DNA of 64,000 nt from assembly GCA_001556995.1 (NCBI GenBank), contig LSKF01000150.1, positions 1-64,000 of the forward strand, in the 5' to 3' direction. The notes under the pieces were generated by a model. That model was not told the DNA's origin. It ran no database searches and saw nothing but the letters and a program-made list of their open reading frames with translations. How positions within the stretch are numbered: the first letter of the stretch is position 1; each line of letters starts with the position of its first letter. The position numbers and the translations under genes were made by a program. Positions 1 through 64,000 of the stretch are shown here, piece after piece. The stretch is from Erythrobacteraceae bacterium CCH12-C2 (GTDB lineage Bacteria; Pseudomonadota; Alphaproteobacteria; Sphingomonadales; Sphingomonadaceae).

Positions 1-1180
1 CCCCCGAACCGCGCCCCGGCCCCACCGGAATGCCCTGCTCCTTGGCCCACTTGATGAAGTCGGCCACGATCAGGAAGTAGCCGGGAAAGCCCATCTTCAC
101 GATCACGTCGATCTCGAATTCGAGGCGACGCTTATAGGTGAGAATCTGGTCCCAAATCCCGTTCGTCCTGAGCTTGTCGAAGGACTGTTCTTGTTCTTCA
201 AGCGCTTCGGCGGAAGGCAAAAGCAGGGCTTCGACAAGCTCAGCCCGAACGGTGTCGGGGTAGTAGGGCGCGAGCCGTTGCACGAGGCCTTTGCGCGAGT
301 CCTCGGCCAGCATCCGCGCCTCGCCCGCAAGGTCGCCAGCAAGGCTCGGCAGGATCGGCTTGCGATAGGGCGGCGCGTAGGCGCAGCGCTGGGCGATCAC
401 TAAGGTATTGGCGGTTGCCTCGGGCAGATCGGCGAAGCTCTCCGCCATCATGCTTGCGGATTTGACGAAGGCCTGCGGGTTGGAGCGCGGGCGATCATCC
501 GCCTCGATCTGGGTGGAGTGGGCGATGCACAGCATGGCGTCGTGCGCCTTGTGCATATGCGGTTCGGCGAAGTTGGCGGGATTGGTGGCGACCAGCGGGA
601 GGCCCCGGACATAGGCCAAGTCAATCAGCGCGTCCTCGGCTCGTTCGGACACAGGGTCGCCGTGGCGGGCAATCTCGATGTACAGGCGACCGGGGAACAG
701 CGCTTCCAGCCGGTCAGCGAGCCGCGCGGCGGCCTCATACTGGCCTTCTGCGAGCAGCCGGGTGAGCCCGCCCTCGCCCGCGCCGGTCAGTCCAATCAGA
801 CCCTCGGTGCGGCCCGAAAGGTCGTCCAGCGTGACGTGCGGATCACGCTCCAACGGGCGATCAAGGTGCGCGGACGACACCAAGTGACAAAGATTGGCAT
901 AGCCAGCATCGTCCTGCGCAAACAGCGGCAGATAATCGACCCCGCCGCGCTCATCATCGCGCGCCACGCCGATCAACGCGCCAATAATCGGCTGCACCCC
1001 TTCAGCCTTGCACGCGGCAGCAAAGGGCATGACGCCGTAAAGCCCGTTGCGGTCGCAGATCGCGATGGCGGGAAAGCCCCGCTCCTTCGCCAGCTTGGCC
1101 AAATCCTTGGGATCGATCGCCCCTTCGAGCATCGAATAGGACGACAGCACGCGCAAAGGGACGAAGGGAGCGAAGGGCAT
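1..1180 (-). CDS. dnaE: DNA polymerase III subunit alpha, N-terminal part (cut by window edge)
   Basis: Replicative polymerase catalytic subunit. About 393 N-terminal residues are present; the rest lies beyond base 1. The start is the ATG at 1180 (MPFAPFVPLRVLSSYSMLEG). It opens the PHP domain, followed by the hallmark segments GLYGVMPF, GLTGAGEGG and, at the cut end, GFPGYFLIVADFI and VGPGRGSG at the start of the polymerase domain. Between the PHP domain and GFPGYFLIV, roughly residues 309-341 (bases 158-254) are not DnaE-like: they are a palindromic repeat read in frame (separate entry). The reading frame stays open through it, so the gene looks functional. Identification is firm; tolerance of the insert is inference. 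Confidence 0.95.
   Translation of the reverse strand, partial: MPFAPFVPLRVLSSYSMLEGAIDPKDLAKLAKERGFPAIAICDRNGLYGVMPFAAACKAEGVQPIIGALIGVARDDERGGVDYLPLFAQDDAGYANLCHLVSSAHLDRPLERDPHVTLDDLSGRTEGLIGLTGAGEGGLTRLLAEGQYEAAARLADRLEALFPGRLYIEIARHGDPVSERAEDALIDLAYVRGLPLVATNPANFAEPHMHKAHDAMLCIAHSTQIEADDRPRSNPQAFVKSASMMAESFADLPEATANTLVIAQRCAYAPPYRKPILPSLAGDLAGEARMLAEDSRKGLVQRLAPYYPDTVRAELVEALLLPSAEALEEQEQSFDKLRTNGIWDQILTYKRRLEFEIDVIVKMGFPGYFLIVADFIKWAKEQGIPVGPGRGSG
158..254. repeat. Palindromic repeat element, copy 1, inside dnaE
   Basis: Two imperfectly complementary arms, 158-187 and 224-254, share the core AGCTTGTCGAAG / CTTCGACAAGCT and bracket a unique centre of about 36 bases. Copies at 9537-9627 and 30703-30823 are intergenic. 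On the dnaE strand this copy is translated as VRAELVEA, a linker, then SFDKLRTNG, without a stop or frameshift. The location between the PHP and polymerase domains suggests a permissive surface linker. It resembles in concept the protein-coding palindromic elements of Rickettsia; the family name in this lineage is not something I can establish from the window. Confidence 0.85.
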
Positions 1181-1251
1181 TGCGAGACGCTAGTTTATGA
1201 GGGAGATTTCGCAAAGCGGTGGCCTCGTGAATTCTCCACAGACGCGACCGA

Positions 1252-1533
1252 CTAGGTCAAATTCAAACCCCAGATCACCCCATAAGAAACAGCACAACCG
1301 ATCAGCAGCGAATACCCGACCGATTTGGGTGCCGGGGTATTGCTGCTACGCGAGCGGAGCCCCAATCCGAAAGCGGCAATCCACCATGGCACCCAGCTTA
1401 AACTGGCAATCAAAAGCGCGGTTTCGCTACTTATCGCCCTGGCAAGAGACAGTAGGCCGGCGCTGAAAGCAGCCACCGTTGGCACCCACAGGAGCCTTTG
1501 CTGGATCGTTGCAGTATCGAGCCGCGTGCTCAT
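1252..1533 (-). CDS. Small hypothetical membrane protein
   Basis: A 93-residue protein I do not recognise. It has hydrophobic stretches at about residues 15-35, 38-58 and 72-92 and a short basic Arg/Ser loop (GLRSRSSNTP) between the second and third, consistent with a three-helix inner-membrane protein. It lies between dnaE and the glutathione peroxidase gene on the same strand, 10 bases after the latter, so it could be co-transcribed. No strong ribosome-binding site precedes the ATG. Support comes from length, hydrophobic pattern and tight spacing only. Confidence 0.55.
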   Translation of the reverse strand: MSTRLDTATIQQRLLWVPTVAAFSAGLLSLARAISSETALLIASLSWVPWWIAAFGLGLRSRSSNTPAPKSVGYSLLIGCAVSYGVIWGLNLT

Positions 1534-1543
1534 GAACAGGTCG

Positions 1544-2023
1544 TCACAGCAGCGCTTCGATATCCCGCGCGATCCGATCCGGCGTGTCCGTCGGGCCGTA
1601 GCGGCGCACCACTTTGCCGTCGCGCCCGATCAGGAACTTGGTGAAGTTCCACTTGATCGAGGTCGAGCCCATCAGGCCCTTGGCCGAAGACTTCATCCAA
1701 TCGAACAACGGCGAGGCGCCCGTGCCATTGACCTCAACCTTGGCCATCAGCGGGAAGGTGACGCCGAAATTGACCTTGCAGAACTCCGCGATCTCATCGG
1801 CATTACCGGGTTCCTGCCCGCCGAACTGGTTGCAGGGGAAGCCCAGCACCTCAAAGCCGCGATCCTTATAGGTCTGATAGAGCTTCTCCAGGCCGTCATA
1901 CTGGGGGGTAAAGCCGCATTTGGACGCGGTGTTGACCACCAGCAGCACGGTGCCGAGCTTGTCCTTGAGGTCGAGCGGTTCGCCCCGGTTGGTGGTGACG
2001 GTGAAATCGGCAATCGTCGTCAT
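1544..2023 (-). CDS. Glutathione peroxidase family protein
   Basis: Reduces hydroperoxides with a thiol donor; bacterial members often use thioredoxin. At 159 residues it has the usual family length. The catalytic Cys is in NTASKCGFTPQY (about residue 36), the Gln in FPCNQFGGQEPG (about 71), and the Trp-Asn pair in WNFTKFL (about 125). It is a Cys, not a selenocysteine, enzyme. The ATG at 2023 is preceded by AAGGGAAAG. There is no signal peptide, so it should be cytoplasmic. It sits 12 bases downstream of lolD on the same strand and may belong to that transcript. Confidence 0.93.
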   Translation of the reverse strand: MTTIADFTVTTNRGEPLDLKDKLGTVLLVVNTASKCGFTPQYDGLEKLYQTYKDRGFEVLGFPCNQFGGQEPGNADEIAEFCKVNFGVTFPLMAKVEVNGTGASPLFDWMKSSAKGLMGSTSIKWNFTKFLIGRDGKVVRRYGPTDTPDRIARDIEALL

Positions 2024-2035
2024 GCGGCTTTCCCT

Positions 2036-2722
2036 TCAAGCTTCAATCAGCACGCCTTCCTTGAGGCGCACCACCCGGTCCATTTTTGCAGCGAGGCGTT
2101 CGTTATGGGTCGCAACCAGCGCGGCGCTGCCCTCGCCCCGCACCAGCGCGAGGAACTGGGCCAGCACCGCGTCTGAGGTGTGCTCATCAAGGTTGCCGGT
2201 CGGCTCATCCGCCAGCACCAGCGTCGGCCTGTTGGCGAGCGCGCGAGCGACCGCAACGCGCTGCTGCTCGCCCCCTGAAAGCTGGCTCGGCCGGTGGGTC
2301 AGGCGATGGCCGAGCCCGAGGCTGGTGAGCAGGCTATCAGCCCGCGCTTCACACGCAGCCCGCGGGGTGCCGAGGATCATTTGCGGCATGATCACATTCT
2401 CGCGCGCATCGAAATCGGGGAGCAGGTGGTGGAACTGATAGACAAAGCCGAGATGCTCGCGCCGGAGCCGGGTACGCTCGTCACCCGCCAAATCTTCGGC
2501 CCGCGTGCCCGCAAGGCTGATCGAGCCTTCGAACCCGCCTTCGAGCAGGCCGACGGCTTGCAGCATCGTCGATTTGCCCGAACCCGAGGGGCCCAGCAGC
2601 GCCACGATCTCGCCCGGCATGATATCGAGATCGACCCCGCGCAGCACCTCTATGCGCTGCCCGCCCTGCTCAAAGGCGCGCTTCAGACCGCGCAGGGCAA
2701 CGATCGGCTCCGGCCTATTCAT
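2036..2722 (-). CDS. lolD: Lipoprotein-releasing ABC transporter ATPase LolD
   Basis: The ATPase that powers extraction of mature lipoproteins from the inner membrane for delivery to LolA. It has 228 residues. The Walker A motif GPSGSGKST is at about residues 44-52, the signature LSGGEQQRV at about 148, and Walker [13 protein letters not shown] follows. The start codon lies 8 bases inside the end of the permease gene upstream, implying translational coupling and a LolC-LolD operon. The MacB/LolD branch is supported by the short single-domain length and the permease neighbour. Confidence 0.93.
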
Positions 2723-3953
2723 AGCGCAGCACCTGCACCGGATCGGTATTGGCGGCCTTGAAGGCGGGGTAGAGCGTGGCGAGGAAACTCATGCCCAGCG
2801 CAAGCGTGATGATCCCCAGCACCTCCCACGGATCGGTGCGCGACGGCAGGGTGGAGAGGAACCGCACTTCCGGGTCCCAAATCTGCTGGCCCGTGGCAAA
2901 GGCGATGAAATCGACAATCGGCTCGCGGAAAAACAGGATGATGAACCCCAGCGCCAGCCCCGTCGCCGCGCCAATCGCGCCGATGGTGCTGCCGGTGGTG
3001 ACGAAGATCTTGAGCAGGCTGCGCCGCGTCGCCCCCATGGTGCGCATGATTGCAATGTCGCGGGTCTTGGCGCGCACCAGCATGACGAGGCTGGAGAGGA
3101 TGTTGAACGCGGCCACCACCACCATGAAACTCAAGGCAAAGAACATCGCAACCCGCTCGACCTGCAAGGCTTCGAACAGCGCCGAGTTCATCGACTTCCA
3201 GTCCGCGATCACGGCACGCCCCGTCAGGCGCGCCGCGACAGGTTCGAGGATCTGGCCGACCCGGTCGGGGTCTTCGACCGTCACTTCGATCTGCGCGATG
3301 GAATCGCCCATCAGCAGCAGGCTCTGCGCGTCCTTCAGCGGCATCAACACGAACTTCTCGTCGAAGGTGTAGATGCCGACCTCATAGATTGCGCCAACCT
3401 CGTAGCCGACCTGACGGATCGAAGTGCCGAAGGGCGTGGTGCGGCCCTGCGGGTTGATGATGGTGATGGTGTCGCCCACCCTGAGACCAAGGTTCTGCGC
3501 CAGCTTGCTGCCGATCGCGACCGTCCGCGATCCGACCTTGAGACTGCCGATGTCGCCCAGCAGCACCTTGTCGCGCATCGCGGCAATGTCCTTATCGACA
3601 TGGCCGCGCACGAACACAACCTCCGTCCGGCCATTGAAGGCCGCGGCAAGCGGTTGCTCGATCAGCGGTGACGCGCTGACGACGCCCGGGGTCTGCTTCA
3701 GATCGGCGAGCACGCCCTCCCAATTATCGAGCCGCCCGCCATAGGCCTGCACCACTGCATGGCCATTTAGGCCGGTGATCTTGTCGAGCAGCTCCCCGCG
3801 AAAGCCGTTCATCACGCTCATGACCACCACCAACAGGGCGACCGACAGCGCGACCACGCCCACCGAAATCCCAGCGACCAGCGCAATGAACGCCTCCCCC
3901 TTGCCGGGCCAGAGGTAGCGTTTGGCGATCATCCATTCGAACGGGGAGAGCAT
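2715..3953 (-). CDS. lolC: Lipoprotein-releasing ABC transporter permease, LolC/LolE type
   Basis: Inner-membrane permease of the Lol release complex. I start it at the ATG at 3953 ([17 protein letters not shown]), giving 412 residues as is typical; an upstream in-frame extension to 4064 has no family character. The first membrane helix is at about residues 21-45 (with [10 protein letters not shown]), then a large periplasmic domain, then three helices in the FtsX-like C-terminal part ([15 protein letters not shown], the MRTMGA coupling region, and the terminal helix). Only one permease gene is present, as usual in alphaproteobacteria where it probably acts as a homodimer. Confidence 0.93.
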
Positions 3954-4187
3954 GAGAGGTGCGAGGCGACCCTGATGGTTAAGTGCGCTGCATGTAGGGT
4001 GCCCTCGCCCCACCCGCAATCCCGCGTGCCCCCCTGTCCCCCAATGTCGTAGCCTGAATGCCACCCTTGTCGCATAGCGGACGACAAAAAGCCGCCCGCT
4101 TGCCGCGTGCTTTGACTTGTAATTGATCCGTCACATCGCCATTGGGGCGGTGCGCTCCGGCGGCAATCGACACGGACAGGTCTGGTG

Positions 4188-5675
4188 ATGCCGATGACAC
4201 TCTGCAATGTGACCCACCCCTTCCTTGACGCCGATGGTGACAAGCTGCGGGAAGAGTGCGGGATTTTCGGCGCGATCAACGCCTCCGATGCCGCTGCCAC
4301 GACCGCGCTCGGCCTCCACGCGCTGCAGCACCGCGGGCAGGAAGCGGCGGGAATCACCAGCTACGACGGCAAGGATTTCTATTCCCGCCGGGGGCTGGGC
4401 CATGTCGCCGAGAATTTCTCGTCATCAGAAGCCATCGCGGAACTGCCCGGGCATATGGCGGCAGGGCACGTGCGCTATTCGACCACCGGGGGCTCGGGCC
4501 TCAGGAACGTCCAGCCGCTTTACGCCGAACTGGCGAGCGGCGGGTTTGCGGTGGCGCATAACGGCAACATTTCCAACGCGATGATGCTGCGGAGCGATCT
4601 TGTGAACAAGGGGTCGATCTTCCAGTCGACCTCGGACACTGAGGTGATCATTCACCTCGTCGCCACCAGCCGCTATCCCACCATTGCCGACCGGCTAGTC
4701 GATGCCTTGCGGCTGGTTGAAGGGGCCTATGCGCTGATCGTGATGACCCCCGAGGGCATGATCGCCTGCCGCGACCCGCTCGGCATCCGACCGCTGGTGA
4801 TGGGGCGGATGGGGGATGCGATCCTGTTCGCCTCCGAAACCGTCGCCTTCGATGTGGTCGGGGCCGAAGTCATCCGCGAAGTGGAACCGGGCGAGTTGGT
4901 GCTGGTCGATTTCGCTGGCGAGATCCGCTCGGTGCGCCCCTTCGGCAGCCCGGCCCCGCGCCCCTGCATCTTCGAACACGTCTATTTCAGCCGCCCCGAC
5001 AGCGTCTTTGCCGGACGCAGCGTCTATGAGGCGCGCAAGGCGATCGGCACCCAGCTTGCGCACGAAGCGCCGTGCGAGGCCGATCTGGTCGTGCCCGTGC
5101 CCGACAGCGGGGTGCCCGCCGCCATCGGCTTCGCGCAAGCTTCGGGCCTGCCGTTTGAGCTCGGCATCATTCGCTCGCACTATGTCGGGCGCACCTTTAT
5201 CCAGCCGGGCGACGGCGCGCGCCATTCCAGCGTCAAGCGCAAGCACAACGCCAACCGCGCGCTGGTCGAGGGTAAGCGCATCGTGCTGATCGACGATTCG
5301 ATCGTGCGCGGCACCACCTCGCTGAAGATCGTCGAGATGATGCGCGAGGCCGGTGCCAGCGAGGTGCATTTCCGCGTCGCCAGCCCGCCGACCGCGCATT
5401 CGTGTTTCTACGGGGTCGACACGCCCGAGCGCTCCAAGCTGCTCGCCGCGCGGATGGACCTTGAGCCCATGCGCGAATTCATCAAGGCCGACAGCCTCGC
5501 CTTCATCTCGATCGACGGGCTATACCGCGCGGTGGGATCGCAGGCCCGCAATGCCGCCTGCCCGCAATTCTGCGACGCCTGCTTCACGGGCGACTATCCG
5601 ACCTCGCTGACCGACCTCGCGATTGCTGAGCAAAAGTCCGCCGAGCTTCCCTTTGCCGATCCGAAAGCAGCCTGA
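4188..5675 (+). CDS. purF: Amidophosphoribosyltransferase
   Basis: First committed step of purine synthesis: PRPP plus glutamine to 5-phosphoribosylamine. I start at the ATG at 4188, 7 bases after GGACAGG; a GTG at 4185 and an ATG at 4194 are alternatives. A propeptide of about 23 residues precedes Cys24 in EECGIFGAI, the expected N-terminal nucleophile after processing. The PRPP-binding loop is VLIDDSIVRGTTS. The C-terminal Cys cluster CPQFCDACFTGDYPT resembles the Bacillus-type enzyme. Length is about 495 residues. A downstream SDR gene follows after 5 bases. Confidence 0.96.
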   Translation: MPMTLCNVTHPFLDADGDKLREECGIFGAINASDAAATTALGLHALQHRGQEAAGITSYDGKDFYSRRGLGHVAENFSSSEAIAELPGHMAAGHVRYSTTGGSGLRNVQPLYAELASGGFAVAHNGNISNAMMLRSDLVNKGSIFQSTSDTEVIIHLVATSRYPTIADRLVDALRLVEGAYALIVMTPEGMIACRDPLGIRPLVMGRMGDAILFASETVAFDVVGAEVIREVEPGELVLVDFAGEIRSVRPFGSPAPRPCIFEHVYFSRPDSVFAGRSVYEARKAIGTQLAHEAPCEADLVVPVPDSGVPAAIGFAQASGLPFELGIIRSHYVGRTFIQPGDGARHSSVKRKHNANRALVEGKRIVLIDDSIVRGTTSLKIVEMMREAGASEVHFRVASPPTAHSCFYGVDTPERSKLLAARMDLEPMREFIKADSLAFISIDGLYRAVGSQARNAACPQFCDACFTGDYPTSLTDLAIAEQKSAELPFADPKAA

Positions 5676-5680
5676 CCACC

Positions 5681-6397
5681 ATGACTGACACGATGAAACC
5701 GCTTTCCGGGCGCACGGCGCTTGTCACCGGCGCAAGCCGCGGCATCGGCGCGGCCACGGCCAAGGCGCTGGCGGCAGCGGGGGCGCATGTCATTCTGGTG
5801 GCGCGCAAGGTCAAGGCGCTGGAGGCGGTCGAGGATGAAATCCACGCCCTCGGCGGCACCTCGACCATCGCGCCGGTGGACCTCACGGAACCCGATGCCG
5901 TCACACGGCTGGCAAGCGCGATTGCCGGACGCTGGCAGACGCTCGACATCATGGTGCTCGCGGCCGCCTACCTGCCCGAGCTGACCCCCGCCTCGCAGAT
6001 CGAACCCAAGCAGTTTAACCAAGCGCTGCTCACCAATGTGGTCGCCACACAGGCGCTGATAGCAGGTTTCGACCCGCTGCTCCGCCGCGCCGAGTCCGGG
6101 CGAATCATCGGCCTCACCAGCAGCGTCGGATCGGCCCCGCGCCCTTATTGGGGCGCTTACAGCGCAACTAAGGCAGCCTTCGAGAACCTGCTCGAAACCT
6201 ATGCCGCCGAGGTCGAGCGCCTCAGCCCCTTGCGCGTTGCCATCATCGATCCCGGTGCCACCCGCACCGAAATGCGCGCCCGCGCCTATCCGGGCGAAGA
6301 CCCCGCCACGGTCAAGGCACCCGAAGTGGTGGCGCAGCGGCTGGTTGCTCTGCTGACCGAAGGCTTCAGCGAATTGCACCGCGAACGGATCGACTGA
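5681..6397 (+). CDS. Short-chain dehydrogenase/reductase
   Basis: A 238-residue NAD(P)-dependent SDR of unknown substrate. It has the Rossmann glycine motif TGASRGIG at about residues 16-23, the catalytic Ser in LTSSVG and the YSATK pair. It starts 5 bases after purF, so it is probably co-transcribed, although nothing in the protein suggests a role in purine synthesis. The C-terminus (TEGFSELHRERID) is polar with no membrane segment. The classification as SDR is secure; the reaction is unknown. Confidence 0.88.
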   Translation: MTDTMKPLSGRTALVTGASRGIGAATAKALAAAGAHVILVARKVKALEAVEDEIHALGGTSTIAPVDLTEPDAVTRLASAIAGRWQTLDIMVLAAAYLPELTPASQIEPKQFNQALLTNVVATQALIAGFDPLLRRAESGRIIGLTSSVGSAPRPYWGAYSATKAAFENLLETYAAEVERLSPLRVAIIDPGATRTEMRARAYPGEDPATVKAPEVVAQRLVALLTEGFSELHRERID

Positions 6398-6520
6398 AAA
6401 ACAGCGATCTCCTACGCGATTAACCTTTCAGCGTAACGAAGCATTAGGGATGCTTGTTGCATTGGTGTCGATTGTAAGACCTCCGAAAGGGGGCCGACCT
6501 CGAACACAAGGTTTTCGCCA

Positions 6521-6868
6521 ATGCCCCTTGATGCAGATCCCTATCGCAGGGCCGCGCAAGAAGATCGCTGCAGCCCCCGCACTCGTCTGACGATTCCGGC
6601 GACCTTGCGCGCCTCGGGTGGACGCGCGTTTCAGAGCGTGGTGCATGATCTGTCGATCTCGGGCTTTTCTGCGGCTTCAATCAACCGCATGCACGAAGGT
6701 CAGCTGTGCTGGCTGACGCTCCCCGGCCTCGAAGCGCTTCAGGCCGAAGTGGTGTGGTGGGACAACTGCATCGTCGGCTGCGCGTTCTCAGAACTGCTCA
6801 GCCCGATCGTGCATGACAACATCCTGCAGCGCTACAGCAATGTCGGGGTCTATCGCCAGGTGATTTAG
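6521..6868 (+). CDS. Single-domain PilZ protein
   Basis: A 115-residue protein consisting essentially of one PilZ domain, a cyclic-di-GMP receptor fold. The pattern runs RRAAQEDRCSPRTRL (Arg-rich N-terminus for ligand phosphates), then DLSISGFS (the D/N-x-S-x-x-G element), then EGQLCWLTLPG, then VVWWDNCIVGCAF. The order and spacing match PilZ proteins. It stands alone between the purF-SDR pair and a convergent hydrolase. The window also carries two GGDEF-EAL-PilZ proteins at 43.9-49.0 kb that could make or degrade its ligand; that link is inference. Confidence 0.82.
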   Translation: MPLDADPYRRAAQEDRCSPRTRLTIPATLRASGGRAFQSVVHDLSISGFSAASINRMHEGQLCWLTLPGLEALQAEVVWWDNCIVGCAFSELLSPIVHDNILQRYSNVGVYRQVI

Positions 6869-6881
6869 GGCCGCCGCTGCC

Positions 6882-8069
6882 TTAGTCGAGGCTCGCCGCG
6901 ATTTTCTGCGTTGCCGCAAGCAACCGCGCTCGCTCTGGCCCGCCGCTTGCGCGGGACCAGTTGCCAACATAGGCGACGACGAGGCCCTTGTCGGGCACTA
7001 GCGTGATCCCCTGCCCGAAGATACCCTGCGCCCCGTAAGTGCCCTGCGGGTAAGTCCACCACTGGTAGCCATAGCCAAAGCCACTATCGCCGAAATCAAC
7101 GGCGCTGTCGGTCGCCTCGGCAAACCAGCCCTCCGGCACCGCGCCCTTGCCCCCTTCCAGCGCAAACTGGCCCATGCGCGCATAGTCGGCGAGCGTGATC
7201 GACAGGCAGCATCCGCCGATATTCCCGCCGCGCGGATCAACCATCCAGAACAATCCGCCAGCAAAGCCTGCCGGATCGACGATCTTGGCTTTGGCATACT
7301 CCGCCAGCGGCTTGCCCACGGCGTTTTCGACCAGCACGCCGATGAGGTTGGTCTCGCCGGTCTTGTAGACCCACTTGGTCCCCGGCTCGGCCTCGCGCGG
7401 GAGCGACTTCATCTGCGCGACGATGGCATTGGCGCCGTGTTCGATGACAAAGCTTTGCGTCCGGGCGACATCGCTATTGGGATCGGTGTAGCTCTCGTTC
7501 CACTTGACCCCGCTGGTCATGGTGGCGAGCTGCTTGACGGTAACGCCTTCATAGGCCGAGCCTGCAAGGCCCGGGATATGCTTGGTCACCGGATCATCGA
7601 GGCTGATGAGCCCATCCTTCACCGCCGCGCCCAGCAGGGTCGAGGTGAAGCTCTTGGCGACCGAAAAACTGGTCCAGCGGTCCTGCGGGCGCAGGCCGAG
7701 GCCGTAATGCTCGAAGGCGATCTTCCCGTCGACCAGCACCATCACGCCTGCCGTGTTGGTCTCAGCCATCAGGGCCTTCATTTCGGCCTGCAGCGCGTCA
7801 TCGAGCGGTGCGCCCTTGGGCAAGGCGCGCGAGGACTTGGCGGCGGGGACTTCGTGTCCGGCAAACCACTGCTCCATCGCACGGAACCGCTCGGACCGCT
7901 GGGCATCGGACCAGAACAAGACCTGCAATTCGGACTGGTCGCGCGCGGGCGGCTGGGTCAGCTGCACGCTCGGCGCGGCGGGGCCCTGTTCCTGCGCGAT
8001 CGCAGCGGTTGTCGCGAGCAAGCCAGCCAGTATCAGCCCCGAAGCGGCGCTTTTGATCATCCCCATCAT
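6882..8069 (-). CDS. Secreted serine hydrolase, beta-lactamase/class C-like
   Basis: A 395-residue exported hydrolase of the penicillin-binding-protein-like/esterase fold. The signal peptide is at about residues 1-25 (ILAGLLATTAAIAQ). The catalytic SxxK is in SFSVAKSFTS, the second motif is a tyrosine (YTDPN region, about residue 190), and a C-terminal block YGYQWWTYPQG resembles 6-aminohexanoate-dimer hydrolase relatives (NylB-like). Periplasmic location is expected. Three ATGs (8069, 8066, 8060) lie close together after GAGAGGGTGAC; I take the first. The physiological substrate is unknown and beta-lactam resistance should not be assumed. Confidence 0.85.
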   Translation of the reverse strand: MMGMIKSAASGLILAGLLATTAAIAQEQGPAAPSVQLTQPPARDQSELQVLFWSDAQRSERFRAMEQWFAGHEVPAAKSSRALPKGAPLDDALQAEMKALMAETNTAGVMVLVDGKIAFEHYGLGLRPQDRWTSFSVAKSFTSTLLGAAVKDGLISLDDPVTKHIPGLAGSAYEGVTVKQLATMTSGVKWNESYTDPNSDVARTQSFVIEHGANAIVAQMKSLPREAEPGTKWVYKTGETNLIGVLVENAVGKPLAEYAKAKIVDPAGFAGGLFWMVDPRGGNIGGCCLSITLADYARMGQFALEGGKGAVPEGWFAEATDSAVDFGDSGFGYGYQWWTYPQGTYGAQGIFGQGITLVPDKGLVVAYVGNWSRASGGPERARLLAATQKIAASLD

Positions 8070-8135
8070 GTCACCCTCTCATCTGTTCTCGGGCGTGTGC
8101 ATAGGCGGATGCAGGCGCTGGGAGCAAGCCCTCGG

Positions 8136-9527
8136 CTAACCCTCTTTCATTGCCTTCAAGGCCGCCAGCGCCCGCTCGCGCGCGGCCTTGTGGGGCACGA
8201 TCTTGCGCGGATAGTCCGCAGGCCTGCGCCCGAATTCCTCTGGATCGTGGACGTAAGGCTCCTCCAGCCCCTTCAACTCCGGCACATAGGTGCGGATGTA
8301 GCGCGCGGCATCGAATTTCTCGGATTGCGAGAGCGGCGCCATGATCCGGCTGAACATGTTGCTGTCCACCCCTGTCCCCGCGGTCCACTGCCAGTTGGTG
8401 GCGTTGGAGGCGTAGTCGGCATCGCACAGCGTATCCCAGAACCACTTCTCGCCTTCGCGCCAGTCGATCAGCAGATGCTTGATGAGGAAGCTCGCGGTGA
8501 TCATCCGCACGCGGTTGTGCATCCACCCGGTCTGCCACAGCTGGCGCATCCCGGCATCGACGATCGGGTAGCCGGTGCGGCCCTGCTGCCAGGCTTTCAG
8601 GTCGCGCGCAGCGGCTTCGTCGTTGGCAGGGTCGCGCCACGGGAAGCGGTCGAAATCCTCGCGGTAGTTCTGCGTGGCGTAGCGCGGGAATTGCAGGATC
8701 GCGTTCTGCGAATAATCGCGCCAGATCAACTCGCCCTCGAAGGTCTCCCAGCCCTTGGAGGTGCGGTCCTTGAAGCGGTGCCAGATCTGGATCGGCGAGA
8801 TTTCCCCGAAATGCAGATGGGGCGAGAGGCGTGAGACCTTGTCGACGCTTGGCAGATTGCGCTTGTCGTCATGGTCATCGACATCGGCTTCCCATGCCGC
8901 AAGGCGCGCGTGAGCGGCCTCTTCGCCCACCTGCCAAAAGTCGCGCATGCCGCCCGCCCAATCGGGTTTGGTCGGGAGTAGGTTCCACGAGGCGAGGTCA
9001 TCGGAAGCGGGCCAAGTGGAGGGGGCTTCGAGCCGCTCGGGCGCGGGGACTTCAGCGCGCGGTGGGAATTCGGCCCGCACCGCGCGGCTGAAGGGCGTGT
9101 AGATCTTGTACTGCCCGCCGGTGCCGGTGGTGATGCTCCCCGGCGGCATCAGGTAATTGCCGTGGTATAGCCGAAGGTCGAGCGACTTCGCCAGCTTGCG
9201 CTCGGCATTGAGCCACCACGGTTCGTAATGGCAATTGGCGTGGATCGTGGCCGCGCCCGTCTCCGCCGCCAGCTTGGTCAGCTCCGCCACCGCATCGCCG
9301 CGCCGCAGGATCAGGTTGGAGCCGCGCGTTTCCAGTGACTGCGCAAGACTGCTGAGCGAGTGATGCAGCCACCAGCGCGAGGCGCCGCCATAGGCGTGGT
9401 GTTTAGGTGCCTCATCGTCGAGCACATAGACGCATACCACCGGCCCGGCCTTGGCGGCATGGTAGAATGCAGGATTGTCGGCCAGCCGCAGATCGCGCCG
9501 CAGCCATACGATTTGAGTAGAGGACAA
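8136..9527 (-). CDS. phrB: Deoxyribodipyrimidine photo-lyase
   Basis: Light-driven repair of cyclobutane pyrimidine dimers, a two-domain flavoprotein of about 463 residues. N-terminal antenna domain: TQIVWLRRDLRLADNPA. C-terminal FAD domain: TGYPIVDAGMRQLWQTGWMHNR, KWFWDTLCDADYASN and NWQWTAGTGVDS, all diagnostic of class I CPD photolyases. There is no ATG near the N-terminus. The TTG at 9527 lies 7 bases after GGAG at 9538-9535, and is preferred over the TTG at 9533, which has a spacing of only 1. That GGAG is the outer edge of a palindromic repeat. Confidence 0.93.
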   Translation of the reverse strand: MSSTQIVWLRRDLRLADNPAFYHAAKAGPVVCVYVLDDEAPKHHAYGGASRWWLHHSLSSLAQSLETRGSNLILRRGDAVAELTKLAAETGAATIHANCHYEPWWLNAERKLAKSLDLRLYHGNYLMPPGSITTGTGGQYKIYTPFSRAVRAEFPPRAEVPAPERLEAPSTWPASDDLASWNLLPTKPDWAGGMRDFWQVGEEAAHARLAAWEADVDDHDDKRNLPSVDKVSRLSPHLHFGEISPIQIWHRFKDRTSKGWETFEGELIWRDYSQNAILQFPRYATQNYREDFDRFPWRDPANDEAAARDLKAWQQGRTGYPIVDAGMRQLWQTGWMHNRVRMITASFLIKHLLIDWREGEKWFWDTLCDADYASNATNWQWTAGTGVDSNMFSRIMAPLSQSEKFDAARYIRTYVPELKGLEEPYVHDPEEFGRRPADYPRKIVPHKAARERALAALKAMKEG

Positions 9528-9534
9528 AACCAAA

Positions 9535-9538
9535 CTCC
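9535..9538 (-). promoter_or_regulatory. Probable phrB ribosome-binding site at the edge of a repeat
   Basis: Read on the minus strand, GAACGGAG ends the palindromic repeat at 9537-9627, and its GGAG is 7 bases upstream of the TTG at 9527, the best-placed start for the photolyase. The other two repeat copies end in GAACGG followed by T or G, so the fit here depends on the junction bases. This is read directly from sequence; its use in translation is inference. Confidence 0.55.
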
Positions 9539-9627
9539 GTTCGGGCTGAGCTTGTCGAAGCCCTGCCCTTCCTTGCTTAGCGAGGCAAAAGTGAAGTGCA
9601 GCCCTTCGACAAGCTCAGGGCGAGCGG
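9537..9627. repeat. Palindromic repeat element, copy 2, upstream of phrB
   Basis: Arms at 9537-9566 and 9598-9627 carry CTGAGCTTGTCGAAG and CTTCGACAAGCTCAG, with a 31-base centre. It fills almost all of the 119-base gap between the photolyase start and the end of the DUF457-type gene, both on the minus strand. A transcript through it would form a long stem-loop immediately before phrB. Confidence 0.88.
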
Positions 9628-9646
9628 ATGTGGGGACGTAATGCGC

Positions 9647-10618
9647 CTAACCCGAGGTCGGTTCCTCACTCAAGCGCTCGCACCTCACATCGGGCAGCGC
9701 GACCGCAAACCGATCCCGCGCGCGCGGATCGTAGAAGCGGGCGTCGTAAAGGATCACCGAGCCATCCGCCGCCCGCGTGGCAAAGGGCGCGCGCGACCAG
9801 AACAGGAAGGCGTCGAGTTGAGAGTTGGTTCGGCGGGCGGCGGCGAGGTCGGGCGTTGCGCAACGCTGCTTTGGATCGACGAGTGGTCGGCCAGCGCTTT
9901 GCAAGTATGGGACTTGCGCGCCTTCCGATTTCATATCCGGCCAATTACGACCTACCCGGATCACCTCCCGCTCCCAGAAATAGAACGGGACTGGCATCGA
10001 GATGCGCTCTTTGCCTGGGCCATCATATGGTTCGATACCGAAAGGCTGATGCGTGATTGCCCCGTTCACCCCAATATACGCCACCACCGCCACAATCCCT
10101 ACCCGCGCAGGCCGCGTCCACGCACGGCCGCGCTTCTCCCGCCGCCGCGACACCCACACGCTGCCAATCAGCAGCGCCCAAAGCCACGGGTCGATGATGA
10201 ACAGCGTATCGCCATAGAACCATTGCGAGGAAAACGGCTCCAGCAGCCGGATGCCATAGACGTTGAGCCAGTCGAAGAACGGGTGGCTGAGGCAGCCGAT
10301 AAACGCCATCGCATAAAGCCAGCCAAAGCGCACCGGCAGCCGCGCCTCGGGTCGGGTGCCGCGCTGCGTTTGCCAGCGGTCGAACGCCCACAATATCCCC
10401 GCCAGCATCAACGGCAGCAGCACCAGCGCGGGCGGGCCGTGGGTGATGCCTCTCCGAAACGCGAGATGCTCGGTACCCTCCAGCCAGAAAAAGCACGCTG
10501 CGTCCACATCCGGCAGGTTCGCGCCGATGATCAGCGCGGGCATCGCAAGGCCCGTGGTGCGCTTCAGCCCCGCCTGCCCCAGCACCGCGCCGACAAGGCT
10601 ATGTGTCAGATTGTCCAT
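9647..10618 (-). CDS. Membrane metal-dependent hydrolase, DUF457/YdjM type
   Basis: A 323-residue protein starting at the ATG at 10618 (MDNLTHSLVGAVLGQAGL), which matches the canonical family opening; a longer in-frame start at 10651 is less likely. Conserved family elements are the His of THSLVG, the Asp pair of NLPDVDAA, GITHGP and the His of GCLSHPFFDWLN, presumed metal ligands. Several hydrophobic segments lie between residues 70 and 190 (for example ALVLLPLMLAGILWAF), so it is an inner-membrane protein; the remaining 130 residues look extracytoplasmic. Substrate unknown. Confidence 0.85.
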   Translation of the reverse strand: MDNLTHSLVGAVLGQAGLKRTTGLAMPALIIGANLPDVDAACFFWLEGTEHLAFRRGITHGPPALVLLPLMLAGILWAFDRWQTQRGTRPEARLPVRFGWLYAMAFIGCLSHPFFDWLNVYGIRLLEPFSSQWFYGDTLFIIDPWLWALLIGSVWVSRRREKRGRAWTRPARVGIVAVVAYIGVNGAITHQPFGIEPYDGPGKERISMPVPFYFWEREVIRVGRNWPDMKSEGAQVPYLQSAGRPLVDPKQRCATPDLAAARRTNSQLDAFLFWSRAPFATRAADGSVILYDARFYDPRARDRFAVALPDVRCERLSEEPTSG

Positions 10619-10729
10619 AGTCTTGCAGGCTAGCGCGCCCCCCGCAGTCAAGCGAGTGGAAATGCACTTGGCACCAGCGCCCGCCCTCGCCTATCGCACC
10701 GGCAAACAGACCTGCAGGAGAGCGCACAG

Positions 10730-11680
10730 ATGACCGACACCCCCTATATCCGCCCCGACATGAAGGGCTTCCTCGACATGATGGCGGCGGTGAACGGTCC
10801 AAAGCTGACCGACATGACGCTGGAGGAAGCGCGCGCTTCCTATGTCGCCCTGCACAATATCGCCGACCGCCCGGCGCGCGACCTGCCAGTGATCCGCGAT
10901 CTTGCCTGCCCCGGCCCAGCGGGCGACATTCCACTGCGCCTGTATGATGCGCGCGAGACCCGCGAGGAGGCATCGCCCGTGGTGATGTTCTACCACGGCG
11001 GGGGGTTCGTGATCGGCGACCTTGAGACGCACCACGCGTTGTGCACCGAGATCGCGGCGCTGATCGACCTGCCCTTGGTCGCGGTCCATTATGCCCGCGC
11101 GCCCGAAGCGCCCTTCCCGGCCGCGATCCTTGACTGCGAAGCGGCGACGCGGTGGGTGGCATCGAGCCCCGCCGAATTGGGCCGCACCGCAAGCGGCATC
11201 ATCACCATCGGCGACAGCGCGGGCGGCAATGCGACGGTGGTGATCGGCCAGCTCCTCGCGGCCAATCCGGCGGCAGTTCCGGTGGTGCTGCAAGTCCCGA
11301 TCTTCCCGCTGGTGGCCGATGCCAATGGCTCGGAGAGCATGGCGGTCTTTAGCGAGGGTTTCGTCCTCACCGCCCAGACCATGGCCTTTTTCGATGCGGC
11401 CTACGGCGCCGACCGCAGCGACCCGCGCGGTTTCCCGATCCTCGGCGATCACACGCAGGCGCCCCCTACCATCGTCGTCACCGCCAGCCTCGATCCGATC
11501 CGCGATTCGGGCCGCGCCTATGCCAAGGCGCTGGTCGATGCCGGGCGCGACTGCGTGTTCCTTGAGATGCGCGGGGTCACCCACTCCTTCACCAACCTGC
11601 GCGGCGCGGTGCCGAGCACCCAGCGCGACCTCGAACGCATTATCGCCGCCATGCAGTTCATGCTGGCAAACCCGGCATGA
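10730..11680 (+). CDS. Alpha/beta hydrolase, hormone-sensitive-lipase type esterase
   Basis: A 316-residue carboxylesterase of the HSL (alpha/beta hydrolase fold-3) family. The oxyanion-hole motif is YHGGGFVIGD at about residues 87-96; the nucleophile elbow is GDSAGGN at about 161-167; the Asp is in SLDPIRD and the His in VTHSFTNL. No signal peptide, so cytoplasmic. The stop overlaps the rppH start (ATGA), implying translational coupling with that gene although the two activities have no obvious link. Confidence 0.9.
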   Translation: MTDTPYIRPDMKGFLDMMAAVNGPKLTDMTLEEARASYVALHNIADRPARDLPVIRDLACPGPAGDIPLRLYDARETREEASPVVMFYHGGGFVIGDLETHHALCTEIAALIDLPLVAVHYARAPEAPFPAAILDCEAATRWVASSPAELGRTASGIITIGDSAGGNATVVIGQLLAANPAAVPVVLQVPIFPLVADANGSESMAVFSEGFVLTAQTMAFFDAAYGADRSDPRGFPILGDHTQAPPTIVVTASLDPIRDSGRAYAKALVDAGRDCVFLEMRGVTHSFTNLRGAVPSTQRDLERIIAAMQFMLANPA

Positions 11681-12156
11681 ACCCCGAGGGCTTGCCCTAT
11701 CGCCCCTGCGCGGGCTTCATGCTGGTGAACCGCGAAGGACTCGTCTTTGTCGGCCAGCGGATTGACCCTTCCGCGCATGGCTTCTGGCAGATGCCGCAGG
11801 GCGGGATCGACAAGGGCGAGGATATCGAGGCCGCCGCCTTGCGCGAATTGCGCGAGGAGATCGGTGTCGCCGAACACCTCGTCGAGATCATTGCCCAAGG
11901 CTCACGCCCGCTCCTCTACGACCTGCCGCCTGAGCTTCTGGGCAAGGTGTGGAAGGGCAAGTATCGCGGGCAGGAGCAATATTGGCTCCTCGGCCGCTTC
12001 CTCGGCGAGGATGCCGATATCGATCTGGAGGCGCATGATCCGCCCGAGTTCAACGCATGGCGCTGGGTCGCGCCTGAACAGCTCCCCGAGCTCATCGTGC
12101 CGTTCAAGCGCGCGGTCTACGAAGCGTTAGTGGCCGAGTTTGCGCCGCTGATCTGA
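11677..12156 (+). CDS. rppH: RNA pyrophosphohydrolase (Nudix)
   Basis: Removes pyrophosphate from 5' triphosphate mRNA ends to start RNase E-dependent decay; alphaproteobacterial relatives are also annotated as diadenosine polyphosphate hydrolases. At 159 residues it has the usual length. The Nudix box GGIDKGEDIEAAALRELREE plus IG fits GX5EX7REUXEEXGU exactly. YRPCAGFMLVNREG at the N-terminus and FNAWRWVAPEQLPELIVPFKR at the C-terminus are typical of RppH. The ATG overlaps the preceding stop by 4 bases. Confidence 0.93.
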   Translation: MNPEGLPYRPCAGFMLVNREGLVFVGQRIDPSAHGFWQMPQGGIDKGEDIEAAALRELREEIGVAEHLVEIIAQGSRPLLYDLPPELLGKVWKGKYRGQEQYWLLGRFLGEDADIDLEAHDPPEFNAWRWVAPEQLPELIVPFKRAVYEALVAEFAPLI

Positions 12157-12159
12157 GCG

Positions 12160-12660
12160 TCAGTTCGAGGCCGGACCCGCGCTGGCACTGCCATCGGCTG
12201 CCAACCGCGGCGAGGGACCGCGCGCAATGCTGGTCTGCAGCGCCACCGTTTCCGGGCAGGCCGCGCCGCACAGCGATTGCAGCTTGGCGAGATTGCGCTT
12301 GGCCTTCTCCAGCGCGCCCTTTTCCACCATCGCCGCGCCCTCGCCTGAGATCGCGGCGAAATTGCCCGGATCACGCTCCAGCGCCTCGCGATAGTAGCGA
12401 ATCGCCTTGCCTTGCAGGCCCTGCCGCCGGGCCGCTTCGGCCAGATCAATGAAGATCGGCGTGTGCCCCGGATCAACCGCCAGCGCGGCCTCGAAAGCGT
12501 CAACCGCAGCCTGCGTCTCCCCCGCTTCCAACGCGGCCTGCCCCTGCGCGATCAAGGTCGCCGCTCGCGGATCAGGCTTACTTTCCGCCCCTGCCAAGGT
12601 CACACTCGCCGTCATTGCGAGGCATAGTGACAGAGCGGCAGCAGCAGGCGCGAAACGCAT
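12160..12660 (-). CDS. Secreted tetratricopeptide repeat protein
   Basis: A 166-residue protein from the ATG at 12660 (MRFAPAAAALSLCLAMTASV), which opens a signal peptide ending near LAGAES. Two to three TPR-like units follow (AALEAGETQAAVDAFEAALAVDP, then the AIRYYREALERDPGN unit), ending with a Cys pair in LCGAACPET. A start at 12708 would put 16 polar residues before the signal peptide and is less likely. It converges with rppH, with only 3 bases between. Periplasmic scaffold function is inference from the fold. Confidence 0.75.
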   Translation of the reverse strand: MRFAPAAAALSLCLAMTASVTLAGAESKPDPRAATLIAQGQAALEAGETQAAVDAFEAALAVDPGHTPIFIDLAEAARRQGLQGKAIRYYREALERDPGNFAAISGEGAAMVEKGALEKAKRNLAKLQSLCGAACPETVALQTSIARGPSPRLAADGSASAGPASN

Positions 12661-12722
12661 CAGAAGATCCTTCAGTGCTTGAGACCGGGAACCGGAACGG
12701 TGGGTCATAACACGTCAAACTA

Positions 12723-13901
12723 TCATGGTGAACGCAAGGCTGCGATGAAAAAACCATCCGTGCCGTCATGAAGCGGATCGAGCCGGATGCCGCCCCCGCG
12801 TGGACGGCCCAGCGGTAGGGTGAGCGGCTCGGCCTGCCAGCCGGGATGGCGGGCGAGAAAGGCCGTGATGCGGTCCGCGCCCTCGCTGTCCAGAACCGAA
12901 CAAGTGACGAAGGCGATGCTGCCTTGGGGGCGCACCAGGTGCGCCGCCAGATCGAGCACGTGGTCCTGAAGATGGTTGAGACGCGCAAGCTCTGCCGGAT
13001 CGAGCCGCCAGCGCCCCTCGGGGCTGCGGCGCCAGGTGCCGCTGCCCGAGCACGGCGCGTCGACCAGCACGTGATCAGCCTTGCCCACCCACGGCGCGAG
13101 CGCCGCCATCTCGCGGCCCGGATCGAGCAGCACGATATGATCCACTGCTGCTCCCGCGCGCGCGGCGCGCGGAGCGAGGTTGCCGAGGCGGCGCTTGTCG
13201 GTATCGGCAGCGATGATGCTCGCTGCATTGCCAAGCCGCGCAGCGAGCGCCAGCGTCTTGCCGCCGCCGCCTGCGCACAGATCGATGATCGTGTCGCCGG
13301 GCTGGACAGGCAGCGCCTCGATGATGAGCTGGCTGCCGAGGTCCTGCACCTCGATCAGCCCTTGGGGATAGGCGTCCCATTGCTCGACCGGCGTGCCCGA
13401 GGCGAAGCGCAAGGCTTGGCGCGCGGCAAGCGGTTCGCCCTTCTCGGGCAGTTCGATGCTGTCACGATCAGCCTTCAGGGCATTGACCCGAACATCCAGC
13501 GGCGCGCGGCCCAAGAGCGCGGCAATCTCTGGCCCGCCCAGCCCCGAGACACGCAGCGCCGCCGCCAGCCATTTGGGCGCAAGGCCGGTCTTGGCCGGTT
13601 CCTCATCCTCGCCGCGCGGCGCGGGGCCGTGGGGGGAGCCATCGAACAGTGCCGCAACCGCGCTATCCTGCCCCGCCACCGCGAGCATCGCCGCCCGCCC
13701 GCTCGAGGGCACCGGGCCGCAGAGTCGGATTGCCAGATAGACAAGATCGCGCACTGCCCGCCGATCCTTGGACCCGGCATAGCGGCGCGCGCGGAAATAG
13801 TCGGCGATGATGCGGTCAGCAGGCGCGCCCTTGCTGCGCGCGGCCGGAATGATCACGTCGAGCAGCTCGATCGCGGCCTGAACACGCGCGGCGGGGGTCA
13901 C
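12723..13901 (-). CDS. RsmB-family RNA cytosine-C5 methyltransferase
   Basis: SAM-dependent m5C methyltransferase of the NOL1/NOP2/Sun (RsmB/RsmF) family, 392 residues. The SAM motif DLCAGGGGKTLALAA is at about residues 202-216. The two catalytic cysteines are in VDAPCSGSGTWRR (motif IV) and FVTCSVLDSEG (motif VI), with GRWRLDPAEL between. The protein lacks room for the full N-terminal NusB-like domain of E. coli RsmB, so 16S C967 specificity is not certain. Only 9 bases separate it from the upstream guaB stop, so the two may be co-transcribed. Confidence 0.87.
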   Translation of the reverse strand: MTPAARVQAAIELLDVIIPAARSKGAPADRIIADYFRARRYAGSKDRRAVRDLVYLAIRLCGPVPSSGRAAMLAVAGQDSAVAALFDGSPHGPAPRGEDEEPAKTGLAPKWLAAALRVSGLGGPEIAALLGRAPLDVRVNALKADRDSIELPEKGEPLAARQALRFASGTPVEQWDAYPQGLIEVQDLGSQLIIEALPVQPGDTIIDLCAGGGGKTLALAARLGNAASIIAADTDKRRLGNLAPRAARAGAAVDHIVLLDPGREMAALAPWVGKADHVLVDAPCSGSGTWRRSPEGRWRLDPAELARLNHLQDHVLDLAAHLVRPQGSIAFVTCSVLDSEGADRITAFLARHPGWQAEPLTLPLGRPRGGGIRLDPLHDGTDGFFIAALRSP

Positions 13902-13910
13902 GCCTGAGGC

Positions 13911-15383
<1,473 letters not shown>

Positions 15384-15458
15384 TCAGAGAGGTTCGATCG
15401 CACACCCAGTGCGAGGGAGAATCGTGGCGGCCCATGTAACCGCGCTTGGCGCATTGCG

Positions 15459-16973
15459 CTAGGGCGCAGTCCCTTCGGCTGCACGGGGCTGATATTGCGC
15501 CGGGTCAGCCACGATGCGCACCAGCCCCTCATGAAGCAGCAGGTCATCTACCGCCCCGCTCAGATCGAGCGCTTCCACCTGATCCGATGGGCGGTGGTAT
15601 CGGCTGGAAAGGAACGGCTGCAGGATATCGCGCGTGCCATAGCTGCTCGACAGTAGCACCGTCGGCACGCCGCTGTTGAGCAGGGCTGCGCCATCATGGC
15701 GCTGCACGAAACTGTCCGCCAGCGCCTGATCGCCCAGCACCCGCCCGCTGCGGGCGATGTGATCGATGATGACCTGATCGAGCGCCGGAGTCCGCCCGCG
15801 CCCGATGAACCCGAGCGCGCTGCCTGCGGGCGCAATCGTGATCATGTCGAAATTGAACGCGGCGACGATGCTGGACAGCGGCAGGGGCGGCGCAGCGGCA
15901 AAGGCCCGCGCGCCCAAGAGGCCGGATTCCTCGGCGCTGGTGGCGAGCAGATAGACATCGCGCGCCAGCGGCGGCCCTGCCTTGATGCGCCGCGCCATTT
16001 CCAGCATCGAGGCGATGCCGCTGGCATTATCCGCCGCGCCGTTGCAGATCCGGTCCTCGGCCTCGGGCGCTCCGCATTCCCCCAGATGGTCCCAATGGCC
16101 CAGAAGCATCACCGCGCCTGAGCCCGGCACCTTGCCGGGGATCATGCCGACAAGATTGTAGCTGGTAAACGCGCGCCGCTCAGAAGCCGCTTCCAGCGTC
16201 ATCGCCAGATTGATCTCGAGCGGCGCGAAATCCGCCAGCTTGGCATCGGCCTTGAGCCTCTCCCAGCGCGCCTTGCCGATCGCTGCGGCGAAGGCGGCGT
16301 CGGTGATATAAGCCGACAGGTTATCCTGATCCTCGCTGGCAAGGCGGACCCGCTCGCGCGATCCGGCGCGGCGCAGACGCGTGATCGTGGCATCATCGGG
16401 CACGATCGTCACGACAGCCGTTGCCCGCTGCGCAAACAGCGCCGCGCGCCGGGGGCCATCGCTTCCCGGATCAGCGAGCATGACCGCCACTGCGCCCGCC
16501 ATCGCATCACCCAGTTGCGCGCCGTCTTCATTGCCCACAAACACCACTGGCACGCCGGTCGCCGGTCCTCCTGCTGCCAGCGCGCGGCGGCGCGAAGTGA
16601 AACCCACGCCTTCGTTTTCGGCCACCGTCACCATTCTGCGGCCCTTGCCGAGCGTGATCCGGGACGATAGCGGCCGGGTCGAGACCAGCTCTACCGGCAT
16701 CCGCCAGTAAGAACCCGGATCGCCCGTGCCTGATACGAGGCCAATCTCGGTAAAGCGCTTTTCGATATAGGCGAGCGTCTTTTCCTCACCCGGCGTGCCC
16801 GGCTTGCGCCCGCCGAAATCATCGCTGGCGAGGACTGCAATATCGGCCCTGAGCCGCGCTTCGATCGCCGTGCGGTCGGCGGTCGATACGCTGGCCACAG
16901 GTGCCCGCGCACAGGCGGCGAGCAGACCGCTCGCGAGCAGCAGAACCAGCCATTGGAAGCCCCGCCGCATCAT
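15459..16973 (-). CDS. Lipoprotein M28 family zinc aminopeptidase
   Basis: An exported metallopeptidase of about 504 residues. The signal peptide ends in the lipobox LLAAC, so the mature protein should be lipid-anchored in the periplasm. Zinc ligands of the M28 fold are all visible: His in GHWDHLG, Asp in GAADNASG, the Glu pair in SAEESGLLGA, Asp in FNFDMI and His in YHRPSDQ. A protease-associated-like insertion occupies the first half. The ATG at 16973 overlaps the stop of the upstream dehydrogenase (ATGA), and I prefer it to the ATG at 16985. Confidence 0.88.
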   Translation of the reverse strand: MMRRGFQWLVLLLASGLLAACARAPVASVSTADRTAIEARLRADIAVLASDDFGGRKPGTPGEEKTLAYIEKRFTEIGLVSGTGDPGSYWRMPVELVSTRPLSSRITLGKGRRMVTVAENEGVGFTSRRRALAAGGPATGVPVVFVGNEDGAQLGDAMAGAVAVMLADPGSDGPRRAALFAQRATAVVTIVPDDATITRLRRAGSRERVRLASEDQDNLSAYITDAAFAAAIGKARWERLKADAKLADFAPLEINLAMTLEAASERRAFTSYNLVGMIPGKVPGSGAVMLLGHWDHLGECGAPEAEDRICNGAADNASGIASMLEMARRIKAGPPLARDVYLLATSAEESGLLGARAFAAAPPLPLSSIVAAFNFDMITIAPAGSALGFIGRGRTPALDQVIIDHIARSGRVLGDQALADSFVQRHDGAALLNSGVPTVLLSSSYGTRDILQPFLSSRYHRPSDQVEALDLSGAVDDLLLHEGLVRIVADPAQYQPRAAEGTAP

Positions 16974-17722
16974 TCTGCCGTCCATCCGCCATCGATGCTG
17001 TAATTGGCACCGGTAATGTTACGCGCCGCATCCCCGCACAGGAACAGCGCCAGCGCGGCGACATCCTCGGGAAGGACGAAGCTCTTGGTCGGCTGTTTCG
17101 CCAGCAGCACGTCGTTCATGACCTGCTCGCGCGTCATCCCGCGTGCAGCCATGGTGTCTGGGATCTGGTTCTCCACAAGCGGCGTCCAGACATAGCCCGG
17201 CGAGATGCAATTGGCGGTGATCCCGTGCGTCGCCAGTTCCAGCGCGATGGTCTTGGTGAAGCCCGCCATCGCGTGCTTGGCCGCGACATAGGCGCTCTTG
17301 AACGGCGAGGCGGTGAGCGAATGCGCGCTGGCTGTAGCGATGATGCGGCCCCAACCCTTCGCTTTCATCCCCGGCACGGCGAGGCGCGCGGTGTGGAACG
17401 CCGCCGACAGATTGAGGGCGATGATTGCGTCCCATTTCTCCGGCGGAAAATCCTCCACCGGGGCGACATGCTGCATCCCGGCATTGTTGACGAGGATATC
17501 GATCGGGCCGATCGCCGCCATCATTGCAGCAATAGCGGCGGGGTCCATCAGGTCGGCACCCTGATAGGTCGCGCCCAATTCCGTGCACAGCGCGGCAATT
17601 TCGTCAGGATCGCCGAGCCCGTTGAGGATCACCTCGGCCCCCTCGGCCGCCAGCGCGCGGGCAATCGCAAGGCCGATGCCTGAGGTCGAACCGGTGACCA
17701 GGGCACGCTTTTCCTTGAGCAT
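16970..17722 (-). CDS. 3-hydroxybutyrate dehydrogenase
   Basis: NAD-dependent interconversion of D-3-hydroxybutyrate and acetoacetate, the last step in using PHB monomers. From the ATG at 17722 (9 bases after AGGAG) it is 250 residues. It has the SDR cofactor motif TGSTSGIG, active-site Ser in ATASAHSL and Tyr/Lys in YVAAK. The C-terminal pattern ISPGYVWTPLVENQIPD, then QPTKSFV, ending in DGGWTAE is characteristic of the 3-hydroxybutyrate dehydrogenase subfamily. It complements the PHA synthase and depolymerase at 49-52 kb. Confidence 0.88.
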   Translation of the reverse strand: MLKEKRALVTGSTSGIGLAIARALAAEGAEVILNGLGDPDEIAALCTELGATYQGADLMDPAAIAAMMAAIGPIDILVNNAGMQHVAPVEDFPPEKWDAIIALNLSAAFHTARLAVPGMKAKGWGRIIATASAHSLTASPFKSAYVAAKHAMAGFTKTIALELATHGITANCISPGYVWTPLVENQIPDTMAARGMTREQVMNDVLLAKQPTKSFVLPEDVAALALFLCGDAARNITGANYSIDGGWTAE

Positions 17723-17831
17723 TCGCCGCATCTCCTGCACGTTTGAGCCATTGGCGTATCGCTTTTGCCGTGCGCTTCGCGAGTGTCCAGCAAATTGCTG
17801 TTTCGCCGCGAAAGAGGGGGGATATTTCACA

Positions 17832-18707
17832 ATGCGGCTTGGCCCGTTCGATACGTCGCGCATCAATGTCCGCTCCAGCGATGGCGGGGGCGGCGGTGTG
17901 AGCCGCGCCGGAGGGATCGGCTGCGGCACGCTGGTGATCGCCTTGATCGGCGCGCTGGTGTTCGGGCTCGATCCGATGTCGACCATCAATCTCGTCGAGG
18001 GTATCCAGCAGCAGGCTGGCCCGGTGCAAACGGGGGGCAACAGCGATCTAAGCGAGGCCGAAGTCTGCACCAGCAGCCCCTATGCGACCGAAGCCTGCAA
18101 CGCCCTTACCAGTCTCGATGCGACCTGGGAGGCGACCTTTGCGCGTGCGGGCATCCCGTTCGAGCAGCCGGTTCTCGATCTCTATCAGGGCGGCCGGGTG
18201 ACGACCGAGGGGTGCGGTAGTGCGACCTCCGCAGTGGGTCCGTTCTACTGCCCGGCGGACAAGGGCATTTATATCGACACCGGGTTCTACGATCAGCTCG
18301 CTCAGATGTCCGGCACCGGCGGCGACTTCGCGCGGCTCTATGTGCTTGCGCATGAATATGGCCACCACATCCAGAACATCACCGGCCTCGCCGCCCAAGT
18401 GCGCTCGGCGCAGCAGCGCAGTCCGTCAGAGGCAAACCGGTTGCAGGTGGCGATGGAGCTGCAGGCGGATTGCTATGCCGGGATGTGGGCCGGAAAGAAC
18501 CGAAATCTCATCGAACCGGGCGATTTGGAGGAGGGATTGAAAGCCGCGAGCGCAATCGGCGATGATACGCTGATGCGCAATGCCGGGCAGAGCATCAATC
18601 CTGAGCGCTTTACCCACGGCACCAGCCGCCAACGCATGGCGGCGCTCAAACTGGGATTGGAGAGTACCGATGATTCTGCCTGTGAGGTCTTTTTCGAAGC
18701 GGGCTAA
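17832..18707 (+). CDS. ypfJ: Neutral zinc metallopeptidase, YpfJ type
   Basis: A 291-residue membrane-anchored protein. It starts MRLGPFDTSRINVRSSDG, has a glycine-rich stretch and one transmembrane helix (CGTLVIALIGALVFGL, about residues 34-50), then an extracytoplasmic domain with the zinc motif HEYGHH and the downstream DFARLYVLAHE and ELQADCYAG blocks that define the family. Divergent from the 3-hydroxybutyrate dehydrogenase, with a 109-base gap. The last 38 bases overlap the next gene in another frame. Family membership is clear; the physiological substrate of YpfJ proteins is unknown. Confidence 0.9.
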   Translation: MRLGPFDTSRINVRSSDGGGGGVSRAGGIGCGTLVIALIGALVFGLDPMSTINLVEGIQQQAGPVQTGGNSDLSEAEVCTSSPYATEACNALTSLDATWEATFARAGIPFEQPVLDLYQGGRVTTEGCGSATSAVGPFYCPADKGIYIDTGFYDQLAQMSGTGGDFARLYVLAHEYGHHIQNITGLAAQVRSAQQRSPSEANRLQVAMELQADCYAGMWAGKNRNLIEPGDLEEGLKAASAIGDDTLMRNAGQSINPERFTHGTSRQRMAALKLGLESTDDSACEVFFEAG

Positions 18708-19209
18708 GCCCCGCGCCCTGCTGACCATGGCGGCCTTGCTGTGCGCAAGCATCTTGACAACACCCCAATCGGTCGCAGCGCAGGCCATGCCTGAACCCGA
18801 CGCCAAGGAAGTGGCCAAGACCCCGCTGCGGGATCTCAACATAGATGCCCGCGATATTCCCAAGGTTTTGCAGACCGCCGCGCGCGATCCCTATGCACTG
18901 AAGGGGATGGGCAAGTGCGATGCCATCGTTCGCGACATTGCCGCGCTCGATACGGTGCTGGGCGCTGACTACGACATTGCCGAGGACGAGGAAAAGAAGC
19001 GCATCAGCCAGGGCCGTATCGGGCAGAGCGTGGTCGGCTCGTTCATCCCCTTCCGCGGCATAGTCAGGGAGGCGTCAGGCGCGGCCGAGAACGACCGCGA
19101 ACTGCGCGCCGCCTATACTGCGGGGATGGTGCGGCGCGGGTTCCTCAAGGGCGTGGGCATGAGCAAGGGATGCGCCTACCCCGCCCGGCCCAAGCCTGCG
19201 GACCGGTAG
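18670..19209 (+). CDS. Hypothetical secreted protein overlapping ypfJ
   Basis: A 179-residue protein I cannot assign. From the ATG at 18670 it has a basic N-terminus (SFSKRAKPRALL), a signal-peptide core (TMAALLCASILTTP) and a likely cleavage near SVAAQAM. The mature part is mostly polar and helical, with Cys in GKCDAI and SKGCAYP that could form a disulfide, and a semi-hydrophobic SVVGSFIPFRGIV segment. The start lies 38 bases inside ypfJ in a different frame; an alternative ATG at 18727 would avoid the overlap but shorten the signal peptide's basic region. Confidence 0.7.
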   Translation: MILPVRSFSKRAKPRALLTMAALLCASILTTPQSVAAQAMPEPDAKEVAKTPLRDLNIDARDIPKVLQTAARDPYALKGMGKCDAIVRDIAALDTVLGADYDIAEDEEKKRISQGRIGQSVVGSFIPFRGIVREASGAAENDRELRAAYTAGMVRRGFLKGVGMSKGCAYPARPKPADR

Positions 19210-19222
19210 ATCCCCGCCCCGA

Positions 19223-20848
19223 TCAGCCCTCCCGGTCGCGCCAGCGCGCGATCTGGGTGTCGAGGGTCTTCAGCAATTCCTTGCGGGTTTCCTCGGGGAT
19301 GTCCTTGTCGCGGGCGATTTCGGCGCGGGCTTCCTCAAGACCCTTTCGGGCCGATGCGAAGACCCGCTTGTGGCAGATACTGATGATTTGCGCGCCGTCC
19401 TTGGAGGTGGTCTCGCTCACTTCGTCGCTGCCGGGCTTGCATTCGCGCTTGACCATCACACGCTGCGCGCCAGCCATCGCGTGGGCAGCGTCGGCTGAAG
19501 CCCTTGCTTCGTCCATGATGCGCGGCAAATCAGCGAGCGCCCGATCGGCTTCGGCGAGGCCCGCCCGCATTTCGGCGAGCATCGCCTCACGGTCTGCCTC
19601 GCCGACTTCAAGGTCTTTGAGCTCGCTTTCAATCCGCGCCTTTTCGCCGCTGCGGATCACCATCTTCACGCGGCGCTCCTTGCCATCGGCATCGCGCCAC
19701 ACGCGCTCGGTGACTTCAACATCGCCGTCATCGTCCGAGGCCTCGGGCGGCTGCGGCGGCACTGGCGGTGTCGGTGCATCCGGAGCGGCAGGCGGAGCCG
19801 GGGGGGCGGGCGGTGCAGGCGGCTCGGGCGGCGCGGGGATTTCCGCGAAGGTTTCAGATGCTGCGTAGCTGATCGTAGCGGTCAGCGGCAGGACCAGCAG
19901 ACCCGCGCCCAGCAGCGCGCGGCCCGCCAAACGGCGACGGGGGGACAATTCGGACATCGACAGGCTCCTCAAACGATGAATGATCGATTTCTCGCCCAGC
20001 ACGGGGCAGGCCATGGGCGCGGTCAGCGCGGCATGGTGGGTGGCATTTGGTGCGGTGGCAAAACGGGCAATGAGCGCGGCATAGGCGGCCCGCTCGGCAG
20101 CATCGCGGCGGGCCATGACCCGGGCATCGCAGGCGGCTTCCTGATCGCGCCGCAGCGCCATCCAGCCATAGCGCCCGAGCGGGTTCCACCAATGCAGCGC
20201 GAACAGCGGCTGGACGAGCACATTGACCAGCAGATCCCCGCCACGATGGTGCGCGAATTCGTGCGCCAGCGCCAGATCGCGCGCGCCGCGATCATGCAGG
20301 GCCATGAAGCCGGGCGGGAGCGCGATCACTGGGTCGAGCACGCCCATAGCGAGCGGCGCAGCGGTCGCCGGGGTCTCGATCAGGCGCACCTTTCCGAGCA
20401 GACCGGGCGCACGGCCCACTTCGCGCGCCTCAGCGAGCAATTCGGCGCGCAAAGCGAAATAGGCTCCAAAGCGCTGCCACAGGAATACGCCCGCCCCGCC
20501 CAGCCACGCCAGCAGCGCAAGCTCAGCCCACGGCATGCTGGCAAGCAGCGCCAGAAGGTCAAAACCAGCCTCGGGCGGCGGCGCGGTCGGAGCGGCAGCG
20601 ACCGTGGTCCATTCGGCCGCTTGAGCCTGATCCGGCATGGTCAGAACGGTCGGCTCGGCCATGTCAGCGCGCGGGGCCATCCACGCGGGCAAAGTGATCG
20701 GCGGGAGCACCAGCCGCAGCAGCGGCAAGGCCCAGAGCATATAAGCCGCCTCGGCCCCCAGGCTCCGCGTCACCGGGCGGCGCAGCAGAAGCACCAGCGC
20801 GATCAGCACGCCGGTCCATGCCAGCGTTTCGAGCAGCACCGCGCTCAT
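19223..20848 (-). CDS. BlaR1/MecR1-like M56 membrane metallopeptidase with novel C-terminal region
   Basis: Membrane sensor-protease, 541 residues from the ATG at 20848. Four helices are expected: two at the N-terminus (ETLAWTGVLIALVLLL and YMLWALPLLRLVL), one around MPWAELALLAWLGGAGVFL, and one at about residue 320 (LLGAGLLVLPLTATISYA). The zinc motif is ALAHEFAHHRGGD, with the second-site Glu in DQEAACDARV. Instead of a penicillin-binding sensor, the C-terminus has a proline-rich hinge (19765-19840) and a charged, probably coiled-coil domain with two Cys (RECKPG, SICHKR). The gene overlaps its BlaI-like partner by 4 bases; in known systems the M56 protein triggers cleavage of that repressor. 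Confidence 0.88.
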   Translation of the reverse strand: MSAVLLETLAWTGVLIALVLLLRRPVTRSLGAEAAYMLWALPLLRLVLPPITLPAWMAPRADMAEPTVLTMPDQAQAAEWTTVAAAPTAPPPEAGFDLLALLASMPWAELALLAWLGGAGVFLWQRFGAYFALRAELLAEAREVGRAPGLLGKVRLIETPATAAPLAMGVLDPVIALPPGFMALHDRGARDLALAHEFAHHRGGDLLVNVLVQPLFALHWWNPLGRYGWMALRRDQEAACDARVMARRDAAERAAYAALIARFATAPNATHHAALTAPMACPVLGEKSIIHRLRSLSMSELSPRRRLAGRALLGAGLLVLPLTATISYAASETFAEIPAPPEPPAPPAPPAPPAAPDAPTPPVPPQPPEASDDDGDVEVTERVWRDADGKERRVKMVIRSGEKARIESELKDLEVGEADREAMLAEMRAGLAEADRALADLPRIMDEARASADAAHAMAGAQRVMVKRECKPGSDEVSETTSKDGAQIISICHKRVFASARKGLEEARAEIARDKDIPEETRKELLKTLDTQIARWRDREG

Positions 20849-21252
20849 GGCTTCAACTCCTTGAGCAGCGCCTCGATCTCGGCAAGGTCCGCCTCGGTGA
20901 GCGCCTCGGTCTCGGCCAGGTGGGCGACCAGCGAGGCAGCATTGCCGCCGAACAGCCGATCGACCAGCCGCCGCGATTCGCCACCGACGTAATCGTCGCG
21001 GGCAATCAGGGGGGTGTAGAGGAAGCGCCGCCCATCGGGCTCCGCCGCAAGCACGCCCTTCTGGACGAGGCGGGAGAGCAGCGTCTTGACCGTGGCAAGG
21101 CTCCACCCACGAGTCCGGCACACTTCCTCGCACACTTCGGTGGCGGTCAAGCGGGGCCGCTCCCACAGCGCCTCCATCACCGCGTGTTCGGCGTCGGTTA
21201 TGCGCTCTGCGGGGCCTTCATAGGAGGGGGCATCGGACGGGGTCACCGGCAT
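20845..21252 (-). CDS. BlaI/MecI/CopY-family transcriptional repressor
   Basis: A 135-residue winged-helix repressor. The DNA-binding part contains ITDAEHAVMEALWERPRLTATEV, then RGWSLATVKTLLSRLVQKGVL, then the wing DGRRFLYTPLI, closely following BlaI/MecI; the C-terminal helices would dimerise. The ATG at 21252 has GGAG directly against it; a GTG at 21246 lies 6 bases after the same GGAG and may be the true start. Two TACANNTGTA boxes lie 15-46 bases upstream, predicting autoregulation of this operon. Its stop overlaps the M56 start. Confidence 0.9.
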   Translation of the reverse strand: MPVTPSDAPSYEGPAERITDAEHAVMEALWERPRLTATEVCEEVCRTRGWSLATVKTLLSRLVQKGVLAAEPDGRRFLYTPLIARDDYVGGESRRLVDRLFGGNAASLVAHLAETEALTEADLAEIEALLKELKP

Positions 21253-21266
21253 CTCCACTTGCTGAT

Positions 21267-21276
21267 TACACCTGTA
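21267..21276. promoter_or_regulatory. BlaI-type operator box 1 (TACANNTGTA)
   Basis: TACACCTGTA is an exact match to the TACANNTGTA core recognised by BlaI/MecI-type repressors. It lies 15 bases upstream of the repressor ATG and 21 bases (start to start) from a second box, i.e. on the same helix face. Confidence 0.8.
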
Positions 21277-21287
21277 GTCACATCGGC

Positions 21288-21297
21288 TACATCTGTA
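21288..21297. promoter_or_regulatory. BlaI-type operator box 2 (TACANNTGTA)
   Basis: TACATCTGTA is a second exact match, two helical turns from box 1. On the minus strand, TTTACA at this box and TACAGG at box 1 are 17 bases apart and could be the -35 and -10 elements, so a bound repressor would cover the promoter. The divergent fusion gene at 21368 could also be controlled from here. Confidence 0.78.
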
Positions 21298-21367
21298 AAC
21301 CTTACGCAGGGATGAACAGCCCGCTTCCACCCTTGCGCATCGGCGAAGCGGCGATACATCCGGACGA

Positions 21368-22972
21368 ATGACATGCCTGCGCCCGATTGTCCTCGCTGTG
21401 CTTGCCCTGATGCTGTGGGTCCCTGCGGCGCAGGCGCAGAAGGAATTCCTCCCGCTGACCTCGTCCGTCGAGCTGCAGCCTGGCAGCAGCGATGCCGAAG
21501 TCGGCGAGTTGGTGTTTCGCGGCGGGGTGGAGATTGCGCCGGATAAGGCCGGGATCGGGGGCATTTCCGGGCTCGAATGGCATGATGGGCGGCTTTATGC
21601 GGTCAGCGATGATGGGCGCTGGCTGGTCCTGACCCCTGAGGATGTGGCCGGGCGGTTGGTCGATGTCTCGGCGGTGACAATCGGCGATCTGCGTGATGCC
21701 AAGGGCAGCAAGCTCGGCTCCAAGGCGCGCGGCGATGCCGAGGCGATCACGCGGCTTGCTTCAGGCGAGTGGCTGATCGCTTTCGAGCAGGAGCACCGCA
21801 TCTGGCGCTATCCCGAACTCGGCGGCGCAGCGTCGGGCAGCGAGGATGGCGCGGCCGCGCTGCTTGTCGGGGCCGAGGCCAATGGGGGGATCGAAACGCT
21901 GGCGAGCTATCCCGGCGGTCTGCTGGCCTGCGGTGAGTGGGTTGATCCCGCCCGTCCCAACTGCCTTCGGATCACGTCGGAGGGGAAGCAAGCCTTCCGC
22001 CTCCCCGCACCCGAGGGCATCGCCGAGGTCGGCGGCGTGCCCACCGACGCCGCCTGCCGTGCCGATGGCACCTGTTACGTGCTGATGCGCAGCTATACCC
22101 CCGGACAGGGCAACCGCGCCGCGATCCTCGCGCTGGGTCCCGATGGCGCCGTCTCAACCCTCGCGCTCCTCGCCCCGCCGCTGATGCTCGACAATTTCGA
22201 AGGGCTGGCGGTGCACGAAGAGCGCGGGCGCACCTTTTTCTACCTCGTCTCGGACGACAATTTCCGCAATTGCGAAACGCGCCCCGGCGGCGATTGCCAG
22301 CGCACGCTGCTGATGAAATTCGAGCTGAAAAGCACCGCGCCTGACCCGGATGTGCCCGTGGTGGTCGAGGCCGCCCCGCCCACCCTCGCAACCGGCCGCC
22401 CCGGCACCCGCCCCTTCCCCGCTGCGGCGAGCGTGAACGTGGTGCTCACCACCGAACTCGGCCCCATCACCATCGCGCTCGAAACCGAACGCGCGCCCAT
22501 CACTGCGCGCAATTTCCTGCGCTATGGCGATGAAAAGCGGTTTGACGGCACGGTGTTCTACCGCGCGATGCATCTTGATCGTGATCCCAAGCCCAACGGC
22601 CTGTTGCAAGGTGGAACGCAGTGGGATCCCAAGCGCATCCTTCCCGGGATCGCGCATGAGCCGACCACCCAGACCGGCCTCACCCACAGCCACGGCGCGG
22701 TGTCGATAGCGATGGGCGATCCGGGGACGGCCAATGGCGATTTCTCGATCATGATCGAGGACCAGACCGGGCTCGACGCCGATCCTTCGGCGAGCGAAGC
22801 GGTGTGGAAGAACGGCTTCGCGGTGTTCGGCTATGTCAGCGACGGGATGGACGTGGTCGCCGCGATCCACGCCACCGAGCGCGACCCCACCAAGGGCGAC
22901 GGCGTGATGAGGGGCGAGATGCTGGCAAAGCCGGTGAAGATTATTTCTGCCCGCCGCGCGCCTGCGCCCTAA
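21368..22972 (+). CDS. Secreted fusion: phytase-like esterase domain plus cyclophilin peptidyl-prolyl isomerase
   Basis: A 534-residue exported protein. The signal peptide (VLAVLALMLWVPAAQAQ) is followed by an esterase-like phytase domain to about residue 320 (GISGLEWHDGRLYAVSDDGRW, GDAEAITRL, GIETLASYPGG, LDNFEGLAVHEE, FYLVSDDNF). After a Pro/Ala-rich linker of about 40 residues comes a cyclophilin-type domain (TELGPITIALETERAPITARNF, then FDGTVFYRAM, ILPGIAHE, GAVSIAMGDP, FAVFGYVSDGMDVV). The cyclophilin part departs from the classic FHRVI/GQFMIQGG motifs in the way many proteobacterial secreted PPIases do. Both domains are usually separate proteins. The frame is continuous with no hint of a sequencing frameshift. 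Confidence 0.85.
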   Translation: MTCLRPIVLAVLALMLWVPAAQAQKEFLPLTSSVELQPGSSDAEVGELVFRGGVEIAPDKAGIGGISGLEWHDGRLYAVSDDGRWLVLTPEDVAGRLVDVSAVTIGDLRDAKGSKLGSKARGDAEAITRLASGEWLIAFEQEHRIWRYPELGGAASGSEDGAAALLVGAEANGGIETLASYPGGLLACGEWVDPARPNCLRITSEGKQAFRLPAPEGIAEVGGVPTDAACRADGTCYVLMRSYTPGQGNRAAILALGPDGAVSTLALLAPPLMLDNFEGLAVHEERGRTFFYLVSDDNFRNCETRPGGDCQRTLLMKFELKSTAPDPDVPVVVEAAPPTLATGRPGTRPFPAAASVNVVLTTELGPITIALETERAPITARNFLRYGDEKRFDGTVFYRAMHLDRDPKPNGLLQGGTQWDPKRILPGIAHEPTTQTGLTHSHGAVSIAMGDPGTANGDFSIMIEDQTGLDADPSASEAVWKNGFAVFGYVSDGMDVVAAIHATERDPTKGDGVMRGEMLAKPVKIISARRAPAP

Positions 22973-23352
22973 AGCACTAACTGCGTCTGGATCACCACCG
23001 CGACTGGCTTGCCATCGGCGGTGGTGATCGTCGTCTGCCATACCGACATGCGCTTGCCGGTCTTGAGCGGAACGCTGCGACCCCTGACGAGCGCGCCCAC
23101 GGGGGCTGCGCCGAGAAAATTGGTCTTGCTCTCGATTGTGGTGGTTCCGCCCGCGCCCTGCGGCAAGCAGGCGACTGCGCCGACCGCGCCGAGGGCATCG
23201 GCAAAGGCCATGATCGCTCCGCCATGCATGATCCCGCCCGCGGTGCACAGATCTGGGCGCACGGTAATCTCGCCCTCGATGGCCTCAGGCGAGGCAGCGG
23301 TAACATTGACGCCCATCAGCTTGGAAAAGGGCATGGAATCGGCAGGGTTCAT
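22969..23352 (-). CDS. PaaI-type hotdog thioesterase
   Basis: A 127-residue thioesterase of the hotdog fold, probably acting on acyl- or aryl-CoA. The start is the ATG at 23352, behind AGAAGGAGG. The motif GGIMHGGAIMAFADALG carries the helix and catalytic Asp expected for the PaaI/YdiI group, and LVRGRSVPLKTGKRMSVWQT and VAVVIQTQLVL form the closing strands. The ATG overlaps the stop of the upstream TetR gene (ATGA), making it the last gene of a three-gene operon with the regulator and a second hotdog protein. Confidence 0.85.
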   Translation of the reverse strand: MNPADSMPFSKLMGVNVTAASPEAIEGEITVRPDLCTAGGIMHGGAIMAFADALGAVGAVACLPQGAGGTTTIESKTNFLGAAPVGALVRGRSVPLKTGKRMSVWQTTITTADGKPVAVVIQTQLVL

Positions 23353-23960
23353 GGGTGGTCCTCCTTCTGGCTGGTGCCGCTCCATAGCGGCTGGGGTGTC
23401 TGGGGCTGGTGCTCGCCGAGACCCGCGATGCGCAGGATTTCCTCGACGAATTCGGCATCGCTGCGCATCCGCAGCACGCCTGCATGGTGGAGACCGATGC
23501 CGCCATGGGCCAGCATCCAGATCCGCATCACCGCCCGCCTGCGGGTATCATAGTCGGTTCCGTCAACCGCAAGCTGGCGCAGCGCAATCGCGATCATCCG
23601 GTCGGCCGCAGCGCGCAAGGCCGGCGCGGCGTTGAACTGGTCATAGCTGCGCGCCATCATCACCCCGTAGAGCCCGGGCTGATTGAGCGCGAAGCGGACA
23701 TAGGTGGCTAGAAAGCCCGCCGCATCGGGCGCCTGCGCGAGGATGTCCGACAACCGGTCGAACCCGCGCGCCGCGACCGCCACGAGCAGGGCCTCGCGGT
23801 CGGCAAAATGGTTGTAGAGCGCCCGGTGCGCCACCCCGAGCCGGTCGGCCAGCGCCCGCAGCGAGAAGCCAGCCGAGGCATCATCCTCGATCAGCTGCAA
23901 CGCAGCCTCGACCGCAGCCGCGGCCAGATCGCCGTGGTGATAGGCCCGCCGGCCAGCCAT
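23349..23960 (-). CDS. TetR/AcrR-family transcriptional regulator
   Basis: A 203-residue regulator. The N-terminal helix-turn-helix reads GFSLRALADRLGVAHRALYNHFADREALLVAVA, a canonical TetR signature; the rest is a helical ligand-binding domain (RFALNQPGLYGVMMARSYDQF). It is the middle gene of a minus-strand operon between two hotdog thioesterases, so a fatty-acyl or aromatic acyl-CoA ligand is plausible. A 19-base perfect palindrome at 24453-24471, upstream of the first operon gene, is the obvious candidate operator. Confidence 0.9.
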   Translation of the reverse strand: MAGRRAYHHGDLAAAAVEAALQLIEDDASAGFSLRALADRLGVAHRALYNHFADREALLVAVAARGFDRLSDILAQAPDAAGFLATYVRFALNQPGLYGVMMARSYDQFNAAPALRAAADRMIAIALRQLAVDGTDYDTRRRAVMRIWMLAHGGIGLHHAGVLRMRSDAEFVEEILRIAGLGEHQPQTPQPLWSGTSQKEDHP

Positions 23961-23969
23961 CGCGCCGCC

Positions 23970-24428
23970 TCAGGCCGCCCGCGCCAATGCGGAAAGGTGC
24001 CAGTCGACAGTCATGCGGGCGACCTCGCGGCCTTCGGCATCGGTCATGCTGACCTTGACAGGAAAGCGCGCCTTGCCCTCGCCATCGAGCGCGGCGAACA
24101 GTTCGCACTGCTGGCCCTCCACCACCGCGCTGGCGGTGATCGCGCCTTTGGCGGGCTTCACGAAGTCGATCGTCGCGCTGGCGGCAACCGGACGCAGCCC
24201 AGCCAGGCGCTCAAGAAACATCCCCGCCATCGCCGCGCCCGACGCGGCTTCGGCAAGGGTGAAGAGCGCACCGGCGTGCATGGTGGCAATGTGGTTGCTG
24301 GTACTGTGCGACTGGTCGAGCTGCGCGGTGGCCCGGCCCGCTCCGATCTCGGCAAGCGTGACACCGACATGGGCAGCAAAGGGCACGGCGACAGAAAGCT
24401 GTGTCTTGAGGGCATCGAAGGGGGTCAT
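23970..24428 (-). CDS. Hotdog-fold thioesterase, DUF4442-like
   Basis: A 152-residue protein from the ATG at 24428 (AGGA with 8 bases spacing); an ATG at 24437 abuts AGG and is less likely. The core TMHAGALFTLAEAASGAAMAG is the hotdog helix with the Glu found in DUF4442/YiiD-type proteins. The strands ATIDFVKPAKGAITASAVV and GREVARMTVDWHL complete the fold. It heads the operon with the TetR regulator 9 bases downstream. Acyl-CoA thioesterase activity is inferred from the fold; the substrate is unknown. Confidence 0.8.
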   Translation of the reverse strand: MTPFDALKTQLSVAVPFAAHVGVTLAEIGAGRATAQLDQSHSTSNHIATMHAGALFTLAEAASGAAMAGMFLERLAGLRPVAASATIDFVKPAKGAITASAVVEGQQCELFAALDGEGKARFPVKVSMTDAEGREVARMTVDWHLSALARAA

Positions 24429-24452
24429 GGGCTTCATCCTGTACGTGTTATC

Positions 24453-24471
24453 ATGTATCCACTGGATACAT
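24453..24471. promoter_or_regulatory. Perfect palindrome, probable TetR operator
   Basis: ATGTATCCACTGGATACAT has two perfect 9-base arms around a central C. It lies 25 bases upstream of the first gene of the thioesterase-TetR-thioesterase operon. On the minus strand, TTGCGG and GATACA with a 17-base spacer form a weak promoter that the palindrome would overlap. Length and symmetry are typical for TetR dimers; assignment to this TetR is by proximity. Confidence 0.7.
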
Positions 24472-24520
24472 TGCCGCCGCAAGTCAAGCCCGCGCGAGGC
24501 CAACCCGCCGGACGTGATCA

Positions 24521-24547
24521 AAAAAAAGACAGCGCGTGCAGGCCAGT
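24521..24547 (-). terminator. Possible terminator after the C13 peptidase gene
   Basis: On the minus strand, the peptidase stop is followed within 20 bases by a G+C-rich segment (GCACGCGC) and a run of seven to eight T. The stem is weak, so this rests mostly on the T run. Confidence 0.3.
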
Positions 24548-25578
24548 CATTTCGTGCCAGTGCGCGCCGCTGCCGTGAACTGCGCCGGATCGAAGGCCGG
24601 CCGCCCCACCGGCGCGCTGGCGATTTGCGGCTTCGCAGCTTCCAGCGCGGGGAGCCAGGTGGCGACATCCTTGCCGATGCTCACCTGCGGAAGCGAGGCG
24701 AGAAAGCGCGCTTTGGCCTCCCATTCGGCGACCGAGCGGCTCGCCATCCGTGCCGCCTCATCGAGCGCGACCGGCTGGCGCAGTGCGCGGTTGATCAGCG
24801 CATCGCCGAAGAAGGTCCAGTCATTCTCGGCCACACAGCCGAAGGACGAGCGGGTGCTGGCGGCAGCGGTCAGGATCGCGGTGTCGGGGCTGGCGAGCAC
24901 CGGCACGAACACGCCCGAATAGCAGGCCGAAATGATCAGCACCCGGCGCTTGATCCCGGCTTCCTCGAGCACGGCCTTGAGCTTGGCAGGGCTCAGCACG
25001 CCGTAGCCGCTGTCGCCGTAGTGATAGGTCAGCCCGAGATCATAGCCGTGGCTGGTGGTGTAGAGCACTAGCACATCCTCGCGGTTGTCCATGATGGAAC
25101 CGAGATGGCTCAGCGCCAAGACCAGCGCGGTGATCGAGCCATGTGGGGCATCATCGCGCGCGCCGTCCGGCCCGGCGAGTACCAAAGTGCGCCCCGCCGC
25201 TGCATAACGCGCGGCCAGCACCCGGCCTGCCTCGCGCGCTTCGCGGGCGAAGACCGGATCGCTGTCGAGCGCGATGGTGACAACGTAGGCCTCCGCCACG
25301 CCCGGCCGCTGCGGCTTCAGCGCGGCGAGCGCGGTATCGAGCCGCCGCTGCTGTTCGCGCAGTTGGGCAGCCGAGACCCCGCGCAGAAGCTCCGGTCCGA
25401 GTTCGTAGCTGCGCTTGCGCTCCGCCGGGGTGCTGCCGCTGCCGAGATCGGGGAACGGCGCGGTGTGCGGCGGGGGCTGGTTGGGGTTGGGCGCGGGAGC
25501 CTTCGGAGTGGACTGCGACAGCGCGGGCACGGCCAGCAGCGCCGCCAAAACCCCAGCAATGATCGCGTCCCTGTTCAT
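24547..25578 (-). CDS. Secreted C13 (legumain-like) cysteine peptidase
   Basis: A 343-residue exported protein starting at the ATG at 25578; the signal peptide is IIAGVLAALLAVPALSQ, followed by a Pro-rich linker. The caspase-clan catalytic pair is visible: His in LYTTSHGYD and Cys in LIISACYSGVF, each after a hydrophobic strand (EDVLVLYT, KRRVLIIS) as in C13 peptidases. STRSSFGCVAENDWTFFGDAL after the Cys is also typical of bacterial C13 proteins. It precedes the thioesterase operon on the same strand, but a T run and operator separate them. Substrate unknown. Confidence 0.85.
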   Translation of the reverse strand: MNRDAIIAGVLAALLAVPALSQSTPKAPAPNPNQPPPHTAPFPDLGSGSTPAERKRSYELGPELLRGVSAAQLREQQRRLDTALAALKPQRPGVAEAYVVTIALDSDPVFAREAREAGRVLAARYAAAGRTLVLAGPDGARDDAPHGSITALVLALSHLGSIMDNREDVLVLYTTSHGYDLGLTYHYGDSGYGVLSPAKLKAVLEEAGIKRRVLIISACYSGVFVPVLASPDTAILTAAASTRSSFGCVAENDWTFFGDALINRALRQPVALDEAARMASRSVAEWEAKARFLASLPQVSIGKDVATWLPALEAAKPQIASAPVGRPAFDPAQFTAAARTGTK

Positions 25579-25649
25579 GTGGGGGCCAAGCTGCCCTTGA
25601 GCGGCTTGTGGGTCAAGCGGGATAGGATAGGGCGTTCGGATTGCGATTG

Positions 25650-25666
25650 TTACCAAGATATGGTAA
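25650..25666. promoter_or_regulatory. Inverted repeat before parD, probable autoregulatory operator
   Basis: TTACCA-AGATA-TGGTAA (arms of 6, spacer of 5) ends 10 bases before the ParD ATG. Outer bases GCGAT and ATCGC extend the symmetry with a small offset. Toxin-antitoxin operons are normally repressed by the antitoxin at such dyads. Confidence 0.6.
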
Positions 25667-25676
25667 TCGCTGAGGC

Positions 25677-25925
25677 ATGGGAAAGAACACCTCCATCTCG
25701 CTCGGCGACCACTATGAAGCCTTTGTCCGCCGCAAGGTGGAGTCGGGCGAGTTTGCTACCATCAGTGAAGTGATCCGCGATGCGCTGCGCCGCGCGGAAG
25801 AGCGCGAGAGGCGCATCGCAGCGCTTGACGCAGCCTTGCAGGAGGGGCTGGATAGCGGTCCTGCGGAGGAATTCGATTTCGATCAGTTCATCGAGGAAAT
25901 GCACAATTCCTACAAAGCCGGATGA
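25677..25925 (+). CDS. parD: ParD-family antitoxin
   Basis: An 82-residue antitoxin. The N-terminal ribbon-helix-helix (NTSISLGDHYEAFVRRKVESGEFATISEVIRDALRR) binds DNA; the acidic C-terminal tail (PAEEFDFDQFIEEMHNSY) would wrap and neutralise the toxin. Its stop overlaps the toxin start (ATGA). G+C content drops across this pair relative to the neighbours, suggesting acquisition. The inverted repeat directly upstream is its likely operator. Confidence 0.9.
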   Translation: MGKNTSISLGDHYEAFVRRKVESGEFATISEVIRDALRRAEERERRIAALDAALQEGLDSGPAEEFDFDQFIEEMHNSYKAG

Positions 25926-26215
25926 AGCGCTTGATCGTGCTTCCGGCTGCCCGGCGCGATCTGGCGCGCATCTGGGCGGCTACTGCGGAACGATGGAATA
26001 TCCATCAGGCAGACGCATATATAGAAGCGATCAACCACCGCTTCGCGAGCATTGCTGAATTTCCTTCAAGTTACCCTGAATACGTCGGCAAACTTGGATC
26101 TTTCCGAAAGGCGCCGAGCGGAGAGCACCTCATCTTTTATCTTATCTGGGCCAACAGGGTTGAGGTCGTCAGGGTGCTGCACAACCGCATGGATATTGGC
26201 ACGCAGCTTGAGTGA
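25922..26215 (+). CDS. parE: ParE/RelE-family toxin
   Basis: A 97-residue RelE/ParE-superfamily toxin. The fold elements are VLPAARRDLARIWAATAERW (helices 1-2), FPSSYPEYVGKLGSFRKAP and the closing strands HLIFYLIWANRVEVVRVLHNRMD. ParE proteins target DNA gyrase, whereas RelE relatives cleave mRNA; the ParD-type partner favours the ParE branch. It ends at 26215, facing the end of sdhA, with a bidirectional terminator between. Confidence 0.9.
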   Translation: MKRLIVLPAARRDLARIWAATAERWNIHQADAYIEAINHRFASIAEFPSSYPEYVGKLGSFRKAPSGEHLIFYLIWANRVEVVRVLHNRMDIGTQLE

Positions 26216-26230
26216 CGATCAGTGAAAAGA

Positions 26231-26262
26231 AAAAGCCCACCTCTGACGCGAGATGGGCTTTA
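26231..26262. terminator. Bidirectional terminator between parE and sdhA
   Basis: AAAGCCCA at 26232-26239 pairs with TGGGCTTT at 26254-26261; the stem extends with CTC/GAG across one mismatch around a 6-base loop. A-rich sequence on the left and T-rich on the right give a U tract on both strands, fitting the convergent ends of parE and sdhA. Confidence 0.8.
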
Positions 26263-26287
26263 TCATTTCGATAGCCAACAACGATGA

Positions 26288-28156
26288 TCAATACACCCGC
26301 GCCTTGGGCTCGATGTACTTGATGTCGTCGGTCAGCGTGTACTCATGCACCGGACGGTAATCGATCCGGCTGTTCGACCCGCGCCCGCCCCAGCCGTCGA
26401 ACCAGGCGATGGTGTGCTTCATCCATTCCTTGTCGTTGCGCTCGGGGTAGTCTTCGTGCGCGTGGGCACCACGGCTTTCCTTGCGGTTGGCGGCCGATGC
26501 CATCGTCACGTTGGCCTGCGCCATCAGGTTGTCGAGTTCCAGCGTCTCGATCAGGTCAGAGTTCCAGATCAGCGACTTGTCGGTGACGTGGATGTCCTCC
26601 ATCCGTTTGTTCTGCTCGGCGAGCTTGGCGACGCCTTCGTCCATCAGCTTCTGATCGCGGAACACGGCGCAGTGCTTCTGCATCGCCTTCTGCATTTCCG
26701 CGCGGATCTGCGCGGTGGGCGAACCACCCTGCGCGTAGCGGAAGTGATCGAGCCGGGTCAGCGCAAAGTCGGCGCTGTCGGCGGGCAGCTCCGGCTGCTT
26801 GGCATTGGGCTTCAGGCTGTCGCGCAGATGGTGGCCGGTCGCGCGGCCGAACACCACGAGGTCGATCAGCGAGTTCGAGCCGAGGCGGTTCGCCCCGTGC
26901 ACCGAAACACACGCTGCCTCGCCCACGGCATAAAGCCCGGGGATGACATGATCGGGATTGCCATCCGGCCCCAGCGTCACGACCTGCCCGTGATAGTTAC
27001 AGGGAATACCGCCCATATTGTAATGCACCGTCGGGGTGACGGGCAGCGGCTGGCGGGTCAGGTCCACGCCTGCAAAAATCTTCCCGCTCTCGGTAATCCC
27101 CGGCAGGCGCTGGGCCAGTACGGCGGGATCGATATGGTCGAGGTGCAGGTAGATATGGTCGCCATCCGGCCCCACGCCGCGCCCTTCACGCATTTCCAGC
27201 GCCATCGAACGGCTGACGACGTCGCGGCTCGCCAAGTCCTTCGCAGACGGGGCATAACGCTCCATGAAGCGCTCGCCTTCGGAGTTGGTGAGATAGCCGC
27301 CCTCGCCGCGCGCGCCTTCGGTGATCAGCACGCCCGCGCCGTAGATGCCGGTGGGGTGGAACTGGACGAACTCCATGTCTTGCAGCGGGAGCCCCGCCCG
27401 CAGCACCATCCCGCCGCCGTCGCCGGTGCAGGTGTGGGCCGAGGTGGCGGTGTAGTAGCACCGGCCATAGCCGCCGGTTGCCAGCACCACAGACTGCGCG
27501 CGGAAGCGGTGGATCGTGCCATCATCAAGGCACATAGCCATCACGCCAACGCACTTCTTCTCGCCGCCCTCGTCGGCCATGATGAGGTCGAGCGCGAAAT
27601 ATTCGATGAAGAAGTCCGCGTCATACTTCAGGCTCTGCTGATAGAGCGCATGGAGCATCGCGTGGCCGGTGCGGTCGGCAGCCGCGCAGGTGCGCTGCAC
27701 CGGCGGGCCCGCGCCCATGTTCTGCATGTGCCCGCCAAACGGGCGCTGGTAAATCGTGCCATCGGCGTTGCGGCTGAAGGGCACGCCCGCGTGCTCCAAC
27801 TCGTAAACCGCCGCTGGGGCTTCGCGCGCGAGGTATTCGATCGCGTCCTGATCGCCCAGCCAATCCGACCCCTTGACGGTGTCGTACATGTGCCAGGTCC
27901 AGTGATCGGGCGAATTGTTGCCCAGTGAAGCCGCAATCCCGCCCTGCGCCGCAACGGTGTGCGAGCGGGTCGGGAAGACCTTGGAAATATTGGCCGTGCG
28001 CAGGCCGCTTTCCGCTGCGCCCATCGTGGCGCGCAGGCCCGATCCGCCCGCGCCCACCACCACCACGTCATAGGTGTGATCGATGATCGTATAGGCGCCC
28101 TTCAGATGCGCGCCGCCGACATCATTCGCGGTTCCCTTGGGTGCTGCGGTTGCCAT
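26288..28156 (-). CDS. sdhA: Succinate dehydrogenase flavoprotein subunit
   Basis: Catalytic subunit of complex II, oxidising succinate to fumarate with covalently bound FAD; 622 residues. [14 protein letters not shown] is the FAD-binding Rossmann motif. The FAD-attachment His is in [10 protein letters not shown]; active-site blocks include [25 protein letters not shown] and [10 protein letters not shown], and [14 protein letters not shown] closes the FAD domain. The start overlaps the sdhD stop (TGATG). A terminator follows directly, and the iron-sulfur subunit gene sdhB is not next to it or elsewhere in the window. Confidence 0.97.
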
Positions 28157-28542
28157 CAGGCCTGTCCTCCGAATGCGAGCTTGGCGACGCTGAAGATGGC
28201 AAAAGCCCCGCCGCCGATGGTTGCAAGGTTAAGCGCCGAAATCAGCGCGAATTTCGATCCGGCGTCATGGATGTAATCCTCCAGCACCACCTGCAGCCCC
28301 AGCCGCGCGTGCCAGAACAGGCTGATCACGAGCAGGATCATCGCCGTCGCCGGGAGCGGCTGCGACAGCCACTTGGTGACGCTGGCATGCCCGAAATCGC
28401 CGAGCAGCACGAAGCTGACCAAGAGCCAGCTCATCAGCACCACATTGCCGATCGCGGTGAAGCGCTGCACCAGCCAGTGGTGCGGGCCGTGGTGCGCCGC
28501 GCCCAGCCCGCGCACCTTGCCGATCGAGGTTCCGTTACCCAT
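28156..28542 (-). CDS. sdhD: Succinate dehydrogenase membrane anchor subunit
   Basis: A 128-residue membrane anchor with three helices ([66 protein letters not shown]). The block [17 protein letters not shown] contains the haem-ligand-region His and the conserved Arg/Glu-Asp-Tyr of alphaproteobacterial SdhD. It lies between sdhC and sdhA in the order sdhC-sdhD-sdhA, with a one-base overlap with sdhA. Confidence 0.92.
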
Positions 28543-28554
28543 CGTTCCGTCTCC

Positions 28555-28935
28555 TCAGCGCAGCAGCATCAGGGCCCAGAAGCCCGCGGTCAGAAACACG
28601 GCAATCACCGGGGAGGCGACCGACCACAAGCGGTTGGTATCGAGTTCATACCCCGCACCGATATCGAGCACGAAATGCCGCATCCCGCTCATCATGTGGG
28701 TGAAGAACGCCCACGACAGGCCAACCAGAACCACAAGGCCAAGCGGCGAGCCCATCACCGCCTGAAAGCTGGCATAGGCCTCAGGCCCGCTTGCCAGCGC
28801 GCCCAGCCACCAAACCAGCACCGCCAGCCCCACCAGCGCCATGCCGTCGCCGGTCACGCGGTGGAGGATCGATACCAGCATGTGCGGTCCCCAGCGCCAC
28901 ACCTGCAAATGCGGAGAAAGCGGTCTTTGATTCAT
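28555..28935 (-). CDS. sdhC: Succinate dehydrogenase cytochrome b556 subunit
   Basis: A 126-residue membrane subunit from the ATG at 28935 (MNQRPLSPHLQVWRW). SPHLQVW and SILHRVTG are the family N-terminal signature, with the quinone-site Ser and Arg; FTHMMSGMRHFVLDIG provides the haem His. Three hydrophobic helices are visible. A longer start at 29025 would add residues unlike the family. It heads the sdhCDA operon, divergent from the SDR gene at 29046. Confidence 0.92.
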   Translation of the reverse strand: MNQRPLSPHLQVWRWGPHMLVSILHRVTGDGMALVGLAVLVWWLGALASGPEAYASFQAVMGSPLGLVVLVGLSWAFFTHMMSGMRHFVLDIGAGYELDTNRLWSVASPVIAVFLTAGFWALMLLR

Positions 28936-29045
28936 GATGATCCGGTCACATCCCTGTTGCGTGGCATTCCACTTAGCGTCGCTGACGCGCGAGGCAAGCC
29001 GCGAGATGGTGGACACCGCTTGCAAAGTTTCGGATAGACAATTGC

Positions 29046-29771
29046 ATGGGACACATCCTCGTTACCGGATCAAGCCGCGGAATAGGCCGGGCCGCGCTCG
29101 AAGCTCTTGCTGCGCGCGGCGTGCCAGTGATCGGCCACGCCTCGCGCCCACAGCCCCCAGTGCCCGGTGCGCCGCCGATCATCGCCGCCGATTTCGGCGA
29201 TCCCCTCTCGGTGCAAGCCGTGTGGGATCAGGCGCTTGACCTTGCGGGAGGCGAAATCGACGTGGTGGTCAACAATGCCGGGCGGTTCGAGGCCAACCGG
29301 CTGGATCGCTCGGATATCGAGTGGCTCGATGCATGGGAGGACACCATGCGGGTCAACCTCACCAGCGCCGCGCAGCTCTCGCGCTTCGCCGTCCTGCACT
29401 GGCAGGCGCGCGGCTTCGGCGGACGGCTGGTGCATGTGGCGAGCCGCGCGGCCTATCGCGGGGATTCGCCGGCGCATTGGCATTACGCGGCGGCCAAGAG
29501 CGGCATGGTGGGAATGCACAAGACCATCGCCCGAGCCTATGCCAAGGACGGCATCCTCAGCTTCGCGGTCACTCCCGGCTTTACCGACACCAGCATGGCG
29601 GATGATTATCTCGCCAGCCGTGGCGGGCCGGGGCTGCTGGCGGATATCCCGCTGGGCCGCGTGGCGACCCCGGACGAGATCGCAGCGATCATCGCCTTTT
29701 GCGCGCTCGACGCCCCGCCGAGCATGACCGGCGCGGTGATCGACGCCAACGGAGCGAGCTTTGTCCGCTGA
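29046..29771 (+). CDS. Short-chain dehydrogenase/reductase
   Basis: A 241-residue SDR. The cofactor motif TGSSRGIG is at about residues 7-14; NNAG is in DVVVNNAGRF; the catalytic Ser is in HVASRAAY and Tyr/Lys in YAAAK. The C-terminal GAVIDANGASFVR is FabG-like. Substrate unknown. Its last 11 bases overlap prmA, which starts at a TTG inside its end, so the two are translationally linked. Confidence 0.87.
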   Translation: MGHILVTGSSRGIGRAALEALAARGVPVIGHASRPQPPVPGAPPIIAADFGDPLSVQAVWDQALDLAGGEIDVVVNNAGRFEANRLDRSDIEWLDAWEDTMRVNLTSAAQLSRFAVLHWQARGFGGRLVHVASRAAYRGDSPAHWHYAAAKSGMVGMHKTIARAYAKDGILSFAVTPGFTDTSMADDYLASRGGPGLLADIPLGRVATPDEIAAIIAFCALDAPPSMTGAVIDANGASFVR

Positions 29772-30687
29772 CGCCACTTGGAAACTCTCTGCTTTCGCTC
29801 CCAAGCCCATCGTGCAGGCGGCGCTGCTGGCGCATGACCTGATCGACGACTGGGATTACGATTTGGTCATCGCGGGGCGCGAGGTCGCCGAAGACCAGCC
29901 CGACGATTGGGTGCTCGAAGGCTGGTATCCGAGGAAACCCGGCAAGGCGGAGAAAGCCGCGCTCGCCGGGCTCTTCGAAGGGCGCGCGCCGAAGATCACC
30001 GTCGAAGAACTGCCCCCCGCCGACTGGGTGACGCTGAGCCAGCACAACGCCCCCCCGATCCGCGCCGGGCGCTTCCATGTCCACACCCCCGACTATCCCG
30101 CCGATCCTGACCTGATCGACTTCGTGATCCCCGCCAGCCAAGCCTTCGGCACCGGCCAGCACAAGACCACCGCCGGGTGCCTTGAAATGCTCGGCAGCAT
30201 GAAGGCGAGCGGGGTGACCGCGCGCAACATCGCCGATATTGGCACCGGCACCGGGTTGCTCGGTTTTGCGGCGCTAGCGCTGTGGCCGCGGGCGACTTGC
30301 ACGCTCACCGATATCGATCCCGTCTGCACCGGCGTCGTTGAGGAAAATGCGCGGCTCAATGGTGTTACGCTCGGGCCAAGGCCGGGCGAGGCGGTGATGG
30401 TGGTGGCTGACGGGATGGACGATCCCCTGATCCAGCTGCGCGGGCCCTATGACCTCCTGATCGCTAACGTCCTCGCCGGGCCGTTGGTGGAGCTCGCCCC
30501 TGATTTCGCCCGCGCCGTGCCCCCGCGCGGCAGCTTGCTGCTGGCGGGCCTGTTGGCAGGCGATCAGGAAGCGGCGGTCAAGCGCGCAATGCAGCTGGCG
30601 GGCTTTCGCATGGCATCGCGGTTGCAACGCGGCGACTGGGCCATCCTTTGGCTGCGGCGGCGGGCCGATTGGAGGCGGGCGCGCTGA
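29761..30687 (+). CDS. prmA: Ribosomal protein L11 methyltransferase
   Basis: SAM-dependent methyltransferase that modifies ribosomal protein L11; 308 residues. The SAM motif ADIGTGTGLLGFAAL is at about residues 159-173, preceded by AFGTGQHKTTAGCLEML, and followed by the NPPF-like motif replaced by LLIANVLAGPLVELAP, which is typical of PrmA. I use the TTG at 29761, which lies 6 bases after GGAG within the preceding SDR gene; no ATG is available at the right position. The C-terminus is Arg-rich. Confidence 0.9.
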   Translation: MSADATWKLSAFAPKPIVQAALLAHDLIDDWDYDLVIAGREVAEDQPDDWVLEGWYPRKPGKAEKAALAGLFEGRAPKITVEELPPADWVTLSQHNAPPIRAGRFHVHTPDYPADPDLIDFVIPASQAFGTGQHKTTAGCLEMLGSMKASGVTARNIADIGTGTGLLGFAALALWPRATCTLTDIDPVCTGVVEENARLNGVTLGPRPGEAVMVVADGMDDPLIQLRGPYDLLIANVLAGPLVELAPDFARAVPPRGSLLLAGLLAGDQEAAVKRAMQLAGFRMASRLQRGDWAILWLRRRADWRRAR

Positions 30688-30702
30688 TTTGCCTTGTCTC
30701 CA

Positions 30703-30823
30703 TTCTTCCTGAGCTTGTCGAAGGACTGCCTTTCTTGAGCGTTTGTGCTCACTATCTGAAGCGAAGGACGGCCGTAGGGCGTTCGCCCACCTTCGGTTCC
30801 GACAAGCGCAGGGCGAACGGTGA
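30703..30823. repeat. Palindromic repeat element, copy 3
   Basis: Arms TTCCTGAGCTTGTCGAAGGA (about 30705-30724) and TTCCGACAAGCGCAGGGCGA (about 30798-30817) match the two other copies with several changes. The centre is longer and holds its own small hairpin (GGGCGTTCGCCC). It fills the 143-base gap between the convergent ends of prmA and the sigma factor gene and may act as a terminator there. Confidence 0.75.
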
Positions 30824-30830
30824 TTTTGCG

Positions 30831-32018
30831 CTAGGTCAGCGCCGCACGCTGCCGTTCAAGCCACAACCGCTCAGCCCGCGGTGGCCCAAGCGTCAGCGCG
30901 GCATCGAGCGCGGCCCGTGCCTCCTCGTGCCGACCCACCCGCGCCAGCAGATCCGCGCGCGCGGCATGCCATGGCCGGGCCAGCGCAAGGCGTTCGGCGG
31001 GCAGCGCCTCCAGCGCCGCAAGCCCGGCCTCGGCCCCCTCGACCTGCGCCAGCGCCAGCGCCCGGCTCAGCGCCACCATCGGTGACGGGCGCAGCACCAG
31101 CAGCACATCATAAAGCCGCAGCATCGCTCCCCAGTCCGTCACTCCATCAAATGCGCGGCGCGCATGGGTGAGCTGGATCGCCGCCATCACCTGATAGGGG
31201 CCGGAGCGCCCTGCCCGTGCCGCTGTCTCCATAAACCCCCGCGCCCGTTCAATCCGCGCATAGTCCCAGCGCCGCACGTCCTGCTGCGAGAGCGGCACCA
31301 TTGCTCTTTTATCGTCCAGCCGCGCTGCGCTGCGAGAGCGCGCCAGCAGCACCAGAGCGGCAAGGCCAAGCGCCTCGGGCTCTTGAGGCAGAAGCTCCGC
31401 CACCAGAAGCGCTAGCCGCTCAATCTCTGCACCCAGATCATCGCCCAACGCCGCCGACAGCTCCCCGCCCGCATCGGCATAGGCGGCGGTAAAGGCGAGT
31501 TCGAGCGCGAGCAGCACCGCGCCAAGCCGCTCAGGCCAGTCGCGGCGCGGCGGGAGTTCGAACGCGATCCCCGCCTCGCGCACCTTGGCCTTGGCGCGGG
31601 TGATGCGCTGGAGCATCGTCGGCTCGCTGACCACAAACAGCTGCGCGATCCGGTCGGTCGGCAGCCCGCAGATGACCTTGAGCGCAAGCGCCGCGCGCGC
31701 TTCGGGGCTGAGCGCGGGGTGGCAGCAGATGAACAGCAGCCGCAGGCGTTCGTCCGGGATCGGCTCGGGCAGGGTCAGGATGTCGGCCATGTCGGTCACC
31801 TCTGCCAGCGCCTCGCCGGTGCGCGCTTCGCTCGCGCGCTTGCGGATCGCATCCAAAGCCCGCCGCTTGGCCGCGACGAACAGCCAGGCCGGCACATCGC
31901 GCGGCGGTGCGGGCAGCGCGAGGCAGCGGGCCGCCGCCTCGGCGAAGGCATCCTCCGCCGCGTCCAAATCGCGCAACTGGGCAGCAAGCGCGGCCACCAC
32001 CCGGGGCCGCGCCGCCAT
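30831..32018 (-). CDS. ECF-family RNA polymerase sigma factor with long C-terminal extension (ECF42-like)
   Basis: A 395-residue sigma factor. Region 2 (LRDLDAAEDAFAEAAARCL, then WLFVAAKRRALDAIRKR) and region 4 (LSPEARAALALKVICGLPTDRIAQLFVVSEPTMLQRITRAKAKV) cover about residues 1-165. The remaining 230 residues are a helical, TPR-like extension (RPWHAARADLLARVGRHEEARAALDAAL) typical of the ECF42 group. Just upstream lies a YciI-like DGPF protein, the usual partner. The ATG at 32018 is used; the frame is open to a CTG at 32045 beside the partner's stop, so a slightly earlier non-ATG start is possible. Confidence 0.87.
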   Translation of the reverse strand: MAARPRVVAALAAQLRDLDAAEDAFAEAAARCLALPAPPRDVPAWLFVAAKRRALDAIRKRASEARTGEALAEVTDMADILTLPEPIPDERLRLLFICCHPALSPEARAALALKVICGLPTDRIAQLFVVSEPTMLQRITRAKAKVREAGIAFELPPRRDWPERLGAVLLALELAFTAAYADAGGELSAALGDDLGAEIERLALLVAELLPQEPEALGLAALVLLARSRSAARLDDKRAMVPLSQQDVRRWDYARIERARGFMETAARAGRSGPYQVMAAIQLTHARRAFDGVTDWGAMLRLYDVLLVLRPSPMVALSRALALAQVEGAEAGLAALEALPAERLALARPWHAARADLLARVGRHEEARAALDAALTLGPPRAERLWLERQRAALT

Positions 32019-32041
32019 GATCGCGTCTGCGCGGGCCGCGC

Positions 32042-32401
32042 TCAGCCTTCGGCCCCCATCGGCCAGACCGGGCGCACTTCAATGCCGCCCTTCGGCACCG
32101 GAATCCGCTTCGCCCAGCTGATCGCCTCATCAAGACTGGCGACATCAATGATGTAAAACCCGCCGAGCTCTTCATGCGTCTCGGCAAAGGGGCCATCGTG
32201 GAGCGTGGTGGCACCGTGGTCGAAACGGATCGTGGTAGCGGTGGCAGCAGGCTTCAGCCGCTCGCCCGAAAAAGGCACGCCGGCGGCGACCAGATCCTCG
32301 GCCAGCTTCATGTGCCCTGCGAGCGTCGCTTCAAGCAGCTTGGCTCCATCCGGGCCGCCATAGGCGCTTTCATCCTCGTTGATCATCAGCATGAATTGCA
32401 T
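32042..32401 (-). CDS. YciI-like DGPF-domain protein
   Basis: A 119-residue YCII-related protein containing the eponymous motif in LHDGPFAETHEELGGFYIID. The N-terminus MQFMLMINEDESAYGG is typical. Such genes are regularly linked to ECF42-type sigma factors, whose transcription they often depend on; biochemical function is unknown. The gene immediately precedes the sigma factor on the same strand with 23 bases or less between them, so co-expression is expected. Confidence 0.88.
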   Translation of the reverse strand: MQFMLMINEDESAYGGPDGAKLLEATLAGHMKLAEDLVAAGVPFSGERLKPAATATTIRFDHGATTLHDGPFAETHEELGGFYIIDVASLDEAISWAKRIPVPKGGIEVRPVWPMGAEG

Positions 32402-32510
32402 GTCACATCTCCGTCATCGAGCCCGCCGAAATAGCAAGGCTCTGACAGGGAGACGGACGGGGCAAGCGGGATTCGACAGGGGACGGGAAAAATATTCTCC
32501 CCGCAGCAGA

Positions 32511-35562
<3,052 letters not shown>

Positions 35563-35614
35563 CGTCTGTCCCCCATGACGGTTATCGTGTTCGCCCTTGC
35601 CCAAAACGCGGCGC

Positions 35615-36532
35615 TCAAGGCGCAGGCGGCTCACCTTTCAGCACGGCCAGCATCGCCGGTTCATTGGCAGCATAGACCGCGTGACCCGGCGTGATAATCG
35701 CAAAGTGGCTCGCCCCCGGGTTCTCGCGCAGGATCAAGCGTCCGGTGCCTTTGCGGATCGCGGACTGCGTGGCTGCAGAGGGCAACGCGAGCCGCGCCTG
35801 CACGAACAGGAGCTCGTCCAGTTGCGGCGCTTGGCTCGCGGGGGAGAGCGCGGCGTAGCGCTGCGGCACGGCCTCAGGCGCGCCGCCCATGAAGGGGTCG
35901 ACGGCAGCAAACTGGCATAGCGCGTCGAAGCCTGCGCGCTCGGCCCCGACATCCCCCGGCCCGTCGAGCACGATCGCCGCGCGGACCTTGAGCGGTGCGC
36001 GCTTGCCGACCGGGCCGCCCTTGGCTTGCGGTGTGGCGAGCCAATGCGCGGGCAATCCGCCGGCAGAATGGCCCACCAGCGTCACCCGCTTGGCGTCAAT
36101 CGGATAGCGCGCCGCGACATCGTCGATCAGCTTGGCCGAAGCGGCCCAGTCTTCGAAAGACCCCGGCCAGCCCCCGCCATCGCCCACCTCGCGGTAATCG
36201 ACATTGAGCGTGGCGATACCCTGTTGCTGCCAGCGGGTGGCAAGCGGGGCCATGTAGGCCTGCGAGGCAATGCCGGTCTTCCAGCACCCGCCGTGATAAA
36301 TCACCGCCAGCGGAAACGGGCCCGTGCCTTGGGGAAGCCGCAGTTCGGCAAACCCGCGCGGGTGATCGGCATAGCGCAGGACGGTATCCGGCGTTGAGGC
36401 GGCAAGGTTCGCGTCGGTGCCGTAGGTCGCATTGTTCGGCTGCACCTGCGGCGCGGCCTGCTCGGTCGCGGGGGGCACGGGCGCGCAGGCGGCGGCGAGC
36501 AGGAGAAGGGGGAGGAAAAGCCGCTCAATCAT
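35615..36532 (-). CDS. Lipoprotein alpha/beta hydrolase, paralogue B
   Basis: A 305-residue paralogue of the gene at 34636-35562. From the ATG at 36532 the signal peptide LFLPLLLLAAAC is a lipobox. It has AVIYHGGCWKTG, DGGGWPGSFEDWA, LVGHSAGGLPAHWL, the FMGGAPEAVPQRYAAL block and the C-terminal His in GASHFAIITPG. Divergence from paralogue A is substantial, so the duplication is old or the pair arrived together. The ATG overlaps the end of the WYL-TerB-like gene by 8 bases. Confidence 0.82.
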   Translation of the reverse strand: MIERLFLPLLLLAAACAPVPPATEQAAPQVQPNNATYGTDANLAASTPDTVLRYADHPRGFAELRLPQGTGPFPLAVIYHGGCWKTGIASQAYMAPLATRWQQQGIATLNVDYREVGDGGGWPGSFEDWAASAKLIDDVAARYPIDAKRVTLVGHSAGGLPAHWLATPQAKGGPVGKRAPLKVRAAIVLDGPGDVGAERAGFDALCQFAAVDPFMGGAPEAVPQRYAALSPASQAPQLDELLFVQARLALPSAATQSAIRKGTGRLILRENPGASHFAIITPGHAVYAANEPAMLAVLKGEPPAP

Positions 36533-37286
36533 CAGAAAAGAAATCGGCGATCTCAACCGACCAGTAAGCTTCAGCTTCGTGAATCACCCCATCCGCTTGA
36601 ATGAGAAGGTTAGCGTGTCGGACAAAGATGTCCGCCAACGCGGGATCTTCTCTTAAGCGGTGCATGGCCACCCAAAAGGTTTCTCCGTCAGGAGCCAGCC
36701 TGTCAGCATATCGAAGTAGGTCGTCAAAGTCGGGATCACCCAGTATTTCCAGCCTTATCCAAAAGCTAGTCAGCGCGCTCTCCAGGCTCGCACGTTCTTC
36801 AGAGTGAAAATCTTTATCGCACCGCGCGATAAAGATTAGAGCATTGAGCAAAGCAATCAGGTCAGCGCGACGACCAACTGAAAGCCCCCACGAGATTCCG
36901 GAATTAGAAATTTCATCCGCCTGAAATCGGGCAAAAAATGCCTGTGCCGGACTAAGAGATTCTCCAGTCGCGGCATCAAAAATGTCTTTTATCCGGTCGA
37001 CACGAAAGGATCGCGGCGACTTCCGATTGTGGCAATAGGCGTTGATGTATTCCTTTCCCGCTCGAACTGAGAGCTTTCGACAGGTTATAAGGCGTTGAGA
37101 CAGAATGCCTTTGGAATCTGTATACTCGATAACTATGCTAAGCCCCCCTAGACTACCGAGATCGTCGAGGGGTTCGACGTGCTGCTCATCGTCATCAAAC
37201 TCGGGAATGTCGATCCCAACTTCGGAAAATCGATTATGAACACGTGGCCGCACAGCCATCGAGAGCATTTCTCGCAATTTCATCAC
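36525..37286 (-). CDS. WYL-domain protein with TerB-like C-terminal domain
   Basis: A 253-residue cytoplasmic protein. Residues about 48-105 (LSIVIEYTDSKGI, TCRKLSVRAGKEYINAYCHNRK, SPRSFRVDRIKDIFDA) form a WYL-type ligand-binding domain; residues about 130-250 are an all-helical region (LIALLNALIFIARCDKDFHSEER, then ADGVIHEAEAYWSVEIADFF) resembling TerB/TerB-like domains with acidic Asp/Glu positions. No helix-turn-helix is present. Its G+C (rows of 40-53%) is far below the neighbours, yet it overlaps genes on both sides (4 bases with recN, 8 with hydrolase B). Function unknown; ligand sensing in stress or defence is inference. Confidence 0.7.
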   Translation of the reverse strand: MMKLREMLSMAVRPRVHNRFSEVGIDIPEFDDDEQHVEPLDDLGSLGGLSIVIEYTDSKGILSQRLITCRKLSVRAGKEYINAYCHNRKSPRSFRVDRIKDIFDAATGESLSPAQAFFARFQADEISNSGISWGLSVGRRADLIALLNALIFIARCDKDFHSEERASLESALTSFWIRLEILGDPDFDDLLRYADRLAPDGETFWVAMHRLREDPALADIFVRHANLLIQADGVIHEAEAYWSVEIADFFSDD

Positions 37287-38950
37287 ACCCCCTCCAACAG
37301 ACGATCCGCCTGCGCCCGTGCCTCAGGCGTCACCTCCGCGCCGGACAGCATCCGCGCGATCTCCTGCCGCCGCCCTTCCGCATCGAGCAGCACCACGCTG
37401 GTCTTGGTCACAATCCCGCTCGAAGCCTTGGCGATCAGATAATGCTGCCGCCCGCGCGCGGCCACCTGCGGCGAGTGCGTCACCGCGAGCAATTGCCCCT
37501 CCTGCGCCGCCAGACGTGCGAGGCGCTCGCCAATCGCAGAGGCCACCGCGCCGCCCACACCGCGGTCAATCTCGTCGAAGATGATCGTCGCCGCGCCGCC
37601 CTGCTCGGCCAGCGCGACCTTCAGCGCGAGGATGAAGCGCGACAATTCCCCGCCGCTTGCGATCTTGCCCAAGGGCGCGAAATCGGCGCCGGGGTTGGTC
37701 GAGATCAGGAACTCCACCGCGTCCATCCCATGGGCGCCCCAGCGCTCTTCCGGCAAGGGCAAGACCTGGGTCAGGAACCGTGCGGCATCTAGCTTGAGCG
37801 GCGCGAGTTCCCCCGCCACCGCCGCGTCCAGCCGCGCCGCCCCCGCCACCCGCGCGGCGCGGGCGGCCTCGGCGGCGGCGATATAGGCGGCGCGGGCCTC
37901 CTTGGCGGCGGCTTCCAGCGCGTCCAATTGCGCCTCCCCGCCCTCGATCGCATCAAGCCGCGTGCGCATGGTGCGCATCAATTCGGGCAGATCATCGACC
38001 TCGCAGCGATGCTTGCGTGCGGCCGCGCGCAGTTCGAACAGGCGGGTTTCCGCGCGCTCCAACTCCATCGGATCGTGCAGCAGCGCATCGGCCGCAAGCC
38101 GCAGCTTGTCCTCCGCCTCGCTCGCCTCGATCACCGCCCGGTCAAGCGCGGCGAGCGCCTCGGCCAGCAAGGGATGCTGTTCGGCGATCCGGTCCAGCTT
38201 GCGCGCCGCCACCCGCAGCGACGCGAGCGGCGAATCCGAACCTTCCCACACATGGCGCAGCGTTTCGAGCTCGCCCGCCAGCCGCTCGCCTTTCTGCATG
38301 TCGGCGCGCGCGCCCGCGAGCCGCGCTTCCTCGCCCGCCACCGGCTCCAGCGCCGTGAGTTCAGCGAGATGCGCGATCAGCAGGTCCTGATCGGCCTTGG
38401 CCTGCTCCACAGCGTCGCGCGCCTCAGCCAATTGCGCCTCGGCGCGCGCCCAAGCGGCAAAGGCGCGCTCCAGCCCGGCGACATCGGTCCCGGCAAAGCG
38501 ATCGAGCAGCACCCGGTGCCCGCGCGGGTTCACAAGGCCGCGGTCATCATGCTGGCCATGCAGCTCCACCAGCGCGGGCGCGAGTTCGCGCAGCAAAGCG
38601 ACGCTGGCGGGCTGATCATTGATGAAGGCCTTGGAGCCGCCATCGGCCTTGACCTGCCGCCGGATCATCAGCGGTTCGCCCGGTTCGATGGCGAGGTCGG
38701 CATCATCCAGCGCGGCGGCGATGGCAGGCGGCAGCGCGGCGAATTCAAAGCTGGCGGTGACCGACGCCTTGTCCTCCCCGGCGCGCACCAGCGAGGTCTC
38801 CGCCCGGTCGCCCAGCACCAGCCCCAGCGCATCTAGCAGGATCGACTTGCCCGCCCCCGTCTCCCCCGTCAGCACGCCCAGCCCGCGCGCGAAATCGAGA
38901 TCGAGCGCTTCGATAAGGACAATGTTGCGGATCGAGAGGCGGGTGAGCAT
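37283..38950 (-). CDS. recN: DNA repair protein RecN
   Basis: SMC-like ATPase of double-strand-break repair, 555 residues. N-terminal LSIRNIVLIEALDLDF and Walker A GETGAGKSILLDALGLVLGD; a central coiled coil of about 300 residues rich in Ala/Glu/Arg; C-terminal signature IASGGELSRFILALK and Walker B ATIIFDEIDRGVGG, followed by LAVTHSPQVAARG. Gene order bamD-recN is common in alphaproteobacteria, with ligA usually next; here a WYL-TerB-like gene and two hydrolases separate recN from ligA. Confidence 0.96.
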   Translation of the reverse strand: MLTRLSIRNIVLIEALDLDFARGLGVLTGETGAGKSILLDALGLVLGDRAETSLVRAGEDKASVTASFEFAALPPAIAAALDDADLAIEPGEPLMIRRQVKADGGSKAFINDQPASVALLRELAPALVELHGQHDDRGLVNPRGHRVLLDRFAGTDVAGLERAFAAWARAEAQLAEARDAVEQAKADQDLLIAHLAELTALEPVAGEEARLAGARADMQKGERLAGELETLRHVWEGSDSPLASLRVAARKLDRIAEQHPLLAEALAALDRAVIEASEAEDKLRLAADALLHDPMELERAETRLFELRAAARKHRCEVDDLPELMRTMRTRLDAIEGGEAQLDALEAAAKEARAAYIAAAEAARAARVAGAARLDAAVAGELAPLKLDAARFLTQVLPLPEERWGAHGMDAVEFLISTNPGADFAPLGKIASGGELSRFILALKVALAEQGGAATIIFDEIDRGVGGAVASAIGERLARLAAQEGQLLAVTHSPQVAARGRQHYLIAKASSGIVTKTSVVLLDAEGRRQEIARMLSGAEVTPEARAQADRLLEGV

Positions 38951-39027
38951 GGGCAGACCCGGTCTAGCGCACCCCTAGCGCGGCGTCACGCATCAAGCTT
39001 GGGTCAATCCCCAAGGCTTGGCGCCGA

Positions 39028-39822
39028 TCAACCCGCTGTCACCCCATCCGCATGCTTGCCGACCAGCTTGAACGCCCGGTCGTACCATTCGCTGCCAGGG
39101 TAGTTGGCCCCCAGCACGGCGGCGTACTTGACCGCTTCAGTGGGCACGCCCAGCGCCAGACTGCTCTCGCACAGGCGATAGAGCGCTTCGGGGGTGTGGC
39201 TGGTGGTGTCGAACTTCTCGACCACGTTGCGGAAGCGCATATCGGCGGCGAGCCACAGGCCCATGCGCTGGTAATGGCGTCCGATCTCCATTTCCTTGCC
39301 CGCAAGGTGATCCGCCACCAGATCGAGCTTCAACCGCGCGTCGGCGGCATATTCGGTCTGCGGGAAGCGGCGGTTGACCTCACGCAGCGCGGTCTGCGCC
39401 TGCTCGGTGATCTTCTGATCGCGGTTCACGTCGCTGATCTGCTCGTAATAGCTCAGAGCGATCAGGTAATAGGCGTAAGGCGCATCCTTGTTGCCCGGGT
39501 GGATCGACAGGAACCGCTGCGCGTTCTGGATCGCCTTGTTGTAATCGCGCGCGATGTAATAGCTGAAGGCGCTCATCAGCTGCGCACGGCGGGCCCAGGG
39601 CGAATAGGGGTGCTGGCGCTCCACCTCGTCGAACAGGGCTGCGGCCTGCAACGTGTTGCCCTTGTCGAGCCGCCGCTGCGCCTCGGTATAGAGCGATTCG
39701 ACGTCGCGCGCGACGTAGGCGACATCCTTGCCGGCGGTGCTGCCCGCACAGGCGGAAAGCGAGGCGGCAGTGGCCGCGATCAGCGCGGCGCGGGCGATAC
39801 GGGTGGTGAAAGTGATGGCCAT
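39028..39822 (-). CDS. bamD: Outer membrane protein assembly factor BamD
   Basis: Essential lipoprotein of the BAM complex, 264 residues. The signal peptide ends in the lipobox LSAC. TPR units follow: VESLYTEAQRRLDKGNTLQAAALFDEVE, QHPYSPWARRAQLMSAFSYY, YNKAIQNAQRFLSIHPG and AYYLIALSYYEQISDVNRDQ, the last being the most conserved BamD block. It sits upstream of recN on the same strand with a 77-base gap, the common alphaproteobacterial arrangement. Confidence 0.95.
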   Translation of the reverse strand: MAITFTTRIARAALIAATAASLSACAGSTAGKDVAYVARDVESLYTEAQRRLDKGNTLQAAALFDEVERQHPYSPWARRAQLMSAFSYYIARDYNKAIQNAQRFLSIHPGNKDAPYAYYLIALSYYEQISDVNRDQKITEQAQTALREVNRRFPQTEYAADARLKLDLVADHLAGKEMEIGRHYQRMGLWLAADMRFRNVVEKFDTTSHTPEALYRLCESSLALGVPTEAVKYAAVLGANYPGSEWYDRAFKLVGKHADGVTAG

Positions 39823-40019
39823 GGGAGCGGTCTATAACGGCGTGCTCGCTGAACGCCAAGTGAAGCCGTGCGGGGCAGGCGTGGCAATCCTATAAGGGTC
39901 CGGTCCTAAGCCGTAAGCTGACAGCTGCTCTGCCGAGGCAATGATCCTTAGCCGCAACCCTTAGGCGCGAGCCCAGTCGCAATCAGCATTGATCTGCTAT
40001 CGGTTTACGGCAGCCCTGA

Positions 40020-40958
40020 TCAGGGCAATCGCTTCCGCCTGAACCTGCGCGCACTCGCTGCGTCGCTATCGTCCTCAACGAAGGTGCCGAGATTGCCTAC
40101 GGTGATCGCCGACACGTCATTATCGCCGTCGACCTGCGCAGTCGCGTTTCGGTCGGTTGCCGAGATGACTCGGAAACGAACCGCGCCGAGGCCCTGCGAT
40201 TTGCTCACGTCAATGATGCTGCCCATCGGCAACAAGGCACCGCCGTAATTGACCTCAATCAGATCGTCTTCGACCGCTGTCACGCGCAACGGATCAATCC
40301 CAAACGCAACCTTGCGAGCGAGCATTTGCGCGACTTCGCGTTGCATCAGATCATAGACCGAAGCGCCCGGCTCGGACACGCGCATCGAGAAATCGGCGGT
40401 ATCGATCGTGCGCGACATCTCGATCGTCTTGGTCACCACTCCCCCGTCGATATTACGCCCCGCCGCATCCTTGAGAGCGTAGGAGACGGTGACATTGGCG
40501 GTACCCCAGCTGGTCTGGTAACCGTTGGGATCATTGACCGGCGCGTTCTGGGCTGGGCCAGTCTCACCGATGTCGGAAATGGTGATGTCGAGCGTGTAGC
40601 CGCCGCGCCCTGTGGTCAGCCGACCGGACGAGGCCATTGCGCCCTCGACTGCGCTGCGCAAGGTCTGGAAGTTGTTTTGACAATCCTTCACGACCCAGCT
40701 TCGCCATGTGGTGTGCGCAGCATAGTAACGCGCACCTGCCTCGAGGCCCCACAGCCGTGCATAGTATTCCTCGCCATATTCGAGCCGACTGCCGGAATAA
40801 TTGCGGAAATAGGTGCAGGTTTGAGTCGAGGTGATGGTCCCTACGTTGACTGTCTGACGGCCCTGGGCTGCAAGGGGGGTGGTTACCGCAAGGCCAGCGG
40901 CCAGAACGCAAAGGGCGGCAGCGCGCCGAAACACGGGCATCGTGACCATCGGTCTCAC
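40020..40958 (-). CDS. Secreted CsgG-like paralogue, divergent
   Basis: A 312-residue exported protein. The GTG at 40958 overlaps the stop of the upstream CsgG-like gene and follows AGGAAGAAGC; ATG at 40949 is an alternative. The signal peptide is LCVLAAGLAVTTPLAAQ, without a lipobox. The C-terminal half aligns by eye to the upstream protein: PLRVTAVEDDLIEVNYGGALLPMGSIIDV here against PIQVAAIQGDGTVILNYGAGAVERG there. The N-terminal half is distinct, with Cys in TCTYFRNYSG and VKDCQNN. Likely a partner of the upstream protein; role unknown. Confidence 0.72.
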   Translation of the reverse strand: MRPMVTMPVFRRAAALCVLAAGLAVTTPLAAQGRQTVNVGTITSTQTCTYFRNYSGSRLEYGEEYYARLWGLEAGARYYAAHTTWRSWVVKDCQNNFQTLRSAVEGAMASSGRLTTGRGGYTLDITISDIGETGPAQNAPVNDPNGYQTSWGTANVTVSYALKDAAGRNIDGGVVTKTIEMSRTIDTADFSMRVSEPGASVYDLMQREVAQMLARKVAFGIDPLRVTAVEDDLIEVNYGGALLPMGSIIDVSKSQGLGAVRFRVISATDRNATAQVDGDNDVSAITVGNLGTFVEDDSDAASARRFRRKRLP

Positions 40959-41857
40959 CGCTTCTTCCTGCTCTTCTGCAATGCCTTGACCGCGTCCGGA
41001 TCTGCCGGACGGGCGACCGTGCCGACGGTCAGGGGCACGGTGAACGGCGTCACCTGCACTGCGCGGGAAAAAGCATTCTGGACATCGGTGATCTGGATCG
41101 CGCCGATCTGCTCGCCATCAATCTTGATCGTGCCGGTGCCCGAGGGATCGGGAATTTCCGTGGTTTCGCCATAGACCATCAAATACTCGCCGCGCTCGAC
41201 TGCGCCGGCACCATAGTTGAGGATGACTGTCCCATCGCCCTGAATTGCCGCGACCTGGATCGGGAAGATGGTGGTCACCAGCCCGGTGGCGATGCTGTCG
41301 GCTGCGCCCCGCATGAGGCCGGCGCTGTCGATTTGCGTGCCGCCGCCGCAGACCGTCGCCGATTCCTGTTCCTGACTGATGCGGGTTGCATAGCGCACTT
41401 CGCCCGTGTTGGTGTCGGTAATCCGGATATCGGCTTCCATCCGCACCCGGGTGTTGAAGCATTCCGCCTGCTGCGCGCGGCTGCCGCCCAGCACACCCCG
41501 CAGAAGAGTGTCCCCCATGTTCGATTTGTTCACCGCCGAAATAGAGGTGATCGTTCCGTAGACCAGGTAGTCGACGCCTTCAAAGCCGCCGACCCTATTC
41601 TTATTGTTGGTGGTGACCATGCCGCTGCGGCCCAACCCCTGCTCCTTCAGCAGAGTCGCGAGACGCGCACGCTCAATGATCCGGAATTTGCCGCTGCCGA
41701 TGATCGCAGTCTCGATCATCGCCACGAAATTGTCCGCCTGAGCCGCGCCGGTCAGATCCTGCATTTCAGCAATCCCGACAATCGGCTTGTTGTTTTCCTG
41801 TGCCGCAGCGGGCACAGCTGCAAACACAGCAAGAACGGCCAAGATCGTCCTAATCAT
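40955..41857 (-). CDS. CsgG/HfaB-family secreted protein
   Basis: A 300-residue protein with signal peptide TILAVLAVFAAVPAAAQ. The CsgG pattern is visible: IVGIAEMQDLTG, then FVAMIETAIIGSGKFRIIERARLATLLKEQGLG, then GVDYLVYGTITSI and MEADIRITDTNTGEVRYATR. CsgG proteins form outer-membrane secretion pores for curli, and HfaB anchors the Caulobacter holdfast; both are lipoproteins. Here no Cys follows the signal peptide, so lipid anchoring as in those proteins is not supported. The stop overlaps the start of a paralogous gene. No curli subunit gene is nearby. Confidence 0.82.
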   Translation of the reverse strand: MIRTILAVLAVFAAVPAAAQENNKPIVGIAEMQDLTGAAQADNFVAMIETAIIGSGKFRIIERARLATLLKEQGLGRSGMVTTNNKNRVGGFEGVDYLVYGTITSISAVNKSNMGDTLLRGVLGGSRAQQAECFNTRVRMEADIRITDTNTGEVRYATRISQEQESATVCGGGTQIDSAGLMRGAADSIATGLVTTIFPIQVAAIQGDGTVILNYGAGAVERGEYLMVYGETTEIPDPSGTGTIKIDGEQIGAIQITDVQNAFSRAVQVTPFTVPLTVGTVARPADPDAVKALQKSRKKR

Positions 41858-42035
41858 TGTAAAGCCCCCGCTTTTGTGAGTCGCTTAAACTTACTGCGCA
41901 CCTTCAAGATGTCACCAACTTTTGTCCGGTAGCGATGTCGTGTGCCTAAAGTGACCGCTCCTCATCGCCCAATCAAGCGGCTCGCGAGATGCTCCGCGAT
42001 ACGAGTGGGAGACCCCAAGAGCGCGACGCGAGTGC

Positions 42036-43853
42036 TTATTCCTCCCCCATCCGCAGCGCGGCGATAAACGCCTCTTGCGGGATGCTCACATTGCCGTACT
42101 CGCGCATCCGGGCCTTGCCCTTCTTCTGCTTCTCCAGCAGCTTCTTCTTACGCGTAATGTCGCCGCCATAGCACTTTGCGGTTACGTCCTTGCGCAGCGC
42201 CGCGATGGTCTCGCGGGCGATCACCTTGCCGCCGATCGCCGCCTGGATCGGAATCTTGAAAAGATGCCTTGGAATCAAGTCCTTAAGCCGCTCGCACATG
42301 CCACGCCCGCGCTCTTCGGCGTTCTGGCGGTGGACGATCAGCGACAGGGCATCGACGGGCTCGTTGTTGACGAGGATGTTCATCTTCACAAGGTCGCCCT
42401 CGCGCGTGCCGATCTGCTCGTAGTCGAAAGAGGCGTAGCCGCGCGAGATGGATTTCAGGCGGTCGTAGAAGTCGAACACCACCTCGTTGAGCGGCAGCTC
42501 ATAGGTCACCTGCGCGCGGCCGCCGACATAGGTGAGCTCGGTCTGGATGCCGCGGCGGTCCTGACACAGCTTGAGGATGCTCCCGAGGTACTCGTCGGGG
42601 GTGTAGATCACCGCCTTGATCCACGGCTCCTCGATCGTGTCGATGCGGTTCACATCGGGCCAATCGGCGGGGTTGTGAATGTCGATCACCTTGGCGTCCT
42701 CAGACTTCGAACGGCCAAGGTGGATGCGGTAGACCACGCTAGGCGCGGTGGTGATGAGGTCGAGGTCGTATTCGCGGCTGAGGCGTTCCTGGATGATCTC
42801 AAGGTGCAGCAGCCCGAGGAACCCGCAACGGAAGCCAAAGCCGAGCGCGGCGCTGCTCTCCATCTCGAACGAGAAGGAGGCGTCGTTGAGGCGCAGCTTG
42901 GCGATGCTCTCGCGCAGCTTCTCGAAGTCGGCGGCGTCGACCGGGAACAACCCGCAGAACACCACCGGCTGGACTTCCTTGTAGCCCGGCAGCGCCTCGG
43001 TTGCCCCACCCTTGACCGTGGTGATGGTGTCACCGACGCGGGCCTGCTCCACCTCCTTGATCTGGGCGGTGATGAAGCCGATTTCGCCGGGGCCGAGTTC
43101 GTTAAGGTCGGTGCGCTTGGGGGTGAAGCAGCCGACGCGGTCGACGAGGTGTTGCGTTCCGCCCTGCATAAAGCGGATGTTGAGGCCTTTGGTGAGCTTC
43201 CCGTCGATCACCCGCACGAGGATGACGACGCCGAGATAGGGGTCGTACCACGAGTCCACGAGGCTGGCGGTCAGCGGGGCTTCGATCCGGCCCTTGGGCG
43301 GGGGGATGCGCTCAACCACGGCTTCGAGCACGTCCTCGATCCCGATGCCCGACTTCGCGCTGGTGAGCACGGCCTGCGAGGCATCGAGGCCGATGATCTC
43401 CTCGATCTCGGCCTTGACCTTTTCGGGTTCGGCCGCGGGCAGGTCGATCTTGTTGATGACGGGGACGATCTCGTGGTCGTGCTCGATCGACTGGTAAACG
43501 TTGGCGAGGGTCTGAGCCTCGACGCCCTGCGCCGCGTCCACCACCAGCAGTGCACCTTCACAGGCGGCGAGGCTGCGCGAGACTTCGTAGGCAAAGTCGA
43601 CGTGGCCGGGGGTGTCCATCAGGTTGAGCTGATAGGTTTCGCCATCACGCGCGGTGTAATTGAGGCGCACGGTCTGCGCCTTGATGGTGATCCCGCGCTC
43701 CTTCTCGATGTCCATGTTGTCGAGCACCTGCTCGGACATCTCGCGCGCAGTGAGCCCGCCGGTGAACTGGATCAGCCGGTCAGCCAGGGTCGATTTGCCG
43801 TGATCAATATGGGCGATGATCGAAAAATTGCGGATCTTGGAAAGGTCGGTCAT
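42036..43853 (-). CDS. lepA: Elongation factor 4 (LepA)
   Basis: Ribosome-associated GTPase, 605 residues. G1 is [14 protein letters not shown], the switch region contains [14 protein letters not shown]3 is [12 protein letters not shown] and G4 is NKIDLP; the LepA-specific C-terminal domain ends the protein ([34 protein letters not shown], split over 42130-42260). All regions have normal length. It is monocistronic in appearance, 67 bases from the GGDEF-EAL gene on the same strand. Cytoplasmic, membrane-associated under some conditions in E. coli. Confidence 0.97.
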
Positions 43854-43920
43854 TGCGAAAAGCGATTAGCCGTGACCCGCGGCAATGTCATTCGAGAAAA
43901 ACGCAACAGTCCCCCGAGGG

Positions 43921-46098
43921 TCAACCCCCGTCGGCGCGAGGGGGCTGCGCATAGCCGAACTGCGGCACTGCCCCGCCCTGATCCATGCCGCGGAAGCTAC
44001 CTGGGTCAAGTGCCGCCAGCGGCGCACCAGCTGCGGCCAAGGCGTAAGGCGAGACCCGGTGCCGGGTGCACAAGCCGCCCGAACCATCGTCGATCAACGA
44101 TTGTTCGAATTCCAGACCCTGAATATCGCCGTTGCTGCGGATGACAGTGGCAACTGCCAGCTGCCCGCCGCCGAGATCGACCACGAATTGCGTGCCCTTG
44201 GGCACATCGGCAAGGCCTTGGATCAAGGCTCCGGTCTTCGAGAGATTGCGCAACGTGACTTCATAAGCGTAGTCATCGTGGATGACTTGAATCTTGCGGA
44301 ATACCGTACGCCGACGGGCACGGCGTGTCCGATCGCTGCCGGGCTCAATCTTCCACGTGCCGACTGCCATTTCCTGCGCAATGGCATCGACATCCATCGG
44401 CTCGCTGAAGATCGGCCCTTCGAGGAACCGCACGCCGCATTCGGTAAGCCGCTCCAGCAGCACCGGGCTTTCGACGCCATTGGCGATCGTGTCCATCTGC
44501 AGGGCACCGGCCAGTGCCACGATCGCGCGCACCAGCCCGAGCTCGCGGCTGTCCTGCGTCTCCGCCTCGGCAACCAGCTTCTCATCGATCTTGATGCTGT
44601 CGAACGGCGCACGCCGCAGATAGGCAAGCGAGGAATAGCCGCTGCCGAACTCGTCCAGCGTCAGCCGGACACCGAGCTTGAACAGGGCCGAGAGGGTGCG
44701 ATCGACCACATTGGTATCGCCAAAGAATACCGCTTCGTTGATTTCAAGCTCGAGCCGCTGAGGCGCAATCCCCGCCACTTCCAGCGCGGCGGTGACCAGT
44801 CCAACGAAGTTGTCCGATAGGAACAGCGCCACCGGCACATTGACCGCCACCCGGACGCTGTCCGGCCACTCCGCGGCGGAAAGGCAGGCTTGGGCAATAG
44901 CCCAGGTGCCAACCTCGCCGAGCAGGCTTGACCCTTCAACAATCTGGGCAAACTCCTCCTCGTCAATGATCCCGCGCTGATCATGGGTCCAGCAAACATG
45001 GGCTTCCAGCGCGCAGACCGCCTGAGAGCTCGCATCAACAATCGGTTCAAAGCGCAAAAACAACTGTTCTTCGCGCAGCGCCTGCCCCAGATCCTGTTCC
45101 AACCGACGCCGAAAGATCGTCTCGTTTTCAAGCTCCCCCGAGAAGAATCGAAACTGCGCGCGCCCGCCATTCTTGGCCGCGTAAAGCGCAAGGTCAGCCG
45201 CGCGCACAATCTCGTCACGAGTAATACCATCGTGCGGCGCGATCGCGACGCCAACCGAGGCTCCGATGACGCAGCGCCCCTCCTCCAAGCTGAAAGGCTG
45301 GCGCAACATGGCGATGATCCGCATCGCCAATTCGCCAAGGATACCGCGATCGTCGATATCCGGCAGCATGACCTGAAATTCATCGCCGCCCAGCCGGCCG
45401 ATCTCGCATTCGCGGTCTATTGCCCGCGTAATCCGAGCGGCCACCTGCTTGAGCAGCTCGTCGCCCGCCGCGTGTCCGAGCGTATCATTCACATGCTTGA
45501 ACCGATCGAGATCGATCATCATCACGGCGCAATTGCGACGCGCCGCCTTGAACGCCGTCAGCGTCGTCTCGATCTGATGCGCCATGCGGTGGCGATTGCT
45601 GAGGCCGGTGAGCGAATCGAGCCGCGCCAACCGAGCGGTTTCCTCCTCGCGGTGATACTCATCGGTGATGTCGGTGCCGGTTCCGCGAAAGCCCGCAAAA
45701 TTGCCGTCAGGAGTGAACAGCGGCTGGCCGGCCAGACGCAAGACAACACCCTCTGGTCGCCGCGCCACCCGCACCGCCAATCCTGAGAAGGCCTTATGCG
45801 CGCCCAGCATCAGCGAGAGCGACTTGCCCCGCCCTTCGCGGTCGGCAGCGGTAAAGATGGTCGTCATCGGCTGGCCCAGCAGGTCTTGCAGTTGCAGATC
45901 AAGCCGTGCCGCGATCGCGCCCGAGACATAGGTCAGATGCCCCTTGGCATCGCTCGCCCAGAACCAGCCGAGCCCGGACTGCTCCAGCTCGTCAAGCATC
46001 GCAAGCCGCTCGGTATCGGACAGGGCTGAGGCCGGCGTGACGCGCGACATCGGCGCGTTAGCGGCGCTGCGTGCAGACCAGAGGCCCTTTAGGGACAT
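43921..46098 (-). CDS. PAS-GGDEF-EAL-PilZ protein with degenerate EAL domain
   Basis: A 725-residue cytoplasmic signalling protein. PAS domain at about residues 30-150 (GLGWFWASDAKGHLTYVSG); GGDEF at about 160-325 with an intact GRLGGDEF but RECE where an RxxD inhibitory site would be; EAL at about 340-590; PilZ at about 615-690 (RNLSKTGALI). The EAL catalytic residues are altered: EAH in place of EAL with Cys for the following Arg, DEFG for DDFG, ANGVE for AEGVE, and LEGPIF for the QGY motif. It probably has no phosphodiesterase activity. Tandem paralogue of the next gene. Confidence 0.88.
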   Translation of the reverse strand: MSLKGLWSARSAANAPMSRVTPASALSDTERLAMLDELEQSGLGWFWASDAKGHLTYVSGAIAARLDLQLQDLLGQPMTTIFTAADREGRGKSLSLMLGAHKAFSGLAVRVARRPEGVVLRLAGQPLFTPDGNFAGFRGTGTDITDEYHREEETARLARLDSLTGLSNRHRMAHQIETTLTAFKAARRNCAVMMIDLDRFKHVNDTLGHAAGDELLKQVAARITRAIDRECEIGRLGGDEFQVMLPDIDDRGILGELAMRIIAMLRQPFSLEEGRCVIGASVGVAIAPHDGITRDEIVRAADLALYAAKNGGRAQFRFFSGELENETIFRRRLEQDLGQALREEQLFLRFEPIVDASSQAVCALEAHVCWTHDQRGIIDEEEFAQIVEGSSLLGEVGTWAIAQACLSAAEWPDSVRVAVNVPVALFLSDNFVGLVTAALEVAGIAPQRLELEINEAVFFGDTNVVDRTLSALFKLGVRLTLDEFGSGYSSLAYLRRAPFDSIKIDEKLVAEAETQDSRELGLVRAIVALAGALQMDTIANGVESPVLLERLTECGVRFLEGPIFSEPMDVDAIAQEMAVGTWKIEPGSDRTRRARRRTVFRKIQVIHDDYAYEVTLRNLSKTGALIQGLADVPKGTQFVVDLGGGQLAVATVIRSNGDIQGLEFEQSLIDDGSGGLCTRHRVSPYALAAAGAPLAALDPGSFRGMDQGGAVPQFGYAQPPRADGG

Positions 46099-46246
46099 CT
46101 CGGGCTAACCTCCATTTTACTTAGCGGGCGGTCAGGCAGACGATCGCCAGACCAATGAAGAAGTAAAGCCCGATGGTTATTTTTGTGCTAACGGGCCGGC
46201 ACAAGAAACATGGTAAGTCCGGCGTTAGCGCGAAGCGCGGCACAGA

Positions 46247-48967
46247 TTACCAGCCGCTCACCGCAGCTGCCTGTGAGCGCTGGCTCTTGAGTACGGCGAA
46301 AGAACCATCCGCGCGCCGTTTGAGCGGCGCGTGGAATTCTATCCCCACCCGATTTTCGCGCGACCAACGGACCTGAGCGGTCACCGACTTGTCAGCACCG
46401 AACTCAATCAGAATTCCACTGCCAGCGGGCATGTTCCACAAGCCTTCGATCATGGCGCCGCTTTCAGAGATGTTGCGTACCGTCGCGTTCAGACGGTTGC
46501 CGTTGTGCACCACGATCACACGGCGCAGCAGGTTCTGACGCGGTGCGCGTGCCGATTGGGGGCCATCCGCTTCAGCCGTCAGATCGCCTGAAACCAGAGA
46601 AGTTGCATCTGAAGCGCTCATCGGTTTGAAGTAGATGTAACCTTGGACATGACTGCATCCGAGCAGCCGCACCAGCTCCAATTCGTCGATCGTCTCAACG
46701 CCTTCCGCAGTTGTGTCCATATGCAGCGCTTCGGCCAGCGACGTGATCGAGGCGATGATGGCACCGTTGCGGCTGCCTTCCTCGGTCGCACCCTGCACGA
46801 AGCTGCGGTCGATCTTGATCTTGTCGAACGGCGCTTTCTTGAGGTAGCCGAGCGAGGAATAACCCGTGCCGAAGTCGTCAAGCGCGAGCCGCACGCCAAC
46901 CCGTTTCAGCGCCTTGAACATCGCGTCGGTGCCAGCGCTGTCGTTGAGAAACACGCTTTCGGTGATTTCGAGTTCAAGCCGCGAGGCGGCAACGCCGCTA
47001 TGGGCCAGCGCATTGGCGACGATCGTGGGCAATTCCGGATTGGAGAATTGCAGCGGGGACACATTGACGGCGCAGCGGATCGAGGAAGGCCAGCGCGCAA
47101 GATCGGCACACGCTGTGCGCAAGGCCCATTGCCCCATCCGGTCGATCAGCCCGGCATCCTCGGCAATCGGCACAAATTTGGCAGGGCTGAGCCAGCCGCG
47201 CTTGGGATGGTTCCAGCGCATCAGCGCTTCGAACCCGACGATCTTCTCGTTCGCCGCGTAGACGACGGGTTGGTAGTAGAGTTCAAGCTCGCCCTTGGCG
47301 ATGGCATCGCGCAGGTCCTGCTCCAGCTCCGCGCGTTCTTCTGCCGCTGCATGAAGGTCTTCGGCATAGAAGCGGAACACACCGCGACCTGCGTCCTTGG
47401 CTGCGTAAAGCGCCAGATCAACATTGCGGATCAGCTCGTCGCTGGTCCTGCCCTGCTCGGGGGACAAGGCAATACCCACTGACGCTCCGATGACCACGCT
47501 CTGCCCATCAATCGAATAGGGCTGGGATAGCGAGGCAATGATGTCGCCTGCCATATGGCCAAGCGTGCTGCGATCCTGATCGCCGGGGACAATGACCTGA
47601 AACTCGTCGCCGCCCAGCCGTCCGCACCGACCGGCCCCGCCAATCGCACGTTCGAGCCGCTGTGCCACCTGCTTGAGCAGTGCATCGCCAGCGGGATGAC
47701 CAAGCGTATCATTCACCTGCTTGAACCGGTCGAGATCGAGCATCAACACGGCACAACGGCGTTCACGCTCGCTGGGGGCGGCAAGGATCTGTTCGAGCGC
47801 CTCGCTCATCTGCACGCGATTGGCGAGGCCGGTCAGGGAATCGTAATGCGCAAGCCGGGAGACTTGCTGTTCGCTGCGGCGCTTTTCGGTCAGGTCGGTG
47901 CCATGGCCGCGAAAGCCGCAGAAATTCTTGAAGGAATCATAGACCGGGCGTCCGGTCAGCGCCCACCAGCGTTCATCATCTTCGGTCGCCGCGCGCACTT
48001 CGACATCGTGGAAAGCCGAGCGAGCAGACAAGTGAAAGGCCAGCGTGCGTTCAGCGTCGTTTGCGCCTGCGCTGGCATCGACGATTTCGCTGAGCGGACA
48101 GCCGCAGATGGCATCGGTGTCCTTCCCCAGCACCATAGCTGCTTTGGGCGAGATATAGGTGATCAGCCCTCGTCGGTCCGTTTCCCAGAACCAGCCCTGC
48201 CCGGTCTCCTCAAAGCTGCGCAGAATATCCTCGGCCCGGGCTGCCACACGCTCGCGCGCTTCACGCGCTGCGCGGCGCTGCTCAGCCGCCCGCCACTCAA
48301 GCCTGGCCATGAGCGCAAACGTGATGCCTGTAGCTACCAAGGCAGTAGCGGTAACCGGTCCTGGCGCAACAAGGCTAAAACCTGCCCAACTGGCAATCTT
48401 GGCGCAGAACAGTGAGATAATCCGCATCTCGAATAGCGCGGCGGCCGCGGCATTCATGCATACCATGGTCGCTACAGCCCATTGCCATGGCAGGCCCTCG
48501 CCAACCCACAGGGCAAGGGCATAACCAGCACACCCCATTGGCAACACAATCGCAGTCAAAATCACCAGTATCCGCAGCCATGCGGCGGCGTGCGTCCTGC
48601 GCTCGGTCGCGGCAAACACCGAGCCGCACGCAAACAGGGCGGCAGAGCCTAGCGCGAACGACAGCGTCGTGGTTGAAGGCAGTCCTTGCGAAACGCCCGC
48701 CGCTATCGTGTAGGCCGAAAGCAGAAAGACGGTCATGGCGCCCGCTTCACGCGGGAGCAGGAAGGATTGCTCGCTGGCTGATTCGCCCTCGGACAGGTGC
48801 GCGGCGGCATGGTCGTGAGGTCGGGTCCGATCCGATCCGCGCCGCTCGCCACGGCTGCGCTGATCCTGCTTGCGCGGCTTAGACCCGGGAAATGTACGCA
48901 GCTCTCCCACGCCGCCAGGAGCAGGTGGAGTTGGAAGTGCAAATTTCCGAATGGGCTCCCCAGACAT
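46247..48967 (-). CDS. Membrane-anchored PAS-GGDEF-EAL-PilZ protein with intact motifs
   Basis: A 906-residue cyclic-di-GMP enzyme. The N-terminus is a polar 75-residue tail, then five or so membrane helices (for example MTVFLLSAYTIAAGVSQGL and WLRILVILTAIVLPMGCAGYAL). PAS follows (GQGWFWETDRRGLITYIS), then GGDEF (RCGRLGGDEF), then EAL with full motifs: GFEALMRW, NVSPLQF, LELEITES, DDFGTGYSS, KIDRSFV, TAEGVE and VQGYIYF. A PilZ domain (RNISESGAMIEG) ends it. Both cyclase and phosphodiesterase look competent. It precedes its degenerate paralogue by 148 bases on the same strand. Confidence 0.9.
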   Translation of the reverse strand: MSGEPIRKFALPTPPAPGGVGELRTFPGSKPRKQDQRSRGERRGSDRTRPHDHAAAHLSEGESASEQSFLLPREAGAMTVFLLSAYTIAAGVSQGLPSTTTLSFALGSAALFACGSVFAATERRTHAAAWLRILVILTAIVLPMGCAGYALALWVGEGLPWQWAVATMVCMNAAAAALFEMRIISLFCAKIASWAGFSLVAPGPVTATALVATGITFALMARLEWRAAEQRRAAREARERVAARAEDILRSFEETGQGWFWETDRRGLITYISPKAAMVLGKDTDAICGCPLSEIVDASAGANDAERTLAFHLSARSAFHDVEVRAATEDDERWWALTGRPVYDSFKNFCGFRGHGTDLTEKRRSEQQVSRLAHYDSLTGLANRVQMSEALEQILAAPSERERRCAVLMLDLDRFKQVNDTLGHPAGDALLKQVAQRLERAIGGAGRCGRLGGDEFQVIVPGDQDRSTLGHMAGDIIASLSQPYSIDGQSVVIGASVGIALSPEQGRTSDELIRNVDLALYAAKDAGRGVFRFYAEDLHAAAEERAELEQDLRDAIAKGELELYYQPVVYAANEKIVGFEALMRWNHPKRGWLSPAKFVPIAEDAGLIDRMGQWALRTACADLARWPSSIRCAVNVSPLQFSNPELPTIVANALAHSGVAASRLELEITESVFLNDSAGTDAMFKALKRVGVRLALDDFGTGYSSLGYLKKAPFDKIKIDRSFVQGATEEGSRNGAIIASITSLAEALHMDTTAEGVETIDELELVRLLGCSHVQGYIYFKPMSASDATSLVSGDLTAEADGPQSARAPRQNLLRRVIVVHNGNRLNATVRNISESGAMIEGLWNMPAGSGILIEFGADKSVTAQVRWSRENRVGIEFHAPLKRRADGSFAVLKSQRSQAAAVSGW

Positions 48968-49172
48968 CGTCGAGGATATGGCGCAAAACCGCTAAGAAAA
49001 GAGTTAACCGCGAGATTGAATTTTGTGTTGCAAAGACCCCGCTACAATCACAGCCCGCTGCGGCGCGCGCTTGCAACTTGAACCGCCACGCTGCATTCTG
49101 ATCCGTAGCACGCCGTTAAGAGATTGCGGTCAAACAGGCCGGACCACACAGGCGCGACGATAAGAGGATGTT

Positions 49173-50870
49173 ATGGCTAGCAGCAAAGTGAAACTCGAAA
49201 ACGAAGCCGCCCAGTCCACCAACGCCCTTGGCCCGCTGATCGGGGTGGCGCGGGAAGATTTCGTCAGCGCGGTCGCCTTGTTGCTGCGTGAGACAGCGTC
49301 CGATCCGACCCGCTTCATCCGCCACTCGACGGCGATGGCACAGGACATGGTCAAGATCATGACCGGCAAGAGCGAGCTAGCTCCCGATCCCAAGGACAAG
49401 CGGTTCATGGACCCGGCGTGGCAATACAACCCGTTCTTCCGTGCAGGGGCACAATATTACCTCGCTGTTCAGAAAGGCATGAAGAACTGGCTGGAAGAGC
49501 TTGAGCTCGACGAGCTGGAACGCAACCGCGCGAACTTCATCGCCAATATCATTCTCGATGGCCTCGCTCCGACGAACACGCTGGTCGGCAATCCCACTGC
49601 GCAAAAACAGATCATCAACTCAGGCGGCCTCAGCCTGATCAAGGGCCTTCAGAACGCCTATAACGATATCGTCCACAACAAGGGCATGGTCAGCCAGGTT
49701 GACAAGCGCCCCTTCAAGCTGGGCAAGAACGTCGCCACATCCAAAGGCAATGTCGTCTATCGCGATGAGATGATGGAGCTGGTCCAGTACGCCCCGTCCA
49801 CCGAAGAGGTCTACGCCATCCCGCAGCTGACCATCCCGCCGCAGATCAACAAGATGTATATCAACGATCTCAGCCCGGATAAGTCCGTGGTGAAGTGGCA
49901 GGTCGACAACGGCATCCAGACCTTCGTGATCTCGTGGCGCAACCCCTCCAAGGAACAGGGCAAGTGGGGCATGGCCGACTATATCGCCGCCTGTGAAAAG
50001 GCGCTGGAGGTGGTGGCCTCGATCACCGGATCGAAGAAGGTCAATGTCTCGGCCGGGTGTTCGGGCGGGCAGACCGCATCGGTGCTCGCGTCCAAGCTCG
50101 CCGCGACCGGCAATCCGATCCTCGGCACGCTGACGCTGATGGTGTGCGTGCTCCACCCCAAGCCGACCGATATCGAAGCCGGATCGCTGGTCAGCGAGAA
50201 CGGGATGCAGCTCGCGCGCCAACGCGCGATGAAGCAGGGCGTCATCAAGGCCGACGATCTGGCGCGCGGCTTTGCCTGGCTGCGCCCCAATGACCTGATC
50301 TGGAACTATGTCATCAACAACTACCTGCTGGGGCAAGACCCGCCCGCTTTCGACGTGCTGTTCTGGAATGCGGACGCCACCAACCTGTCATCCAGCCTGA
50401 TGGGCGATTTCCTCACCCTTTTCGAAACCCTCGCCTTTACCAAGAAGGGCGAGGTCGAGATGGCAGGGCACAAGGTCGACCTCAGCAAAGTCACCGCGGA
50501 CCTATTCATCCTTGGCGGGGTGACCGATCATATCACCCCGTGGAAGGCGACCTATCGCTCGACCCAGCTGTTCGGCTCAAAGGATGTGACCTACGTGCTC
50601 AGTCAATCGGGCCACATGCAGGCAATCCTCAACCCGCCGGGCAATCCCAAGGCCAAGTATTTCGTCCAGAAAAAGAAGGGCAAACTCCCGGAAACCGCCG
50701 ACGAGTGGTTGCAAGGGGTCGAAGAGGTCCCTGGCAGCTGGTGGCCGCTCTGGATGGAGTGGGTTCAGGCGCGCTCGGGAGCCAAGAAGCCGGCTCCGGC
50801 CGCGCTCGGGAATGGCACCTATTTGCCGCTTGAGCCCGCGCCGGGACTCTACGTCGTCGAAGAAGTCTGA
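49173..50870 (+). CDS. phaC: Poly(3-hydroxyalkanoate) synthase
   Basis: Polymerises (R)-3-hydroxyacyl-CoA into storage polyester granules; 565 residues, in the size range of class I/II enzymes. The lipase-like box is SAGCSGGQ with the catalytic Cys; the Asp is in FWNADATNL and the His in SGHMQAILNPPG. DKRFMDPAWQYNPFFRAGAQ, PPQINKMYINDLSPDKS and FVISWRNP are strong family blocks. The ATG follows AGAGGATGTT. No phasin or phaR is adjacent; a depolymerase-like gene follows after about 130 bases. Confidence 0.93.
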   Translation: MASSKVKLENEAAQSTNALGPLIGVAREDFVSAVALLLRETASDPTRFIRHSTAMAQDMVKIMTGKSELAPDPKDKRFMDPAWQYNPFFRAGAQYYLAVQKGMKNWLEELELDELERNRANFIANIILDGLAPTNTLVGNPTAQKQIINSGGLSLIKGLQNAYNDIVHNKGMVSQVDKRPFKLGKNVATSKGNVVYRDEMMELVQYAPSTEEVYAIPQLTIPPQINKMYINDLSPDKSVVKWQVDNGIQTFVISWRNPSKEQGKWGMADYIAACEKALEVVASITGSKKVNVSAGCSGGQTASVLASKLAATGNPILGTLTLMVCVLHPKPTDIEAGSLVSENGMQLARQRAMKQGVIKADDLARGFAWLRPNDLIWNYVINNYLLGQDPPAFDVLFWNADATNLSSSLMGDFLTLFETLAFTKKGEVEMAGHKVDLSKVTADLFILGGVTDHITPWKATYRSTQLFGSKDVTYVLSQSGHMQAILNPPGNPKAKYFVQKKKGKLPETADEWLQGVEEVPGSWWPLWMEWVQARSGAKKPAPAALGNGTYLPLEPAPGLYVVEEV

Positions 50871-51001
50871 TATTGCGGTGCAGCGCGCAGGGCCGCTGAG
50901 GGGCGGTGCTGGCGCGACATTTTGTGGGCGCGCGGGTTAAGGGATCGACCTGCGCGCCCAACCCAGCGCCCTGTTTGGCGCGCAGAAAGGACGGGTTTTT
51001 C

Positions 51002-51865
51002 GTGGCCAATGCAATGGACGGTGCTGTCGTCACCATGGAACAGGTGGGCGGCCGGACGCTACGGACTGCGGCATGGCGGCTCGACATGCCATCCGATCAC
51101 CTGCCGATCCTGTTCTTCAACGGCATCGGCGCGAACATCGAGGCAGTGGCCCCGCTCGCAGCCGCCATGCCCGAGCGCGGTTTTATCATGTTCGACATGC
51201 CGGGCACGGGCGAATCGCCCGATCCGGTGCTGCCCTACAACCCCTTCATCATGAGCTGGACCGCAGCCCAGTTGCTGGCGCGCTATGGCCTCGATCAGGT
51301 CGACGTGATGGGCGTATCGTGGGGCGGTGCGATGGCGCAGCACTTCGCGCTCCAACACCCCAAGCGCACCCGGCGGCTGACCCTGATCGCCACCACCCCG
51401 GGCATGCTGATGGTGCCGGGTAACCCGGCCGCTTTCACCAAGATGGCCGACCCGCGCCGCTATATCGACCCCGAGTTCATGAATGAACACTTCGCCACGC
51501 TTTATGGCGGGGTCGACAAGGACGGGGCTAAACACCAGAAGGACAGCCATATTGGCCGGTTGAAGCCCCCTTCACCGCGCGGCTACATGTATCAGCTGCT
51601 GTGTATGCTCGGCTGGACCAGCCTGCCCGCTCTGCCTTTCCTCGGGAAGGAAACGCTGATCATGATGGGCGAGGATGACCAGATCGTCCCCGTGATCAAC
51701 GGCAAGATCCTGAAGGCGATGATCCCGCGCTCGCGTCTCGTTACCTTTGAGGGCGGCGGTCACCTGTTCCTGCTGACCCACACCGACGAGAGCCTGGTCG
51801 CGATCCGCGAATTTCTCGACGCTCCCGAGACCGAGAAAGAAGGCCGGCGGACGGCGATGGCCTAG
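51002..51865 (+). CDS. phaZ: Intracellular PHA depolymerase-like alpha/beta hydrolase
   Basis: A 287-residue hydrolase of the Pseudomonas-type medium-chain PHA depolymerase family. ILFFNGIGANIEAV, FDMPGTGESPDP, the nucleophile elbow GVSWGGAMAQ, GEDDQIVP (Asp) and EGGGHLFLLTH (His) are all present. I start at the GTG at 51002, with AAAGGA about 11 bases upstream, giving the usual length; the ATG at 51014 or a GTG at 50906 are alternatives. It follows phaC on the same strand, so synthesis and mobilisation of the polymer are probably co-expressed. Confidence 0.83.
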   Translation: MANAMDGAVVTMEQVGGRTLRTAAWRLDMPSDHLPILFFNGIGANIEAVAPLAAAMPERGFIMFDMPGTGESPDPVLPYNPFIMSWTAAQLLARYGLDQVDVMGVSWGGAMAQHFALQHPKRTRRLTLIATTPGMLMVPGNPAAFTKMADPRRYIDPEFMNEHFATLYGGVDKDGAKHQKDSHIGRLKPPSPRGYMYQLLCMLGWTSLPALPFLGKETLIMMGEDDQIVPVINGKILKAMIPRSRLVTFEGGGHLFLLTHTDESLVAIREFLDAPETEKEGRRTAMA

Positions 51866-52027
51866 GGCAGCAAATCCAACAAGTCCTACAACGAGCGGAC
51901 AAAAGTTGAAGATTTTGGCAGGTAGACGCCCTCAGGCGCGCGAAGGTGCTTTGTCAACCAACGCGCCCACCCCTTGTAGGCGCCTGCACTTTGCGACATT
52001 CTCCCGGACAAAAGGGAGAGAGAAAAA

Positions 52028-53794
52028 ATGGCGCAATATGACCTCATCCTCCGGGGCGGGACGATTGTCGATGGCACCGGGGCGGCGGGCTTTGTGGGCG
52101 ATGTTGCGATCAGGGGAGGTGTGATCGCAGCAGTGGGCCGGGTCGAAGGCACGGCTGCGGAGGAGATTGACGCGGCTGGTAAGATCATCACCCCCGGCTT
52201 TGTCGACATCCACACCCATTATGATGGTCAGGCGACCTGGGATCAGGAGATGGCCCCATCAAGCTGGCACGGTGTCACTACGGTGATCATGGGCAATTGC
52301 GGCGTCGGCTTTGCTCCCGCCAAGCCCGACCGCCACGAATGGCTCATTAGCCTGATGGAAGGGGTGGAAGACATCCCCGGCACCGCGCTCGCCGAAGGGA
52401 TCACCTGGGATTGGGAGACCTTCCCCGAATACCTCGATGCCTTGGAAAAGCTCCCCCGCACGGTCGATATCGGCACTCACGTCCCCCACGGCGCGGTGCG
52501 GGCCTATGTGCTGGGCGACCGCGAACAGCCGGGCGCAGTGCCCACCGATGAGGACATCGCCGCGATGGCGCGCATCGTCGAGGATGGGGTGCGCGCTGGG
52601 GCGCTGGGCTTCTCGACCTCGCGCACGGTGCTGCACAAGTCGGTCGATGGCGAACTCGTCCCCGGCACCACGGCCACGCCTGAAGAACTGATCGCCATCG
52701 GCGAGGCCATGGGCCGCGCCACTGCCGCAGGCGGCCATGCCGTGTTCGAGATGGCAAGCGACCTCAAGCGCGAATGGAACGAGTTCGTCTGGATGGGCAA
52801 ATTGAGCCGCGAAGCCAAGATCCCGGTCACCTTCGCCGCGCTCCAATCCATCGCCAAGGAAATGCCGCTGTCCGAGCAGATCGCGAATATGCGCGCCGAG
52901 AACGATAATGGCGCAAACATCGTCGCCCAGATCGCACTGCGCGGCAACGGGATCATCATGGCATGGCAGGGCACGGTAAACCCCTTCGCCTTCCGCCCAA
53001 GCTGGATGGCGATCAAGGACCTGCCGTGGGAGGCGCAAAAGGCGAAACTGCTCGACCCTGCCTTCAAGGCACAGCTGCTGGCTGAACCCAATGACTACAC
53101 CAACGCCCCCACGGATATCGGCGGGGTGGTGATGGTGATCAGCCAAGGCTGGGCGATGCAATACGAGATGGACCCCGATTTCGACAATGAACCCGGCCCG
53201 GAGGCGAGCATCAACGCCCGCGCCGCCGCCGCCGGGATGACTCCGCAGGAATATGCCTATGACCTGCTGTGCCGCGACGAGGGCAAGGGCTTTATCTACC
53301 TGCCGATCCTGAATTACGCCGACGGTAATCTCGACTTCCTCCACCCACTCCAGCACGCCGATGACACGGTGAATTCGCTGTCTGACGGCGGCGCGCATTG
53401 CGGCACGATCTGCGATGCGGCCTCGCCTACCTTTATGCTCGAACATTGGGTGAAAAGCCGCCGCCGCGGCGCGCGGATTGCGCTCGAACAGGCGATCAAG
53501 CGCCAGTGCCGCGATACGGCGGTGCTTTATGGACTGGAAGATCGCGGCGTGATCGCGCCGGGTTATCTTGCGGACCTCAACGTCATCGACATGGAGCGCC
53601 TGAAGCTCGGCAAGCCATGGCTGGCGTTCGACCTTCCGGCAGGCGGCAAGCGGCTGTTGCAGAAGGCCGATGGCTATGTTGCCACCATCAAGAGCGGCGT
53701 GGTGACCTTCCGCGATGGGGCGTGGACAGGCGCCACCCCGGGCGGGCTGATCCGTGGTCCACAGCGCGTGGGATGGGCAGAAGCGGCGGAGTGA
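52028..53794 (+). CDS. N-acyl-D-amino-acid deacylase/D-aminoacylase-like amidohydrolase
   Basis: A 588-residue amidohydrolase-superfamily enzyme. Family landmarks are [23 protein letters not shown], the metal site [45 protein letters not shown] (catalytic Asp) and the C-terminal [12 protein letters not shown]. The ATG follows GGGAGAGAGAAAA. Length exceeds classical D-aminoacylases (about 480-500) by roughly 90 residues, as in the large DUF-type homologues common in Sphingomonadales and Actinobacteria. The natural substrate is not known. A 162-base gap separates it from phaZ. Confidence 0.85.
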
Positions 53795-53815
53795 TCCGCC
53801 GCCGCACCCTCCGGC

Positions 53816-54898
53816 CTAGGGCTCGATCACGATCCCCTTGGCCGGGTCAATCTGACCCGCGACCATCGCAGTAAAAACGTCACGTGCGGCAGCGAGGCCG
53901 TTGTGGCGTTCGATGGCGACGGTGCCCTCAGCAGCCTTGAGAAATTCGTGCCAGGCCGCAGCAACCAACTTGCCGCCCTCCTCGGCCCCATGCGCCTTGA
54001 AGAAGGCGACCGCGTGATCAGGGGCGAAGAACAACGCGGGCTTGGGGCCGGGCAGTGGCTCACCCGCGCCGAAGGTCGAACGCGCTTCGATGTGGGTCAT
54101 GCCGACCAGCGCCGAATGGGCCAGTGCGTCCTCAAAATGGCGGTGGATGCTCCCCAGCACCGCGGCGTTCCCCGCAAAATCGACACTGACGCTCCGCACG
54201 ACGGCGAGCCGGTCAATATCGTCATAGGCGATCACTTCGTCATACAGCCCGGTTGCGGTGACGAAGGCGATATTGCCCTTGGAGGTCAGCCCGACCCGCT
54301 TGATCCCCGGCGAGGATTGCCGCGCCACGCTCGCCAGCCCCATCGCGGTCTTGGACGAGGCACTGGTCACGACCAGCTGCTCGGCTCCGAACCAGGCTTC
54401 GGCGCGCAGGAAGTATTCGATCAGGAACCCGGTGCGGAACAGCGGGCCAAAGATCATCCTCTCCGCCTCGCGCGCCGGATCATGCTCGGGATCGGCCGCC
54501 AGCCGGGTGTAGCTGTTGTAGACCGGGCTCATCGGCTGGCGGTGGGCGGCGGTGTCGGAGAAGCCGCCCGGCGTCACCCGCCCCGGGATCACATCGAGGT
54601 GGCTCGCCATCGGCAGATAGCCATAGACCCGCTCGCCCACCGTAATGTCGGGGTGGCGGCTTTCGATCACCCGCGCATGACCCCACATCGGAACGATGCC
54701 CATGCGATCAGGCGCGGGGAAGAAGTCCCAATATTTGAAGCTGTCCCCGGCGACCGCATAGGTGACGTTATTGGCGGTGACCGAGAAGCTCTCAACGGCG
54801 AGCCGAACCGCGCCGTCCGCCAGCGGGGCGAGCGGCACCTCGGCCAACGCAGCGTCCGCAAGCGCGCCCTTGGACACGTGAACCTGAACGGCATTCAT
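53816..54898 (-). CDS. DUF2855 family protein
   Basis: A 360-residue protein of the DUF2855 family, distantly like medium-chain dehydrogenases. VESFSVTANNVTYAVAGDSFKYWDFFPAP is the signature N-terminal block; RVYGYLPMASHLDV and QLVVTSASSKTAMGLA (a Rossmann-like SASSKT loop) follow, then VDFAGNAAVLGSIHRHF. No zinc-binding cluster of alcohol dehydrogenases is visible. It converges with the amidohydrolase gene with 21 bases between. Catalytic role unknown. Confidence 0.83.
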   Translation of the reverse strand: MNAVQVHVSKGALADAALAEVPLAPLADGAVRLAVESFSVTANNVTYAVAGDSFKYWDFFPAPDRMGIVPMWGHARVIESRHPDITVGERVYGYLPMASHLDVIPGRVTPGGFSDTAAHRQPMSPVYNSYTRLAADPEHDPAREAERMIFGPLFRTGFLIEYFLRAEAWFGAEQLVVTSASSKTAMGLASVARQSSPGIKRVGLTSKGNIAFVTATGLYDEVIAYDDIDRLAVVRSVSVDFAGNAAVLGSIHRHFEDALAHSALVGMTHIEARSTFGAGEPLPGPKPALFFAPDHAVAFFKAHGAEEGGKLVAAAWHEFLKAAEGTVAIERHNGLAAARDVFTAMVAGQIDPAKGIVIEP

Positions 54899-54926
54899 CA
54901 GCGATTCCCCTCCCTGGTGGCGGGGG

Positions 54927-56054
54927 TCACACCCGCATCGGCATCAGCACATAAAGCGCGCGGGCCTTGTCGTTCTCGCGGATCAGCGTCGGCGCGCCGG
55001 CGTCGGCGAGGTGCAGTTCGACCGTATCGGCGTCGATCTGACCCAGGATGTCCTTGAGGTAATTGGCGTTGAAGCCGATCTCCATCCCTTCCGAGCGGTA
55101 TTCAGCGGCGATTTCTTCGGCGGCGGTGCCGTTATCGGGCGAGGTGACCGAGAGCGTCACCCGGTCCTGATCGAGCCCGATCTTCACCGCGCGGGTCTTT
55201 TCCGTGGCGATGGTCGCCACGCGGTCGACGCCGGAGAAGAACAGCTTGGGATCGACCTTGAGCAGCTTGTCATTGGCGGTCGGGATCACCCGGCTGTAAT
55301 CGGGGAAGGTGCCGTCGATCAGCTTGCTGGTGAGCACCACCCCGCCCTGCCCGCCGAGCGTGAAGCGAATCTTGCTGGCCGACAGATCGATGAGGACATT
55401 GCCGTCGAGCGCCTCTTCAAGGAGCTTGCGGAGCTCACCCACGGCTTTGCGCGGCACGATCACGTCGGGCATGCCAGCCGCGCCTTCGGGCCGGGGCAGC
55501 GTGAAGCGCGCGAGGCGGTGGCCGTCGGTCGCTGCCGCCTTGAGCAACGGCTCATCTTCGTCGGTCACATGGAGAAAAATGCCGTTAAGGTAATAGCGGG
55601 TTTCTTCGGTCGAGATCGCGAAGCGGGTGCGGTCAATCAACTCGGCCAGCAGCCGCGCGGGCAGTTCGAAACTGGTCGGAAGGTCACCCTCCACGATGAT
55701 CGGGAAATCATCGCGCGGCAAGGTCGGCAGTTTGAAGTTGGAACGGCCGGCCTTGACCTCCAAGCGGTTTTCGCTGGTGGTCAGGCTAACCTGGCTGCCT
55801 TCGGGGAGCTTGCGCGCAATGTCGAACAGCAGGTGCGCAGACACCGTGATCGCGCCGGGCTGATCGACCGAGGAGGCCGACATGGTCTCAACCACCTGAA
55901 GGTCAAGGTCCGTCGCCATCACCCGCACCGAGCCGCCGTCGCTGGCGTCGATCAGCACGTTGGACAGGATCGGGATGGTGTTACGCCGCTCCACCACCGA
56001 TTGCACATGGGAAAGGCACCGCAGCAGCGTCGCGCGTTCGATCATGGCCTTCAT
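54927..56054 (-). CDS. dnaN: DNA polymerase III sliding clamp (beta subunit)
   Basis: Ring-shaped processivity clamp, 375 residues with the three repeated clamp domains. LLRCLSHVQSVVERRNTIPILSNVLI is the N-terminal hallmark; RYYLNGIFLHVTDEDE, ATDGHRLARF and FPDYSRVIP are conserved in domains two and three; the C-terminus YVLMPMRV forms part of the partner-binding cleft. ATGs at 56054 and 56045 are possible; GGGA lies 6 bases before the first. No dnaA is in the window, so it is separate from the usual dnaA-dnaN pair. Confidence 0.97.
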   Translation of the reverse strand: MKAMIERATLLRCLSHVQSVVERRNTIPILSNVLIDASDGGSVRVMATDLDLQVVETMSASSVDQPGAITVSAHLLFDIARKLPEGSQVSLTTSENRLEVKAGRSNFKLPTLPRDDFPIIVEGDLPTSFELPARLLAELIDRTRFAISTEETRYYLNGIFLHVTDEDEPLLKAAATDGHRLARFTLPRPEGAAGMPDVIVPRKAVGELRKLLEEALDGNVLIDLSASKIRFTLGGQGGVVLTSKLIDGTFPDYSRVIPTANDKLLKVDPKLFFSGVDRVATIATEKTRAVKIGLDQDRVTLSVTSPDNGTAAEEIAAEYRSEGMEIGFNANYLKDILGQIDADTVELHLADAGAPTLIRENDKARALYVLMPMRV

Positions 56055-56218
56055 CGCGTGTCCCTATCATTCCTGTTTGTGGCGCATGCGGCAAAGGAAT
56101 CGCCGTCAAGCGCCGGAAACTGCGCCAAACCTTAGCGCAGGCGGCGCGGCGGGCAAGTTGGTGCTGGCAACAGGGGGGATTGCGCTGGGGATAAGGGACA
56201 ATCTGCGGCCCCTCGCGG

Positions 56219-56986
56219 TCACCCCAGCATCGCCATCCCGCCGTTCACATGCAGCGTTTCGCCCGTGACATAGGCCGCCTCGCGGCTGGCGAGAAAGGCG
56301 ACCGCAGCGCCGATTTCGGCGCCCTCGCCCATCCGGCCCATCGGGATGCGGCCATTGATCGCGGCCTGCTGCTTCTCGTCGAGCGCGGCGGTCATCGCGG
56401 TGCGGATGAAGCCGGGGGCGACGCAGTTCGCCGTGATCCCGCGGCTCGCCACTTCCTGTGCGAAGGCCTTGGTCATGCCGGTGAGGCCCGCCTTGGCGGC
56501 GCAGTAGTTCATCTGGCCCGGATTGCCGGTGGCGCCCACAACGCTGGTGATGTTGATGATCCGCCCGAAACGCGCCTTCATCATCGGCTTGGCGCAGCTA
56601 CGCATCAGGCGGAAGCTAGCTTCGAGGTTGATGCGGATCACGTGATCCCACTCCTCGTCCTTCATTCGCATACCGAGATTATCGCGTGTGATCCCGGCAT
56701 TGTTGACGAGGATGTCGATGCCGCCCAGCGTATCGAGCATCGCCGGGATCAGTTCCTCGACCTGCGTCGTGTTACCAAGATCGCAGGTGATCTCGACATG
56801 GCCGTCATGATCGTGGTGCGGATAGGTTTCGTTGAGCTCATCGCGAAAGGCGCGCAGCTTCGCCGCATTCGAGCCCGACAGTGCCAGCCGCGCGCCTTGC
56901 GATGCGAGCGCATGGGCAATGCTCGATCCGATCCCGCCCGATGCGCCGGTCACCAGCGCGTTCATGCCCTTCAGTGAAAACATCAT
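56219..56986 (-). CDS. fabG: 3-oxoacyl-ACP reductase
   Basis: NADPH-dependent reduction of beta-ketoacyl-ACP in fatty acid synthesis; 255 residues. TGASGGIG cofactor motif, NNAGITRDNL, catalytic Ser in NITSVVG and YCAAK, and ETLHVNGGMAML at the C-terminus are all FabG-specific. The start (ATGATG at 56986/56983) overlaps the fabD stop and follows AAGGAG, so fabD and fabG are translationally coupled. The usual next genes acpP and fabF are absent; dnaN follows instead. Confidence 0.95.
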   Translation of the reverse strand: MMFSLKGMNALVTGASGGIGSSIAHALASQGARLALSGSNAAKLRAFRDELNETYPHHDHDGHVEITCDLGNTTQVEELIPAMLDTLGGIDILVNNAGITRDNLGMRMKDEEWDHVIRINLEASFRLMRSCAKPMMKARFGRIINITSVVGATGNPGQMNYCAAKAGLTGMTKAFAQEVASRGITANCVAPGFIRTAMTAALDEKQQAAINGRIPMGRMGEGAEIGAAVAFLASREAAYVTGETLHVNGGMAMLG

Positions 56987-57924
56987 GCGATCTCCTTCGC
57001 AAAGGCCTCTAGATCGGCCATTGTCACGAGGCTCACCACATGGGCCTCCTTGTCAATCCTGTTGACCATCGGCGCCAGGACCTTGCCGCCCAGTTCGACG
57101 AAGTGCTCCACGCCGTCAGCACGCATTTGCAGAATGCTCTCGCGCCAGCGCACCCGGCCTGTGACTTGCTCAACCAGCAGCGCGCGTTCGGCGTCAGGAT
57201 CGGTGACGGCGCTCGCGGTGACATTGGCATAGAGCGGCAAGGTAAAGGCTTGCAGGGCCGTTCCGGCGAGCGCCTCCGCCATGCGCGCGGCTGCCGGGGC
57301 CATGAGCGAGGAATGGAAAGGGGCCGAGACGTTGAGGATCATGCCGCGCTTGATCCCATGCTCCTTGACCTGCGCCACGGCCCGCTCGATGGCGGCCGTG
57401 TGGCCTGAGATCACCACCTGCGAGGGATCATTGTCATTGGCGACCTCGCACACCTGCCCCTGCGCCGCTGCCTCGGCCAGCGCCTGCGCCTGAGCGAGAT
57501 CGGCACCGAGCAGCACTGCCATGGTTCCCTCGCCGAGCGGCACGGCGGCCTGCATTGCCTGACCGCGCAACTTAAGCAGTCGGGCGGTATCGGCGAGATT
57601 GAACGCACCGACCGCGCAAAGCGCCGCATATTCACCCAGCGAATGGCCCGCCACGCAATCGCCCGCAGCGGTCAGTTTGATCCCGAAATCCTGCTCCAGC
57701 ACCCGCATCGTCGCAATGGCATTGGCCATGATCGCAGGCTGTGCGTTTTCGGTGAGGGTCAGCTCCTCCTCCGGTCCGTCACGCATCAATACGGCAAGCT
57801 TCTGTTTCAGCGCCTCGTCTACCTCGCCAAACACCTCACGCGCCGCCGCGCTGGCTTCGGCGAGTTCTGCCCCCATGCCGACTTTCTGGCTGCCCTGCCC
57901 CGGAAAAAGAAACGCGCGCATCAT
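56983..57924 (-). CDS. fabD: Malonyl-CoA:ACP transacylase
   Basis: Loads malonyl groups onto ACP; 313 residues from the ATG at 57924 (ATGATG, after AGAGG). FLFPGQGSQKVGMG is the N-terminal signature; the catalytic Ser is in AGHSLGEYAAL, Arg in LLKLRGQAM and His in NVSAPFHSSLM. A longer start at 58059 would add about 45 unrelated residues. It overlaps fabG by 4 bases. Confidence 0.96.
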   Translation of the reverse strand: MMRAFLFPGQGSQKVGMGAELAEASAAAREVFGEVDEALKQKLAVLMRDGPEEELTLTENAQPAIMANAIATMRVLEQDFGIKLTAAGDCVAGHSLGEYAALCAVGAFNLADTARLLKLRGQAMQAAVPLGEGTMAVLLGADLAQAQALAEAAAQGQVCEVANDNDPSQVVISGHTAAIERAVAQVKEHGIKRGMILNVSAPFHSSLMAPAAARMAEALAGTALQAFTLPLYANVTASAVTDPDAERALLVEQVTGRVRWRESILQMRADGVEHFVELGGKVLAPMVNRIDKEAHVVSLVTMADLEAFAKEIA

Positions 57925-57953
57925 CCGACCTCTTATGGTTTTGGCGCGCGCCG

Positions 57954-58784
57954 CTACGGCTTTGAGGGCGGACTGGCAAGGCCGAAGGGCACAACCCTGT
58001 TGGCAGAATAGTGCCCGATCAGCGCGCGGCCGAGATAGGGGATCCCTGCCCGCGCGCACCAGAAGCGGGCGATCTCTTCCTCGCTCTGGCCGAATTCAAC
58101 GTAGTTTTCCGGCACATCGGTCACCGCCCCTAACCGCAAGCCGGCCAATCGGGGAAGCGTGTTAGCGAGGTGAAAGAACAGGCGGTCGACGGAATAGAGA
58201 TGCTCAGCCACTTCCTCGACCATGACGACATGGCCGGTCAGGTCGGGCATCATTGGTGTGCCCTGCAGCATCGCCAGCGTAATGAGGTTGAAGGCCGCAG
58301 CAGGCGTGGTGCCATCAAGGCTCGGTTCGACCCCGCTGGTATCCCCGGCGAGCCAGCGCAGCACCCGCCGGATCGCCTCACGCCCGCCCTCGGATCGGGA
58401 ACTGACCGGCATGTGGCCATGCACACTCTGCCCGATCCCGTTGCGATAGAGCGCAGCGAGCAGATAGCCGGCGTCAGAAAAGCCTACATAAGTCTTGGCC
58501 CGTGCCGCTGCGTTCATCTGCGCCACGGCCGCTTCGGCAATGCGGTTCGAGCCATAGCCGCCCTTGGCGAACCACACGACATCGAAAGCGGGATCATTCG
58601 CACATTCGAGCAGTGCGGTCAGGCGCCGTAAGTCATCCCCGGCAAAATGCCCGGCGCGTTCGAAGCACTGCTCGTGAAAGGTGACCCGGTGCGCCGGAAA
58701 CTCCTCCGCCACAAGCGCGATGAGCGCATCGCGCTGCTCGTGGGTGATCGGGGTTGCAGGGGCACAGATTGCGATATTTGTCAT
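57954..58784 (-). CDS. ldcA: LD-carboxypeptidase, S66 family
   Basis: Cytoplasmic serine peptidase that trims the terminal D-Ala from recycled murein tetrapeptide; 276 residues. ICAPATPITHEQRDAL is the family N-terminus. The nucleophile Ser is in FAKGGYGSNRI, the N-terminal oxyanion region is in VGFSDAGYL, the Glu is in VVMVEEVAEHLYSVDR, and the His is near the C-terminus (IGHYSANRVVPFG). It has no signal peptide. Divergently paired with an Mpl-like ligase across 55 bases, which suggests a peptidoglycan recycling module. Confidence 0.87.
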   Translation of the reverse strand: MTNIAICAPATPITHEQRDALIALVAEEFPAHRVTFHEQCFERAGHFAGDDLRRLTALLECANDPAFDVVWFAKGGYGSNRIAEAAVAQMNAAARAKTYVGFSDAGYLLAALYRNGIGQSVHGHMPVSSRSEGGREAIRRVLRWLAGDTSGVEPSLDGTTPAAAFNLITLAMLQGTPMMPDLTGHVVMVEEVAEHLYSVDRLFFHLANTLPRLAGLRLGAVTDVPENYVEFGQSEEEIARFWCARAGIPYLGRALIGHYSANRVVPFGLASPPSKP

Positions 58785-58839
58785 GTCTCAGGACTAGGGC
58801 GCTTGTCAGCTTTGGCGCAAGTCAATAACCACGGACAAC

Positions 58840-60267
58840 ATGGATAACGGGGCCATCACAGGGACGATTGCAGGGCGTCCGCTTTTCTTTTGCGGCATCG
58901 GTGGATCGGGCATGATGCCGCTCGCGCAGATTGCCAAAGGTCTTGGGCACCCGGTTGCGGGTTCCGACCGCAGCCGGGATCAGGGGCGCACCCCAGAGAA
59001 GTTCGCCTGGCTGGCTGCCAATGGTTTCGACCTGTTCCCGCAAGATGGGACCGGCGTGAGCTCGCCTGACCAGATCCTGATTGCCTCAGCCGCAATTGAG
59101 GACACTGTGCCTGAAGTGGCGCAGGCGAAGGCGCTGGGATGCCAGCGAATGAGCCGAGCAGAACTGCTGGCGCTGCTGTTTAACGATGCCGGCTATTCGA
59201 TTGCGGTCGGCGGCACGTCGGGCAAATCAACCGTCACCGGCATGATCGCTTGGATCCTGGAGGAGGCCGGGCACGATCCCACGGTGATGAACGGCGCGGT
59301 GATGAAGAACTTCGTCACGCCGGAAAACCCCTTTGCCAGCGCGCGTGTCGGCCGTTCGCCTGTGTTCGTCAGCGAGGTCGACGAGAGCGACGGATCGATT
59401 GCGCTCTATCGTCCGACAATTGGTGTGCTCTTGAACGTCAGCATCGATCACAAGAGCATCGAGGAATTGCGGGCGCTCTTCGGCGATTTTCTCGCCGCGT
59501 CTGGGTGTGCTGTGATCAATCTCGATAACGGGGAAGCGGGTCATTTGCGTTACCGCAACCGCCAGCAGGTGACCTTCGGGATTCAGGCACGCGGTGCCGA
59601 CATCTCAGTTGAACCCGATTCAATCGATGCGAGCGAATTCGGCATTCGCGCCGCAGTGATCGACAATAACCGGCGCGAGGTGTTTCCGCTGATCTTGCCG
59701 ATGCCGGGCATTCACAATCTCTCAAACGCGCTGGCAGCGATCGCTGCCACGAGCGCTGCGGGCATCGACGTAGGCTTCTCCGCCTATGCGCTGCGCAATT
59801 TCAATGGTCTCGCGCGGCGGTTCGACCTGATCGGAATCTCGCCGTTGGGCATCAAGGTGATCGACGATTTTGGGCACAATCCCGAAAAATGCGCCGCAAC
59901 CCTGAAAACGCTGAAGGCAATGCCCGGCCGGGTGATCGCCTTCTTTCAGCCGCACGGCTATGGCCCCTTGCGACAGATGGGGCGCGAGCTGGCGGAGACT
60001 TTTGCCCGGGTGCTCGGTCCGGACGACATCACCATCCTTTGTGATCCGGTCTATTTTGGCGGAACGGTCGACCGCAGCGAGGGCAGTGAACGGATCGTCG
60101 ATCTGATCAATGCCGCGGGCGGAAAGGCCGAATACATCGCGGCCCGTTCGGACTGCGCTGACAGGATCGTGACGCTGGCCCAGCCCGGTGATCGGATCGT
60201 GGTAATGGGCGCGCGCGATGATACGCTCACGGAGTTTGCGCAATCGCTGCTCGCCCGCCTGCCCTGA
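58840..60267 (+). CDS. mpl: Mur ligase family protein, MurC/Mpl-like
   Basis: A 475-residue Mur ligase. N-terminal FFCGIGGSGMMPLAQIAKGLGH is the UDP-MurNAc-binding domain of the MurC/Mpl type; the ATP P-loop is VGGTSGKSTVTGMI; VSEVDESDGS and LLNVSIDHKSIEEL are the central-domain metal and carbamate blocks; FNGLARRFDLIG and DDFGHNPEKCAATLKTL mark the C-terminal domain. Mpl links recycled tripeptide to UDP-MurNAc, while MurC adds L-Ala. The divergent LD-carboxypeptidase, which produces that tripeptide, favours Mpl; the symbol is therefore a context-based call. Confidence 0.8.
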   Translation: MDNGAITGTIAGRPLFFCGIGGSGMMPLAQIAKGLGHPVAGSDRSRDQGRTPEKFAWLAANGFDLFPQDGTGVSSPDQILIASAAIEDTVPEVAQAKALGCQRMSRAELLALLFNDAGYSIAVGGTSGKSTVTGMIAWILEEAGHDPTVMNGAVMKNFVTPENPFASARVGRSPVFVSEVDESDGSIALYRPTIGVLLNVSIDHKSIEELRALFGDFLAASGCAVINLDNGEAGHLRYRNRQQVTFGIQARGADISVEPDSIDASEFGIRAAVIDNNRREVFPLILPMPGIHNLSNALAAIAATSAAGIDVGFSAYALRNFNGLARRFDLIGISPLGIKVIDDFGHNPEKCAATLKTLKAMPGRVIAFFQPHGYGPLRQMGRELAETFARVLGPDDITILCDPVYFGGTVDRSEGSERIVDLINAAGGKAEYIAARSDCADRIVTLAQPGDRIVVMGARDDTLTEFAQSLLARLP

Positions 60268-60302
60268 GCCTGTACCAGCGCGCGGCGCGCCATGCTTGGC
60301 GG

Positions 60303-60539
60303 ATGCTCGGCGTTCTGACGCTGGCGGTGGGCCTGGTGCTGGTGGTCGACCGGGTTTACGGCCATTCGACCCTCGCCTTTGCCGCGGCGATCATGCTTTT
60401 GGTGATCGCCAATGCCCCAATGCTGCGGTTCAATTGCCCGCGCTGCGGCAAAAACGCCTTCTTCCGCGGGATTTTTGTGGTGCTATGGCCCAACCGGACA
60501 TGCACACGCTGCGGCGAGGATCTCGATCAGGCGGCGTAA
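60303..60539 (+). CDS. Small membrane protein with C-terminal zinc ribbon
   Basis: A 78-residue protein. Two hydrophobic helices (LGVLTLAVGLVLVVDRV and LAFAAAIMLLVIANAPML) are followed by a zinc-ribbon-like pair FNCPRCGKNAF and RTCTRCGEDLDQ. It begins 36 bases after the Mur ligase stop and may be co-transcribed. Its last 13 bases overlap the end of the convergent transglutaminase-like gene. Not recognised as a named family; the Cys pairs and length make it a credible gene. Confidence 0.7.
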   Translation: MLGVLTLAVGLVLVVDRVYGHSTLAFAAAIMLLVIANAPMLRFNCPRCGKNAFFRGIFVVLWPNRTCTRCGEDLDQAA

Positions 60540-61339
60540 GGTGCCACCGGCGCGGGATCGATGGCGAACGCCTCGACCATCACGCTTTGGCTGTTCATGA
60601 CCAGCGGTCCAAAGGCAGTCAGAAAGGCAACATCGCCGCTGTCGCGTCCGATGCCGATCTTGGCGATCTCGCTCGCGCCCGCCATGCCAGTGGGATCGAC
60701 CAGATGCCAGGCCCCGTCGAGAAACACTTCGGCCACGGCATGAAAGTCGGGTGGGTTGACCCCGGGGGCATAGACACTGGCGATCCGTGCGGGGATCTCG
60801 CCGGCGCGCGCAAGGGTGATCAGCAAGTGAGCATAATCGCGGCATACGCCCATACCGCTATGAAAGGTGTCGACCGCGGTTGTCTCGACTGTGCTCGCAC
60901 CGGGTACATAGGACATGTGCCCGGCCACCCAGTCGCGGATAGCATGGATGCGGGCCCCGCCCTGAAGGGCGCCGAAACGGGCCTCGACGAAATCGGTGAA
61001 CTGGTGCGAAGGGCAGTAGCGCGACGGCAGCAGGTATTGCACGGTCTCGCCCGGCAGGCGGTGCGGCGGCAGCGCCGGAAGGGCGGCAATGTCGCTGACC
61101 GGGCGCGCAATGCTGACTTCGGCGCTGTAGTCCACCACAAGACGGCCTTCGGCGCGCAGCCAGATGCGTGTCCCGATATTGTCCTGAGCGGGAACGCGAA
61201 ACAGGGCATAGCAAGGGGTCACGGCGAGGTGACGATGGGTGACGCGCTGATCCGGCAAATCCGCTGCTTCCACCTGCAACAGCACATCACAGGGCCGCGC
61301 GAACCAATAATCAAGCTGCACGTTGATCCGCAGGTTCAC
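60527..61339 (-). CDS. Transglutaminase-like cysteine peptidase family protein
   Basis: A 270-residue protein. The N-terminal beta-rich half (INVQLDYWFARPCDVLLQVEAA, then SAEVSIARPVSDI) is the bacterial transglutaminase N domain. The catalytic triad sits in SGMGVCRDYAHLLITLAR (Cys), FHAVAEVFLDGAWHLVDPTG (His and Asp). No signal peptide, so cytoplasmic. Bacterial members are mostly uncharacterised and thought to act as peptidases or amidases. It overlaps the convergent zinc-ribbon gene by 13 bases. Confidence 0.87.
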   Translation of the reverse strand: MNLRINVQLDYWFARPCDVLLQVEAADLPDQRVTHRHLAVTPCYALFRVPAQDNIGTRIWLRAEGRLVVDYSAEVSIARPVSDIAALPALPPHRLPGETVQYLLPSRYCPSHQFTDFVEARFGALQGGARIHAIRDWVAGHMSYVPGASTVETTAVDTFHSGMGVCRDYAHLLITLARAGEIPARIASVYAPGVNPPDFHAVAEVFLDGAWHLVDPTGMAGASEIAKIGIGRDSGDVAFLTAFGPLVMNSQSVMVEAFAIDPAPVAPYAA

Positions 61340-61389
61340 GAGTCGCGTTCCAATCGCTGAAAGACCCGCGTAGCCGTGGGCGCGATCCT

Positions 61390-62040
61390 TTAGCCGGCGC
61401 TGCGCTCCAGCGCCAGCCGCCCCGCTTCTTCGCGCGCCATTGCCCGTTGGCAGGCCGACCGCCCGGTCAGGCGGGCGCGGTAGGCCTTGAGGCTGTCGGG
61501 CACACCTTCGTCGAGACCGACTCTCTGCGCTAGGATCAGCGCATAGCCGGCGCAGATGTCAGCGACCGTGAAGCGGTCAGCACACAGGAATTCGCGGCCC
61601 TCCAATCGCTGTTCCACCTTCACCAGGCGCTTGTGAAACCACTTGGCATAGGCCTCCCCCGCTGCCTGAAGACCCTTGTCCTTCTCGAACAGGCAGAAGC
61701 GCATGTAGACGGTCTGCGGAAAGGTGATCGTCGCGTCGGCGTGGTAGGTGTAGTCCAGATATTCGCCATAATCGCGCTCACCCGGCGCGATGGCGAGCGG
61801 GGTGCGGCCTTGGCGTGTGGCGAGGTAATGCGCGATGGCGCAGCTCTCCGTCATTCGGGTCTCGCCATCGATCAGCAGGGGCACCGTGCCGAGCGGGTTG
61901 AGGCCCAGATATTCGGGCGCCAGAAATCGCGGCGGGAACGGCAGGATATTGAGGTCGATCTCAACGCCCGCCTCCTCCGCCGCCCAAGTGGCGCGCAAAC
62001 CGCGCGAAAGCGCGCAGGTGTACAGGATCGGTCTGGTCAT
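61390..62040 (-). CDS. Glutathione S-transferase family protein
   Basis: A 216-residue GST. The thioredoxin-fold N-terminus runs from ILYTCALSRGLRATWAAEEAG to the cis-Pro GTVPLLIDG and the glutathione-binding Glu-Ser in MTESCAIAHYLATR. The helical C-terminal domain includes FLCADRFTVADICAGYAL, the conserved N-capping box. Cytoplasmic; substrate unknown. Nine bases separate it from the DUF808 gene upstream on the same strand. Confidence 0.88.
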   Translation of the reverse strand: MTRPILYTCALSRGLRATWAAEEAGVEIDLNILPFPPRFLAPEYLGLNPLGTVPLLIDGETRMTESCAIAHYLATRQGRTPLAIAPGERDYGEYLDYTYHADATITFPQTVYMRFCLFEKDKGLQAAGEAYAKWFHKRLVKVEQRLEGREFLCADRFTVADICAGYALILAQRVGLDEGVPDSLKAYRARLTGRSACQRAMAREEAGRLALERSAG

Positions 62041-62049
62041 AAGCCGGGA

Positions 62050-62997
62050 TTAGTGGGCTTTGTCTGCGCCGACACCCAGCACTTTGTGCAGGACGAAGGC
62101 GATGATCGTGCCGAGGATCAATCCGAACACAGCCGACAGCGTCGTCGCCGTCAGCCACCCAAGCACACCGCCCGCCGCACCTGCCAGCTCATGCACCGCG
62201 TGCTCCGCGCCGTGGATCGGCGTATAGAGCCCATCCCACCCGAGCTTGTGCAGGCTGTCGACGACGATATGCCCGCCGACCCACAGCATCGCCGCCGTGC
62301 CGATGATCGAAAGCGCCACCAGAAGCTGCGGCACAAAGCGCAGCAGGAACCGTCCGAAAGCCTGCGCGCCCTTGTTGGCCTTCTGCGTCAGGTGCAGCCC
62401 GATATCATCGAGCTTCACAATCAGCCCGACCGCGCCATAGACCGCCACGGTGACGGCCACCGCCACCAGCGCCAACACCGCGCCGCGCATGACAAGGCTC
62501 TCGTCGGCAACTTCGGCTAGCGCAATCGCCATGATTTCGGCCGACAGGATGAAGTCGGTGCGGATCGCCCCGCCGACGCGTTCGTTTTCGAAAGCGACCG
62601 GATCGGTAATCTCGTCCTCCAGCGTCTCGCCGTGCTTGGCGAAACCGAGCTTTTCCATCACCTTTTCCGCGCCCTCGTAACACAGGAAGGCGCCGCCGAT
62701 GATCAGCAGATAGGTAATCGCTTGAGGCAGGAATTCGGACAGGAGCAGCGCGCCGGGCAGCAGAAAGACCAACTTGTTCTTGAGGCTGCCCTTGGTGATC
62801 TTCCAGATGATCGGCAGCTCGCGCGCAGGGGAAAGGCCGGTGACATAGCTCGGCGTAACCGCCGCATCGTCGATCACCACGCCCGCCGTCTTGGTACCCG
62901 CCCGTCCGGCGGCCACCGCAACATCATCGACCGAGGCCGAGGCGGCCTTGGCGATCACCGAAATATCATCCAGCAGCGCGACGAGTCCTGATGGCAC
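62050..62997 (-). CDS. DUF808 family membrane protein (YedI-like)
   Basis: A 315-residue multi-pass inner-membrane protein. MPSGLVALLDDISVIAKAASASVDDVA and GRAGTKTAGVVIDDAAVTPSYV are the diagnostic N-terminal blocks of DUF808/YedI. Several membrane helices follow (FLLPGALLLSEFLPQAITYLLIIGGAFL, then VLALVAVAVTVAVYGAVGLIV, and a C-terminal pair before FVLHKVLG). Function unknown in all organisms. Divergent from the rpsF operon. Confidence 0.87.
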   Translation of the reverse strand: MPSGLVALLDDISVIAKAASASVDDVAVAAGRAGTKTAGVVIDDAAVTPSYVTGLSPARELPIIWKITKGSLKNKLVFLLPGALLLSEFLPQAITYLLIIGGAFLCYEGAEKVMEKLGFAKHGETLEDEITDPVAFENERVGGAIRTDFILSAEIMAIALAEVADESLVMRGAVLALVAVAVTVAVYGAVGLIVKLDDIGLHLTQKANKGAQAFGRFLLRFVPQLLVALSIIGTAAMLWVGGHIVVDSLHKLGWDGLYTPIHGAEHAVHELAGAAGGVLGWLTATTLSAVFGLILGTIIAFVLHKVLGVGADKAH

Positions 62998-63147
62998 GGA
63001 AGTCTTCCCCTAGTTGTCGGATATGCAACCCGCGCTTGCCCTGCCTGTTCCCGCCGGACAAGACTTGCAATTCATCGCCAAAGCTGTAAGGGGCCGCGCT
63101 TCGCATGGGAACCGCCCGGCGATGTATCGAAGAAAGCCGGAGGGGCC

Positions 63148-63164
63148 CTGCGCATGTCGCGCAG
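63148..63164 (+). promoter_or_regulatory. Hairpin in the rpsF leader, possible S6:S18 autoregulatory site
   Basis: The 205 bases before rpsF contain no gene. CTGCGC and GCGCAG form a perfect 6-base stem around ATGTC, 39 bases before the ATG, next to a GCCGGAGGGG segment. Many bacteria have an S6:S18-binding leader with a CCG-containing bulge here. I cannot fold the full structure reliably, so the assignment is tentative. Confidence 0.3.
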
Positions 63165-63202
63165 ATCAGCCAGCGATCGGCATGGAAGTGAAAGGACGCA
63201 AG

Positions 63203-63568
63203 ATGGCTCTGTACGAGCACGTCTTTCTTGCGCGTCAGGATCTGAGCCAGGCTCAGGTTGACGCGCTGGCGGCGCAAGCCACCGAAATCATCGAAGCCAA
63301 CAACGGCAAGGTCACCAAGACCGAAACCTGGGGCCTCAAGTCGCTCGCCTACAAGATCGAGCGTAACCGCAAGGCGCATTACGTGCTGCTCAACATCGAT
63401 GCCCCCGGCAGCGTTGTCGCAGAACTCGAGCGTCAGACCCGTATCAACGAAGACATCATCCGCTACATGACCATCCGCGTCGACGAGCACGAGGAAGGTC
63501 CCAGCGTGATGATGCGCAAGAACGACCGCGAGCGGAAGCGCCGCGAAACCCGTGAGGAGCGCGACTGA
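63203..63568 (+). CDS. rpsF: 30S ribosomal protein S6
   Basis: Small-subunit protein that binds S18 on 16S rRNA; 121 residues from the ATG at 63203 (AAAGGACGCAAG upstream). [48 protein letters not shown] and [18 protein letters not shown] are canonical. The basic C-terminal tail ([11 protein letters not shown]) is typical of alphaproteobacteria. The stop overlaps the rpsR start by one base (TGATG). Confidence 0.97.
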
Positions 63569-63792
63569 TGGCCCGCCCGTTTTTCCGCCGCCGCAAGTCC
63601 TGCCCGTTCGCGGCCAAAGACGCCCCCAAGATCGATTACAAGGACGTGCGCCTGCTGCAGGGCTTCATGTCCGAGCGTGGCAAGATCGTGCCTTCGCGCA
63701 TCACCGCCGTTTCGGCGAAGAAGCAGCGTGAACTGGCCCAGGCGATCAAGCGCGCCCGCCAGATCGGCCTCCTGCCGTTCATCGTGAAGTAA
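63568..63792 (+). CDS. rpsR: 30S ribosomal protein S18
   Basis: A 74-residue small-subunit protein. [38 protein letters not shown] and [24 protein letters not shown] are the full family pattern. It lacks the additional cysteines of zinc-binding S18 paralogues. Coupled to rpsF by a one-base overlap and 14 bases upstream of rplI. Confidence 0.97.
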
Positions 63793-63806
63793 GAGGAGAA
63801 GGACAG

Positions 63807-64000
63807 ATGGATATCATTCTCCTTGAGCGCATCGAAAAGCTCGGCTCGATCGGTGACGTCGTCACCGTGAAGGACGGCTATGCGCGCAACTTCCTGCTGC
63901 CGCAGAAGAAGGCCCTTCGCGCAAACGAAGCCAACCGGAAGGTGTTCGAAGCCAACCGCGACCGCCTCGAAAAGGAAAACGCCGAGCGCCGCACCGCTGC
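63807..64000 (+). CDS. rplI: 50S ribosomal protein L9, N-terminal part (cut by window edge)
   Basis: About 64 residues are present. [37 protein letters not shown] is the L9 N-terminal domain with the rRNA-binding surface; the connecting helix begins in the Glu/Arg-rich end ([12 protein letters not shown]). The ATG at 63807 follows AAGAGGAGAAGGAC. The C-terminal domain lies outside the window. Confidence 0.96.

Follow-up and report, generated by a model that had tools for sequence, protein, structure and literature searches.

The window, by which we mean the whole stretch of 64,000 nucleotides analysed here, begins within dnaE1, the gene for DNA polymerase III alpha, which runs on the minus strand. 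A sequence-only reading of this DNA had claimed that a palindromic element with complementary arms interrupts dnaE between its PHP and polymerase domains and is translated in frame. Both observations were borne out: an inverted repeat lies at 159-193 / 218-252, and the minus-strand frame crosses it without a stop. The features on which the analysis draws are listed below.

2..1180, minus strand: dnaE1 (DNA polymerase III alpha), N-terminal 393 amino acids in an open frame, cut by the window start
159..252, minus strand: complete head-to-head REP dimer inserted in dnaE1, an inverted repeat encoding about residues 310-341 (VRAELVEALLLPSAEALEEQEQSFDKLRTNG)
159..188, plus strand: REP arm 2, whose minus strand encodes SFDKLRTNG; stem triplets GTC/GAC intact
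189..222, minus strand: dimer spacer in dnaE, used for spacer comparison
223..252, minus strand: REP arm 1, encoding VRAELVEAL; stem triplets GGG/CCC intact
2036..2722, minus strand: presumed lolD, a species-tree marker independent of dnaE
2715-4064, minus strand: lolC frame, paired with lolD as species-tree marker
9537..9627, plus strand: second full dimer, between likely genes at 8136-9533 (minus) and 9647-10651 (minus)
30700..30820, plus strand: third dimer, degenerate, with arms at 30700-30723 and 30797-30820, between likely genes at 29761-30687 (plus) and 30831-32018 (minus)

A profile search of the window DnaE placed the PHP domain (PF02811) at residues 9-173 and the start of DNA_pol3_alpha (PF07733) at residue 348, so the insert falls between the two. 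The best NCBIfam match for this frame was the DnaE equivalog PRK05673, under the whole-protein cut-off because the window holds the N-terminus only. The full-length DnaE of a relative, Porphyrobacter sp. TH134 (L002), carries PHP, pol3_alpha, finger and HHH_6 domains in order and passes the DnaE equivalog cut-off. In a sequence alignment, E. coli DnaE follows this protein up to residue 310 and resumes at 348, with E. coli residues 312-319 facing the insert. DnaE is single-copy, with one match per genome at E up to 1e-60 in each of the 181 genomes, out of 196 in our order search, that gave a match; the insert-bearing copy must therefore work.

The insert measures ~94 nt and ~32 residues, and its inverted repeat consists of 35-nt arms with 83% complementarity, 24 nt apart. 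RNA folding of positions 150-262 yielded -60.8 kcal/mol, compared with -32.2 in shuffles (z -8.65). Searching with a 24-nt arm pattern and allowing 3 mismatches gave six matches in the window and none in 100 shuffles; the six form three dimers: that in dnaE and those at 9537-9627 and 30700-30820. Both of the latter lie between likely genes, in agreement with the two intergenic copies read from the sequence. The second dimer is flanked at 8136-9533 by what looks like a gene for a DNA photolyase and at 9647-10651 by one for a YdjM-like membrane protein; the third has neighbours that resemble prmA (29761-30687) and a gene for a sigma factor (30831-32018). The sole frames that cross these two dimers, 9596-10633 and 30648-31085, are mechanical calls that also overlap the flanking likely genes.

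Repeat family and candidate mobilisers

Across the window and eight related genomes, 47 dimer rows share one layout of head-to-head arms around a variable spacer. In 82 of 94 arms, the base triplets on the two sides of the core CTGAGCTTGTCGAAG are complementary to each other, compared with a mean of 22.3 and a maximum of 36 in 2,000 draws of shuffled pairings, and both dnaE arms retain the complementary stem. Copies of the 13-mer core number 0-195 across 18 genomes (45 in G001, 37 in G002, 115 in G009 and 195 in G016) and 0-3 with a reversed-pattern control; these counts describe relatives' genomes and not the source genome. By a crude codon score, coding sequence lies on both sides in four of the 47 rows: the dnaE of the window, the dnaE of G002, and loci L231 and L136. 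The window element is thus REP-like, being short, multi-copy, mostly intergenic and arranged in head-to-head pairs.

In L231 (G001; about 1469-1539), within what we take to be a valyl-tRNA synthetase-like gene, the same dimer is in frame in another reading frame (VRPEPVEG ... STSSGR). In L136 (G002; about 1501-1571), presumably a dihydrolipoamide acyltransferase-like gene, the dimer lies within a protein linker.

According to the text of Di Nocera et al. 2013 (PMC3733652), REPs of the CGTC superfamily have stems of 8-9 bp, loops of 4-5 nt and no dedicated transposase. The window family likewise has no dedicated transposase beside its repeats. Its single arms, however, fold with a 5-bp stem and an 11-nt loop, and by stem the window element is not a CGTC REP. 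Assignment to the GTAG superfamily was also rejected: no GTAG was seen by eye at the arm ends, and 15 of the 18 genomes are without RAYT. The RAYT protein (PF01797), present in the other 3 of 18, was rejected as mobiliser, since none of its eight loci, one of which is cut by a contig end, has a good copy of the window family adjoining it; three have lone two-mismatch cores nearby.

A different repeat, around CCTCCGACTTCAGTCGGATACTGGCTTCAGCC, was seen near the RAYT genes of L111, L112, L114, L115 and L118, and is perhaps part of a REPtron of its own. In Erythrobacter cryptus DSM 12079 (L031) the window family amounts to two core matches; the text on RepRanger gives 3,055 REPs for that strain (PMC12306157), which is not the same measure as our core count.

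Short and long linkers among relatives

Among 80 relatives' loci found via DnaE, the linker between the PHP and polymerase domains is short in 63 and long in 17, and no stop occurs in the matched part of any. The sequence-only reading had placed the insertion in a tolerant-looking linker and expected close relatives to show a clean gap there. The 63 short linkers support an insertion, probably at a tolerant site, and they contradict the opposite case in which every relative carries a similar-length non-repetitive segment, though some lineages do have such segments. The gap itself is not clean. In Erythrobacteraceae, long and short forms also disagree at about 12 residues of the right flank, so the insertion in this family is not a clean join.

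The spacer indicates how far one insertion is shared. Its identity among the window, L001, L002 and L003 is 0.91-0.98, compared with a mean of 0.58-0.59 and a maximum of 0.76 against genomic spacers (a baseline restricted to spacers of 25-70 nt and leaving out one dnaE dimer). The window's own spacer matches those of L001, L002 and L003 at 91-96% and averages about 58% against genomic spacers. Because the spacer is the same, these four trace to one insertion event. The sequence-only reading is thus supported in its core, an in-frame insertion, but the insertion is not confined to one species. The spacer of Aurantiacibacter xanthus (L019) reaches 0.74-0.78, where unrelated genomic spacer pairs reach 0.82, and by this comparison L019 may possibly share the insertion.

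On a tree of lolC and lolD, the latter being the presumed lolD frame and the former a frame with a database match annotated as a lipoprotein-releasing ABC transporter permease, the 17 long rows are scattered and require 14 changes, a count at least as low being reached in 102 of 500 shuffles. Trees of four DnaE parts, from which 7 of 75 rows were excluded, include 14 long rows and each required 10 changes, 2-8 of them forced by branches with good support; 5-10 of 500 shuffles were as low, indicating weak clustering. A recombination tract sought with these four trees was not resolved, all parts giving 10 changes. The pattern among the relatives reflects either an allele moved between species, frequent loss, or repeated gain, and the data do not separate these.

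A single dnaE insertion of this family might account for the long linkers that carry it, having been passed among Erythrobacteraceae by short-tract homologous recombination or inherited and often lost. This reading is compatible with our preferred explanation below, and we regard it as a serious possibility without expecting it. The common spacer of the window and L001-L003 speaks for it, as does the scatter of long and short states on the lolC/lolD tree together with some clustering on the DnaE-part trees. However, the low-divergence tract ends mostly at the edges of the insert, and a single allele leaves the different palindrome families or frames of other lineages unexplained.

At least three palindrome families in one DnaE linker

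The PHP-palm linker of DnaE is occupied across Sphingomonadales by at least three palindrome families, in differing frames and in one linker doubly. Evidence for this comes first from DNA. We fetched 40 loci, hand-picked from an evenly drawn order search, and excluded six without a readable anchor (L204, L214, L216, L217, L218 and L223). The linker is short (up to 39 aa) in 27 of the 34 readable loci and longer in seven, three of which hold palindromes (L185, L187 and L188) within dnaE frames open across 1,170-1,211 residues. Their inverted-repeat scores exceed the maximum of 200 codon shuffles: 19 against 12 in L185, 15.5 against 11 in L187 and 28 against 12.5 in L188. L185 and L187 carry a dimer of GAGCGAAGTCGAG, with 106 and 24 core copies in their respective genomes and none in controls.

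In L188 the linker holds a CTGGACCCCGG element whose arms are 33 nt long. Its core has 12 matches (up to 3 mismatches) in its own genome, two of them the dnaE arms, none in the control, and 6-12 in each of three other genomes searched. With an 8-bp stem, a 4-nt loop and one extra outer pair it fits the stem and loop of CGTC REPs; a CGTC tag was seen in just one of its arms, on the reverse strand.

Proteins extend the pattern. After two added protein searches the DnaE set comprised 393 usable rows; DnaEs that lacked anchors or fell below a length of 1,050 aa (430 aa in the case of L185-L224) were excluded. Of these rows 360 are database proteins, in which a palindrome is deduced from peptide signatures; the DNA itself was checked in the loci only. 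Repeat-derived peptide motifs number 210 in 11,468 linker residues, compared with 3 in 429,309 other DnaE residues. A linker repeat signature occurs in 125 of the 393 DnaEs, nearly all from Sphingomonadales; this fraction is not an incidence, because the database proteins were gathered with insert-bearing queries. Such queries would not remove repeats outside the linker, and almost none occur there. The idea that a repeat inserted in this polymerase is rare does not survive these counts, which come from a pre-selected set.

Mapped on the protein tree, the ELVEA signature in frame A required 40 changes (35 forced by well-supported branches), ELVEA in frame B 23 (20), SEVEG 24 (20) and PGLRRG 10 (9); gains are here indistinguishable from losses. 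Two of these four classes, ELVEA frame A and SEVEG, are more clustered than shuffles, and some carriers therefore share an insertion. In 25 listed pairs of proteins whose aligned cores are 89-97% identical, the two members carry different linker repeats or only one of them has a repeat; the linker of P0317 contains two copies of one repeat type.

By eye, the linkers of P0247, P0254, P0256, P0263 and P0283 each contain more than one repeat-like stretch, possibly the result of serial insertion.

Decay, rival explanations and known systems

Long linkers differ in how much of the DNA repeat they retain. Inverted-repeat scores exceed the maximum of 200 codon shuffles in L001 (17.5 against 12.5), L003 (15 against 13), L019 (18 against 11) and L070 (20 against 12), and lie barely over codon shuffles in L002 and L047. 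No repeat above codon shuffles was detected in the similar-length linkers of L004, L016, L026, L028, L050, L067, L068, L079, L150, L155 and L158. At the protein level the series from repeat-like to non-repeat segments appears graded by eye. Across 13 pairs the linker has a dN/dS of 0.05-0.40, which means that purifying selection acts on these long segments. Constraint is weaker in the linkers of decayed pairs, at 0.14-0.40, than in the remainder of the gene, at 0.02-0.16.

We consider it highly probable that a REP-like palindrome, a head-to-head dimer of ~94 nt, inserted in frame into the PHP-palm linker of dnaE1, and that this linker is tolerant and has been repeatedly invaded. Insertions would land widely, and in an essential polymerase the survivors would be those in this linker and in frame, so that the linker would record repeated invasions. 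An inserted segment may then persist, slowly becoming an ordinary protein segment in some lineages: the DNA repeat would decay, while length, amino-acid pattern and purifying selection stay. Judged from sequence, linker tolerance is probably the best account of the pattern, and a functional role for the segment is also possible.

One such role would lie in the nucleic acid, the palindrome being kept as a DNA or mRNA hairpin (a protein-binding site, attenuator or replication signal) with the peptide as a by-product. Four pairs show fewer synonymous changes within the insert than elsewhere in dnaE: window-L001 (2 of 33 compared with 110 of 327; Fisher p 0.0006), L001-L003 (3/33 and 110/317; p 0.0017), window-L003 (5/33 and 105/304; p 0.03) and L019-L047 (3/22 and 96/240; p 0.02). 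In window-L001 and L001-L003 the dip is limited to the insert block, and flanking blocks are at the gene's usual level. These are four among 28 pairs tested, however; three pairs with L002 are non-significant (p 0.1-0.43), two with the decayed L004 go the opposite way (p 0.046 and 0.038), and in window-L003 the block after the insert is also low.

Copy number bears on the same question. The 13-mer core is abundant in genomes whose dnaE arms are intact (45, 37, 115, 29, 195 and 40 copies) and mostly scarce in those with decayed inserts (1, 1, 0, 0, 19, 1, 15, 2, 12, 9, 45, 24, 3, 0, 2 and 2; median 2), a comparison that omits L030, whose contig ends in the arm and whose genome has 11 copies. 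Short-linker genomes have 0 to 50. Mann-Whitney tests gave p 0.001 for intact against decayed, 0.03 for intact against short and 0.22 for short against decayed, but the genomes are related, so the association is no more than a lead; moreover G163 (45 copies) and G173 (24) carry decayed inserts. Since many inserts have decayed, the hairpin is dispensable, and retention of the palindrome as DNA or RNA is in our judgement unlikely.

A role in the protein is also conceivable. The PHP domain holds the proofreading subunit, and repeat insertions in this linker might be favoured because they alter PHP-polymerase coupling and produce heritable, reversible changes in replication fidelity. We regard this as speculative and rather improbable; if true, selfish palindromes would repeatedly supply variation to a core part of the replication machinery.

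An old native linker with chance repeat likeness would fit the similar-length segments without a repeat in L004, L016, L026, L079 and L155, but it is very improbable given the complementary stems in both window arms, inverted repeats above codon shuffles in close relatives, the graded series seen by eye and the short linkers that are the common state in the order sample. An assembly artefact can be practically dismissed: the contig of L030 does break off within the dnaE arm, which is what assembly halted by a repeat would produce, but the same kind of in-frame insert occurs in separate assemblies, including those of Porphyrobacter sp. TH134 and Aurantiacibacter xanthus.

A repeatedly invaded, tolerant linker provides a natural series within an essential enzyme: the empty linker, the repeat insertion, the shared decaying insertion and the fully diverged segment. 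With this series, the old idea that new protein segments can arise from mobile palindromes becomes directly testable. The linker also marks a place at which a replicative polymerase can take in new sequence, and its variants are a ready allele set for fidelity tests.

Intragenic REPs are known from other systems. Di Nocera et al. describe, in the text of their survey, GTAG and CGTC REPs that form head-to-head dimers, are mostly intergenic and sometimes lie in frame in genes, often those for DNA replication and repair (dnaE2; dnaE of R. conorii) and, in sphingomonads, genes for a tRNA synthetase and a tRNA pseudouridine synthase (PMC3733652). The window family resembles these in its head-to-head palindromic dimers and in-frame intragenic copies, and differs in the stem and loop dimensions given above. 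The dnaE passages of that main text do not name sphingomonad dnaE1.

The parallel that had been drawn with Rickettsia palindromic elements is apt, since REP and RPE-4 insertions in Rickettsia dnaE are in print (PMC3733652, PMC3767692). Passages of the latter describe an in-frame RPE-4 of 114 bp in R. japonica dnaE (RJP_0891) and RPE-6 in R. felis dnaE, as well as RPE-4/6/7 of different types at one locus with diverged 'extended' inserts in orthologues, for which a hot spot or a shared origin was left open (PMC3767692). Like the window element, these are palindromes carried in frame in ORFs that include dnaE; unlike them, the window DnaE has no match among the NCBIfam RPE models at E up to 1. 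In our class search the RPE4 model matched in 7 of 385 genomes, in 5 of them over the cut-off. Its matches include repeats in several genomes of 2.4-2.9 Mb, among them G430, G503 and G518; Rickettsia genomes are generally smaller than this.

Coxiella MITEs (PMC5896051) and enterobacterial RU elements (PMC2759123) are, as summarised in those papers, small mobile sequences found in genes and linked to protein sequences; by description they are other element types in other hosts. The main text of a survey of bacterial DnaE contains no word beginning with 'palindrom' (PMC3919608). Literature searches with the DNA cores or FDKLRTNG returned nothing related by title, and nothing on a palindromic insertion at the DnaE PHP domain or on Erythrobacter palindromes. 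Among the papers listed, judged by title or abstract start, no same-site multi-family hot spot in a replicative polymerase was found. As far as these searches reach, intragenic REPs, including those of Rickettsia dnaE, were already known, and the same-site multi-family hot spot in a replicative polymerase is new. The nearest case in the text of Di Nocera et al. is that of two Xanthomonas recB genes with different REPs at about the same site (PMC3733652); the DnaE linker goes beyond it, with several families lodged at a single position of a replicative polymerase in lineages across Sphingomonadales.
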